From: Membranipora membranacea
Taxonomy: Eukaryota; Bryozoa; Gymnolaemata; Cheilostomatida; Membraniporidae
Length of the DNA: 64,000 nucleotides
Direction of reading: 5' to 3'
Assembly (NCBI GenBank): GCA_914767715.1
Contig: OU612068.1
Span: forward strand, 5,022,001-5,086,000
Part shown: positions 1 to 64,000 of the stretch, piece by piece
Numbering within the stretch: the first letter of the stretch is position 1
Layout: the number at the start of each line of letters is the position of its first letter
Translations under genes and position numbers: made by a program
Notes under the pieces: model-generated
What the model was told of the DNA's origin: nothing
Database searches by the model: none
What the model saw: the letters and a program-made list of their open reading frames with translations, nothing else

Positions 1-1036
1 GGATGATTGAAAAAAAAACCCAGTGCTGTTCAACAAGTTGGATCTTGAGGAACCAATATAACCCACCCAAGAAAAGATGGTGTTGCAATTTTTAGCAATT
101 TAATTACTAAGGAACACTGATTTCTTTGCATAATACATATTTCTTATTACTGACAGCCAGGAAAAGTTGCAAAGGTAAAAGTATAATCAAGAAGAAAAGA
201 TATTTAGTACTCACTATTAGCCCCACCAACAATGATTCTTCCAAACGCCCAAACTATTATAGCTTATAAGTCGATTTCCTTTCTCCCGCGGAAAGCTGCT
301 GTATGTAAATAAAGCTGCTCATCTAATCACATCACATAGCCCTATCCTATCTTACAATTCTGATCCGATCCGTGTAGAAATAAATCATATAAAGGGATTC
401 TGCCGTGACTGACCAGGACGATTGATAACAGGCGTACCTTAAACACCTTACCATTTGGACTAAAGATTGTCCCTATCTAAGATCCTCAATTTTTCCCTCC
501 TAGCTCTCTGCCTATTCCTGTCACATTGGCCACATTTTCCTTGCGCTAAAACTATCCAGGGTAACGGTTCTGATGCTTCCATTTTCCTGTAATAACCTAA
601 CCTAAGGTCAAATCATAAGCTTTATGAGGAAACCTGCTTGGTGCTTAGGAGGGATAAGATATCTGTCTAAGTTCTCGGGAGTTTAAAGCGACCAATGGTG
701 ACCCTGGTGTTAAAGCGACCAATGGTGACCCTGTCTAAGTTCCTGGGCGTTTAAAGCGACCGATGGTGACCCTGGTGTTAGGTCATTCAGATCACGCCCT
801 AACACTTTGCCTCCCTCAGTAATTGCCTTCCATTTAACTGGAAAAATTCTAATGGAGGCAAAGTGAACCTAACATGATCTTCTGAGTAAATAATATTGTC
901 TTTATAACTAAGTTTGTTCACTATACCAGTGTTTGGTGTTGCCCCCTCCCCAAACCCAACTCCAAATACTGTTAGAAAGGAGAGAAAAACATGGTTTCTA
1001 TATGAGATGGTGTTTGATTGATCGATAATATTACAG
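1..1036. other. Non-coding flank, left copy of a duplicated segment
   Basis: I see no coding exon here. The stretch aligns base for base, with small indels, to 17790-19626, where the same sequence follows exon 17581-17704 of the WKREL-motif gene. It is therefore the intron before exon 1037-1161 of another gene copy whose earlier exons lie left of the window. The only large difference is a foldback element present in the right copy (18758-19556) and absent here. Confidence 0.7.
664..780. repeat. Short tandem repeat, three units
   Basis: The core TTAAAGCGACCAATGGTGAC is repeated three times with slight changes (one unit has GACCGATGG). The homologous place in the second segment copy (about 18455-18545) holds a contracted and differently arranged version, so the array has changed since the duplication. 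Confidence 0.75.
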
Positions 1037-1781
1037 GTATAGTAAGGTGGATCCGATAGCAGAGAAATCAGATACAGTGCAGACGGATAAGGAGAATAAT
1101 GACACTGTCGATGAGAAGGTGCCAGTCTGGAAACGTGAACTCAAGAGGCTCTCAAGTCGAAGTATGTGTCTGTTGTCATGTTACGCATACCCTAGCTGAA
1201 CTAATACAGGCCTGTATCAGGTGTTATGTGTGGGCGGTGATATGTTTGGTAGGTGTTACAAATAGGGAGGTGATTTGCAGGAAGCGAAGTAAGAGTAGGA
1301 TGAATCAGGTCCACGTGACTTTGTGGCCAACCTTTCATCAGCAGCTTGAGAAAGGATTCATTTTCATTTCATTGATGTACACACCATAATTATTGCTGTT
1401 GAGCTTCGACCAAGTTTGGTCCATTTGCCTGCATCCCAAGTCGCTCCCAATCTACTGGTCACGCCGCAGGCAAAGCTTTTGCCTTTGCCGCTTTGCCTGC
1501 AGCGTGACTGGTGGAAAGGAGCAACAGGAATGCAGGCAATTGGATTAAACTTGTTCTTGGTTGAGCTTAATAATATCTCATATCATAATAAATGTTATAT
1601 TGTATCTTGTATTGCTGATTAAACTAATGATTTTTGTTTGTCTACAGATTCTATAGTAGTTCCAGAAGAGGGAACTGAGGAATCCACCAAAGATTCCGGT
1701 GTTGGTCCTGAACCAGAGTTTATAAAACTTTTCAAAAAGAGGCAAGAAAGGCTTAAAAAGTCAGGTATATACAATGTGTAG
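1037..1781 (+). CDS. WKREL-motif proline-rich protein, copy 1, last two exons (5' end outside window)
   Basis: Two exons are visible. Exon 1037-1161 has a TTACAG acceptor and a GTATGT donor and contains VPVWKRELKRLSSRS. Exon 1648 onward has a TCTACAG acceptor and contains PEFIKLFKKRQERLKKSG. The phases agree (exon 1 ends in phase 1, exon 2 starts with two bases). Reading on through TCAGGTATATAC reaches a TAG at 1779-1781. A GTATAT donor at 1765 is the alternative, but I found no in-phase exon to receive it. The short tryptophan/basic motifs in an otherwise disordered acidic/proline-rich chain recall taperin and phostensin, or CRACD-like actin-capping regulators. That assignment rests on motif resemblance only. 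Earlier exons should lie left of base 1, because the whole segment is a duplicate of 17.8-22.7 kb. This copy keeps the splice sites and C-terminal motif that the second copy has lost. Confidence 0.6.
1398..1569. mobile_element. Foldback MITE in intron
   Basis: The ends are inverted repeats: GACCAAGTTTGGTCCATTTG near the left end pairs imperfectly with ATTGGATTAAACTTGTTCTT at the right. A second nested inverted repeat lies around the GCAGGCAAAG core. A sister copy sits at the same place in the duplicated segment (19991-20156), so the insertion predates the duplication. Related, more diverged sequences occur at 16631-16747 and 53755-53862. Confidence 0.65.
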
Positions 1782-3061
1782 TTTGCAGACTTCTAGAAGC
1801 GATGAAGATGTAGTTTCTCCACAAGAATCGCTTGCTGATGATCATGTTTCCGATGCTATTTCGCTCGACATATTACTAATGTGCTACTGGCAATCTTTGT
1901 TGAGATATGGTGCATAGTTACCACATTATTACAATAATATCATTCTGGTCTGCTCAACCAACATCGTGAAGGAGTTCATTGGTGAGAAGACAGGAATATT
2001 GGTTTGGGTTGCAGCTTGATTTGTTTGAAAATATTTTTGGAACCTAAAACCCATAGCTGTTGATGATAATTTGTCAAAAACAAGACAAATATTTTCGGTG
2101 GTTCAACATCAAACTTGTTTACCGCAATAAATCAACCATTGAATTCCATATCGTGAATAGCATCATTAGCTTTGTTATGCCAAACAAAGGGCTTGCAAAA
2201 ATAGCCAGTCCCTAGTAGAAATCTAGAAATGCCCAAGCCATTGACACGGTAAGCATATCACAACTGTTTGCAATTTTGTAAACAAAACAATTTTCCAGGC
2301 TAAATTGTTCATGCTAGGGACAGCCAATCAGATCACAGTCAGATGAGTCCCTGTGTTGAGTGCCCTAACTGTATAACGCTATGATACTATTTCCATTCTA
2401 TGAGAAGAATTTAATTCAGTGTTTGCGACTAATAATATTAAAAAAAAATGCTGTTGATTATTATACTGTTGTTGGTATTTTCAAACCTATGGTTATACCT
2501 GACTAACACTTTCCTTACTGGTTTACCTAAATGGTGATAATGATATACAGATATTTTGAGTTATCGAACACCTAGTCTATCTATACCATATACCTCTTTT
2601 CTTCATTATAGCATCACAAATTTCCGAGTCCGACTGTTGATGGAATAGCTACTTCAGTTGAAGGACAGACATACGGATAGGGTGTGGACGCCATCATTGC
2701 TCAGTGTATAGTTGTATTTTTTACTAAATTTGACAATAATTATAATAATATTATATATTTTTCCTATTACATTCGTTTACAAATATTTTTTATGCCATTT
2801 GGTTGTGTTCAAAGTTGAAAATTGCACTTTGATTGTTAGCATTTTTTAGCTTGCCGATCATTCCCAAGTTATTTTGACACCTCTCGTAATTCCTCTACAT
2901 TTAATTACATTTCCTCTTGTTTTCATCTTTTCTTACATTTCAAATTGTTTTCATAAATTTAATTACTATAATTTGTATTTTTTCTATCATTATACTCAAG
3001 TCAATACAATATTATCAAAATAGGCTATTCAGTTCATTCGCTAGGTGAAACATCTTGCAAT
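1782..3061. other. Non-coding block shared with 20330-21590
   Basis: This region is duplicated at 20330-21590 with scattered changes. A coding-looking stretch follows a possible TTTGCAG acceptor at 1781-1787 and contains SDEDVVSPQESLADDHVSD before a TAG at about 1918. Its phase does not match the upstream exon, so I do not call it an exon. The rest is AT-rich. From about 2815 on it is homologous to the sequence downstream of the caspase gene (49575-49800). Confidence 0.5.
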
Positions 3062-3361
3062 TTCATTTTGAATACAGGTCAAGTCTCTTCTTCAAAGTTG
3101 TTCTAATTTCTGGGGTTTGTGCTTCACTGAATTTCATCTTCATTCTTGTGAGTGCCCGAGATTGCATATCATAGACATCAGATTTGCCATACACTGTCTG
3201 AATTCTTGAGCAATCGCACTTGTGAATACCCTGCGCTTAGCATATCCACTTCTCATTGTGGCTAGCATAAGGAATGTGTTTTACTGGTCAAAGACGATGA
3301 GAGTTTCATCTTTTAAAGAGGCTCGCATTGCCATATTGCATTCACTAGAATATGGTCTGAA
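3062..3361 (-). pseudogene. Decayed copy of the last caspase exon (copy 1)
   Basis: The minus strand aligns to the last exon of the NHL-caspase gene (49822-50157) from its 3' end through the region encoding the start of the p10 part. Homology continues into the 3' flank. Frame is not kept through it, and upstream of about 3361 it runs into unrelated sequence before the catalytic QAC motif. It is a duplicated gene tail, not a functioning caspase. Similar tails sit at 21590-21875 and 33640-33870. Confidence 0.7.
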
Positions 3362-3617
3362 GTTTTTTTGGTTCCCAGCCTGTCTTGACAGGCTCAGCAG
3401 ATTTAGCAAGGGGGCTTACCTGTCAAGGCAATGCAAATGCATGCCATTGTATAAATGCAGTCCAACAAGTTCGACAAGTTTCTCAAAACAACCTACTTCC
3501 AATGACATTTGGGTTCAATGCACATGTCAATGTTCTGCCGAAGACTGTCTAACACTGTTTGGCCGATGGCACGATATATGCCATAGCGCTTGTATAGCCT
3601 ATCAACCTTTACACTAG

Positions 3618-4845
3618 ATTGTATGACTATATATATATATATTATATATATTATATATACAATTGCTGATCAAGTCACAAATGATACATGGGACCATGCA
3701 TAAAACACATATCATAATACATCTATATAAAGTTGTCCTCTCTGTAACAAAATAAGTGTTGCATTGTGGGAATGGGAATTGTTTCATTTCAGGATTTGAT
3801 TGGTGTGTCAGAATCTTGTGAGCTTTAACTCCTTGGCCAAAGTAAGTCAATTTATTTGAGCAGGATTATTTATGAATGGTGAAATAATTCTCAGTAAAAG
3901 AAAGCTGTGAACACCTAGGCCCAAACATTGGATACATAGACCATTGAAGTTTGTAAGCTTATGTCCATCCATCCCCAGCCGCCCTTTGGGTTGATACTGG
4001 GGATAACATGTTGTACTGCTGTGATTAATCAACATCAGTTACTTTTTCAACATTGAATAATTGTGTTTTTACTTCAATCCATCAATAAACTATTGTGAGT
4101 GACCACTAGGCTGGTAGGCTATGACTAACTCTTATTATGAAATTCACCCAATGCAAGAACGCAAAGTCATAAATAAAAGTTAAATCGGAAAAGCTAAAAT
4201 TTCTAACCTGTAATGATATGAGTTTTGTCCTTAAAAGGTAGCTAAAGAAGGAGATAAGAAAACCTAGGAGTTCTTTCAATCAACAACTGTGAAAATTTTT
4301 CCTTTGAACTATCAACTTTAATTTACATTGTTGTAAAAATGTTGTTTGTTGGTTTGCACAAACAAAGACCCAATGATCTTCACCTGTGAGATTTGGGTTG
4401 ATAATATGATATTTGCAAAAAACCTGAAAAGTGGGCGTTTGGAGCTCTTTTTTTCCACACTGTTATGATTATATTTGTCAGAATCATTTTCTACAGACAA
4501 TGGTTAATAGATTATAACATCTTTGGTATTATTCAGCTACTCGCACAAGGAAACGACGATAGATAATTTCATTTATGATGATGAAAAACGGATATAAAAA
4601 AAAGAAGATATTATCGTTTATAAATCCATAACTATTTAAACTGCGGGCCCACGTTTTTGTCAAACAAGATGTGACCGCATTGATAAGGCTAAGCATCCAT
4701 GTATGATCACAGATTTTTCTCCCAAAACCAAGTTTGAGTCAAACAATTATCTGATAGTAAAATTTAAAATAGATTTGAATGCCTCACAAGTATACTACAT
4801 TTTTTGTTTGCTTGCATTGCACTAAAAACACATTTATGTCAAATA
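3618..4845. other. Non-coding spacer with TA microsatellite
   Basis: No exon is seen. A (TA)n run lies at 3628-3660. The block 3690-4310 recurs at 22090-22740 and 34150-34770, always following a caspase-tail copy. Near 4510-4530 the sequence ATACCAAAGATGTT, read on the minus strand, marks the far end of inverted module A. The same words follow gene 2 of module C at 49560. Confidence 0.6.
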
Positions 4846-7800
4846 TTAATTGAGTGCTTCTTTCTTTTGTTTCGGCCACACTTTAATTTCCGTTTTCTCA
4901 GAAGTGATGGTTAAAACAATTTCTGGTTGTGGATTCGAGGTGTCTTGATCGTGGACTTCCTGTTTACCTTTCGTGTATGAGGCTTTTGGTGGTTTATGGG
5001 CATAGGAATAGTGGTGGAAGTCTTCACTATGCTCAGGGAAAACACATACGATGTCATTATAATGTGACTTTTCACTGCTAGGGCCAGCTTCACGCATCCC
5101 AGGAGAATGCGGTGGAAAGAACTTACAAGAATGCTGTTTGGGAGCTAAAATCTCTGAGCTGCTTTCACGAGGCGGGAGAGATAACCTAGGTCGAACATAT
5201 GGAGGCTTTGTAGCCAATGCGCGGGTGTTTGTTGACCTATCTACATGATCCAAAACTTCAACATAGTATGGCTCATCAGAGGAATCATTTGAGTGCTTGT
5301 TTATAGGAGGCTGTCTGTGCTGATCTGGCAGCGACGGTGATGGTTTTCCTTCACCCAGGTTTTCTTTGCTCCAGGATATCTCTTTGGTTTTAGCCACACT
5401 TTCGTCATTCAGGTAATCTTTTCTCTGTTGTTCTACATCCTTCCGCCTGCATGTGGTCAGATGAATATCTGTAAAAATGAAGACCAAAATAAAATTTATG
5501 TTGCCTGACTTCGAGTAGCTGAGTTACTTTGAGTGCCTGAGTAACTGTGACTACACATTTTCATCCTCTCTGACAAAGTTTGAGTCGACAGCTTCATCTA
5601 AGAATGTCTTACTTGCTTAAATTTTCCATAAATTAGCGCTGCATTCACTTATTTTGTCTAAGCAATACTATAATTTTCATTTTCTATGAGTTATGTCAAA
5701 AATGTATACAGTTGATAATTGGAGAATAGTCTTCTTGGTTCCTACATTTTCATTTGTGGCGGAGGCTTTAAATAATTGACGGGAATATATGTAGTGAACA
5801 AAATCTGCAGGAAAAACACAAGGAATGGATTACAAGAAAATGTGAGAGTGACAACTTACTAGAATTCTGTTCATGACCCATATTGCGCTCATCGGGTAGT
5901 AGAGATAGCCTGGGCTGAACATATTGAGGTGTCTGAACCAAGGTTTGTGTGTTGAGTGGTCTATCATAATTTTCCAAAACTTTAACATAGTATGGCTCAA
6001 CAGAGGAATTGTTTGAGCCCTCGTGTACTGGAGGCTGTCTGTGCCGATTAGGTAGGATTGGTCTAATTGGACTGATTGGTCTATCCCTGACCTGGTTTTC
6101 TTTATTAGAGGTTGTAGAGTTGGTTTTATTGACACTTTCTGCTTTCAGCTGATCTTCTCCTTGTTGTACATCCCCTTGTTTGAATGTTCTCAGTTGAATG
6201 TCTGTAAGAATGAAGACGTAAAAGCTCTATTAGAGATAGTTCAGATGTGATGTTATCCTACTAGAAGTATATAGCAGAACAAATTCAACTCAATGCGCAA
6301 TGATTACTGAGAATCTGTGATGACTTCAGGGATCAGTTCCCATTTCTGGTGAATAATATATGTTTGTACAATGTGATTTTACGGGGGTATAGGTAAGCCA
6401 TAGTTACACACCTTCAATTACACGTTCCGAGTCAGGAGGCCTTCTCTGTCTTCTGTGGCGGTGAGCGTATTTCCGGATGAGCCGCCTTTTCTTTTTCTTA
6501 TACCGCAGAGAAACGAAAGCTATGGATACACCAACTGCTAATACTACTACAGCTGCAGCATATCCGAAAACAGCAAGGGAATCTGAAAATGCAATGAATG
6601 TAATGAAAATTGATGATCGGCCACATGACTTTCCAAATTACTAAAGACTAATGATGTAGTTTTAGGTTTTAGGCTTTAGGAGGGGGGAAGAATGTAAGAA
6701 AATTTAACCCATGTAACCATAGACTTAATAATTATTAAGTCTATGCAAGTAACTCTTGAGGAAAACACAAAGAAGGAATTGTGTGCTCGTTTTCCAAGCA
6801 AGGACAACTTCTACGAATACAATATTTAATGGTGTGATGTACAGTTAATAAGAGTATGACTACTAGCACTTTAGAACTACACCCACACCTTGCTCAATTT
6901 TTTTTTTAAATCTCACCAACGGATGCTGTCTTTTCACTTCTATTCAGGCTGGTCACCTCATCTGAACCTGTCACTGGTGTAACGCTGCTGGCGTCATTTG
7001 GGCTATTCACTGCAGAAAGAGGATAGATAATGTCACTGATTGATAACTCAGGTTTAATAACAAATTTATATATCTAATAGTAACTGTAATGGTAAACAAA
7101 TATTCATAGCCTTAAAACTACAGAAGTTAAAGAAACTGACTCATTGCCCTCAGTATTTGCTCAAGCTATCAAGAGAATAATCACCACTTTACATGCATGT
7201 TGATCACCTTTATTATATTGGTTTTAACTGATAAAATCATGTTCATAGAGGGTAAACTTACCAGCATACTGAAAGTGGATCAATTCCCAATTAGTACCAA
7301 CAGCAAGTAGGTAGGAACCTTTGGTTGGTATGTCTGCTATCTGATTCACTTTGAGAAGTTCTTGGCTATGATTATTGGTGATGCTGGAAAAATATGTTGT
7401 CCCTCCATGAACGTAGCTATGTGAACCTGTATTGATATTGAGCAACAGCAATGATTTTTCCAGCGTGCGACAAAGAAAAAGGTCTTCACTGATGGGAATG
7501 GTCTGCTCAATAGATAGTCTAGTCTGATTTCCTTGAAAAGGAATAGGAGTAGTTGTCTTTGATTGGAAGTTGAATTGATATACATTCATTGTGTTACTAC
7601 AAAAAATAAAAGCTATTGAATAGTTCTCGTTAAACGACATAGCTGTTATTCTTTCTCCCATGCCGTTGAACTTAAAATTTGTGGCTGACTCATTTGTGGA
7701 TAGATTAATCAAATATATTGTTGAATCATCAACATAGTATGCAGCTTCTGGTGAAGATCTGCGGTCAACCGCTGTTGGTCCGAGAACAAATGATTTGTTC

Positions 7801-8853
7801 CTCCTACATCTGGAGTTTGGTTCCTGGCTGCAGCATCCAGATTTCCTGCACACCAGCGTCTCTTCTATTGTGCTGTCGTTCAGAGAGTTGGAAAGCTGGT
7901 ATACCTTCACTGAGTCCTTGTCACCAACAAGAAATCTCCGAGTACTTATTTGACGAAAGCTTTTGATTTCAACATCATTTCTTATTATCTGTACTGAGGT
8001 TTCATTTTCCTGTGAAGTGATCAGGCGGTATATACATTCATCCAGTGAAAAGAAAACTGTCTGGCTAGAATCTACACTTTGTTCTATATTTTTCAGATCC
8101 TTGGCCATTGCTGTACCAACAAGATGTTTTGTCATATCCAAAGTAAATCTAAGGAATAGAGATGAATAGGATAAATGATATGCAACATTGTACATTGACC
8201 AATATAGGTGAAAGTGTTGAAGCAATACTCGAAAATGGAATTGTGATGTACATTATACATAAACATAATAAATACTTATTTATATGTTTGTGGCATTATA
8301 TAATGGTCAATCTATTCAACCATGGAGGTGAACAAAACTTGCTCTAGTACTGTCAAGATGAGAGGTGTCCCAATAGAGTTATCCCCCTCTATGGGTGTCC
8401 CTTCATACAATTGAGGAGAAAACCTCTTCAAAGATCTTGGGATTTCCATCTTCCAAACCCTCTTATTATCCCCCATCAACAATGCTGACAATACAGGCTA
8501 CAATGTTATCCTCAACTTCTCGTGATCAATTGCATGTTTGGTAAAAAATTAATATTAAACTGATTATTTACGACAAGCTGAAAATTCTACTGCAAAATTC
8601 CAACTCAAAATTTGATCAAAACTGGTACAATATTAATGAAAAACCTTTTGGATTATGGCCTGCTAGCACACAGTTCAATATCGATACATACAGTGCCACA
8701 ATACTAATGCTTCATATAGTGAAGTGTCTAAGTTTATTTCTAACCCTATTGCAGAGCCTCATAAATTTATCTTGTAATAATTTACCTTGAACTTGAATCA
8801 CCTTCTACAGCTATAACTACGACTGTAAATCCAAGGTAGAACCGAATAAACAG
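4846..8853 (-). CDS. Single-pass receptor with propeller-like ectodomain and duplicated tyrosine tail (module A gene 2)
   Basis: Six exons join in phase: 8853-8786, 8148-7262, 7009-6917, 6582-6412, 6201-5860 and 5468-4846, giving 727 residues plus an unseen start exon. The first exon encodes a hydrophobic signal-like stretch (FYLGFTVVVIAVEGDSSS). The 295-codon ectodomain has repeated beta-strand phrases (VKVYQLSNSL, IYLINLSTN, MNVYQFNFQ, LLLLNINTG), several cysteines and N-glycosylation sites, suggesting a degenerate beta-propeller. The TM helix is YAAAVVVLAVGVSIAFVSL followed by KKKKRRLIRK. The tail consists of two paralogous exons, each with HRQPP, EPYYV and YVxPRLSL, giving three YxxP sites (YDRP, YVQP, YVRP) of the kind bound by Crk/RasGAP SH2 domains. 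All splice sites are canonical and no frame is broken, so this is the best-preserved of the three copies. No ATG is found in the signal exon, which has an acceptor shared by all copies, so a short 5' exon must lie upstream. Function is unknown; receptor signalling by tyrosine phosphorylation is inferred. Confidence 0.78.
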
Positions 8854-9194
8854 CTGCAAAATAAAAAAATTCCAAGTTGCACTATACAGAATACAGACTT
8901 GTTACATACTTTTTCTACCCAGCTAAACAACCAATATGGTTCTGTGAATTAGGAACAGATATCGGCTAGAGTTGTGGGGGATGGGTGAGGGCGAATGCAT
9001 TGATGTTATCTGACACCATATTCCGCTGGCAGAGATGGGAGTGTGATATAGTGTAAAAAAGTTGAGTAAACATTACCTAGCCATACATCTCATTATCTCA
9101 AGCCTGTGTGCGATGGCCCACTTTCTCTCCTTTAGGGTAATTAAAAAATAGCCTGAATTTTTATATAAAGTATTAGGTTGTAGCGAAAGCACAT

Positions 9195-9239
9195 TAGCCT
9201 TGTCACGCGGCCACGGGCTATGGCCGCGTGACTAGGCTA
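9195..9239. repeat. GC-rich hairpin
   Basis: TAGCCTTGTCACGCGGCCA pairs with TGGCCGCGTGACTAGGCTA around a 7-base loop, in the spacer between genes 1 and 2 of module A. With almost complete pairing over 19 bases it resembles a very small foldback element. It is absent from the homologous place in modules B and C. Confidence 0.75.
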
Positions 9240-9819
9240 AGGGCACACTGCTAATAATCCATACAATTCTTCAGTGGTAGACTTACTTGTTTTGATCAGC
9301 TTGCAGGACTCAGTAGACAACCTTGAAAGGACCCAAAAATCTGTGACAGCCCCGATATTGCTAGACGCGGTCATTACGCGTTACCACCCTCATAATATCA
9401 CTGGAAAGCTTGAGTCAGTGTTTGATCTGCCAATAAATTGGTAGTTATGGCAATCTAGCACCTTGGTACAGTGTACCCAAAGCCACTGAAGGAATAATAG
9501 TTGTGAACATGAAAATTAGATTATTTGAACATACCTCTATCACACAGTGCATTGACATTTTCTCGGTCGAACTGACGTCTACCTAGCCAGAGTCAGACAC
9601 ATAGCAGCACCACCAGCGCTTACCAAACAGCAAAATGTAAACTTATCAATAGGTAACTCTGATCTTATATTGCCCTGATACGTTTAATCTCTTTTGTTCA
9701 GACCGATTTATTTCTACTTTTTTTGCTCTGATACAATAATGCCAAAACCACAGTGTATCTCTATTCAAGGAAGTTGTTAATGAGAGTTGTTCTGATTGAG
9801 TCAGTAAGTGTTGCTCTCA

Positions 9820-11767
9820 TCAGTATCGTAGCCAAAGTGCCTGTGGACAAGATTCTTCATCGGTAAGCCTCACTTTGGCCCATCTTCTATCTTTGATAGC
9901 GCAAAGCAGACTTTTCTTTCCACCACCTGCAAATGAGATTCGTCATAGCTATCTTAACTGCATTTGTAAAAGTCAAAATAATATGAAGAATTAAAAAGGA
10001 TTGCCTACATTTTGTGGAAATGATTATTTCGTTTATTGTCTGTGGTTTGCTTTGACACATCATTGAAGAGAGGCTTGACAGATGAGCCTAGATATATGCA
10101 GCTTCAAAGCTCAAATTTATTTACATGGACATATTTTTGAGCCATTGAATGCACGCTCGTTCTTGGCATGATTTATTTTAAAATTTGAAATTTATCCAGT
10201 ATTGAAATGTTTAACATTTTTATGAATTATTATTGTGGAATTAAATCGCTGAATATAAAGATTTCATAGAATGTTTCCGATTTCAGAATTTAGTGTACAT
10301 TAATAATACCAAATAGCTATTTCAGAATTTGATCAAATTGTACACCTTTAATAGTAAGAGCAAAGAGTACTGCTCTAATTTCATAAACAGTCTGTGTCCC
10401 AGCTTCAACTGATTTTCACTCAAACTTGAGATGAGATGAGATGGTACTATAAAGGTACTATGTTGTATTCACCATTGTTGAAATTATATACCTTTATAGT
10501 ACCCTCTCGTCTTAGCTTCTAGGGAAAATTTGTTGAACCTGGGACACAGACTGTTTATAAAATGAGAGAAGTTCTCTTAATTAGGTTGAGAACTCTAGAA
10601 ATTTACCAAAAACCTGATTCTGTCCCAATGCAAAAGTAGAATCTCTAATGAATTAAGCTAAATCAACTTACTGCGATGCTTGAGAAGTTTAAAACCGTAT
10701 CTCTCATCGAGTAATTCAAAAACATTGTTGTCACACATGGAGACAGTTTGAGGTGCTGGTCGTGAGTTGGGCTACAACATAAACATCCATTCCAATCAAG
10801 ACATGTCAAACACTACTGTGCCCACTTGACAGTTAGCCTCAATTTTGGTTATCTGAGAAATAAAGGGAGATATAACCTGTGTGGCCAATCAACTTATCAG
10901 TGTAGAATTTACCGACTGTGTGAGTTAGAATCGTGTTGTCTCTGATCGCTAAGTACAGGACTGACCTGAACACAAACATATTGCAAAAATTGTCTTTGGA
11001 AAGCTCTTGAAGATTGTGGGAATCTTAACTATATCAACCTAAAATATAATGATGTCACTCACCGTTGCCATGAGAATATTTCCCGATGAAACAACTGCTA
11101 TTTGACCTTGGGAGAAATCCATATAACCATATCCTTCGACTCTCTTCTCGTTATAAAAATTTATAACAACAAATCGTCTCTGATCCTTGACGCCATCCAT
11201 TACATATATATCGTATCTCATAAATTGATAGCGCGTTGCTAGATATTAGAAGAAAAGAAAAAATTAAACATTTATTATTCATAAGCTTTACCTTCACTTG
11301 AGGTTTTATATCAACATAACCAAGCATTTTTTAGCCTAATTTGCCTTGTAAAATGGCACTAAATGCTTCAAGGAAAACTGAGAGGCTAAGCCCAGCATAT
11401 TTGTGTGATACCAAGTTCATTTCTAGCATTCTCAATGCTGCAGTCAGTATAAAACTGAAACGGCCCCACCATTGATAGATTACATCCTATGGCTGCATCA
11501 AAACCATCGATCACTGCAAAGAAATGGGAATACAATTTTCAATGAAAATGGATCCAACATTTCCGTACAAAGAAATATTGTAATCTTAGGAATACCACTT
11601 ACCACTTGTCATATACTCATTACGTAGTAAGATGACTTCATGGGATTCTGGATCAAATGTCATGAAAGATAAGCTTTTAGCGTCTCGCCGTAACCTGCTA
11701 TGTCCCCTGTCAGCCGCATATAATCTGAGTGTCGAGCAATATTCAGCAAAGTATTGACTTACTAAAA
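9820..11767 (-). CDS. NHL-type protein ending WLRY (module A gene 1), N-terminus not found
   Basis: Five exons join in phase: 11767-11603, 11513-11412, 11238-11063, 10771-10672 and 9926-9820, with TGA at 9820-9822, about 215 residues. The first exon holds an NHL-like blade (STLRLYAADRGHSRLRR). The third holds YDIYVMDGVKDQRRF. The last two give SMCDNNVFELLDERYGFKLL and a basic end with SLLCAIKDRRW and DEESCPQALWLRY. There is no TM segment, so it may be secreted or cytosolic. The acceptor is AAAG or, six bases on and still in frame, TTTTAG. Upstream sequence is SINE and transposon in every module and I find no start codon exon, so either a distant 5' exon exists or the gene is truncated. This is the only copy whose second exon keeps both splice sites. 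Apart from the NHL blade I recognise no family. Confidence 0.6.
10372..10570. mobile_element. Foldback MITE in gene 1 intron (module A)
   Basis: The arms CATAAACAGTCTGTGTCCC and GGGACACAGACTGTTTATAA are inverted copies, continuing inward through CAGCTTCAAC-type sequence. The same element lies in the same intron of module B (30552-30708), and one arm survives in module C (40756-40797). It was therefore present before the modules were duplicated. Confidence 0.8.
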
Positions 11768-11879
11768 CTTTAAAATGACATAGTGATGTAAATTAATGAT
11801 ATAACAAAATGCAGTAAGTTCAGTTTCATGTTTATCATTTTGTTACTTTTTTGTACACACTAGGTCTTATTTGACTGTC

Positions 11880-12245
11880 CTACTTAATGGGCCTCCTTTG
11901 GCCTGAGACTTGTGTGGGTAGTGACTAGTGACCCTATATCTAGTCTAAGTGCTCAGACAGCTCCATAGCGTGTTAGTGGCATTACATTATCAACCACCCA
12001 TTGGTCTGAGCATTTAGACCACTCTAAAGCATAACTGTGACCGGCTATTTTTTCAGTGAGGCAGAGGGAGATATTTATACTGTGTGTTCACACAATAAAC
12101 CTATATATATATGTTGCTGATCTGAACAGACCTGGCTAGGATGAATGACTTAAATGTGCTAAATCAGGAAATTACACCTGGGGCCGGATCTCGAACCTAG
12201 ATCATATGATCACAAGTCCTTACCCTTAACCATTCTACGCATGCA
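11880..12245 (-). mobile_element. tRNA-derived SINE-like element (module A)
   Basis: On the minus strand, AGAATGGTTAAGGGTAA resembles a pol III A box, and GGTTCGAGATCC (12186-12197) a B box about 35 bases further on. Copies at equivalent positions precede gene 1 in modules B (29031) and C (38321). It is not a functional tRNA: no cloverleaf or anticodon arm can be drawn. Confidence 0.6.
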
Positions 12246-14560
12246 TCTCCTTTGTGGTGATGCTAGCTTAGTTTATCAGTGATATACACGCCCAGTAAAG
12301 ATCGCGAGAGTCAAATTGGCCCTTAAACGTGGGTGTGTGGGCCACCTGCGAGTTCAATTATTCACATTTATCAATCCCAATTTCACCTGTCCTTAATCAA
12401 TCTGTATATTGAACTGGCCAACCCTCCTTTCAATTCTGTTTCCATTGGACTGTTATTTGTTCTAACCGTTGTTTCAGTATTTTGTGACCGGAGAAAAACA
12501 TTAAAATGAACGTAATACTTTTTTCCAACTGTATTGTCATTTTTTGTGCTTCCCTCTTACCCCTGTTTTAATATATCGTTATATTCAGCATATAAAAGCG
12601 GCATGCTCACCTGTTAAAAAGATAAGATGCTCGTGTTTGAAGCTCATAGTCGAAGGTGAGATCTTCATTGTGACGCTCTCCTGTCTGGTGCTCGAATGTG
12701 TTAGCTCACATTTTGTTATTTTAAAAATTGAGGAATAAAGGGTAATAAAATAAAATATATTGCCCCTGGTAAACCGTTGTACTTGGTAAATTCAGATTGA
12801 GATGTAGAGAGTTTTCAGCTGCATTATCCTTTGTCTTAATTTATACATCTTGTGTATTTGTGTACTGCTGCGACAAACAAAGAGGGATTATTCATTTCTC
12901 ACTCTGGTCTTAATTTTCTACACTATCAGATATACTTCGCAGCAAAAATTTTCTTTTTAACAGCTGAGTCATTGATCTTAGCTATCTCAACAGTGTGTGT
13001 ATTTTTCACTGTTATAACAATCACATTAGAGAGTCCAAACAGTGCATGGAGCAGCGCAATTAATATTTCCCCAATAGGAAAAATTCTAGAATGGCTGATC
13101 TCTCAGACACATATTTAGTTTGTGTAGGAAATAAATTCTCTCAGCAATCATTGGTGGTAAAGAGCACACTTCAGAATTCAGATATCATGACAGGCCTTTG
13201 TTTTGGGATTGTGGCTAGAGCTAATCCCAAATTAAATACCTTTGCTCTAAAGGAACGCACACTCAGTTCATATTGACACATGAAACTTTTTCCTTTATTC
13301 TAATTTGTGCACTTTTTACCAGGATTTTAAATGAGCGGCAGATGAGAGTCTTGTCGAATTGTCTTCTTATTGGGCAAAATGAGAAAGAATCAAAGGGATT
13401 ATTTTCTTTCCTGACTGATCCAAGCCTGTTTATACACAAGCAATTATGTAAGCTTTGGCCTGTCTTTGATTGAGCAATTAATTATGCAAGCAACAGAAAA
13501 CTTAGGTTCGATATGTCAATTGGTCTCAGGTTCACCTTTTTTTTTATTGTTGATGAGTTTTTGACACTTGGTGAATGGTGATATGGGTGTAGTTGTTAGC
13601 CCTTTGTCTAGATACAGCTTGTGGTTTGACTTAATCTTCTGATTAAGCATTTACATTGACGCATTAGCTTCTGAGCTGTTTAGCAATAACAGGTGTCCTT
13701 TAGACAATACCATCCTATTGGATAAGCTTGTGAATTGCACAAAAAGTGCTGTTGTGTTTTTTATTCCATTATAATCCTTATCAGCTATTACGTAGATCTA
13801 ATCTGCTGTACTCTAAGTGGTTTCCTGCTTAGCAGCCAGAACTTTAGAATAATTGATAGTTGTTTTCTCTAGGGCTTTTCCGCCCTTTTTTATTATTACA
13901 CAGCCTGGCGACACAGATAAACATAAAAAAGTAATAATAATTTATCAAAAATGTTTATGGTCACCCACGTAAAGCCGATTTTATGTAAAGGGTTGGCTCC
14001 CAATTATCAATATTACCGAGAAAACTATTTATAATTTTTTACATAGAATATAGGTTATGGAATTCGACACATGAGTTCGGATAGGATTGATTGGGAAAGT
14101 AATAATCTCTGACAATGCCAGTGTAAAGAACAGGGAGGGCCCATGAGAAAGGACTATTAAAATATATATATACCTTTCATTTATCAAATCATGGGGGAAA
14201 GTAAGGTAAAACAAAATTAAAGTTTGTGCCTTGGAATTGATTGCAACGAAGATATGTGGTTGCTTTTTAACACAAATCGTGATGGCATTCTGGGAGGTCT
14301 TTCAATTAAAAATTAGCCAAAAACGAGGTCTTGCTCACTCACTGAGGTCGCAATCTGATCACTCACTGAGTGAGCGATGAGATTGCGACCTGCTACACCA
14401 GTGCTACTGCCACCGAAGTGGTCAAGTTAATACAAGTTGCTGGTATTTACTGTAGTACGATGTCGTGCAGGGCCTCTAATTAATGGTATCATTGGTCGGG
14501 GCTATGCCCTCTGGTGAAAGCATATAAACCTCATAGCTGTTAACGTCTGATATTTTGCAG
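12246..14560. other. Transposon-like block alpha, non-coding
   Basis: 12540-14060 on the plus strand matches the minus strand of 28430-26400 plus 23940-23520 and of 37560-35760. Short open frames are shared but broken differently in each copy, so I call none of them genes. Words such as GGTCGCAATCTGATC in direct and inverted form (14340-14395) recur near 23130 and 35730. The block is part of the ancestral module, present once inverted (A) and twice direct (B, C). Confidence 0.55.
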
Positions 14561-15221
14561 ATTTAGAGTCTTTGAGTGGTGAAAATCATGGGCATATCGA
14601 TGACACAACGGGGTAGCTCTACCCAGTATCTCACCACTAGCTGTGTCACCTCGACCTGTGAGTCTGTTTTCTTAGTAGTGTACTTTCTTTTCTCTGTTTA
14701 CTTGTACGTTAGGGTAACCGAGAATTTTGTTTTCTTTTTCAAAAAGCAAGAGGTGTAAATTTTTGATTGTCGATGGGTGAATGAGATCATTCTTTTCATA
14801 ATCTACATGTAGTGATGAATAAATCATGTATTGTATGTCAACTCACTTTACATGTCGGAACTTATTTGCTTATAAAGGCTCCCAGAGACTAGAAACATAT
14901 AATAATAGACCTATTGACTACTTTGTCTGACAATTATGTGAAACCAGGGGCATTGGGACATGTCCCAAACGTCCTGATGATATTTAGCAATCTTAAATAT
15001 TTGGAGTTATCCTTTCATATTTAAAAGGAAGACAATGCCTCCTAATCCCACTGAATATGATTGCAAGCTATTTTGTATCAGCTATGTATTTATAGGTCAC
15101 TGTCATATCAACTCATTTTATCAAAACACTACTTTTTAGTTCCGTTGAATTTAGAAATTTTTGCATTATATCAGTGGAGGGGTAATAAGTAAATTTGTAC
15201 TATGAAATTTTCCTTTTACAG

Positions 15222-18200
15222 ACTCCGCACACAAAATGAACGGCTCACATTACAACGACACTAAGAATGACAAACTGAAAGCCAGTGAGGAACAAATGCC
15301 CAACAATCAACAGGTTAGTGATTGTACCCTGATGGCATGCTCACATTATAATCAGACTGCTATATGGGTGGGACTGCTAAAAACGCACAACTAACACACA
15401 TACATTTACCTCATATTATGTGAACCAATTATCACCAAGCTTTACATATTTATATTTCACTACTCTAGTGTTCAGGTAATGAATGGCTTTGGCAACTTCA
15501 CTTGAAGCAAGAAGGCTGGTCGTCATGGTGGTTTTCTCATCCTCTCCAATAGGGCCTACTTCCTACTATCCATCCGATATACTGGTTGTACCTTTTATGC
15601 ATATAAACTAGCATGTTCGGCTATATTTACAGATGAAGCCAGTAATGCCAAATGTTGTTCCACAAATCAGTCCTCGAAAAATACCAGACTTACCAATAAT
15701 CAGCCATAAAGAAGATAAACCAGAGAGTATGCAGATCAGCCCTGATCAGAAACCTGAGAAGTCACCTCTACCAATGGTGTATAAGAAACCAGAACTAAAG
15801 CCAGTTATACCTAACATAAAAGCAAGTACCTCGAGCATGGACCATCAACGAGATAGCTCTCAGCCGAGGCCAGGGAAACTGTAAATGCTCCGTGGAAACC
15901 AAAACTTAGGAAAGTGGAGCGACCAGCTAAAGCAGCTAAGGTTGATCCACCACCTGTTCTGGCTCCTCAACCAAAACTCAAACCAGTGACTAATCGCCTC
16001 TCTCAAGCTCCGCTTATACAGGAGCACTCGTCAACTGAGACTATAACCAATAATAAACCATCATTACCTCACCTGGAGAGCATCGATAAGTCCAGTCTAG
16101 AAGAGAAGACTATGTCACCTCCTAAACAAGAGAGTAATTCAGTGTCAGTGTCATCACTACCTCAAAAATCTATGGTGCCGATGCCAAGCAAGAAGCCTTT
16201 ACCTCCACAGGGTAAGATAATTCAAAGGCCAAAATTCGACAAACATTTGTTAACCATGAATTATCTGTCAAATAGATGACTCTGTGAAGAGCTGTCAACT
16301 CTTACATCATCAGTCCAGCTAACAAGTAGTCTCTGAGACACCTGTAATGTTGTAGAGCCTGGTCAAAAAACATGGTAAGGATTTTATCTTCTTTCTGATC
16401 TTATATAATTGCAGTTTTTCCTTTCACAGAGAATGGTGAGGGTGGTGACGGCAAACCTCTGGTTACCCTCAGAGCTAAGCCAGCTACTGCGAGGAAACCA
16501 ACTGTAGAATCCGGCAAACCCGACTGGATAAAACAAGCTGCTGAGAAGAGAAAACGCGCCTCTCTACTCATAGAACAAGGTATGTTCTCCTGCTCCTGAT
16601 GCTTTTTTGTTGACTGGAATGAGCTAACTGTAGATCAAGTTTAACACAATTTGCCTGCATTTCAATTACTCCAATTTTACTGGGAACATGGTGGTTTGAG
16701 GGGGAGCGACTCAGAGCAGAAGCGAATTGGATCAAACTCGATCTGATCAATGAGTTTGGGACATGCCACAGACTCCCTGACTCCCTTTGACAGGCTCTCT
16801 ACAAAGTGAAGGTATGATGCAAATAAATTTGCTCAATTTCTTGTTATATAACTATTAGAGTGTGCAACTTGAGGTATAGATAGCTTTACCTAAACCATAA
16901 CTCCATGATGTAATCTCTAACACCATCTACCAGTAAAAACAATTGATTGACTGATTTTAGTTGTTGCGTATAAATGCAACAGATTCCTGTGTAGAACATT
17001 GTTTTCTGCTCCATGTTGATTGTTGATTTCCACACTATGTCCTTAGGGTTCTAGATGTATGCTTCTGATGTTGCTATTATGTCTTGGTTTGTAGTCAGAC
17101 TGGATTTTTCACACCATATCATTTTGTCAGAAAACACTTCCGATCAAGATTAGAAAGATAACTGATAATCGTTGGCAGACATTACTATTTACACAATACA
17201 TCACACAATACATCATAAAGTATGCGTTCTCACTAATTTACAGATGAATCATTGAATTCTGTAGATGTAAAGTCTCCGGAGGCTGAACTTACATCACCAC
17301 CATTTCGTAATCAGGGTAAGTCTGAGACGCGGCCAGAGTTTGTCTGGAGGCGTTCGTTTGTATCACATTCACGTCATGTCATATTGCATCATTTATTATC
17401 AAATTTACTGATCTTAGATGATTGTCCCGAAGCAGTTGAAAATTTGCCACAGTTTGGACAAGATCAAAGTTTTCATAAAAGTGATTATCAATCGAAAAAA
17501 TAATCAGCCAAATTTGCTCTACTGGTGTTGTGTCGTCTTTCACGAATCAGAGCTTAATCTTATTCATCATCTGTTCTTAGTGAATCGAACCAGAAGAAGC
17601 TCGAGTATAGATTCTAACTGCTCAGACTCTATCCCTCAGCCAGCTGTTATCCCTGCATGGAAAAGAGAATTAAACAAACAAAACTCCAGACGAATGATGG
17701 ACCGGTAAGTTGTGTGCCCTTTTCTCTTGTTCCTTATGATATCTATTTATTTATGTTTGACCAAGATTATAAATGATAACAATATTCAGGATCATTGAAA
17801 AAACCTAGTGCTGGACAACAAGTTGGACCTTGAGGGTACCCATATAACCCACTCAAGATGAGACGGTGTTGCATTTTTTAGCAATTTATTTACTAATTAA
17901 TACTGATTTCTTTGCATAATACATATTTCTTATTACTGACAGCCAGGAAAAGTTGCAAAGGTAAAAGTATAATCAAGAAGAAAAGATATTTAGTACTCAC
18001 TATTAGCCCCACCTACAATGATTCTTCCAAACGCCCAAACTATTATAGCTTATAAGTCGATTTCCTTTCTCCCGCGGAAAGCTGCTGTATGTAAATAAAG
18101 CTGCTCATCTAATCACATCACATAGCCCTATCCTATCTTACAATTCTGATATGATCCGTGTAGAAATAAATCACATAGAGGGATTCTGCCTTGACTCACC

Positions 18201-20316
18201 AGGACGATTGATAACAGGCGTACCTTAAACACCTGACCATTTGGACTAAAGATTATCTCTATCTAAGATCCTCAATTTTTCCCTCCTAGCTCTCTGCCTA
18301 TTCCTGTCATATTGGCCACATTTTTCCTTGCGCTAAAACTATCCAGGGTAACGGTTCTGATGCTTCCATTTTCCTGTAATAACCTAACCTAAGGTCAAAT
18401 CACAAGCTTTATGAGGAAACCTGCTTGGTGCTTAGGAGGGATAAGAGGTCTGTCTAAGTTCCTGGGAGTTTAAAGCGACCAATGGTTACCCTGGTGTTAA
18501 GTCATTCAGACCAATGGTGACCCTGGTGTTAGGTCATTCAGATCACCCTCCGTCACATTGCCTCCCTCAGTAATTGCCTTCCAGTAAAATTTGAAAATTC
18601 TAATGGAGGCAAAGTGAATCTAACATGATCTTCTTAGTAAATAATATTGTCTTTATAACTAAGTTTGTTCACTATACCAGTGTTTGGTGTTGCCCCCTCC
18701 CCGAACCCCTCTGAGAGAGCAACTCCAAAGAGGGCAACTCAAAATACTGTTAAAAAGCACAGCCAGCCCTTAAAAGCGTTCGGGATGGCGATCGCGGCCG
18801 TAGGCGGTCGTTAAGGGGGTGGGTGGGAAGCTAGGAAACTCCGTTTTTTGCAATTTATCACTTTTTTAACTTTAGCACCTGTTTACAGCACTTTTGCCTC
18901 ATCTCAACGAGTTCTAACCCTGTTTTTCAGATTCCTCATATCTTAAAACATACATCTATGTTGTCACATCAATAAAATAACATAAATGTGCAGACTTATT
19001 AATGGTTGTCTTCTCCTATGTCTGGACATTCTCAGACACGGCACTTTTCGGAGACTGCTAGCTTGTTTAAAATGAATAAGACTCGTTATATTTTATTAAG
19101 AGTTATCGTTTCGGTCAGATTTTATTGTCATGGGAAGACAACTATTTAATTAGCATAGGAAAATATAGGGAAAAAAGAGAACAATCTCTTATCACAACAT
19201 ATAACATAGCCCAAGGACCATTTATAGTGAGCCTTAATTGACATGAATCATTTTCGAGTCTCCGAAAAGTGCCGTGTCTGAGAATGTCCAGACATAGGAG
19301 AAGACAACCATTAATAAGTCTGCACATTTGTGTTATTTTATTGATGTGACAACATATATGTATGTTTTAAGGTATGAGGAATCTGAAAAACAGGGTTATA
19401 ACTCTGTGAGATGAGGCAAAAGTGCTGTAAACAGGTGCTAAAGTTAAAAAAGTGATAAATTGCAAGAAACGGAGTTTCCTAGCTTCCCACCCACCCCACT
19501 TAACGACCGCTTACGGCTGCGATCGCCATCCCGAACGCTTTTAAGGGCTGGCTGTGTTAAAAAGGAGAGAAAGACATGGTTTCTATATGAGATGGTGTTT
19601 GATTGATTGACAATATTACCGGTATAGTAAGGTGGATCCGATAGCAGAGAAATCAGATACAGTGCAGACGGATAAGGAGAATAATGACACTGTCGATGAG
19701 AAGGTGCCAGTCTGGAAACATGAACTCAAGAGGCTCTCAAGTCGAAGTATGTGTCTGTTGTCATGTTACGCATACCCTAGCTGAACTAATACAGGCCTGT
19801 ATCAGGTGTTATGTGTGGGCGGTGATATGTTTGGTAGGTGTTACAAATAGGGAGGTGATGTGCAGGAAGCGAAGTAAGAGTAGGATGAATCAGGTCCAAG
19901 TGACTTTGTGGCCAACCTTTCATCAGCAGCTTGAGAAAGGATTTATTTTCATTTCATTGATGTACACACCATAATGATTGCTGTTGTCTGGTTGAGCTTA
20001 GACCAAGTTTGGTCCATTTGCCTGCATCCCAAGTCGCTCCCGATCTACTGGTCACGCCGCAGGCAAAGCCTTTGCCGCTTTGCCTGCGGAGTGACCAGTG
20101 GATGGGAGCAACAGGAATGCAGGCAAATGGATTAAACTTGTTCTAGGTTGAGCTTAATAATATCTCATATCATATTTAATATTATCTTGTATTGCTGATT
20201 AGACTAATGATTTTTGTTTGTCTACAGATTCTATAGTAGTACCTGAAGAGGGAACTGAGGAATCCACCGAAGATTCCGGTGTTGGTCCTTTTCAAAAAGA
20301 GGCAAGAAAGGCTTAA
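15222..20316 (+). CDS. WKREL-motif proline-rich protein, copy 2 (frameshifted, damaged 3' end)
   Basis: Exons: 15222-15313 (in-frame ATG at 15236), 15633-16211, 16430-16579, 17244-17315, 17581-17704, then 19627-19751 and 20228-20316. Phases match from exon to exon. Motifs in order: PWKPKLRKV in exon 2, GKPDWIKQAAEKRKRASL in exon 3, IPAWKRELNKQNSRRMMDR in exon 5 and VPVWKHELKRLSSRS in exon 6. Long proline/lysine-rich stretches between them suggest a disordered scaffold. Taperin, phostensin and CRACD have comparable short W-containing basic motifs, which would point to actin or phosphatase-1 partners; this is inference. Damage: exon 2 changes frame near 15875-15885 (the frame ending RPGKL meets the frame starting ETVNAPWK). 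The exon 6 acceptor CAG is CCG, though TATAG six bases on restores the frame. The last exon lacks 20 bases and ends early at TAA 20314-20316. The exon 1 acceptor is in phase with further upstream coding, so the true start is uncertain. Confidence 0.6.
16631..16747. repeat. Inverted-repeat element (AATTTGCCTGCA family)
   Basis: AGATCAAGTTTAACACAATT at the left pairs with AATTGGATCAAACTCGATCT at the right, in an intron of the WKREL-motif gene. It is related in sequence to 1398-1569, 19991-20156 and 53755-53862. Confidence 0.6.
18758..19556. mobile_element. Foldback DNA element with 8-bp target duplication
   Basis: Two roughly 300-base arms (18758-19056 and 19257-19556) are inverted copies, starting CACAGCCAGCCC and ending GGGCTGGCTGTG, around a 200-base spacer. 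TTAAAAAG flanks both sides (18750-18757, 19557-19564). The homologous segment at 972-979 has a single TTAGAAAG with no element, so this is a clean insertion after the segment duplicated. An 8-bp duplication is typical of hAT (also P and Merlin) transposases. No transposase is encoded, so it is non-autonomous. Confidence 0.9.
19991..20156. mobile_element. Foldback MITE, sister copy of 1398-1569
   Basis: Same inverted-repeat ends and nested GCAGGCAAAG core as 1398-1569, at the matching position in the second copy of the duplicated segment. Confidence 0.65.
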
Positions 20317-21589
20317 AAAGTCAGGTATGTACAATGTGTAGTTTGCAGACTTCTAGAAGCGATGAACATGTAGTTTCTCCACAAGAATCACTTGCTGGTG
20401 ATCATGTTTCCGATGCTATTTCGCTCGATGTGCTACTGGCAATCTTTGTTGAGATATGGTACATAGTTACCACATTATTACAATAATATCATTCTGGTCT
20501 GCTCAACCAACATCGTGAAGGAGTTCATTGGTGAGAAGACAGGAATATTGGTTTGGGTTGCAGCTTGATTTGCTTGGAAATATTTTTGGAACCTAAAACC
20601 CATAGCTGTTGATGATAATTTGTCAAAAACAAGACAAATATTTTCAGTGGTTCAACATCATTTACAACCGTAATAAATCAACCATTGAATTCCATATCTG
20701 GAATAGCATCATTAGCTTTCTTATGCCAAAGGGCTTGCAAAAATAGCCAGTCTCTAGTAGAAATCTAGAAATGCCCAAGTCATTGACACTGTAGGCATAT
20801 CATAACTGTTTGCAATTTTGTTAACAAAACAATTTTCCAGGCTATATTATTCATGCTAGTAGGGATAGCCAATCAGATCAGTCAGACAAGTCCCTGTGTG
20901 GAGCGCCCTAACTGTATAACGCTATGATACTATTTCCATTCTATGAGAAGAATTTAATTCAGTGTTTGCGACTAATAATATTAAAAAAAACATGCCGCTG
21001 GTTATTATGCTGTTGTTGGTATTTCCAAACCTATGGTTATACCTGACTAACACTTTCCTTACTGGTTAACCTAAATGGTGATAATGATATACAGATATTT
21101 CAAGTTATCCAACACCTAGTCTATCTATACCATATACCTCTTTTCTTTATAGCATCACAAATTTCTGAGTCCGACTGTTGATGGAATAGCTACTACAGTT
21201 GAAGGACAGACATACGGATAGGGTGTGGACGCCATCATTGCTCAGTGTATTGTTGTATTTTTTACTAAATTTGACAATAATTATAATAATATTATATATT
21301 TTTCCTATTACATCCTTTTACAAATACTTTTTATGCCATTTGGTTGTGTTTGAAGTTGAAAATTGAACTTTGATTGTTAGCATTTTTTAGCTTGCTGATC
21401 ATTCCCAAGTTATTTTGACACGTCTCGTAATTCCTCTACATTTAATTACATTTCCTCTTGTTTTCATCTTTTCTTACATTTCAATTCTTTTCATAAATTT
21501 AATTACTATTATTTGTATTTTTTCTATCATTATACCCAAGTCAATACAATATTATCAAAATAGGTTATTCAATTCATTCGCGAGGTGAT

Positions 21590-21875
21590 CCATCTTGCAA
21601 TTTCATTTTGAATCATGACAAGTCCTTTCTTCAAAGTTGATCTAATTTCTGGGGTTTGTGCTTCACCGAATTTCATCTTCATTCTTGTGAGGGGCCCAAG
21701 AAGGCATAACATAGACATCCGACTTGCAATATGCATGTCTGAATTCTTTATCGACCGCACTCATGTAAGCCCTGCGCTTAGCATATCCACCTCTCATTGT
21801 GGCTAGCAAAAGGACTGTGTTTTACCGGTCACGGACGATGTGAGCATCATCTTTTATAGAGGCTCAGCAGCTTTA
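21590..21875 (-). pseudogene. Decayed copy of the last caspase exon (copy 2)
   Basis: Aligns on the minus strand with the 3' part of the last NHL-caspase exon and its downstream flank. Deletions remove the region toward the catalytic cysteine. It lies in the second copy of the 1-4.3 kb segment, so it and 3062-3361 are sister duplicates of one older tail. Confidence 0.7.
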
Positions 21876-23952
21876 GCAAGGGGGCTTACCTGTCAAGGCA
21901 ATGCAGACTATCCATTGGCTAAATTCAGGCCAACATGTTGGACAGGTTTCTCGGGACAACCTACATCCAATGACATTTAGGCTCAATACTTATATCAAAG
22001 TTCTGCCAAATAGTGTCTGACTGTTTTGGCCGATGGTATGATATATTTCATAGCGCTTATATAGCCTTTCAACTTTTACCATAGATTGAATATATATATT
22101 TGCTGATCAAGCCACAAATGACACATAAGACCATGCATAAAACAAATATCATAATACATCTATATAAAGTTGTCTTCTCTGTGACATAATGAGTGTTGCA
22201 TTGTGGGAACAGGATATGCTTCACATCAGAATTTGATTTGTCTGTCAAAATCTTGTGAGCTCTAACTCCTTGGCCAAAGTAAGTCAATTTATTTGGGCAG
22301 GTGTTTTAATAGATAAAAATTTCAGTAAAATAAAATTGTGAACACCAAGACCCAAAGAATGGATACGTTGACCATTGAAGTTTGTAAGCTTATTTATGTC
22401 CATCCATCCCCGGCTGGCGGTTTGGTTGATACTGGAGATAACACGTTGTATTGCTGTGATTAATCAACAGCAGTTTTTTTTCAATTAATTTTTTTTTTAA
22501 TAATTGTGTTTCAAATCCATCAATAAACTATTATAGTAGTAGGCTGGTAGGCGATGACTAACTCTTATTATGAAATTCAACCAATGCAAGAACACAAGGT
22601 CATATTATAGAAGTTGGATAAGCTAAAATTTCCAACCTGTATTGGTATAAGTTTCGTCCTTATAAGGTAGCTATAGAAGATGAGAATACCTGGGAGGTCT
22701 TTCAATCAAGAACTGTGAAGATTTTTTCCTGCAGATCCACACAGCTCATAAATCCATTCTAGTGAGTTCATTTAGATATATTTCCAGTTTTAAACCTGCT
22801 GATGTTGTGAATTTGGTGATACATGTTCAAACCAAGGTTTTATTTGGCTCGATTTATCTATCTAGAGCTTATGTTATAACTGACAAGGGATTTATATACA
22901 ATCTACACTCTCTCCATCGTGAAATGTTAACACTACAAGAATAATAAAAAATTCCATAAATTTTTGTATAAAACTGTTTATGTGGCTGCAAAAAACACCC
23001 CAAAGTTGGTAAAGTTAACATGTTAGAGTGTCACTAGAACTAGAAGAATTCACTCCAAAATCGATCGCACAGAATGTGTATCGTTCAATCTGTGCGTGAG
23101 CTATTTGTGAGCAAAACCCTAGCAGGTTGCAATCAGATCGCTCACTCACCGTTTTTGCCTATTTTTAGTTGAAAGAACTCCAGAATGCCACAATGAAGGA
23201 TGGTCCCAGTTATCACAATTTGCGTTATAAAGCAACCCTGGCATGTCTTTGTCGCAATCTCCTCCAAGGCACAAACTTGAATTCTGTTTTACCTTTCTTT
23301 CTCCCAGGATTTAATAAATTAAAGGCAAACGTTCATTTTGACAGTCCTTTCTGATGGGCCCTCCCTGTTCTTTACACTTTCAGTGTCACAGAGATTATTA
23401 CTTTTCCAATCAATCCTCCTTAGAAAACCTGTAATCTCACCTTTCATACCATTTACTCAGATATCCGATCTGTGGTATGCGTCGAATTCCATAACCTAAA
23501 TTCGATGTAAAAATTATGAATATAGTTATTTTTGGTAATAATAATATTGATATTTGGTAGCCAATCCTTTAGATAAAATGGTAAACATGTTTGATAAATT
23601 ACTATTACTTTTTATGTATATTTGTGTGTCCAGGCTGTATAAGAGCTAGAAATGGCAGAAAAGCTATAGAGAAAACAACTGTTAATTATTCTAAAGTTCT
23701 GGCTGCTAAGCAGGAAACCACTTAGAGTACAGCAGATTAGATCTACGTAATAGCTGATAAGGATTATAATGGAATAAAAAACACAACAGCACTTTTTGTG
23801 CATTTCACAACCTAGGATGGTATTGTCTAAAAGACACCTGTTATTGCTAAACAGCTAAGTAGCTAAGAAGCGTCAATATAAATGCTTAATCAGGAGATTA
23901 AGTCAGACCACAAGCTGTAACTAAACAAAGGGATTACAACTACACCCATATC
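21876..23952. other. Non-coding spacer
   Basis: No exon seen. 22090-22990 repeats 3690-4310 and parts of 34150-35600. 23340-23940 is the left remainder of the block matched by 13600-14060 (opposite strand) and 35760-36210. Open frames here are short and not conserved between copies. Confidence 0.5.
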
Positions 23953-26393
23953 TACGGCAGACGAGCTGCGCCAGGGGAGAAAAGAATTTTAGATGGCGCA
24001 GCTTGGCTAGAGGCGATTTTTTGTGTGGCGCAGCTCGGCTAGTTTCAAAATTTGTTACCAAAAGCACATGATTCCCAATATTGATAGACTTGTAAAAATT
24101 TGCTCATCTGTCGGAATTGATAAATGAGCAGGAATTTATCACAGCTCTATTGTTCAAGATCTAGCTGAAAAAGCAAGAGGACTATTTTACATAAGTTGAA
24201 CTAGGAGTGGCAGTCACAGCAGGGAGTCACAGTCAGTGTTTGAGAAGTTGCTTGACTTTCCCTACCTATGATATGGCTGTAAGTGTAAGTATAGTATAGT
24301 ATTCGCCATACTATACTCCGCTATACTCTGCTTAAATTTATCAATAATAACCAGATCAAACGATTCACAGTGTTTTGTGCTGATCATTTCTATTTTTAGG
24401 TACATTGAATATAATATGTATAACGGCCACAGGTATTCTGGCTCGTAGTCACATTGATCCAACTTTTTTGGGTCAAACCAAACGCATACCCTTACTCCAA
24501 CTTTGGAGAGTGATAGTAAGTCCTTGGGTGAACAAAATATATCAGGGGTATGTATGATCAAGGAGTTGGGGACAAAATATAACATTTGTCCCCAACTCTC
24601 TGGTATCATTGCATTGGACATATGAGTTGTCCTAACATAGTTCTTGTAAACACGGCTCCAAGTTCTCTCAGCTAAAATCAATCCTCTTCCCAAGGTAGTC
24701 TGGTCACTTCGCTCAATTAGCCAATTTGTGCACAAATCGTTCACTCAGAATGCATGGGTATAGTTCCATCTATGAGAGAGTGATTTGGGAGCAAGACCTA
24801 AGCAGGGTACCTAAGCTGTATTCTATTCTAAGACCTTTCAGTCACTGTTGACAAAATTCTCATCTATCTATGCGTTATTCTGTAGACTAAACAGCGAAGT
24901 CATATCATCCCTGCATGAATATAGATGGTAATACAGCTGTCACGAAAATGCGCCAAGTGAACTTTCTTAGGCCTAGTAGGTTATTATTGTGCTAAAATTA
25001 CGTTACACAAAACAGATAACGAAGAAGAAATAAAAGAACTTGTCATGTCAGCTCCTCAGCAACAAACAAATATGGTATGTTTGAAGAAAAAATAAACATC
25101 CGACCAGAGAAAAAACTTTGATATAATTTGGTACCCACTTACAGATTACAGTGGTCAAGTCAGTTCACCGATGTATTAGTTGTCTATTATAACTCAAGAT
25201 TGATTTGAATCAGCTTATCAGTGACACTTTGGGCATTTACAATTCAAATGTGCTTGACAGCTTGATTTCCTAAACTGGAACCAGACCCACAAGCAGTCAA
25301 AAAATGGATAGACACTAAGACTTAGGTAAAGAGGTCATTTGGTATTCTTTGTGGCATTACGGTGCAGACTCATATCTCGAAGTTGATCTGCAAGTTGTGT
25401 GTCGAGATATTGATCATCCAGATGACTTCATTTCCAACACTAATATATATGATAGACCACATTGATACTCAGTAACATCCCAACTCTTTAGGCTGGTTTT
25501 AATTTTGTTGTCATCACCTTGTCTTCAAACGTTCTGAAAAGAAAAGCGATAATTTGATCAATCAATGCTGAAACCAAATGAGATGCTCAACTATGAGAAA
25601 AGTGTATATTTCTGGATTAGAGATAAAATTGAGAGATTACCGAATGATTTTTCAGCAGAACGCAATATGACTGTCAAATAATGCCACTGACCCAGGCCAG
25701 ACAGGTTTTGGAGTAGGACCCTTGGGTCATAGATAGTGATAGTCTGCAAGTGAGGGTGCTACTGCATCATCACCAACATACCACCAATTCTCTCACTCTG
25801 ATTCACTTTAACAATGACATACATACATACATAGAATCTACAGTCTACAGATTGGTCCAGGAACTGTCTGTAGTGAAAGATCAAGGAGTACTCCTAGTCC
25901 TTGCCAGTCCTTGGTAAGAAGATTTAGTTACTAGTTACGTTAGATAGATTGGTGGTGACAATCAGAACAGTTCTCCTGACCTGTCCTGACAGACACCTCT
26001 CCTCTGTATATATCTTTTCCAAGGTGGCTTTATGTTGAGAATGTCTGATAGTGATAACATTAAAGAGGTCACCTTTCAGTGCTCAGGCCAGTGAGTGATG
26101 TTCTAATCTCAAAGCCATGCCTTATTATCAGACTCAGTTATCAAGATGGTGCAGACTTAGTTGTTAACAATCATACCTCCAAAACTCAAGTTGACACTAA
26201 CCTTTTTTCCGACTGAGTAGTGACAGGCTATGTAATTTCTGAGTTGTGTTCTCTTGGCTACAAAATTTAAAACTAGCCGAGCTGCGCCACACATAAAGCG
26301 CCTCTAGCCGAGCTGCGCCGCATGAAAATTCCATGTAGCCGAGCTGCGCCATTCCAATTTATATTTCTCCCCTGGCGCAGCTCGTCTGCCGTA
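23953..26393. mobile_element. 2.4-kb TIR element with subterminal repeats
   Basis: The ends are exact inverted repeats of TACGGCAGACGAGCTGCGCC and continue through CAGGGGAGAAA. CATATC flanks both sides (23947-23952, 26394-26399), and the paralogous site at 36215-36220 has one CATATC and no element. GGCGCAGCTCGGCTA-type words recur just inside the left end (about 23993, 24019) and inverted inside the right end (about 26276, 26302, 26335), resembling transposase binding sites. A 160-codon minus-strand frame (24262-24744, containing RTWSRVYKNYVRTT) could be a transposase remnant, but I do not recognise it. Superfamily not assigned. Confidence 0.85.
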
Positions 26394-26399
26394 CATATC

Positions 26400-28430
26400 A
26401 TCAAGTGTCAAAAACTCATCAACAATAAAAAAAAGGTGAACCGTGAGACCAATTGACATATTGAACCTAAATTTTCTGTTGCTTGCATAATTAATTGCCC
26501 AAATAAATGAAGAGGCCAAGCTTACATAATTTCTTGTGTATAAACGGACTTGGATCAGTCCGGGAAGAAATAATCCGTTTGCTTTTTTCTCATTTTACCC
26601 AATAGATAACAACTTGACAAGTCTCTCATCTGCCGCACATTCAAAATCCTGGCAAAAAGTGCACAAATTAAAATAAAGGAAAAAATTTAATGCGTCAATA
26701 TAAATTGAGTACTGGTCCTTTAGAGCAAAGGTATTTAATTTGGGATTAGCTCTAGCCACAATCCCTAAACAAAGGCCTGTCATAAATTCTGAATTCTGAG
26801 GCGTGCTCTTTACCCCCAAGAGCATTTATTCCCTACACAAACTAAATATGTGTCTGAAGGAAATCAACCATTCTAGAATTTGTCATATTTGTAATATTAA
26901 ATGCGATGCGATAGTTTGAGGCTGCTATTTTGTATCACATCTTATCTTCCATATTTTATTCTATCATGTGAGCCATTTCCAGCTTTAGAATCAAAATATT
27001 GAGGAAGTTATGGCTTCTCAAACTTCCAGGGTGATCCCCTTCAATTGGCATTGGGAATCAGCGGAAACACACCCAGTGGGACATCACAACCGTCATACTT
27101 ATTATAAGCTATTACACTAATAAACACACCAAAATTAAGACTTAAGAATTAAGACCTGCAGGCAACGACGCTTCCATAGCACCACTAGGTCCAACTCTGT
27201 GAGCATGTAGACAGTATAGCTAAGCCTTAGCGGCGTTGCCTGCATGGCCATTTTGACCTGGGTTCGAGACCCGCTACATCCCTGAACATTTTGATCATCA
27301 TCCTATTTATTAGTATATCATAATAAGTATGACGGTTGTGACCTCACACTGGGATTGCCCGCTGATTATTAATGCCGATAGTGTGCCGTCACCTTGAAAG
27401 TTTGAGAGGCCATAACTTCCTCAATATTAGGATTCTAAAGCTGGAATTTGCTCACATGATAGAATAAAATATGGAAAATAAGTTGTGATACAATAAAATA
27501 GCAGCCTCAAACTAAGTACACACTGTTTGTGATAGGTAAGATCAATCACTCAGATGTTAAAAAGAAAATGTTTGCTTCGGATAATATCTGAGTCTGACCT
27601 GACCCTCTCACGGTCAAATTTATGTATATTGCTCTAGATATAAGAATAAGCCGTTCAAAATATGATTTTTGAGTAATGTAAAAACAATCCTGCAACCAGA
27701 GCATCCAATAAATTTTGCGCTTACAAACCGATGAAATCAGAACCTTGTATTGTACCTCTCACAGCATGATTGATGATAGTCTAATAGATCTTTCCTATCC
27801 AAAATTAAATTACAGCTATGCGATTGACTGATTACTTGATGGGAGCGCAATAGAATCTGGTATAGTGCACTTAAAACTTATAACTCACATATTTCATATT
27901 TAATTTCATATTTCTTATTATAATAGGATCAACAAAGGTAAACAAGGTCTCATGCATGCACTCAGCTTTTATGTTTGTACACTGTTTCTGAATTGAAACA
28001 CCAGAAACCAAACATCTATGTACCAAAACCTATCTGTAAGAAACCGAGTATAAACACATCTTATTTTATGGTGTAGAAAATTAAGACCAGAGAGAGAAAT
28101 GAATGATCCCTCATTGTTTGACACAGCAAAACACAAATACACAAGTTGTATAAATTGAGACAAAGGATAATGCAGCTGAAAACTGTCTACATCTCAATCT
28201 GAATCTACCAAGTACAACGGTTTACCAGGGGCAATATATTTTATTTTATTACCCTTTATTCCTCAATTTTTAAAATAACAAAATATGAGCTAACACATTC
28301 GAGCACCAGACAGGAGAGCGTCACAATGAATATCTCACCTTCAACTATGAGCTTCAAACACGAGCAACTTATCTTTTTAACAGGTGAGCATGTCACTTTT
28401 ATATGCTGAATATAACGATATACTAAAACC
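26400..28430. other. Transposon-like block beta
   Basis: This is the direct counterpart of 36215-37560 and the inverted counterpart of 12540-13590. It is interrupted by the TA-flanked foldback element at 26912-27514. Only short frames are present, each broken differently in the three copies. Confidence 0.55.
26912..27514. mobile_element. TA-flanked foldback element with tRNA-like core
   Basis: The arms GTTTGAGGCTGCTATTTTGT and AAAATAGCAGCCTCAAAC are inverted copies that extend inward about 200 bases, flanked by TA on both sides, as Tc1/mariner-type insertions are. The paralogous block at about 36735 lacks it. The core (27140-27285) contains GGGTTCGAGACCC, a good pol III B-box/T-arm word, suggesting a captured tRNA-like or SINE sequence. 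Confidence 0.75.
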
Positions 28431-29030
28431 GGGGTAGAAGGGAAGCAAAAAGACTGACAATACAGGTGGAAAAAAGTATAACATTCATTTCAACTGAATC
28501 AGGGGTAAAATGACGTGTCAATGTACAAAATTATATTAAGTAGAAGGAGTTTGTCCAGTTGAACAAACAAGAGAACAAGAATAAGGAAAAAAGTTTGATA
28601 TGTAAATATAAAGAGAGTACGTGTCGCTATTGAGGTAACTTATTTAAATTTGGATTTAGTCATGGCCAAAATCCCAGAACAATGGCCTGTCATAAATTTC
28701 GATCAACACGAATTGCAACTAAAAAGTGCTCTTTACCGCCATTGATTGCCAGGATAATTTCTTCCCTTCACTGCTCAATACGTCTTTGAAGCAATGATTC
28801 ATCATTAGTCATTCCAGAATATTGAGGTATGGGGGCTATATCATTTGAGTTGCTACATGCACAGCTTTTTCGTAGGACCTATGTTTTACATACCACTAGC
28901 TTGAGCGCCAGAAATCAGTCAGTTTATCGGAAAACTGATAAAAGGCATATTGTTCGATACTGTATAAGATTAATTTCAGAGTGAGACTCAATTTTGCAGA
29001 GATCAGCTCATGCCTCAGAGCTGCGCACGC

Positions 29031-29313
29031 GCAGAATGGTTAAGGGTAAAAACTTGTGATTGTATGATCCAGGTTCGAGATCCGGCCCAAGGTGTCATTT
29101 CTGATTTGGCACATTTAAGTCATTCATCCTAGCCAGCTGTCTGTTCAGGAACATAAATACGGATATACCGTGTGCACACAGTATAAATATCTCCCTCTGC
29201 CTCATCGAAAAAAGAATAGCCGGTTACAGTTTATGGTATAGGGTCACTACCCCACACAAGTCTCAGGCCAAAGAAGGCCCATTAAGTAGGACAGTCTAAT
29301 AAGACCTAGTCTG
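29031..29313 (+). mobile_element. tRNA-derived SINE-like element (module B)
   Basis: AGAATGGTTAAGGGTAA (A-box-like) and GGTTCGAGATCC (29072-29083, B-box-like). It is at the same place relative to gene 1 as the copies in modules A and C. Confidence 0.6.
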
Positions 29314-29403
29314 TAGAAAAAGCAATAAAATGACAAGCATAAAACTGAACTTACTGCATTTTGTTATCATTATTTTATTTTACATCATTATGTCATTTTA
29401 AAG

Positions 29404-31254
29404 TTTTAGTAAGTCAATACTTTGCTGAATATTGCTCGACACTAAGATTATATGTGGCTGACAATGGACATAGTAGGTTACGGCGAGATGATCAAAGCTT
29501 ATCTTTCATGACATTTGATCCAGAATCCCATGAAGTCATCTTACTACGTAATCAGTATATGACAAGTGGTAAGTGGTATTCCTAAGATTACAATATTTCT
29601 TTGTACGGAAATTTTGGATCCATCATTGTCATCAAACATTTTATTCCAATTTCTTTGCACTGATCGATTGTTTTGACGCAGCCATAGGATGTAATTTATC
29701 AATGGTATGGCCTTTTCAGCATTATACTGTAGCAGCATTGAGGGGGCTAGAAATGGACTTGACATCACAAAAATATGCTGGGCTAAGCCTTTCAGTTTTC
29801 TCGAAGCATAAGTGCCATTTTACAAGGCAAATTATGCTGAAAAAAAATCTTGGTTATGTTGATATAAGATAAGTTGGGTAAAGCTTTGAATGATAAATGT
29901 TTAATTTTTTCCTTTCTCCTAATATATAGCAACGCGCTATCAATTTATGAGATACGATATATATGTAATGGATGGCGTCAAGGATCAGAGACGATTTCTT
30001 GTTTTAAACTTTTATAACGAGAAAAAAGTCGAAGGATATGGTTATATGGATTTCTCCCAAGGTCAAATAACAGTTGATTCATCTGGAATTCTCAAGGCAA
30101 CGGTGAGTGACGGCATTATATTTGAGGTTGATATTGTCTGTTGTATTAATCTTCCAGAGCATTCCAAAGATAATTTTTGCAATATGTTTGTGATCAGATC
30201 AGTCCTGTACTTCGGATACAACTTCATTCTAATTCACAATCGGTAAATTTTACACAATAAGTTGATGACCAAAATTGAAGCTAACTGTCATGTGGGCACA
30301 GTAGTGTTTAACATGTCTTAACTTCCCACGAAAGGTTGTTTTTGTTGTAGCCCAACTCACGACCAGCGCCTCAATCTGTCTCCATCTGTGACAACAATGT
30401 TTTCGAATTTCTCGGTAATATATACGGATTCAAACTTCTAAAACATCGCAGTAAGTTGATATAGCTTCATTCATTAGAGAATTTGCTTTTGTAATGTGAC
30501 ATAATCAGGTTTTTGGTAAAATTCTAGAGTTCTCAGTCTAATTTAGAGTACTTCTCTAATTTTATAAACAGACTGTGTCTTAGTTGCAACTAGTTTTCAA
30601 TCGAAGCTGAGACGATGAATTATATTGTATATACAATATAGCGCCTCATCTCAGCTTCCAGCGAAAATCAGTTGAAGCTGGGACACAGACTGTTTATGAA
30701 ATTAGAGCAGTACTGTTTGCTCTTACTCTTTGCTGAAAAGGTGTACAATTTGATCAAATTCTGAAATAGCTATTTGGTATTCTTAATCTACACTAAATTA
30801 TTAAATATGAAACATTCTATGAAATCTTGTATATCAACCATCAAATTCAATAATAATCCATAGAAATAATGAAAGTTTTAATATCGGTTAACATTCAATT
30901 TCTAAATACATCATGCTACAAATGAGCGTGCATTCAATGTCTCAAAAATATGTCCATTTAAATAAATTTGAACCTTGAAGCTGCATATATCTAGGCTCAT
31001 CTGTCAAGCCTCTCTTTAATGATGTGCCGAACCACAGACAAACAAAAAATATTTCCACAAAAGGTAGGCCATCCTTTATAATTCTTAATATTTTGTGAGT
31101 GATTTACAAATGCAGTTAATATATGCAATGTCGAATCTCATTTGCAGATGGTGGTAAGAAAAGTCTGCTCTGCGCTGTCAAAGACAGAAGATGGTTCAAA
31201 GTGAGGCTTACAGATGAAGAATCCTGTCCACAGGCACATTGGTTAAGATACTGA
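29404..31254 (+). CDS. NHL-type protein ending WLRY (module B gene 1), probably degenerate
   Basis: Exons 29404-29568 (NHL blade, STLRLYVADNGHSRLRR), 29930-30102 (YDIYVMDGVKDQRRF), 30351-30450 and 31148-31254 (SLLCAVKDRRWFKVRL, stop TGA 31252-31254) keep frame and canonical splice sites. The exon that would lie at 29661 has lost its acceptor (TTTGCAC instead of TTTGCAG) and carries a 2-base deletion. Since that exon is phase 1-1, skipping it keeps the frame, so a shortened product of about 180 residues is possible. N-terminus not found, as in the other copies. Confidence 0.5.
30552..30708. mobile_element. Foldback MITE in gene 1 intron (module B)
   Basis: Inverted arms TTATAAACAGACTGTGTC and GGGACACAGACTGTTTATGA, with a palindromic TATATTGTATATACAATATA centre. 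Orthologous to 10372-10570. Confidence 0.8.
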
Positions 31255-31814
31255 TGAGAGCAACGCTATAAGATTTCATGCATCAATATGTTTGGTGACT
31301 CAATCAGAACGACTTGCATTTAACTACATCCTTGAATAGAGACATACTGTGGTTTTAGCATTATTGTGTTAGAGCAAAAAAAGAAGAAATAAATCGGTCT
31401 GAACAAAAGAGATTAGGGCAATATAAAATCAGGATTACCTATCGGTAAGTTTACAGTTTGCTGTATGGTAAACGCTGGTGGTGCTGCTATGTGTCTGACT
31501 CTAGCTAAGTAGATGGTAGTTTGCCAGTGGAACCGGCTATTTGACCGAGAAAATGTCACTGCACTGTGTGATAGAGGTATGTTTAAATAATCTAAGTTCC
31601 ATGTTCACAACTATATTCCTTCAGCGGTTTTGGGTACACTGTACCAAGAAGCTAGATTGCCATAACTACCAATTCATTCAGTGATATTATGAGGGTTGTA
31701 ATGCGTAATGACCGCTCCTAGCCACATCGGGGCTGTCACAAATTTCTGGGCCCTGTCAAGGTTGTCTACTGGGTCCTGCAAGTTGATCAAAACAAGTCTA
31801 CCACTGAGGAATTG

Positions 31815-31898
31815 TATGGATTATTAGCCAGATGCCCTAACTACAACCTATATTACTATGGATTATTAGCCAGATGCCCTCACTACTACCTATATTAC
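31815..31898. repeat. 42-bp tandem duplication
   Basis: Two adjacent units starting TATGGATTATTAGCCAGATG (31815-31856, 31857-31898) with two mismatches. Module C has a single unit at the matching place (41865). Confidence 0.85.
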
Positions 31899-32525
31899 TA
31901 AAGATTTAGGCTAATTATTATTACCCTAGAGGAGTATATTTTTAGCAGAAGAGAATGCGCGTCATCTCATTTAGGCTTGAAATAATGAAATGTATGGCTA
32001 GGTTTACTCAATTTTGTTACACTATATCACACTCCCATCTTTGGTAGCGGAAAATGGTGTCAGCTAATAGACCCGCCCCCCCCCCATTTCCCCTTCCCCC
32101 CACAACTCAAAGCCAATACTTATTCCTAATTCACAAACCTATTCGTTGCTCAGCTGTGTAGAAAAAAGTACATAACAAATTTGTATTCTGTACACTTGGA
32201 AATTTTAGTTGGTTCAGTTCAGTCTATTATTAGACCCAATATAAATTAAATCCTATGGCTGCAACTGCATCAAATCAATCATTAACCGCAAAGAAATGAA
32301 AATAAAATCTTAATGAAAATGGATTCATTACTGTCAGAATAAACATGGTACACCGTGTGCTCTTCTTAAAGATGGTAAATCTTTCAACATACATAAAAAC
32401 ATCATTCAATACATAATGGGATCTTTCTCATTTTTTCACAATTCATATGACTGACAATGATATTGAAGCACCCATAACAAAAATGTGATAATATGTTTAT
32501 TACTGAGTTTGTTTTTATTTTGCAG

Positions 32526-33239
32526 CAGTTTATCTGCTTCTGCCTTGGATTTACACTCGTCGTTATAGCTGTAGAAGGTGACTCAAGTTCAAGGTAAATT
32601 ATTACAAGATTATTTTTTAATCTCAGCAATAGAGTTAATAATAAACTTAGATACTTCACTATATGAAACATGAGTGTTGAGGTACTGAAGCCTTAATTGT
32701 GGGTTATGTATTGACATTGAACTGTGAACTTACAGTGCATAATGCAGGATTTTCATTAATACCTTATCAATTTTTGATCAGATTTTGAGTTGCAGTTGAA
32801 TATGCAGATTTTCGTATATGATAGTTTGTTATTCATTTCCACCAAACAGAATAAAACAATATAATTGATCTCAAGAAGCTGACGATAACATTGTATCCTT
32901 AATTGTCAAGCTTTGTTGACGGGGGATAATCAGAGGGTTTAGAAAATGAAAATCCCGAGATTTTAGAAGGGTTGTTTCCTCAATTTTATGAAGGGACAAC
33001 TCTCATCTTGACAGTACAAAAGCAAGTTTTGTTCACCTCCATGGTTGAAATAGGAAGCCCAATATATAATGCACATCCCAATTCAATTTTTGAGTCTTGC
33101 TTTAACTCTTTGACCTCTTTGCGTCAATGTTCACTGTTGCATGTTATCTTCCTATTCAGCATCTCTATTCCTTAGATTTACTTGGGAAATGACAAAACAT
33201 CTTGATGACAAAAGAAAGAAGCCCTCAAATAATAATTAA
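32526..33239 (+). pseudogene. Receptor gene 2 of module B, gutted by an internal deletion
   Basis: The signal-like exon is intact at 32526-32593 (FCLGFTLVVIAVEGDSSS, same TTTTGCAG acceptor). The ectodomain exon starts at 33176 after CTTAG but runs only to a TAA at 33237-33239 (ending KRKKPSNNN). From about 33250 the sequence resumes at what is, in module C, just after the gene 2 stop codon (49425 onward). About 3.4 kb with the ectodomain, TM and tail exons is therefore missing. At most a short secreted peptide could be made. Confidence 0.8.
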
Positions 33240-33639
33240 CATAATTAATGTGTTTTTAGTGCAAGGCAAACTGGATGTTGAAATATATTTGTAAGGCATT
33301 TCGAATCTATTTTTCGTTATATTTTTTTTATTATGATAAATAAAACAATATCTATCTTTGTTTCCATGGGCATACAACTTAATAATACCAAAGATGTTTG
33401 ATTGTTAGCATTGGTTTTTTAGCTTGCCGATCACTCCTGAGTTATTTTGACACCTCTCATAATTCCTCTACATTTAATTACATTTCCTCTTGTTTTCATC
33501 TTTTCTTACATTTCAATTGTTTTCATAAATTTAATTACTATAATTTGTATTTTTTCTAACATTATACCCAAGTCAATACATATATTACTATCAAAATAGA
33601 TAATTGAATTCATTTGTACCGCTAGGTGACACATCTTGC

Positions 33640-33870
33640 GCTTTCATTTTGGATACAGGAGAAGTCTTTTCAAGTCGTTGATCTAATTTCCGGTGTGTGT
33701 ACTTCACCGAATTTCATATTTATACGCATGTCTGAATTCTTGAGCAATCTCACTCGTGTAAGACCTGCGCTTAGCATATCCACCTCTCCTTGTGGCTAGC
33801 AACAGGAATGTGTTTGACCGGTCAAGAACGATATGAGTATCATCTTTATAGAGGCTCAGCAGCTTTAGTA
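33640..33870 (-). pseudogene. Decayed copy of the last caspase exon (copy 3)
   Basis: Minus-strand homology to the 3' part of the NHL-caspase last exon, with internal deletions, directly following the remnant of module B gene 2, as the true caspase gene follows module C gene 2. Confidence 0.65.
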
Positions 33871-34778
33871 AGGGAGCTTAACTGTCAAAAGGTCTGTAAA
33901 GACAATGCTGACTAGCCATTGTATAAATGCAGACCAACTTGTTCGACGGGTTTCTCAAGACAACCTACTTCCAATGACAATTAGGCTCAATGTACATATC
34001 AAAGTTCTGCCAGAGAGGGTCTGACTTGTTTTGGCTGATGGCATGATACAGTTCATAGCGCATGTATAGCCTATAGACATTCACCCTAGATTAGATGAAT
34101 ATGTATATATATATATATATATCAATTTTATTGGTTGATCAAGTCACAAATGATCCTCCCTGATATCATCCATAATCACAATTATCATAATACAGCTATA
34201 TAAAGTTGTCCTCTAAGTGACAAAATAAGTGTTGCATTGTGGGAATTGGATTTGTTTCACATGCATCAGAACTTGATTGGTCTGCCTAAATCTTGTGAGC
34301 TGTAACTCATTGGCCAAAGTAAACAATTTACTGGAGCAGTAGCTTTTATAAAAGATAAAATTGACAGTAAAAGAATATTGTGAACACCAAGGCCCAAAGA
34401 TTGGACACATTGACCACTGAGATTTGTAAGCTTATTTATGTCCATCCATCCCCGGCTAGCGGTTTAGTTGATACTGGAGATAACACGTTGTAATGCTGTG
34501 ATTTATCAACAGCAGTTATTTTTCAAACACTGAATAATTGTGTATTTTTATTAGATCCATCAATAAACTTTTTTTAACGACCACTAGGCTGGTAGGCTAT
34601 GACTAACTCTTATTATGAAACTCAACCAATGCAAGGACACCAGGACATAAAGAAAAGTTAACCCAGAATTTCCAACCTGTACTGATATGAGTTTCGTCCT
34701 TAACAGGTAGCTAAAGAGTGAGATTAGAAAACCTTGGAGGTCTTTCAAACAATAACTGTGAAATTTTTTCTTGATTGA
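33871..34778. other. Non-coding spacer with TA microsatellite
   Basis: Repeats 3400-4310 and 21880-22740. (TA)n at 34101-34122. No exon seen. Confidence 0.5.
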
Positions 34779-35300
34779 ACTTTATGATTGATTGATGAGT
34801 ACTTTATTATCAATCGAAATACATTGAAAAGTGTAAATTATTGATCGGATTTACAATAAAAATAACAGCATAGCATAAAAAGTATTTAATAAGATTCAAA
34901 AAGAGGGAGATCATCACAATCAGCATTAGGCATCAGTTTCACATCATATTCCCATCTGCTTGTTAGTGCAGTGTTATAGGGTGTGGTTCGGCTGTCATGG
35001 CTGCTCAGTCTTTTTCTGCAGGGTCTGCATGAGGATGGCTCGGAAGCAGGTGTTTATGCATGTCTTGTGACTTCTGGCAGTATATGACACATCTCATCTG
35101 GAGTTGGTCGCATACTTACTTTACTTACTGTATATCTACCGAGTGAGAAAACTTTCCCAGCTGGAAGATTATGCTCAAAAAATATTATTAGTTTAGATCC
35201 TCGTTGGGTTGTATTTTATCATACCATTGAGTGCAATTTTTATATGAGTTAGCAAGTATCTTTTGTCAGCACTCTCATCACATTGGTCATATGGCAAATT
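34779..35300 (-). mobile_element. 3' end of a non-LTR retrotransposon (LINE)
   Basis: Read on the minus strand, the last coding piece contains SEPSSCRPCRKRLSSHD and ends DCDDLPLFESY with TAA at 34886-34888, then a short 3' UTR with AATAAA-like words and a TCAATCAATCA tail at 34779-34800. The two homologous copies of this spacer (4310, 22735) lack it, so it is an insertion. The left limit of the tail is clear; the other end is approximate. Confidence 0.65.
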
Positions 35301-35639
35301 TTTGTTTTGTTTTGCTGATCTATACAGCTCATAGATCCATTCTAGAGAGCTCATTTAGATAAACTTCCTATCTTAAACCCATGCTGATGTTTTGGATTCG
35401 GTGATACATGTTCAAACCAAGTTTTTATCTGGCTTAGCTAGAGCTTACGTTGTAATTGACGAGTGATTTATATTCAGTCTACACTCTCTCCATTGTGAAA
35501 TGTTAACACCACAATTATAATAAAAAAGTCCATAATTTTTGTTTATTAATTGTTTTTGCTGCTGCAAAAATACTGCGCAAAGTTGGTAAAGTTCACATGT
35601 AAGAGTGTCATTATGCAGGGAGGAGGGGAGGTTTTTCAA

Positions 35640-37920
35640 CTAGAGACGCTTTTTGAAACAAATGATTATCACTTTGCTTGAAATTATCGCTCATTCGATC
35701 TTTCAATTACACAAATTTGCTGGCAGGTCGCAATCTGATCGCTCACTCAGTGAGCGATCAGAAAAAAAATTATGAATATAGTTTTTTCGGTAATAATAAT
35801 ATTGATATTTGGGAGCCAAGCCTTTAGATAAAATCGGCTTTACGTGGGTGATCATAAACATGTTTGATACATTACTATTACTTTTTATGTTTATTTGTGT
35901 GTCTGTATGGCTGTATGAGAATAAAAAAAGGGCTGACAAGCTCTAGAGAAAACAACTGTCAATTGTTCTGAAGCAGGAAACCACTAAGAGTACAGCAGAT
36001 TAGATCTATGTTATAGCTGATAAGGATTATAATGGAATGAAAAACACAGCAGCACTTTTGGTGCTTTTCACAAGATTATCCAATAGGATGGTATTGTCTA
36101 AAAGACACCTGGTATTGCTAAACAGCTCAGAGTCTAATGCGTCAATATAAATGCTTAATCAGAAGATTAAGTCAGACCACAAGCTGTAACTAAACAAGAG
36201 CTAATAACTACACCCATATCATCAAGTGTCAAAAACTCATCAACAATAAAAACAAGGTGAACAGTGAGACCAATTGACATATTGAACCTAAATTTTTTGT
36301 TGCTTGCATAATTAATTGCTCAATCAAAGACAGGTCGAAGCTTACATAATTGCTTGTGTAATAAACAGGCTTGGCTCAGTCAGGAAAGAAAATAATCCCT
36401 TTGATTCTTTCTCATTTTACCCAATAAGAAGACAATTCGACAAGACTCTCATCTGCCACTCATTCAAAATCCTGGCAAAAATTGCACAAATTAGAATAAA
36501 GGAAAAAGTCTAATACGTCAATATGAAATGAGTATGTGTTCCTTTAGAGCAAAGGTATTTAATTTGGGATTAGCTCTAGCCACAATCCCAAAACAAAGGC
36601 CTGTCATGAATTCTTAATTCTGAAGCGTGCTCTTTACCATCAATGATTGCCGAGAGAATTTATTACCTACACAAACTAAATATGTGTCTCAAGAGATCAG
36701 CCATTCTACAATTTCTCGTATTTGGGTATTATTAATTGCGGTTCTCATGCACTGTGTGGACACAAGCTGTTGTGATAGCTAAGATCAATGACTCAGCTTT
36801 TAAAAAGAAAATTTCTGCTTCGATTATATCTGAGTCAGACCTGACCCTCTCACAGTCAAATAATTGTATATTGCTCTAAGTTAAGCCTTTCAAAATATGA
36901 AGTCAGAACCTTGTATTGTACCTCTTTCCTGTCTTTACTATCAAACATTAAATGACAGCTATGTGATTGACTGATTACTAGATGGGAGCCAATAGAATTT
37001 GGTATAGTACTTAATTTCTTATTTTTTATTATGATTGGAACAAAAAAAAAGCATAGGTAAACAAGGCCTCTGCATGCACTCAGCTCTTAGGTAGGTGCTA
37101 TAATGTACTGTTTCTGACTTGAAACACCAGAAACCAAACATCTATGTACCCCTGCCTATATGTAGGAAACCATTAAAATGGATCTTGTTTGATGATGTAG
37201 AAAATTAAGACTAGAGAGAGAAATGAATAATCTTTCTTTGTCTGTCGCAGCAGTACACAAATACACAAGATTTATAAATCAAGACAAAGGATAATGCAGC
37301 TGAAAACTGTCTACATCTCAATCTGAATTTACCAAGTACAACGGTTTACCAGGGGCAATATATTTTATTTTATTACCCTTTATTCCTCAAATTTTAAAAT
37401 AACAAAATGTGAGCTAACACATTCGAGCACCAGACAGGAGAGCGTCACAATGAAGATCTCACCTTCGACTATGAGCTTCAAACACGAGCAACTTATCTTT
37501 TTAACAGGTGAGCATGTCACTTTAATGCTGAATATAACGATATACTAATACAGGGGTAGAAGGGAAGCAAAAAGACTGACAATACAGGTGGAAAAAAGTA
37601 TAACATTCATTTCAACTGAATCAGGGGTAAAATGACGTGTCAATGTACAAAATTATATTAAGTAGAAGGAGTTTGTCCAGTTGAACAAACAAGAGAACAA
37701 GAATAAGGAAAAAAGTTTGATATGTAAATATAAAGAGAGTACGTGTCGCTATTGAGGCAATGTATTTAAATAAAACGAAGGCCTGTCATGAATTCTGAAT
37801 TCTTATTGCAACTAAAATGTGTATGGAAACAGAATTGGAAGGAGGCGTTGTCCAGTTCGGCACAGATTGATTACGGATAGGTAAAATTGGGATACCGAGT
37901 TATGTGGATTAATAAATGTT
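35640..37920. other. Transposon-like block gamma
   Basis: 35760-37560 matches block beta in direct orientation and block alpha in inverse. It keeps the empty sites for the 2.4-kb TIR element (36215-36220) and the TA foldback (about 36735). 37330-37760 is nearly identical to 28190-28640, so the module B and C copies separated recently. No gene called. Confidence 0.55.
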
Positions 37921-37929
37921 AATAATTGA

Positions 37930-38330
37930 ACTCTCAGGTGGCATACACACCCATGGTTAAGGGTCATACTGACTCTCGCGATCTTAACTGGGCGTGTACA
38001 CAGATAAACTAGGGCTAGGCTTTCATTACCACAAAAGAGATGTCGCAAGTCTAAATATCCATTGTGCGCGGCTTTGATTTGCGCATGTGCAGTAGCAATG
38101 AGTTCAGCCTCTGATAGCAATAATGACATGATAATGACACAGCCCCTGTATGAACTGATAATCACTATGAGCCAATAGTGATAACAGAAGATAACTCTTG
38201 ATGTCAATTCCGCACACGTTGGCAAGAGTAGCCACCAGAGCAGGTGGCCAATCACAAGGCTTCTTAATTCTGAGACTAAATTTTGCAGAGATCAGCTCAT
38301 GCCTCAGAGCTGAGCACACGCAGAATTGTT
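37930..38330. repeat. Interspersed repeat, also in an MMUT intron
   Basis: Matches 56380-56745 in opposite orientation across about 370 bases (shared words GCGCATGTGCA, CCACCAGAGCAGGT/CACCAGAGCAGGTAGCC, TTTGCAGAGATCAGCTCATG). Fragments lie at 12240-12330 and 28975-29030. It is probably a non-autonomous transposon; a 147-codon frame in it is not conserved in the other copies. Confidence 0.6.
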
Positions 38331-38605
38331 AAGGGTAAGGACTTGTGATCGTATGATCTAGGTTTGAGATCCGGCCCAAGGTGTCATTTTCTGATTTAGC
38401 ACATTTAAGTCATTCATCCTAGCCAGGTCTGTTCAGAACCATAAATACAGGTTTACTGTGTGCCCACATTATAAATATCTCCCTCTGCCTCATTGAAAAA
38501 AAGAAAAGCCGGCTACATTTATGGTATAGGGTCACTATACCCCACACAAGTCTCAGACCAAAGGGGCCCTTTAAGTAGGAAGGTCAAATAAAACCTAGTG
38601 TGTAC
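38321..38605 (+). mobile_element. tRNA-derived SINE-like element (module C)
   Basis: Third copy, with its B box changed to GGTTTGAGATCC. It sits upstream of gene 1 as in modules A and B. Confidence 0.55.
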
Positions 38606-38906
38606 AAAAAAGTAATAAAATGACAACCATAAAACTGTACCAGACAACCACAAAAGTTATATTATTTTTGATATTTGATGCGTAATGATGTACTTCTTCC
38701 AAATTTGCAAATTTTGAATAGATATTAAATTAGAAAATTATTTAAATTGCAAACTCTCTTCCACCATTTTGTTGCAGTAACAAGAACACCCAAAGATGAA
38801 TTGCTGAATGTTTAATACTCAAAATATATAATATTATTGAAAAAAGTTTGTGTATAAAAGTATTTAATTCTAGAATTAAAGCAGTTCTATTTTGTTTATT
38901 TCCATC

Positions 38907-39240
38907 TTAAAGGGAAACCAAGGTTTAAACATCTTCTCATTGCTTAATAGGAGATTGCACCTTCTGTATATGGAAAAAGACAAAATCTAATTCGGATGAT
39001 TATTCAGCCGGAATTCTTGTGAAACATTTCATCCATCAGAAACTCAAACTCAGCTAAAATAGAACACCACAGTGCAGTTTCCTGTTCCTGTTATTATTTA
39101 GCCTTTGCCTGAAGTGCTACCCAGCTTAGAGTCAGCAACTACCTTGAGTTTGGCATCGCGTAATGCACAAAGGTGATGCTGCCTAGCACATTGTTTACTA
39201 CCCATTAAAGTATTGCTGCAAAACCCTGGTTGCCCTTTAA
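38907..39240. mobile_element. TTAA-flanked MITE, short form
   Basis: TTAA at both ends encloses inverted ends AGGGAAACCAAGGTTT and AAACCCTGGTTGCCCT. TTAA duplications are typical of piggyBac and Kolobok-type transposases. It is an internally deleted relative of 42049-42828. Confidence 0.8.
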
Positions 39241-39562
39241 TACAACAGTCATCTCAATTACAAAGTCATCTACAAAAACAAATATTATTGCTTCCGATAA
39301 AAAATTAAGCATTTTCTATGACATTATAAACAAAACATAACTTCCCAAATTAATCCATTTCATTGTAGCCATTTGGGTTAAGGGGCTGCTGACTGCCCTG
39401 TGGTGCAGGGCCACAGCGCTTATACCTTGGGTTTTCATTGTTGAGTATGTTGCAATTGCATGTAAGTATGCAAATATGTTGAAAATTGCAAGTCGATTCA
39501 TATTTAGCGGTGCCAGGGTTGAATGTTATATCATTAATTTGAATCATTTTCTCATTTTGAAG

Positions 39563-41259
39563 TTTTATTAAGTCGATGCTTTGCTGAATATTGCTCGACA
39601 CTCAGATTATATGTGGCTGACAGTGGAAGTAACAGGTTACGGCGAAATGGTAGAACCTCATCTTACATGACATTTGATCCAGAATCCCATGAAATCATCT
39701 TACTCCATAATCAGTATATGACAAGTGGTAAGTGGTATTCCTAAGATTACAATATTTCTTTGTACAGAAATGTTGGATTCTTTGTTATCAAAAATTTTAC
39801 TCCTATTTCTTTGCAGTGATCGATTGTTTTGATGCAGCCATAGGATGTAATCTATCAATGGTGGGGCCGTTTCAGTTTTATACTGACTGCAGCATTGAGA
39901 GCGCTAGAAATGAACTTGGCTTCACACAATTATGCTGGGCTTAGCGTTTCAGTTTTCCTTGAAACATTTGGTGCCATTTTACAAGGCAAGTTAGGCTTAA
40001 AAATGCTTGGTTATGTGGAGTGCAACAAGAAGTGTAAAGCTTATATGAATAATAAATGTTTAATTTTTTTGTTTCTCCTAATATTTAGCAACGCGCTTTC
40101 AATTTATGACATACGATAGATATGTAATGGATGGCGTCAAGGATCAGAGACGATTTGTTGTAATAAATTTCTATAACGAGAAGCGAGTCGAAGGATATGG
40201 TTATGTGGATTTCTCTCAAGGTCAAATAACAGCTGTTTCATCGGGAAACATTCTCATGGCAACGGTGAGTGACATCATTGTATTTGAGGTTGATAGTGTT
40301 AGGGTTCCCACAATCTTCAAGAGCATTCCAAAGACAATTTTTGCAATATGCTTGTGTTCAGATCAGCCCTGTACTTAGCCATCGGATACAACTCCATTCT
40401 AATTCACAGTAGGTCAATTTTACACTGATAAATTGATAAGCCTACACAGATAATATCTCACTTTTTTTCTCAGCTCACCAAAATTGAACCTAACTATCAT
40501 GTGGGCACAGTAGTGTTTAGCATGTCTTGACTGCCCACGAATGGTTGTTTCTATTGTAGCCCAACTCACGACCAGCGCCTCAAACTGTCTCCATGTGTGA
40601 CAACAATGTTTTTGAATTTCTCGGTGACATATACGGTTTCAAACTTCTCAAACATCGCAGTAAGTTGATTTAGCTTTATTCATTAGAGATTCTACTTTTA
40701 CATTGGGACAGAATCAGGTTTTTGATTAAGTTCTGGAGTTCTCAGCCTAATTAAGAGTACTAATCTAATTTCATAAACAGTCTGTGTCCCAGTTTCCCAA
40801 TCTACACTAAATTCTGCAATATGCAACATTCTATGAAATCTTCTATATCCACCAATTAAATTTGATAATGAGAATTCATAAACATGTTATCAGATTTTAA
40901 TATTGGATAAAGTTCAATTTTTAAATAAATCATGTTACGAAAGAGCGTGCATTCAATGGCTCAAAAAGATGTCCATGTAAATATAGCTGCGTATATCTAG
41001 GCTCATCTGTCAAACCTCTCTTCAATGATGTGCCAATGCAAACCATAGACCAAAAAAATTTCACAAAAGATAGGCAATCCTATTTAATTCTTAATGTTGT
41101 GTCATTGATTTACAAATGCAGCTAATATTGCTATGACCAATCTCATTTGCAGATGGTGGAAAGAAAAGTCTGCTCTGTGCTGTTAAAGACAGAAGATGGT
41201 TCAAAGTGAGGCTTACCGATGAAGAATCCTGTCCACAGGCACATTGGTTAAGATACTGA
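39563..41259 (+). CDS. NHL-type protein ending WLRY (module C gene 1), one exon damaged
   Basis: Exons 39563-39727 (LRLYVADSGSNRLRR), 40089-40264 (YDRYVMDGVKDQRRF), 40560-40659 (SMCDNNVFEFLGDIYGFKLL) and 41153-41259 (ending QAHWLRY, TGA 41257-41259) keep frame and splice sites. The second exon keeps its TTTGCAG acceptor (39817) and an open frame but has no donor: the GG|TATC of module A reads GGCTTC here. Skipping it retains frame. N-terminal exon not found. Family unknown beyond the NHL-like blade. Confidence 0.55.
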
Positions 41260-42048
41260 TACAAGCAACACTATAAGATTTCATGCATCAATAATTATGT
41301 TTGGTGACTCCATCAGACCGACTTTCATTTAACAACTTCCTTGAATAGAGACATACTGTGGTTTTGGCATTATTGTATTAGTGCAAAAAAAGGTAGAAAT
41401 ATTTCGGTCCGAACAAAAGAGATTTAGCATATCCAGGGCAGATAAGTTTAGAGTTTGCTGTTTGGTAAACGCTGGTGGTGCTGCTATGTGTCTGACTCTA
41501 GCTAGGTAGATATTAGTTTGGCAGTGGAATCGGATATTTGATCGTGAAAATGTCACTGCACTGTGTGATAGAGATATGTTCAAATAATCTAAGTTCTAGT
41601 TCCTTCAATGGTCTAAGGTACACTGTACCAAGGAGTTAAAGTTAGTGTCTCTAACTCCTTGACTGTACCAAGGAGCTAGATTGCCATAACTACCAGTTCA
41701 TTGGCAGATCAAACACTTACTAAAGTTTTCCAGTGATATTACGAGGGTTGAAATGCGTAATGACTGCTCCTAGCCACATTGGGACTATCACAGATTTTTG
41801 GGTCATGTCAAGGTTGTCTACTGGATCCTGCAAGCTGATCAAAACAAGTCTACCACTGAGGAATTGTATGGATTATTAGCCAGGTGCCCTCACTACAACC
41901 TGTTACTAAAAATTCAGGCTAACTATTAATCAACGTAGTGGAGTAAATTTTTAGCAGGGGAGAATGATGGCTAGGTAACGTTTACTCAACTTTATTACAC
42001 TATATCACAGTCCCATCTTTGGTAGCGGAAATCGGTGTCAGCTAACAT

Positions 42049-42828
42049 TTAAGGGCAACCATGGTTTCAAATAAGTTCGCATCGAATGATAGCAGATAAC
42101 ACTTTATGTATAGGGAAAAGGACCAAATCTAAATCGAAGGATTATTCAGTGAGAATTCTTCTTAAACATTTCATCCATCAGGTGCTAAGATGCTGCTCAA
42201 ACTCAGCTAATATTGAACCACACAGAGCAGTTTCCTGTTCCTGTTATATTTAGCCTGTGCTTTATCATTATTCGCACTGATTTCAAGATAACACAATTAG
42301 CATGTGCATCTCTGGTCGCTAGAGCTGCTGTCGTAAATATTTGGGCACCTTCTTTCGGCTGAAAGAGAGGACAACTTTCGATTTTATAAAACAGTCATGA
42401 TCGACCAGAATTACCCAGCTCTGCATTATTAGCAATTCTCTCTTCTCCTTCTGAGCTCAGGCTGGGTAAATGAGATTTTCCAAAGTTAAGTTAAGATATT
42501 TAAACAAGAAATGAGAAAATGATAAGTGTATATCCAAATGTTTGGGTCATCATCCATATGTCTCCTAAAAACTGAATTTCAGCTGCTCTGAGGCTAGGTG
42601 GATTAATTCACTCTCTATCGATCAGAGATATACATGCAGTAGTATATCACGTCATCAGTGTGATCATTATTACAGCGATGTTTTTGAACCTCCCCTAAAC
42701 TAAAGTTTAACTCAGCTAAGAGTCAGTAACTACTTTGAGTTTTGTATTGCGTCATGCACAACGCTGATGCTGCATAGCACATTCTTTACTACCCATTTAT
42801 GCATTGCTGCGAAACCCTGGTTGCCCTA
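42049..42828. mobile_element. TTAA-type MITE, long form
   Basis: Starts TTAAGGGCAACCATGGTTT and ends AAACCCTGGTTGCCCTAA. It shares ends and flanking interior with 38907-39240 but has about 450 extra internal bases. Modules A and B lack it at this place, so it inserted after module duplication. Confidence 0.7.
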
Positions 42829-43258
42829 ACCCCATCCCTCCACAACTCTAGCCAAAAATGTAATCCTTATTCACGAAACTATATCCGTTGTTCAGCTGTG
42901 TAGAAAAAAATATGTAATAAATCTATATTCTGTATAGTGCATTGGGCATTTTTGGTTGGTTCAGTTCAGTTCAGTCTATTATTAGACCGATTATAAATTA
43001 AATCTTATGGCCGCATCAAATCAATTGTTAACTGCAAAGAAATGAAAATATTATCTTAATGATGAACATGGAACCCTGTGTGCTCTTCATAAAGATGGTA
43101 ATGAAAATATTTCGCAAAACACATAAAAATGATGGCGCACTTTAATGAACATCCTTCAATACATATCTTTCTCCTTTCTTCACAAGCTCATAAGGTATGT
43201 CTGACAATGATTTTGGAGCACCCTAATAAGAATGTGATAACATGCTTAGTGTTGAGTT

Positions 43259-44801
43259 ACGTCGAATACGAAAGGCACAAGACAAGCAATGCCTTGAAAT
43301 CCCACTTACCGGGAAACTGTGTCGAGCAAAACAACGAGCTCACCGGAAAAACAAACAGGTATGGAAGTATCTAAACAAAATTCTCCATAAAAGGCTGAAA
43401 AAGATCAGACGGCAACATGCAGAGGCCAACATAAACAGGATCATGTCTGACACGCGTAAGTGGTGGTCTAATGTCAAATCGCTAACATCACCTCACACAA
43501 ATAGTCAGACAAAGGCGATATTCATCGATAACAAGTGGAAACTCCATCCGAATTTGTGGAAAATCTCAACACGTATTACACTGCAAACAGTGACGGAGCC
43601 TCGCTGGACTTCCCAGAACTCAATAACACCGGGATTCCCAGTAGTGTAGCTATCAGCGATATTATCAGAAATCTCGAATTCATTAACACCAGGAAAGCCA
43701 CACATTCCGCAGATTACCCTCAATGGATTAGCAAACTGAATCCTGAGGCTATATCTATACCGCTACAAAACATCATTCAAACAATGTTAGATACTGGGAA
43801 ATACCCATCACTGTGGAAACGCAGTGAGATAACTCCAATAAACAAGATAGCATCGCCTACACAATACAGCGAATTTAGACCTATTGCGTTACTATTTCAC
43901 TGTAGTAAGATCGCAGAATGGTATATAATACAACCCCTCACCGACAAAGCATCCGATGATACTCAGCACGCATATACCCAAGGTACCGGTGCCATCGACG
44001 CCTTAGTCAACGCTGTCACATCTTGGAAACTTGCGATGGATGACACTAATACTCTCGCCGTCCATGCTCTTTTCAAAGATTTCTCAAAAGCGTTTGACAA
44101 CATGCGTCCAGACATCCTCGCCTCTATCATGCTATCCCAAGGATACAGTGAATCAATTATTGCCCTGTGCGTCAACTACCTAACAAATCGCAGGCAGCAT
44201 GTCGCCCACAAACCCTCTAAGACAACATCTGGTGAAAGAGTGAGTAACATTGGTGTACCCCAGGGCACAAGGTGTGGACCGATACTTTCGAATATTTTTA
44301 TAAAATCACTGCAATCATCCGAAAACATCATAAAGTATGCTGACGACCTAACAATATTCACCACGATTCCAAAATCAGAATCAACCAATATCGCTCGCGG
44401 CCACAGCTCTACCGCCAGTGATACTATATCGAAAGAAGCTACTATGAGAGCAGAGTGGTGCCAAAACAATGGCATGACTCTAAATACATCCAAAACGAAA
44501 CAGATGGCTATGCCATTACGGAATAAGACAACTCTCGAAACCCCAGTCTGCATAAACAACAAAGTCATCGAACGCGTAGACTCATTCAAACTGCTTGGGG
44601 TTAACATAGATGAACACCTCACATTTCACAAGCATGCTGAATCTATAGTTGAGAGAAGCCACGTAAAGGTCCATGCACTACAACTTCTGAAACAGTATGC
44701 AGTTCGAATAATTTTTTAATGTAACTCATGCTCTGATTATGATTGTATTATGTACTTTCTTGAGCGGTGAGATAAAGTCCATATCTATCTATCTATCTAT
44801 C
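43259..44801 (+). mobile_element. 5'-truncated LINE with broken reverse transcriptase and (ATCT)n tail
   Basis: The encoded reverse transcriptase has the family's motifs in order: FRPIALL, FSKAFDN, GVPQGTRCGPILSNIF, YADD (44336-44347) and LLGVNIDEHLTF, as in CR1/Jockey-like non-LTR retrotransposons. The frame shifts near 43530, and the thumb/C-terminal part is missing (LLKQYAVRIIF then stop at 44719), so it is dead. The endonuclease end is absent. The tail is four to five ATCT units (44780-44801). By comparison with module B, the insertion lies between GAGTT (43258) and TGTTTTTATTTTGCAG, about 16 bases before a conserved splice acceptor. Confidence 0.88.
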
Positions 44802-44817
44802 TGTTTTTATTTTGCAG

Positions 44818-47800
44818 CCGTTTGTCTGGTTCTGTGTTGGATTTACACTCGTTGTTATAGCTGCCGAAAGTGACTCAAGTTCAAGGTAAATTATTACAAG
44901 ATTACTCAGCAATAGAGTTAATAATAAACTTAGACACGTCACTATATGAAGCATTGGCATTTACAGTCCATAATCCAGGTTTTTCATTGATATCTTACCC
45001 ATTTTGATCAGATTAGGAGTTTGAGAATTGCAGTTGAGTATGCAGCTTGTCGCCTATAATCAGTTTGATATCAAAGGAAACAGAGGTATCAAATGTGAAA
45101 AGCCACTTCTTTGGCAGGACATTGCAGAGTTTGTATATTATGCAAACTTGTTAAAAGTTCCTGATTGTGATAGCTTAATACCACAAAATCAATTTAAACC
45201 TACTTTCAATCCAATCCTTGTATTGCATCAAGACAAAAAAGCAGCTTGAAATAGATAGAAAATCCAACAATTTCAGTCAGAATAAGAGTCCTGACTTCAC
45301 CCTTTGAGCATGTGCAACAAAACAGGAAAAGAGAGTAAGAGGTTATCTAGGTTATCTTTTAGTGTGAGACTCAATCAGCATGTATAACACAAAGTTACAA
45401 GCCCCGCAAGGGTGGCTGCTGACTAAACAGTATGCTTTCTTCTACAGAGTACTTTGCAAAACGTCAAAACTGCTTATTTATAACACTCCTCTTATTCTGA
45501 CCTAAATCTATCTTGCCGATTTGTGACATGAAAGATACTCAGATACCTATTCAACGGAATATATTTTTATATGGATATCATTTAGCCTGGGCACGACACG
45601 ACAGCCGGCCCAGGCTAGATATCATTAGTAAATGTGTTTTTCATGCTACCAATGAACTAAACCTCTTTTAGTTCATTGATGCTACAGCTGCCCATTCTTG
45701 CACAGTAGAAGAATATGTGTTCCAAAACCTCTGATTCCCTCTAATTTCCATCAAACAGAGAAAAAAACCATAAAATTGATCATGAAAAGTTGTTGTTAAT
45801 GTTGATGGCGGATAATGAGAGGGTTTGGAAAATGAAAATCCCAAGATTTTAGTAGAGTTTTCTCCTCAATTATGTGAAGGGACGACTCTCATCTTGACAG
45901 TACAAAGCCTTGCCTCCATCTGCCTCCATGGTTGAATAGGAAGCCCAATATAATTCCATTTTCGTGTCTTGCTTAAATGCCTTGACCTTTATCATCAATT
46001 CACACTGTTGCATATTATTTTCCTATTCATCTCTATTCCTTAGAATTACTTTGGATAGGACTAAACATCTTGTTGATAACCATATCTTTGATACAATAAT
46101 GGATAAGGATCTGCAAAGCATAGAATCAAGTATAGATACTAGCCAGACAGTTTTCTTTTCACTGGAAAACTATATATACCGCCTGAACACTTCACAGGAA
46201 AATGAAACCTCAGTAGAGTTCATAAGGAATGATATTGAAATCAAAAGCTTTCGTCAAATAAGTACTCGGAGATTTCTTGTTAGTGACAAGGACTCAGTGA
46301 AGGTATACCAGCTTTCCAAGTCTCTGAACAACGGCACAATAGAAGAGACGCTGGTGTGCAGGAAATCCGAATGCTGCCAGGAACCAAACTCCAGATGTAG
46401 GCAGAACAAATCATTTGTTCTTGGACCAACAGCGGTTGACCGCAGATCTTCACCAGAAGCTGCATACTATGTTGATGATTCAACAATATATTTGGTTAAT
46501 CTATCGACAAATGAGTCAGCCACAAGTTTTACATTCAACAGCAGGGGAGAAAGAGCAACAGCTATGGCGTTTAATGACGACTACTCAATAGCTTTTATTT
46601 TTTGTAGTAACACGATGAATGTTTATAAATTCGACTTCCAATCAAAGACAACTACTCCTATTCCTTTTCAAGGAAATCAGATTAGACTATCCATTGAGCA
46701 GACAATTCCCCTCAGTGAAGACCTTTTTCTTTGTCGCACACAGGAACAATTGCTGTTGCTCAATATCAATAAAGGTTCAGGTTAGCTATGTCCATGAAGA
46801 AACAACACATTTTTCCAGCATCACCAGTAATCGTAGCCAAGAACTTCTCAAAGTGAATCAGATAGCAGACATACCAACCAATGGGTACCTACTCGCTGTT
46901 GGTACTAATCAAGAACTGATCTACTTTCAGTATGCTGGCAAGTTTACGCTCTATAGAACATGATTTTATCACTTAAAACCGAAATAATAAAGACGATCAA
47001 CAAGAATGTAAAATGGAAATTATTCTCTCGATGGCTTGGGCAAATACTGAGGGTAAACTTTTGTAATGTAATGTAAAGGCTATGCCTCATTATAACTATG
47101 TATATATGTAAAATTATAATTATACAGATATTACTGATTTTTACAGCCACACAATTATGAGTAACCTGAGTAATCAATCAGTGACATTATCTATCCCCTT
47201 TTTACAGTGACGAATAGCTCAAATGACGCTAGCAGCGTTACACCAGTGACGGGTTCAAATGAGGTGACCAGCCTGGATAGAGGTGAAAAGACAACATCAG
47301 TTTATCGAGATTTAGAAAACCAATTTTTTTGAGCAAGGTGTGGTTGTAGTTTTTAAGCGCAAGTAGTCATATGGTCACATTCATATCAACTGTACATCAT
47401 TCCGTAAAATATTGTGGTCATAGAAGTTGTCCTTGCACGGAAAACGAGCACACAACTCTTGGTTTGTGTTTTCCCCCTAAGTGTAGGCAGGGAGGTGTAG
47501 GTGTAGGTATACCATATATTCCTCCAACTTCAGTATTCTCAAGTGTAACATGGATTACATTTTCTTACCTTCTTTCTCCCCCCCCCCCCCCTACTTAACA
47601 ACCTTATTAGTCTTTAGCCATTTGGCAAGTCATGACGCCAATCATCGATTTTCATTACATTTTCAGATTCCCTTGCTGTTTCCGGATATGCTGCAGCTGT
47701 AGTAGTGTTGGCAGTTGGTGTATCCATAGCTTTCGTTTCTCTGCGGTATAAGAAAAAGAAAAGACGGCTCATCCGGAAATACGCTCACCGCCACAGAAGA

Positions 47801-49411
47801 CGGAGAAGGCCTCCTGTCTCGGATCGTGTAATTGAAGGTGTGTAACTATGGCTTACATATACCCCCGTGAAATCACATATGTTGTTCTCCAGAAAACTGA
47901 ACTGATCCCTGAAGTCATAACATGGGTTCCCAGTAATCATTGCGCATTAAGTTGAATTTGCTGTTGTTATATGTTTTATACTGTGGTATAACGTCACGTC
48001 AGAACCGCCTCTTATAGAGCTTTTATGTCTTCATTCTTACAGATATTCAACTGAGAACATTCAGACAGCAGGATGTACAACAAGGAGAAGATCAGCTGAA
48101 GTCAGAAAGTGTCAGTAAAACCAACTCTACAAGCTCTAGTAAAGAAAACCAGGTCAAGGATAGACCACCGCCGCAGCCTAATCAGCTCAGACAGCCTCCA
48201 GTACATGTGGACACAAACGATTCCTCTGTTGAGCCATATTATGTTAAAGTTTTAAACACACAAACGCCGGTTCAGACACCTCCATATGTTCGACCTAGGC
48301 TATCTCTACTACCCTGTGATCGCAATAAAGATCATGAGCAGAATTCTAGTAAGTTGTCTCTCTCACATTTTCCACAATCCATAATGAAGGCCTGCACAGT
48401 AAATAATCACCTTTATGGTGGCATATCTTGTGATTGTGCTACGTTAAATGCAGATTTCGTTCACTACATATATTACCATGAACCATTCAAAGCCTTTGCA
48501 ACAAATGAAAATAAAAAAGCCAAGAAGGCAAGTCTTAAATTTTCAACTGTAAGCCATTTGGACATAACTCAAAGAAAATGTAAATTATAGTATTGCTTAG
48601 ACAAAAGAAGCTATTGTAGTACAAATTTATGAAAAAATTAAGCAAGCAAGACATTCTTAGATAAAGTTTCGACTCAAACTTTGTCAGAGAGGATGAAAAT
48701 CTGTAGTCACAGTTACTCAGGTACTCAAAGTAACTCTGCTACTCAAAGTCAGGCAACATAACTTTTATTTTGGTCTCCATTTTTACAGATATTCATCCAA
48801 CCATGAGCAGGCGGAAGGATGTAGAACAACAGAGAAAGGATTACCTGAATGAAGAAAGTGTGGGTGAAACTAGAGAAACATCCTGGAGCAAAGAAAACCT
48901 GATTGAAGCTAGAACATCACCGTCGCTGCCAGATCAGCACAGACAGCCTCGGGTACACAAGCACTCAAACGATTCCTCTGTTGAGCCATACTATGTGGAA
49001 GTTTTGGATCATATAGATAGGTTAACAAACACACAAACATTGGTTACAAAGCCTCCTTATGTTCGGCCTAGGTTATGTCTCCCGCATCGTGAACTCAGCT
49101 CAGAGATTTTAGATCTCAAACAGCACTATAGTAAGTTCTCTCCTCCGAATTCTCCTGGGATGCGTAAAGCTGGCTCTTGCAGTAAGAAATCACCTTATAG
49201 CGACATTGTGCGTGTTTCCCCTGAGCATAGTGCAGACTACGATCACTATTCCTACGCCCACAAACAACCAAAAGCCTCAGACACGAAAGGAAACCACGAA
49301 GACAACAATCAAAACATCTCTAATCCACAACCAGAAATTGTTTTTACCATTACTTCTGAGAAAACAGAAATTAAAGTGTGGCCAAAACAAAAGAAAGAAA
49401 CACTCAATTAA
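44818..49411 (+). pseudogene. Receptor gene 2 of module C, likely non-functional
   Basis: Exons correspond one to one with the intact gene at 8853-4846: 44818-44885 (signal-like), 46044-46937 (ectodomain), 47208-47303, 47667-47837 (TM, AVVVLAVGVSIAFVSL then KKKKRR), 48043-48348 and 48789-49411 (tail, both with EPYYV and PPYVRPRL). Three defects: one extra base near 46780 puts a TAG after NINKGSG although the sequence beyond stays conserved in another frame; the ectodomain donor is GC (TGCTG|GCAAGT); and the next exon has lost its donor (GTTG|GTGAGA in module A, GTTTATCGAGA here). The tail exons remain open and similar, so decay is recent, or alternative transcripts preserve them. A sequencing error could explain the frameshift alone but not the lost donor. 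Confidence 0.7.
47578..47591. repeat. Poly-C run of 14
   Basis: Fourteen consecutive C in the intron before the TM exon. Comparable runs lie at 32076-32085 and 58622-58633. Confidence 0.9.
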
Positions 49412-49821
49412 TATTTGACATAAACATGTTTTAAGTGCAATGCAAGCAAACAGAAAGTCGAAGTATACTTGTAAGGCATTCAAATCTTTTTACTTTATAT
49501 CGTTTTTTTATAATCATAAATGAAACTATATCTATCTTTGTTTCCCTGCGCAAATAGCTTTATAATACCAAAGATGTTTGATTGTCAGCATTGTTTTTTT
49601 AGCTTGCCGATCACTCTCAGGTTATTTTGACACCTCTCACAATACCTTTACATTTAATCACTTTCCTCTTGTTTCATCTTTCCTTACATTTCAATTGATT
49701 TTATAAATTTAATTACTATAATATCTATTTTTTTCTATCATTATAATCAAGTCAATACAATATCATTATCGAAAATAGGTAATGAAATTCCGTTGTAAAA
49801 ATTAGATCAGATCTTGCGCTT

Positions 49822-52305
49822 TCATTTTGGATAAAGGACAAGTCTTTTCTTCAAAGTTGATCTAATTTCGGGTGTTTGTGCTTCACCAAATTTCATATTC
49901 ATTCTTGTGAGTGCCCGAGAGTGCATGTCATAGACATCAGACTTGCCATCCGCATGTCTGAATTCTTCAGCGATCGCACTTGTGTAAGCCCTGCGCTTAG
50001 CATATCCACCTCTCATGGTGGCTAGCAACAGGACCGTGTGCGACCTGTCAAGGACGATGTGGGTTTCATCTTTTGGAGAGGCACGCATTGCCATATCGCA
50101 TTCTCTAGAATAAGGTCTGAATTCCTCTGTTTGTTGACAAGCTTGCACCAATATTACCTGAGGAAAAGAAGTTGAGTAGGTATTATGAGCAAATTTTACC
50201 ATTACCGACTTTCATTGCACATTAATTTATTAATTGAGGTTTTCTACAAATTGAATAACCTAATCTTGTAAGAGCAAAGTATTCTCAACAAAATGTAGAG
50301 AGTTTACATACTCTTACCAGAGGTATATGTGCAGGAATTGCTCGTGAAAATTTGAGCAAAATGTCATTTATTACTATAGAGCCATCGACATCTTCACACT
50401 TCAGCAAGCCGGCGTACCCATGTGACATAATGCACACCACTAGTAGTGAGCAATCTTCGATCGATCTCAGCCCATCATCGATAAGTTTGCTCAGTGAAAA
50501 TTTGGTTGTCCACATCTCCTGCATCACCTGACACCCAATTGCTTTTAGACCAATGTGAAGGTCATCGGCTTCTTGGGTGGCTCCATCTCGAGATGTCGGA
50601 TTGTACAGAATGAGTCCATGTCGCTGGGTCTTACACTCATAAACTAACTCTTCTGAGGTACCTACAAGTTAAACCACGGCATTAGTCAAATCTGTAACTA
50701 TACTAGTAAGACTTCAATCCAATTGGTTGCACTGCATTTCAAGTTGCTCCCATTCTGCTGGTAAGGGGGCACGACTCCAAATGCAGACAAACTGACTCCA
50801 GGGAGTTTGGGACCGAAACTCCCTGCTGACTCCAACTTGCATGGAGTTAGAGTTGTTCTAAACAACCTGGTTTAAGTGAAACTATGGTTTGTTTCTTATT
50901 TGATTGACCCTTCCAGTTGCGCTTCATAGAACAGGCCAACTCCAAAACTTTGGAGAGAGCTGTTTGGCGTTAGTTGTTTAATGACATGATGGTCATTTAA
51001 GAAGTTAGTTTTCAGATGTAAAACTTTCTTTTTCGTTGTTAAAAATTTATTGAAGTGATGACAAACCTCCATTCACACTCCATATCCGCTGAAGCAGTGC
51101 CAGGAGACAAATTGCTACTACTGAAAGGACGAAGTAATACCAAGGTGTGCTTGGGCTATTCTCAAGTTCGATTCCAGCTTCTTTATCCAACTGAGTGTCG
51201 TTTTGCACGACATCTTCTTCTACAAAGAAGAATGAAGTGGATCAAATTAATTGGTTATGAAATGAACACAATTACAAAAGAAATGTGTGTTCTGGAAATG
51301 TAATGAGTAAATGAATACCTTTAAAAAACGAGCTTTTGAATGGTTGAAAACACAGAAGCTTTGATATGGAGGTACTTACCACTGATGGTTCTGATAGCAC
51401 CAGATTCACCTATGTATATTGTTCCATTGATCAAGCATAATGACTGCGGATACCAAAGCTGGCAGGTGGACAACTCGCCATCTATGTGTCCTCTATGGCC
51501 AGAGCATTTAGAGATTCCTGACTTGCTGGTGAGATTTAATACCCTGAGTAGGTGATTGTAGCTATCAGCAACTATCAGCACGTCGTTACTGATGAGTGTC
51601 AGTTCTTTAGGGTGATAAAATTGAATTTCATCAAACAAATTATCTTGAAACCCAGCCGACGATGAGCCTGTTACTTGGGATAGGCTCTTAGTTTTGTAGT
51701 CATACTTTGTGACACCATGTCGGAAAGTGAGATAGATATCTCCGGTATTGTTCTCCTGTAACATACCTTGATATGTTTCTGTGCTTGCGTCGTTCTTGTA
51801 AAGGGTCATCACAACCCTCGTTTTTATATTAATAGTGCGCAAGGCTCGATTTCCACGATCCGTGACTATCAATGTTGTGAGGTCTTTCACATCTGTGATG
51901 ATAGACCTTGGACTACTGAATAAAGATGCATTGCCGTCAGCATAACCTCCGCTTGTACACACTCCTGCATACAATTTGGTTTGAATAGTTGTTCTACTCA
52001 AAGTACGAATGCAGTGATTCCTTGTATCAAGGACAATAATCTTTGAAGGAAGCAGCTGATGAAATCCAGCAATTATATTGAATCTTGCCTCTGTACCCAC
52101 GCCTTCGACATAACCGTCTTCTAATGAGGACCCAGCGATGGTATTCACAGACTTGTCATGCACATTGATTGTCTTGAGTGAGTGTTGATCAGCAAATAGG
52201 ATGTTTCCGGTCTCATACAAATCCGCCTCCATGTGATAAACAATTCCATCTGTATTGATAAGTGTCGATATTTCATGATTGTGGGTTGGTTTTCTGTTTT
52301 TCCCA
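49822..52305 (-). CDS. Transmembrane NHL-propeller caspase
   Basis: Four exons join exactly in phase: 52305-51380, 51219-51067, 50661-50318 and 50157-49822, about 585 residues. Exon 1 (308 codons) is an NHL beta-propeller with blades VLDTRNHCIRTLSR, VTDRGNRALRTINI and VADSYNHLLRVLNL, plus N-glycosylation sites. Exon 2 encodes one helix, YYFVLSVVAICLLALL, preceded by an acidic linker and followed by QRIW. Exons 3-4 are a caspase domain: RHGLILYN opening strand, an SR before the alpha-1 region, LLVVCIMSHGYAG with the catalytic His, IPLVILVQACQQ with the catalytic Cys split by the last intron, and a p10 part, LLATMRGGYAKRR. The QACxG glycine is Gln here. By family knowledge it should be a cysteine protease cutting after Asp, tethered on the cytosolic face under an extracellular sensor; that role is inferred. 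Exon 1 starts with one base of a codon, so at least one 5' exon is missing. A signal-like exon at 52981-53100 (CIPYGIILILASSCVHAV, GTAAGT donor) is the obvious candidate, but its phase does not fit directly. The gene is tail to tail with module C gene 2, 410 bases between stops. Confidence 0.85.
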
Positions 52306-52980
52306 CTATAAGCAAGAAGATCTTAAATAATTTACATAAACATACTATGATTGGGTTATAGGGGACTCCATTTACAATTATGGTTGGGTTTTAGGGGACT
52401 TTTAGGGATTGTGAACATTTAACGATTCTGTACTAATTTTTCAAAAAAAGTGATCTTATTTGGAACATACTGGATATTAACTGATCATACTATATACACA
52501 AAACGATGTAAAATGAACCTCTATTTCCTGAGTTGGGACGAAAGCTTACGCTGCGCATGTCAACAGGGCTTATTCACAGGTTTCAACAATCAATTAGACC
52601 AAGGAGTAAAAGACATTTACTCCTTGATAGACATACCTTGTTTCACAAATGAATGCTACTCCAATAAAAAGACTGAGAAGTAAACACGATACCTTTTCCT
52701 ACAACAACGATTGACACTTGAGAAGATTCCTATCCGAGTGACTGTGTCAGAAATGAAGTGCGCAATTCAACAACAGTCTATGGGTAACACCAGTAGCCTA
52801 CTTAATATATCTTGGTAGCACTCATTAGTGTAACTGTAATCTACTTCATGAATGAACTGTGGAAGTTGTATGTTGTGAGTTAAGAGGGTTCAGTGAACTG
52901 GTTGGTGACGTGTAATTGCAGCAGCAATTTGTAACTATGAGATCAAAATTAGTAGATGAGATGTTGTATGAAAAACTTAC

Positions 52981-53100
52981 CATCATGGTCAGTCAATACC
53001 CTGTAGTCATAATGAATTACCGCATGAACGCAACTACTAGCAAGGATTAGTATTATACCGTATGGGATGCAACTTGCAGTAACAAATCCTGCGTTGAACG
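52981..53100 (-). CDS. Candidate signal-peptide exon of the NHL-caspase gene
   Basis: The minus strand reads GFVTASCIPYGIILILASS then CVHAVIHYDYRVLTDHD and a good donor (GATG|GTAAGT). The hydrophobic core and small residues before VIHYD look like a secretory signal. No in-frame ATG follows the upstream TGA, and the exon ends in phase 1 while the NHL exon needs phase 2. Either a small exon lies between them or this exon is not used as drawn. Confidence 0.35.
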
Positions 53101-54849
53101 GTTTTATGAACAGCTTAGATAATAACCATCATTCTAAGCATAGACAAAACGCACATGTCTATTATTATATTATTATATGGTCCTAAGTCACATCTGTCAT
53201 ACATCACTGAGCATGATTTTATCAGCTGTGGTTGAAGTTATGTTATCAAAGCCACCTAAGTTTCGTCATACTTGCGGTCAAATCTTAACAACAATAATAT
53301 TCGAAGCTAAAATTACGTCGGAAGCTAAACAAAATTTCATGATTATCACAACAACAGATGAATCATAGCTGCGTGAATCGAGAAAAAATAGATGAAACGC
53401 ACACTATGTTAGTAGAAATCCCTTGTCATAAAATTGTAATATAGAATGTTCAAATAAAAGCTCAGCTTTTATATAGCGCGCGTGTGAGGTTAGAGATGTG
53501 CTTCAGCTCTTCAACAGGGAAACTCAAATAAGATGATCAGTATAGGATAGGGCTTTATACTTATAGCGCCCGCCCCTACGCCCGTTCACAATTTGTAATT
53601 TTTACCTATTATTTCGGTGAACAATTCTTCTTTCCAGCAAGTCTTTCCAACAGACTACCTTCGCCTACATTGCTGGCATAATTCAATTCTATGGAAATAT
53701 GGCATGCGTTGCAGGGCATTTATATAATACATAATAATAGGGGCTAGACGAGATCAAGTATGGTTCAATTTGCCTGCAATTGGATTTTATAGCTGTAAAA
53801 TTAGAACAACTGGAATGGGAATGTGTGCAAATTGGATCACACTTGATCTAGGCTAGCCTGTCAGTCATTGTACGCATGTATAGCATGTCAAAGAGTATCA
53901 TTCGACCCTAGAGGAGTAAAGAATTCACAGGAGGAAAAGTTCACAATGTTTGAAACAGTGAATTGTTGTTGCTAGCGTTTACAAACCCTCTCAATATTAT
54001 ATAAGCCCCCAGTTGTTGCAAGCTAACATTACATCATCATACCCAAATTAGCTAAATAAAATGTAGCTAAAATTTAGTCCTCTAGAGTATCCTACAACAA
54101 GTCTTGACTAACCCTTTGACAGGCTTTCTTGCTTCAAACAGCCTTTTGTGTGTATTTTGCTATCATCATACTATCAACTCAAAACCACGATACCAAACAT
54201 TTGCAATATCCCTCCGCTACACAGAGGATACAAACTTGTTCTACAGGTAAAGGGCATCAGCCTTTTATATGGATCGTTCTTTGGTGCAAAACCAGGAACT
54301 ATTTCTTGCAAACAATGGGAATGAAAGATATGAGATTCTTTGTGATTTGGTTTTCAGTAAAAATAAAAGTTAACTGAGTAAAAATGGTTTAATTGTTTTG
54401 TCCACATTAAGCAATACTGGATCTACCCCAAATTTTGTAGTTTTTAGGGTAGCTCTGACTGTATATGAGACTAACTAAATAAACATGTCAAAAAAAGGGG
54501 ATAATTTCTATATCATTGTAGGTCAGAGGTAAAAGGCTACAAGGAAAGCACAGGCAACAACAAACAAATACTAGATTGACAAACATTGATAATGACATGG
54601 AAACTGAAAAAAAAATAGAACTTTCATGTATTTGGAAAATATTGAGTCTTGCACTTATAACGTCAAAGCCTTTCCCCAAAACATCCCTGGATAGTTACCT
54701 CAACCCTCAACCCTGGCTATTTACATCAAATGGGTGAATATTAGTTGGTGCTGGCAAATTGTAATGTTTTGTCACCAAAAAGCATGAATGGCATGGAAAT
54801 TTTAGTCTAAAAAGTTTAAGCAGTTAAACTCAGAGATAGATATCATATA
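53101..54849. other. Intergenic region between NHL-caspase 5' side and MMUT 3' end
   Basis: No exon is supported. An inverted-repeat element lies at 53755-53862 (GATCAAGTATGGTTCAATTT with AAATTGGATCACACTTGATC), of the same family as 16631-16747. The promoter of the caspase gene should be here, but I recognise no element in it. Confidence 0.5.
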
Positions 54850-57800
54850 CTAGGCTGCTGCCTCATTGTCAGGCAGCAAGCTATCTATACAATCTACGAC
54901 TTTGACTGCGGCGTCAGTTACTTTAGTACCGGGACCAAACACCAGATGAACGCCTGTCTCATATAAGAATTCATAATCCTGTGCTGGTATCACTCCTCCG
55001 ACAACAATAACCAAATCGCTGCAAAATAACATAGCATTATAATTTGAGGGTAATAAATGGGTCGAAGTTATCCCCTCAACCTCAGTGAGAGCACAACTCA
55101 TGATAATGATTAGTTGCAAGATAGTTGAGAAAATATACTTATAGAACTTTGACGATTAGTTAAGATCTTTGAAATCAATCATGATATGGGAGACTATGAT
55201 TATGATCATAGGCAACAGTAAAATCATCATAATTGTTGTGAGCATCCTCTACATAACTCTTTCAATTCAGATGTATTATATATACTCACTCTCTACCCTT
55301 CTCTTTGAGTGATTTAATGACTTCAGGTACGAGAGTTTTGTGACCCGCTGCCAGGGTACTAATACCGACAGCGTGTACATCAGCATCTACTGCCTGCTGA
55401 GCTACCTCCTCAGGTGTCTACAATTATATGGAGAATCATGGATCAGTGATTTATAAACTAATATGTGTTGGCTCATCATGGAGGTGTACCCACATATTAT
55501 TACAAAGTTATTGTTATTATTCATATTTATATTTGTTTAGTATTATTATCCGTAGATATATTAAGGGTAGTGTTACCGTTGCTGAAGAAATGAACACAAT
55601 TTATGGATCAACATTGCACCATAAAGTAGTGAAATTGCCACACATTTGAACTTTGTGCAGCGGAAACTTGAAAATCTGTGTCATGCAAATAGCCAGTAAC
55701 AGAATGATATTTGTTGTGTAAAAAGCTGTCATCAACGATATCATGACTGTAAACAGAGACTGCTTGCAACTGGCCATATTGAACATGTGGGTTATTTAAT
55801 TTTTCATGAGCTAGAAGTGCTAGGCTTATAGGCAGTGAATAATTTCTTTTGAAACAGTTGACACTTACAGAGAAAAGTGGGCCGATATCAACATCAAATC
55901 CCATATCAGAAAAACCTGAGGCTATCACTTTAGCCCCTCTGTCATGTCCGTCCTGACCAGTCTTAGCTACGAGTATACGAGGTCGTCTCCCCTCCTTCTC
56001 CTGAAATGCCTGAAAGTAATAAAGTATATTTGATAAGAAGAAATAAAACATAATAAATTGCTATTTAAAAAAGGTCTATAATTACTCAAAAAAAGCAAGT
56101 GGGTACAGAGGGCTACAAGGCAACTGGGATGTACTGAAAAGAGTATTATTCACATCAGAATTTGACCTTTTTTCAACAAAATTATAGCTGGGTATAGAAA
56201 AATTAGCTGATTGTAACATATACACTATGTACTAAATGCTTAAGTCTCGAAGGAGCTGTACAAAAATAATAATTTTTTTTTTGTTGATAATCTTGACATG
56301 GCTTCAAAGTTCCTACACTGAACAATAAAATGAGCCACTGCACTCAATCTGACGCATACACCCCAACCATGCCACGCTCATTCTGCGCATGCTCAGCTCT
56401 GGGCATGAGCTGATCTCTGCAAAATTGAGTCTCGGAATTCCGAAGCCATCTGATTGGCTACCTGCTCTGGTGACATACTCCCCAAAGCGTGCGGATTTGT
56501 TATTAATAGTTATCCTCTCTTGTCATTATTAGCTGATTTTGATTGACAGTTTATGCAGGGGATATCCCATTTCCCCTTTCCAAAGTTGCATTCAGAACCC
56601 AAACTAAACTCATTGCTCTTGCACATGCGCAAATTCAAGTCACGTATGATGCATACTTAGCATTACGACACCTGCTTTGTGGTAATGATAGCCTAGTTTA
56701 TCAGTGATCTACATGCCCAGTCAGATCACGAGAGTCAGTATGTGCCACGCTACACATATTGTCTTTGACGAGACTTTTAAGTGCAAGCTTTACTGGGGAA
56801 GGAAGAAGAAACTGCCATCAAATGCTTTGCTAAAACAGAAAGGATGGCACAGTCTAAGTGGGACAAACCTTGACTCTTTGAATAACTTTCTCAATCTCAT
56901 CAGACTGGCCGTACTCAGAACTGTAAGCTCCGCTCACCATCCGGTCCACAGCTACATGTCTACCCCAGATCTGCAACACAACCACAAGTTTGTAATAACA
57001 TTGACTTTACAGAATCTTGAAAGTATGACATTTCCATGTCCCCCTTGTGTACAAGAAACGAGCCTTGTTTGGGGTCTGGAATCAAACTTGAAATGTACTG
57101 AGTCTGCTTCGAACAGCCAACACGACACACAACAGGAAAATCACTCAATGAGTATCACTCAAAAAAAGGATGACTTGGAGCTTCTCACCTGCTCCATAGC
57201 GATAGTTATCTCACCAACAGAACACCTAGCCCTAGCAGCATTCACAGCTAACTCCAGCAAGTTCTCTGATTTTTGATTTTGTTTCTTTGCTTCACAACTT
57301 TCTGTTATCGCTCTGAGAGCTGCTTCAGCCTGAATACGGAACAGAGAGAACTGCAGATACATCAATCACCAATAAATCTTCAATGAATTCTCACAAGTCT
57401 GGAGTTGTGCTCTAAGATGAAATGTGGGACCAACTCTAAATATTGCACATATTGTCCAGCTTACTAGACCTTACTATATTCTTATCAGATACAAAGTGCT
57501 TTGAAACCCTATGGTATACAGTATATTGATATTAAGATGCCTGGTGGTGATCGAACTCAGGCTACATAAACAAGTACATAAAGTGTGATCAGTAATTCAA
57601 CATTGCCGTAATCTCCTAATTCACCCATTTGACAATAAACTGGAAGCTGGTATTGTTTCATCTACCACATAGCCCATAGTGATCGATACAATAGATGCCT
57701 AATCAGTTTTGCGGTTTTCGTTATTACTGGTTGACCACCATCAGTGGTAGGGATAGCCTGTTATCTTAATGAATTTCAATGCCCAGATAAAAATCCTGTA

Positions 57801-60800
57801 ACACCAGAATGATAGTAAGGATATGCGGGTTAGTTTTTCAGCTAGTCCATCTAAGTCCATTCTTGAAAAAACCCTCCCACTAATTTCTTATATACAGGTG
57901 ATCGGCGAAAAGTGGCACGACTCCGAAGAGAGGTCTATGTTTCTATTTAGCTCTATTTCTATGACGTAGCCCTATAATACGACCCTTACCTTCAGTGGGT
58001 CTCTGTTTGCCTTGAGTGCTGTGAGTTTTTTAATCTGTGAGTCTAGTACCATTGTATTATCTACAACTCTAACTTCAACAGGATCCTCGTGGTCAAGTCT
58101 GAATTTATTAACTCCAACAATCGTTTCTGAAACACACGCAGCAAACTTAACAACTCAAATTAGAAGGAGATATAAAAAAAAGGTCAGCAGCCGTGATCGT
58201 ATTCTTGTTCACCATCAAAGATTATGAAGATGATGAAATGAAAAAAGGTCATTTTTACAAAAACAGTTTACATTTAATTAACACATACCAGATCCAGAGT
58301 CTATTCTAGCTTGTCGTCTGGCAGCACATTCCTCTATTCTTAGTTTAGGCATTCCGGCAGCGACTGCTTTAGCCATACCACCCAGGCTCTCAACCTAAAT
58401 AACAAATCAGGATATCACAGTTCTATCTTCTGCTACCTTGACTAGACAGTCAGATTGATTTTTAACGTGACATTTAGTCAAATAAGTGTTGTTTTAAAAA
58501 TCAGAAAACTGTCACAAACTAATATTTAGCACCAGCCATCGGTAAAAAGCCCCTTGAAGTAAGGCTTGTCAGTAGCAATTGTCAAATTTTGTAACATCAC
58601 TGAAAATTACGTAGTCTGAGACCCCCCCCCCCCACCCTAGACTCATGCAACCACCAGACTGCTGACTCACCTCTTCGATGACTTCTAATGCAGCATCATG
58701 AATCATATCAGTAAGAGATTCCATCATATATGAGCCGCCCCAAGGATCAGCAACCTGGAAGTAATAACTCAAATATTGGAGGAATGGATGTTAATTAAAA
58801 GTCAACTCTTGAGCGTATAATAATAAGCTAATCTACTTTATATATCTCATTATTTTTAGACAGAAATCCCTCCGAGGCTCTAACACATGGGAGAGCAGAG
58901 CATAGAAGTCAACAAGTTACTTTTTAACTACTCTGTTATCTGTAAACTTTCTAGAAAACCTCTTTAAACAAATAAATAATAAACAAACCTTTGGGATTCC
59001 AGACTCTTCTTGTAATATAATCTGTGTATTCCTGGCTATCCTGGCAGCAAAGTCTGAAGGTAAAGCTATCGCCTCATCGAATGAGTTAGTGTGTAGAGAT
59101 TGTGTGCCTCCAAAAACTGCAGCCATAGCCTCCACTGTAGTTCTGATAAGAGAAATAATCGTATATCATGTCTACGGTAATAAGAGTCACAAAACATAAT
59201 ATACTGCTCAGGGCTTGTGACAAATCTTTTTGGTAATTTTGAATTTTTTGTTGCAACGCCTTCAACTGTCAATACTCATTTATCCCAGAATTTTTTTGGC
59301 GAGTTAATACAATAGGAGTCATTTATGTATTTACTATTCGAGTCATTCACAGTGTCATTGCCAAGTTCATCACCTGCAGCAATGTGGAAAAAATAATAAA
59401 ACTACAGATAGAAAGAAACATATTAAATACTAAAATTTACGTTGTAGTTACGTATTTTTGAAAATTTTGAGAAAATTACTGTTTCTCAGATTGAACATAA
59501 ACTACTGCTGCAACTGAGCATAAAAATTTCAAGCTTTATACTTCTTTTTTTCAAGTTTATACTGTTCTCTCATACCATAGTATGTATACCTGATGATATT
59601 GTTGTATGGGTCTTGTTCAGTTAATGACCAGCCTGATGTCTGTGAGTGAGTTCTCAGTAATAGAGACTTAGGATTCTGAGGATTGAAGAATTTCTTCATC
59701 AGAGTAGCCCACAATCTACGAGCTGCTCTCATCTTTGCTATTTCCTGGTATAAAACAAATCATATAAAAACGTCTTAGCTTGTCAACGATATTTTTAATT
59801 ACCGACTCGTTTTAGACATATTACATTCATAAGCAAATAAATAAGACACCAAGTTGCTTTGCAAGTGCTTCATTCAAATGAAAACTCCCTCAGCCTAATT
59901 TTTGCAATAAAACAAGAGATTGAACCATTGGTATGTAACATGTAGCAATAATAGTTATAACTGTTTGAGAAATGTCACCAAGTGAACATTCGGCGACTGC
60001 TGTCCACTGGAGTTTATTTGTTTTCATGACTTACCATGTAAAAATTCATACCAACTCCCCAAAAGAATGATAGTCGAGGGGCAAACTGATCAATATCTAA
60101 ACCAGCGTCTAAACCTGCAACAAAAACACAACTTCGGAGTTATCCTCTAACAGAATGTGTGGTGCATAGAGGGGTATAGCCTGTCTTGACAAGCTTTGTC
60201 CCCCCCCCCCCCCCCCCACCGAACAAAGCTTGTCAAGACAGGCTAAGAGGGGTAGGAGTGAGTCAGGGAAGTCCGAACTGACTATTCAGTATGACTTGCC
60301 TTTCTGATAAACAAGTAGTGAGCTCTATTCATCCCTGATACAGTTTACATATATGCAAAGAAACCTGCGTAAAATATTTCATAAGACTGCTCTGCAATAT
60401 CAGTCGCCGGGTTGCCGTCGGTGGGGGCAAAAGTCTGGGGGGCTCAGACTAGTCATAATGATAATACCAATGACTGTGATCCAAGATGAATCGATGAAAC
60501 AGTTTTATATATTTTCCTTGAATAAGAAATTATTAATTATACCTGTTCTACAATATTGTATACCGTCAGCTATAGTAAAAGCCATCTCTATAACGGCATC
60601 AGCACCTGCCTCTTGCATGTGATATCCTGATATCGATATAGAATTGAACTTTGGCATTTCCTACAACAGTACGCATGAGTCATCACCAAGGCTATCAGAT
60701 TCTGATTATCAGTATTACAGTGGCCAGATGAAAGCCGAGTAAAATAACACCAAGAATAATCAGATGAATATAGTTGGGTAGTATGCTAAATACCTCAAAT

Positions 60801-63760
60801 CTTCATGACAAATGACTAGAAGATGACTTAGTCACGAGTTACCCAATCACAATAAACTTGCTACATAGAGAGTACAAAAGTGTCTTACAGTGGCAGTGAA
60901 TGCGAAAATATCAGAGATGATCTGCATGGACGGCTCTGGTGGGAAAATGTAGGTGTTCCTGACCATAAATTCTTTCAGGATGTCATTCTGTATGGTACCT
61001 GCCATCTGATTCAGAGGAACGCCCTGAAGATAAATATTATGTACACGTAAAATACAGCTAATAATGAAATCTGAGGACATAATGGGTGCTATAGCAGTCG
61101 GGTAAACTGTCTGCACACTATGAGGACCCTACAGTGTTCCCACAATTTTTACTCCAACTATGATGAGCTGAACAACGAAATAAAATACCAAGATTAAAAA
61201 GTCGTGTCAAATTATTTGATGTGAATTCATTATGGTCAAGACAAAGTTGAGCAGAGGAGGTGACCGACCTGTCCAGTAAACCAATGACCTAATAGAAGGT
61301 ATTACCTGTTCTTCTGCCGCCACAATATACATAGCCATTACAGGCAGCACAGCTCCGTTCATTGTCATAGAAGTAGAGATCTTATTCAATGGTATGTCAT
61401 CAAACAGTTGCTACAAAAGAATGAAACAGCTATATTTTCAAAATGATTTCTTTTTTTTCAATGCATAGTATTGACTGTTTGAGCCAGGCAGGTTTGTGAC
61501 ATATATAGTTAGAAATTCCAGGACTCTAGGCAACATAGCCACTGTCATTATATGGAAATGACCTTCAGATTCAACTCAAATTAAGCAGGTCATGCCTCCC
61601 TGTCAGGTTTCTTCTCTGGTCACCAGTCATGTTTCAGACCATTAACGCTTCCTCCCGGATGTCCAAGGGTTGAGACACGGGTCTGATCAGGCAAGGTCGT
61701 ATCGGGTTCAAGAATTGCTTGCTAACATATACTCCACCTCATTACGTCAAGCCCACACAGTGAAATTTAAGGATAGATTATATTAATTCACAATCATTAC
61801 TTTATATAATCTCCACCTTGGTGCAATATAACATTAAGCGACCCCAAACTAAACCCAAGCCATTATTTACTCATCTAGGGGAAATATTAAGGAGCCACTT
61901 CTTACCTTCATATCCTCGACAGAGTCGATAGCCACACCAGCCATACCGACATCTCCCTTAACTCGAGGATTATCTGAGTCATATCCTCTATGTGTGGCTA
62001 AATCAAACGCTACGCTAAGTCCCTGCTGTCCTGCAGCTATGTTAGCTTTGTAAAACTTATTACTCTCCTCTACTGTACTGAAGCCGGCATACTGTGTGAG
62101 ATAGCAAATAAGCTATATGCACTATATTGTTGGGCAGACAATATCATCCTGGACAGATGTTTTTCATGACGTGCCAAAGGAATTACAGGAAAAGTTAGAG
62201 GGAAAAAAAGAGAGAAAAAATGATAACATTATGTGTTTGGAGGATTGATTGGTATTCCATATTATAATGTCTTCACAAGATCACAGAGACTAACAGTTTG
62301 TAACATATATGAGGGGACAACTCATTTGAATCACAAAAAATAAGGTTAACAGTTAATGACTTTCACCTGTAACTTATTAACTTATTTTCAAAAGATCCAA
62401 TCCACTGACAATGGTAGATATCTCAAACGGCCTTATATTATTTAACAATTTCGCAATCTATATTGCGCTCAATTGTGTATCATATTATTTATCCCTTCTT
62501 TCATATCACAAAGCCAACACTGCAAAAATTCATTTTTATCACCACCATGATATCAGATGCAAAAATAACACTAATCTAAACATGAGTGGGGGAACAGGAT
62601 AAGAATACCAAATTTACCTGTCTGATGGTCCATGGTCTCTGTGTGTACATAGTAGGATAGGGACCTCTGGTGTAAGGGAATTTTCCTGGCATTTCCAGCG
62701 GTTTATCATCTGTGTCTTCCCTTGTATAGAGAGGTTTGACATCTATGCCCTAACAAACAGAACATTGGATGTGTTTTCATAAGAATGTTATAAAGTAAAT
62801 AATTAACCTCCTTCACCGCACAAATCCTTCACTACATGTATTGGTGTGAGCCCTTACCAGTGGAAATAGTAACATCAAATTCAGCGTATGAAGTTAAACT
62901 GCAAGATGCTTTCCACTTCTTATAAGTACTTACAAGATGATTTCCACTTTTTATAAGTACTTACAACTAGATACAGATGTAAAATGTCAAACCTGTTATG
63001 TGAACAAAATAATTGACGTTTGATAAAAAGACTCCCAGATCAAACATAATGAAATATATATGGAACAGAACTAAATTTGATCAAAATTTTCTGCCTATAA
63101 CTCCATGACACACAAGTCACAATTACCACTAAGTATGCGAACAGCTTTTTTTCATTGAATATGCTTCAGTTCATAATTATATGTTATATGCGCAACATGT
63201 CACCTGACTATTTTTAGTTTCATGATTTTTAATCCCACTCATTATTGCCGAGCATTTCTTGTCACGCATTTTCTACAAACTACTCCATTTCAGCGATTTC
63301 TCAATATTGTCTTCTAGAATAACTACCTTACCTCAGGTGTGTGCCATGTCAGCTTCTCAGCTGGGTCGGCTCCTTTCAGCTGTTTTCTCGCCAAGTCGTT
63401 CCATTCTGAGTTTAAAGGTTTACTTGACATACATCGCAATGTATTACTCTGAAAGTTAGTTCAATTAAATATAAATGAATATCAATAAATTAAACTGCAA
63501 TTTAGTTTTGGTTTAATGATCACAAATACTAGTAACCAGAAATTTGACAGAATTTTGGCATTGTGTTCAGATATACATCATTACGCATACGCCCTCCTGA
63601 TGTCCATGGCTTCTATCGTTTCAAGCATAAGGAGCCACAGCTAGATTCTTATGCGACAATCTTATCGACGACTTTCGTTAAAGAGAAAGAATTGGCACAT
63701 TGATGTTCTTACGTTGAAGTGCAGTCTTGCAAATGATCTAGCGCTCCCGAGGAGCCTCAT
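54850..63760 (-). CDS. MMUT: Methylmalonyl-CoA mutase, mitochondrial
   Basis: Converts (R)-methylmalonyl-CoA to succinyl-CoA with adenosylcobalamin in the matrix, at the end of propionate, odd-chain fatty acid and branched amino acid breakdown. Eighteen exons: 63760-63713, 63448-63332, 62749-62618, 62091-61906, 61410-61306, 61023-60889, 60660-60543, 60114-60035, 59744-59590, 59142-58989, 58754-58671, 58394-58289, 58126-57990, 57329-57189, 56970-56869, 56009-55869, 55417-55290, 55018-54850. All phases agree, giving 745 residues against 750 in human. The start [16 protein letters not shown] is an Arg-rich mitochondrial leader. The TIM-barrel has [17 protein letters not shown] (active-site Tyr), [15 protein letters not shown] and [12 protein letters not shown] (active-site His). 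The C-terminal B12 domain has [11 protein letters not shown] (the DxHxxG cobalt-ligand motif) and VVGGVIP. All introns are GT-AG. A repeat sits in intron 15 (56380-56745), a poly-C-looped hairpin in intron 7 (60177-60245) and poly-C in intron 11 (58622-58633). I see no sign of damage. Confidence 0.98.
56380..56745. repeat. Interspersed repeat in MMUT intron 15
   Basis: Inverse copy of 37930-38330. It includes the GCGCATGC and TTTGCAGAGATCAGC words read on the minus strand. Being far from the duplicated modules, it shows the repeat is mobile rather than part of the module. Confidence 0.6.
60177..60245. repeat. Perfect hairpin with 18-base poly-C loop
   Basis: TAGCCTGTCTTGACAAGCTT is mirrored by AAGCTTGTCAAGACAGGCTA, with TTGT-C(18)-ACCGAACAA between. 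It lies in MMUT intron 7. A related word, CCTGTCTTGACAGGCT, is at 3378-3394, so the stem may be a tiny foldback element. Confidence 0.85.
62902..62963. repeat. 31-bp tandem duplication in MMUT intron 2
   Basis: Two units beginning CAAGATGCTTTCCAC and CAAGATGATTTCCAC, each ending TTATAAGTACTTA. Confidence 0.8.
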
Positions 63761-64000
63761 ATTTCCTGAAGTGACGCTGCAGCTGAGAACTGAGAGGTTT
63801 AATTAGATCTGGAACAATCTGAAAATACAAGGTAACATAAATGGGTGAGTTTGCATCAAAATAATAGTAGGCAAGTTATGTTGTTCCCTGAACAAACAAA
63901 ACTGAACTATATCTAATTACGATGTCTCCTTTGGCTGTTCTTTGTTTTGAGAGAGGTCAGTTAAGGAGTTCATTGGCCCAAGTTTCAGAATTACATAGGC
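63761..64000 (-). promoter_or_regulatory. MMUT 5' UTR and upstream region
   Basis: The 5' UTR runs upstream from the ATG at 63758-63760. A TATTTTCAG at about 63822 could be an acceptor, implying a non-coding first exon further right. No promoter motif is recognisable. Confidence 0.4.

Follow-up and report, generated by a model that had tools for sequence, protein, structure and literature searches.

A candidate receptor-caspase gene joining an NHL propeller to a caspase in the bryozoan Membranipora membranacea

Does a single gene on the minus strand of this bryozoan locus encode an NHL propeller, a membrane helix and a caspase in one chain, or do two genes simply lie next to each other? The window, by which we mean the whole stretch of 64,000 nucleotides that was analysed, contains four minus-strand exons (Table 1) whose joined frame encodes 585 aa followed by a stop codon. 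This frame is continuous, with no stop or frameshift within its 585 codons, although its 5' end is missing. The matching phases claimed in the first-pass annotation were found at all three junctions (1, 1 and 0), while the acceptors of the four exons possess 8 to 12 pyrimidines per 13 scored positions and the donors of exons A, B and C match the nine-position consensus at 7, 6 and 7 positions, respectively. When the 585 aa were compared with Pfam, matches were obtained to Peptidase_C14 (PF00656; 4.8e-11, profile positions 17-232 of 233) and to NHL (2.4e-9), and no match was obtained in NCBIfam. Based on these sequence features, a protein with the NHL propeller, the transmembrane segment and the caspase in one chain is the best reading of the locus and a probable one. 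The corresponding proposal of the first-pass annotation is upheld as regards the domains, the helix, the phases and the open frame, but it requires correction in two respects: a 5' exon is missing, and the four exons are not, as had been stated, NHL blades, since the propeller is contained in one exon and the four encode, in order, the NHL domain, the transmembrane segment, p20, and the end of p20 with p10.

Table 1. Positions of the candidate gene and of other features within the window.
Feature	Position	Strand	Description
Exon A	51380..52305	-	NHL beta-propeller of about six blades, predicted ectodomain; acceptor phase 2, donor phase 1
Exon B	51067..51219	-	153 nt, phase 1-1; acidic stalk and single predicted membrane helix
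Exon C	50318..50661	-	caspase p20; S1 Arg R384, catalytic His H440 (MSHG)
Exon D	49822..50157	-	remainder of p20 including catalytic Cys C481 (QACQQ), then linker, p10 (R529) and stop codon
Weak signal-exon candidate	54572..54627	-	18 codons, phase 2, donor 5/9
Second weak first-exon candidate	52491..52558	-	22 codons, phase 2, donor 5/9
Rejected hydrophobic exon	53085-52977		exit phase 1
Broken copies of exon D	3066-3412, 21614-21863, 33676-33937	-	three copies
Convergent neighbour gene	45940-49411	+	ectodomain, membrane helix, two tail exons
Membrane helix of neighbour	47636-47842	+	very basic end
Inverted copy of neighbour	8252-4767	-	82% identical over 3.6 kb
Further exons	63460-54853	-	B12-binding Pfam matches below cut-off, in two pieces
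Reverse transcriptase frame	43532-44716	+	RVT_1, 5.4e-21

Among solved structures (PDB), the best sequence matches to exon A are the propellers of SOQ1 (5.7e-13) and NHLRC2 (7e-10), and a profile of the 16-member family matched the same two solved propellers at 1.4e-24 and 1.5e-21. The molecule names of these structures do not mention a caspase and, to our knowledge, neither SOQ1 nor NHLRC2 has a caspase domain. Just one of the six blades passes the Pfam cut-off alone. In a leave-one-out analysis, the number of shuffles per 500 that scored as well as the blade itself was 4, 2, 2 and 0 for blades 1, 2, 3 and 5, all of which are supported, while blade 6 is weak (40) and blade 4 unsupported (266). 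An AlphaFold prediction of exon A alone, from the single sequence, produced an unusable model (pLDDT 32.9). Relatives of exon A were not found in a scan of viral contigs, nor were relatives of the whole protein found in collections of viral and prokaryote contigs.

Exon A is a member of a large family in its own genome (339 Mb searched, 18 contigs), where relatives occur in at least 127 other places; the at least 130 matches listed represent 128 places including its own, show, exon A itself apart, 32-45% identity to it, and contain an internal stop in 10 of the 128 listed rows (counted by eye). Clusters are seen, for example, at C8:19.8-21.6 Mb and C7:4.5-4.7 Mb. A closer look was taken at 30 loci, i.e. 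that of the window and 29 relatives (L041-L069), and these have in common with the window gene a single NHL exon and its exit in phase 1, the donor being at the same position in 26 of the 30 loci including the window's. Fifteen aligned NHL exons are 37-44% identical and retain 22 invariant columns, four Cys among them. At nine of the 30 loci (L042, L044, L045, L051, L052, L058, L060, L062 and L064) a related helix exon, featuring VAYI(V/I) and a basic end, was recognised downstream by eye. A looser criterion, by which a helix-like segment in any of the forward frames up to 1.5 kb away was accepted, gave 22 of the 30, a count made without a control. Judging from these exons and from the first exons of some relatives (below), the architecture of the family looks like a signal peptide, NHL domain, stalk, membrane helix and tail. 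The tails, where visible by eye, differ from that of the window gene (for example, with the tyrosine motifs HYYSEP/HYYSYP in L050, L051 and L056), and some members, such as L047, L059, L061 and L069, appear, again by eye, to continue into other extracellular-looking parts. Comparison of exon A with four of its relatives gave pS values of 0.76-0.82 and pN values of 0.39-0.41.

In contrast to the window gene, the other members of this family have no caspase of the window's subfamily within 20 kb among the places listed; the window holds the only same-strand NHL/caspase pair within that distance among the 128 NHL and 150 caspase places listed. Both lists are lower bounds, so further fusions may be present; the caspase places compared were matches to the window's subfamily, and the list of PF00656 matches was compared by eye. 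A second possible fusion, considered at C2:34584352 (L043/L070), was not counted. Its intermediate exon had no Pfam caspase match and scored below shuffles against the p20 profile, contrary to a reading as a degenerate p20. That region (C2:34583800-34590800) contains an NHL-TM gene with one or more caspase exons of another subfamily approximately 2 kb downstream on the same strand, which may belong to that gene or to another.

The phase-2 entry of exon A and the lack of an in-frame start Met upstream of it call for at least one further 5' exon. A convincing signal-peptide exon was not found within the window, where two weak candidates were seen (Table 1). Nine NHL relatives were checked for such an exon: four (L044, L045, L051 and L060) possess a hydrophobic 17-codon exon that begins with ATG and ends in phase 2, longer candidates occur in L041 and L063, and a convincing first exon was not found in L049, L050 and L066. 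The remaining hydrophobic exon of Table 1 was rejected as the signal exon because its exit phase does not match the phase-2 entry of exon A, and an acceptor-like site in that entry phase is seen at 29 of the 30 family loci (a hand count made without a control).

The first-pass annotation had also placed a membrane helix between the NHL and caspase domains, and exon B indeed contains a single predicted helix, at approximately residues 336-353 of the partial protein, whose Kyte-Doolittle value, taken over 19 residues, is 2.13 (compared with at most 1.71 elsewhere) and which is followed by a basic RIW. None of 1000 shuffles, and 2 of 344 other segments of the window, produced an open exon that fits in phase and combines a helix with fair splice sites; exon B is thereby better than chance, with the thresholds having been chosen after the exon was seen. 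A search of the genome for relatives of exon B found none. Skipping of exon B would preserve the frame and yield a predicted form devoid of the helix. All five sequons are located before the helix, a placement that is uninformative because 58% of shuffles likewise leave the caspase half without any.

Taken alone, exons C and D match successive parts of PF00656 (profile positions 17-91, 0.013, and 121-232, 3.7e-6, respectively). The single caspase sequence matched solved caspases weakly (best 0.027), and a profile of five members matched solved caspase-8 at 9.8e-12. The His (SHG) and Cys (QAC) motifs reported previously for this locus are present as H440 and C481, which together with Q479 (oxyanion Gln) and both S1 arginines of the Asp pocket, R384 and R529, are invariant in the five aligned caspases and were aligned with solved caspases. 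The domain is of the animal caspase type. The active-site pentapeptide is QACQQ, unlike QACXG, and is common to the relatives L071 and L072; another caspase of the genome, L008, is devoid of the QAC motif. Three Asp residues of exon D (D495, D504 and D511) are predicted to lie in the linker. The helix and the caspase fold are separated by approximately 20 residues, and a Pfam comparison of the 585 aa at E values of 1 or less gave no CARD or DED before p20.

The caspase subfamily of the window has at least 158 matches in the genome, of which the best listed places, apart from the window itself, show 57-64% identity and are mostly on C3, exon C being 64% identical to C3:24697769. More broadly, at least 145 PF00656 matches, ankyrin-caspases included, indicate a strong caspase expansion with clusters at, for example, C3:24.4-24.8 Mb, C9:2.0-2.5 Mb and C5:4.1-7.6 Mb, although this search missed the window's own caspase and is hence not a full count. 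Of the four relatives examined in detail (L071, L072, L073 and L074), L071 and L072 are, with the more distant L038, the nearest caspase exons examined (L071 and L072, 57-66% identical). Both have an ankyrin exon upstream (Pfam Ank_2, 1.4e-13 and 4e-8), whereas NHL was not found in the stretches examined. In L073 and L074 no ankyrin exon was seen in the stretches examined, and the p10 of L073 looks interrupted. Reading of the sequences places the intron before QAC identically in the window gene, L071, L072 and L038, and entry into the p20 exon in phase 1 at ACAG appears by eye to be possible in L071, L072 and L074. Since the best ankyrin match in the window has an E value of 2.8, the coding partner that can be seen upstream of the caspase is the membrane exon.

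Relative to L071, L072 and L074, the caspase exons exhibit saturated silent sites (pS 0.72-0.83) and far fewer amino-acid-changing differences (pN 0.22-0.30); as these values, like those of exon A, mix both lineages they demonstrate constraint on the families rather than present function of the window copy. Two of the three broken copies of exon D (Table 1) have a stop at the identical codon. Seven loci in viral contigs matched exon D at 42-46% identity over 41-47 residues, with ATMRGGYAK in common, and were taken as chance rather than as relatives; the match that was read, L002, is part of a long phage frame in which no caspase motif was seen.

As regards the surroundings of the gene, the ectodomain of the convergent neighbour has sub-threshold beta-propeller matches, and its two tail exons carry EPYYV motifs. 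The further minus-strand exons of Table 1 read like methylmalonyl-CoA mutase, and the reverse transcriptase frame is probably a retrotransposon.

The same exons would also be observed if two genes were neighbours, one being a short-tailed NHL-TM receptor in which intron B is read through (ending ...NGGLSSLQ) and the other a set of caspase exons that either has its own small start exon or is a stranded piece of an ankyrin-caspase. The donor of exon B is weak, and reading through it ends the chain a few residues past the helix, with an AATAAA at 51051. Between exons A and C there are 11 ATG-to-GT candidates in phase 1, three of them with donors of 6/9, equal to that of exon B, from which a soluble caspase may start, and copies of exon D do occur elsewhere in the window in a stranded and broken state; the pairing of NHL with caspase is moreover unique among the places listed and the helix exon has no relative. 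Unlike those broken copies, however, both caspase exons of the candidate gene are open and retain the active site, and their relatives differ from them at few amino acids while silent sites are saturated. An ankyrin exon was not found nearby in the window, the first Met of the caspase part (residue 406) is inside the p20 fold, and every junction is compatible in phase. We consider the two-gene explanation, with its variants taken together, to be unlikely.

Very unlikely, in our estimation, is that the locus is a decaying former receptor-caspase whose signal exon has been lost or damaged and whose product is no longer made. The failure to find a first exon in the window and the broken state of the last-exon copies would fit such decay, and a recent loss would be compatible with the pS and pN values because they mix both lineages, but 585 codons without a stop or frameshift and the maintenance of the catalytic residues argue against it.

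Adopting the one-chain reading, the product would be a type I membrane protein with a signal peptide, an NHL propeller outside, one helix and a caspase inside, and with no CARD, DED or ankyrin before the caspase in the part found. Shuffling between two expanded families seems to have produced the gene, in that a member of the large NHL membrane-receptor family may have gained caspase exons of the ankyrin-caspase kind. Caspases are activated by induced proximity. Binding of a ligand, or of a partner on another cell or a microbe, to the propeller would probably bring chains together, upon which the caspase domains would dimerise at the membrane, cleave themselves at linker residue D495, D504 or D511, and cleave substrates, resulting most simply in the death of the cell or in local signalling by cleavage. 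Such ligand-driven dimerisation would be the simplest mechanism because no pro-domain is present in the part found and some 20 residues link helix and fold; by analogy, clustering of the inside protease by a ligand is a sensible proposal.

The first-pass annotation knew of no animal caspase with an ectodomain, yet one was published in 2008: the amphioxus TNFR-caspase (JGI model Brafl1_82667), a predicted transmembrane protein whose architecture is reported to be cDNA-validated and which was presented as a shortcut from signal to cell death in a paper that also describes LRR-caspases (PMC2575513, Genome Biol 2008). The amphioxus protein has a TNFR ectodomain where the window gene has NHL, and the amphioxus fusion caspases carry QACXG where the window gene has QACQQ (PMC2575513); TNFR was not matched in the window protein in Pfam at E values up to 1. 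Shuffled immune genes have been reported in sponges and other animals (PMC8195603, PMC12909245 and PMC8242945), and the NHL-TM-caspase architecture is not described in the portions of these papers available. A search of the open PMC literature found no paper combining caspase and NHL repeat. Receptor-caspases are already known, and it is the NHL ectodomain type that is new relative to these sources.

If the chain is made, it would unite recognition outside and proteolysis inside in one molecule and offer a minimal natural test of adaptor-free, induced-proximity caspase activation. A more far-reaching possibility, which as a whole we regard as decidedly unlikely, is that the NHL ectodomains constitute a surface-recognition repertoire for microbes or self/non-self, that the one caspase-bearing member kills without adaptors, and that it originated independently of the amphioxus TNFR type. 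The NHL receptor family is in itself a large repertoire. Together with the amphioxus TNFR-caspase, the gene described here would suggest that animals have built such shortcuts more than once, in this case through exon shuffling of two expanded families.
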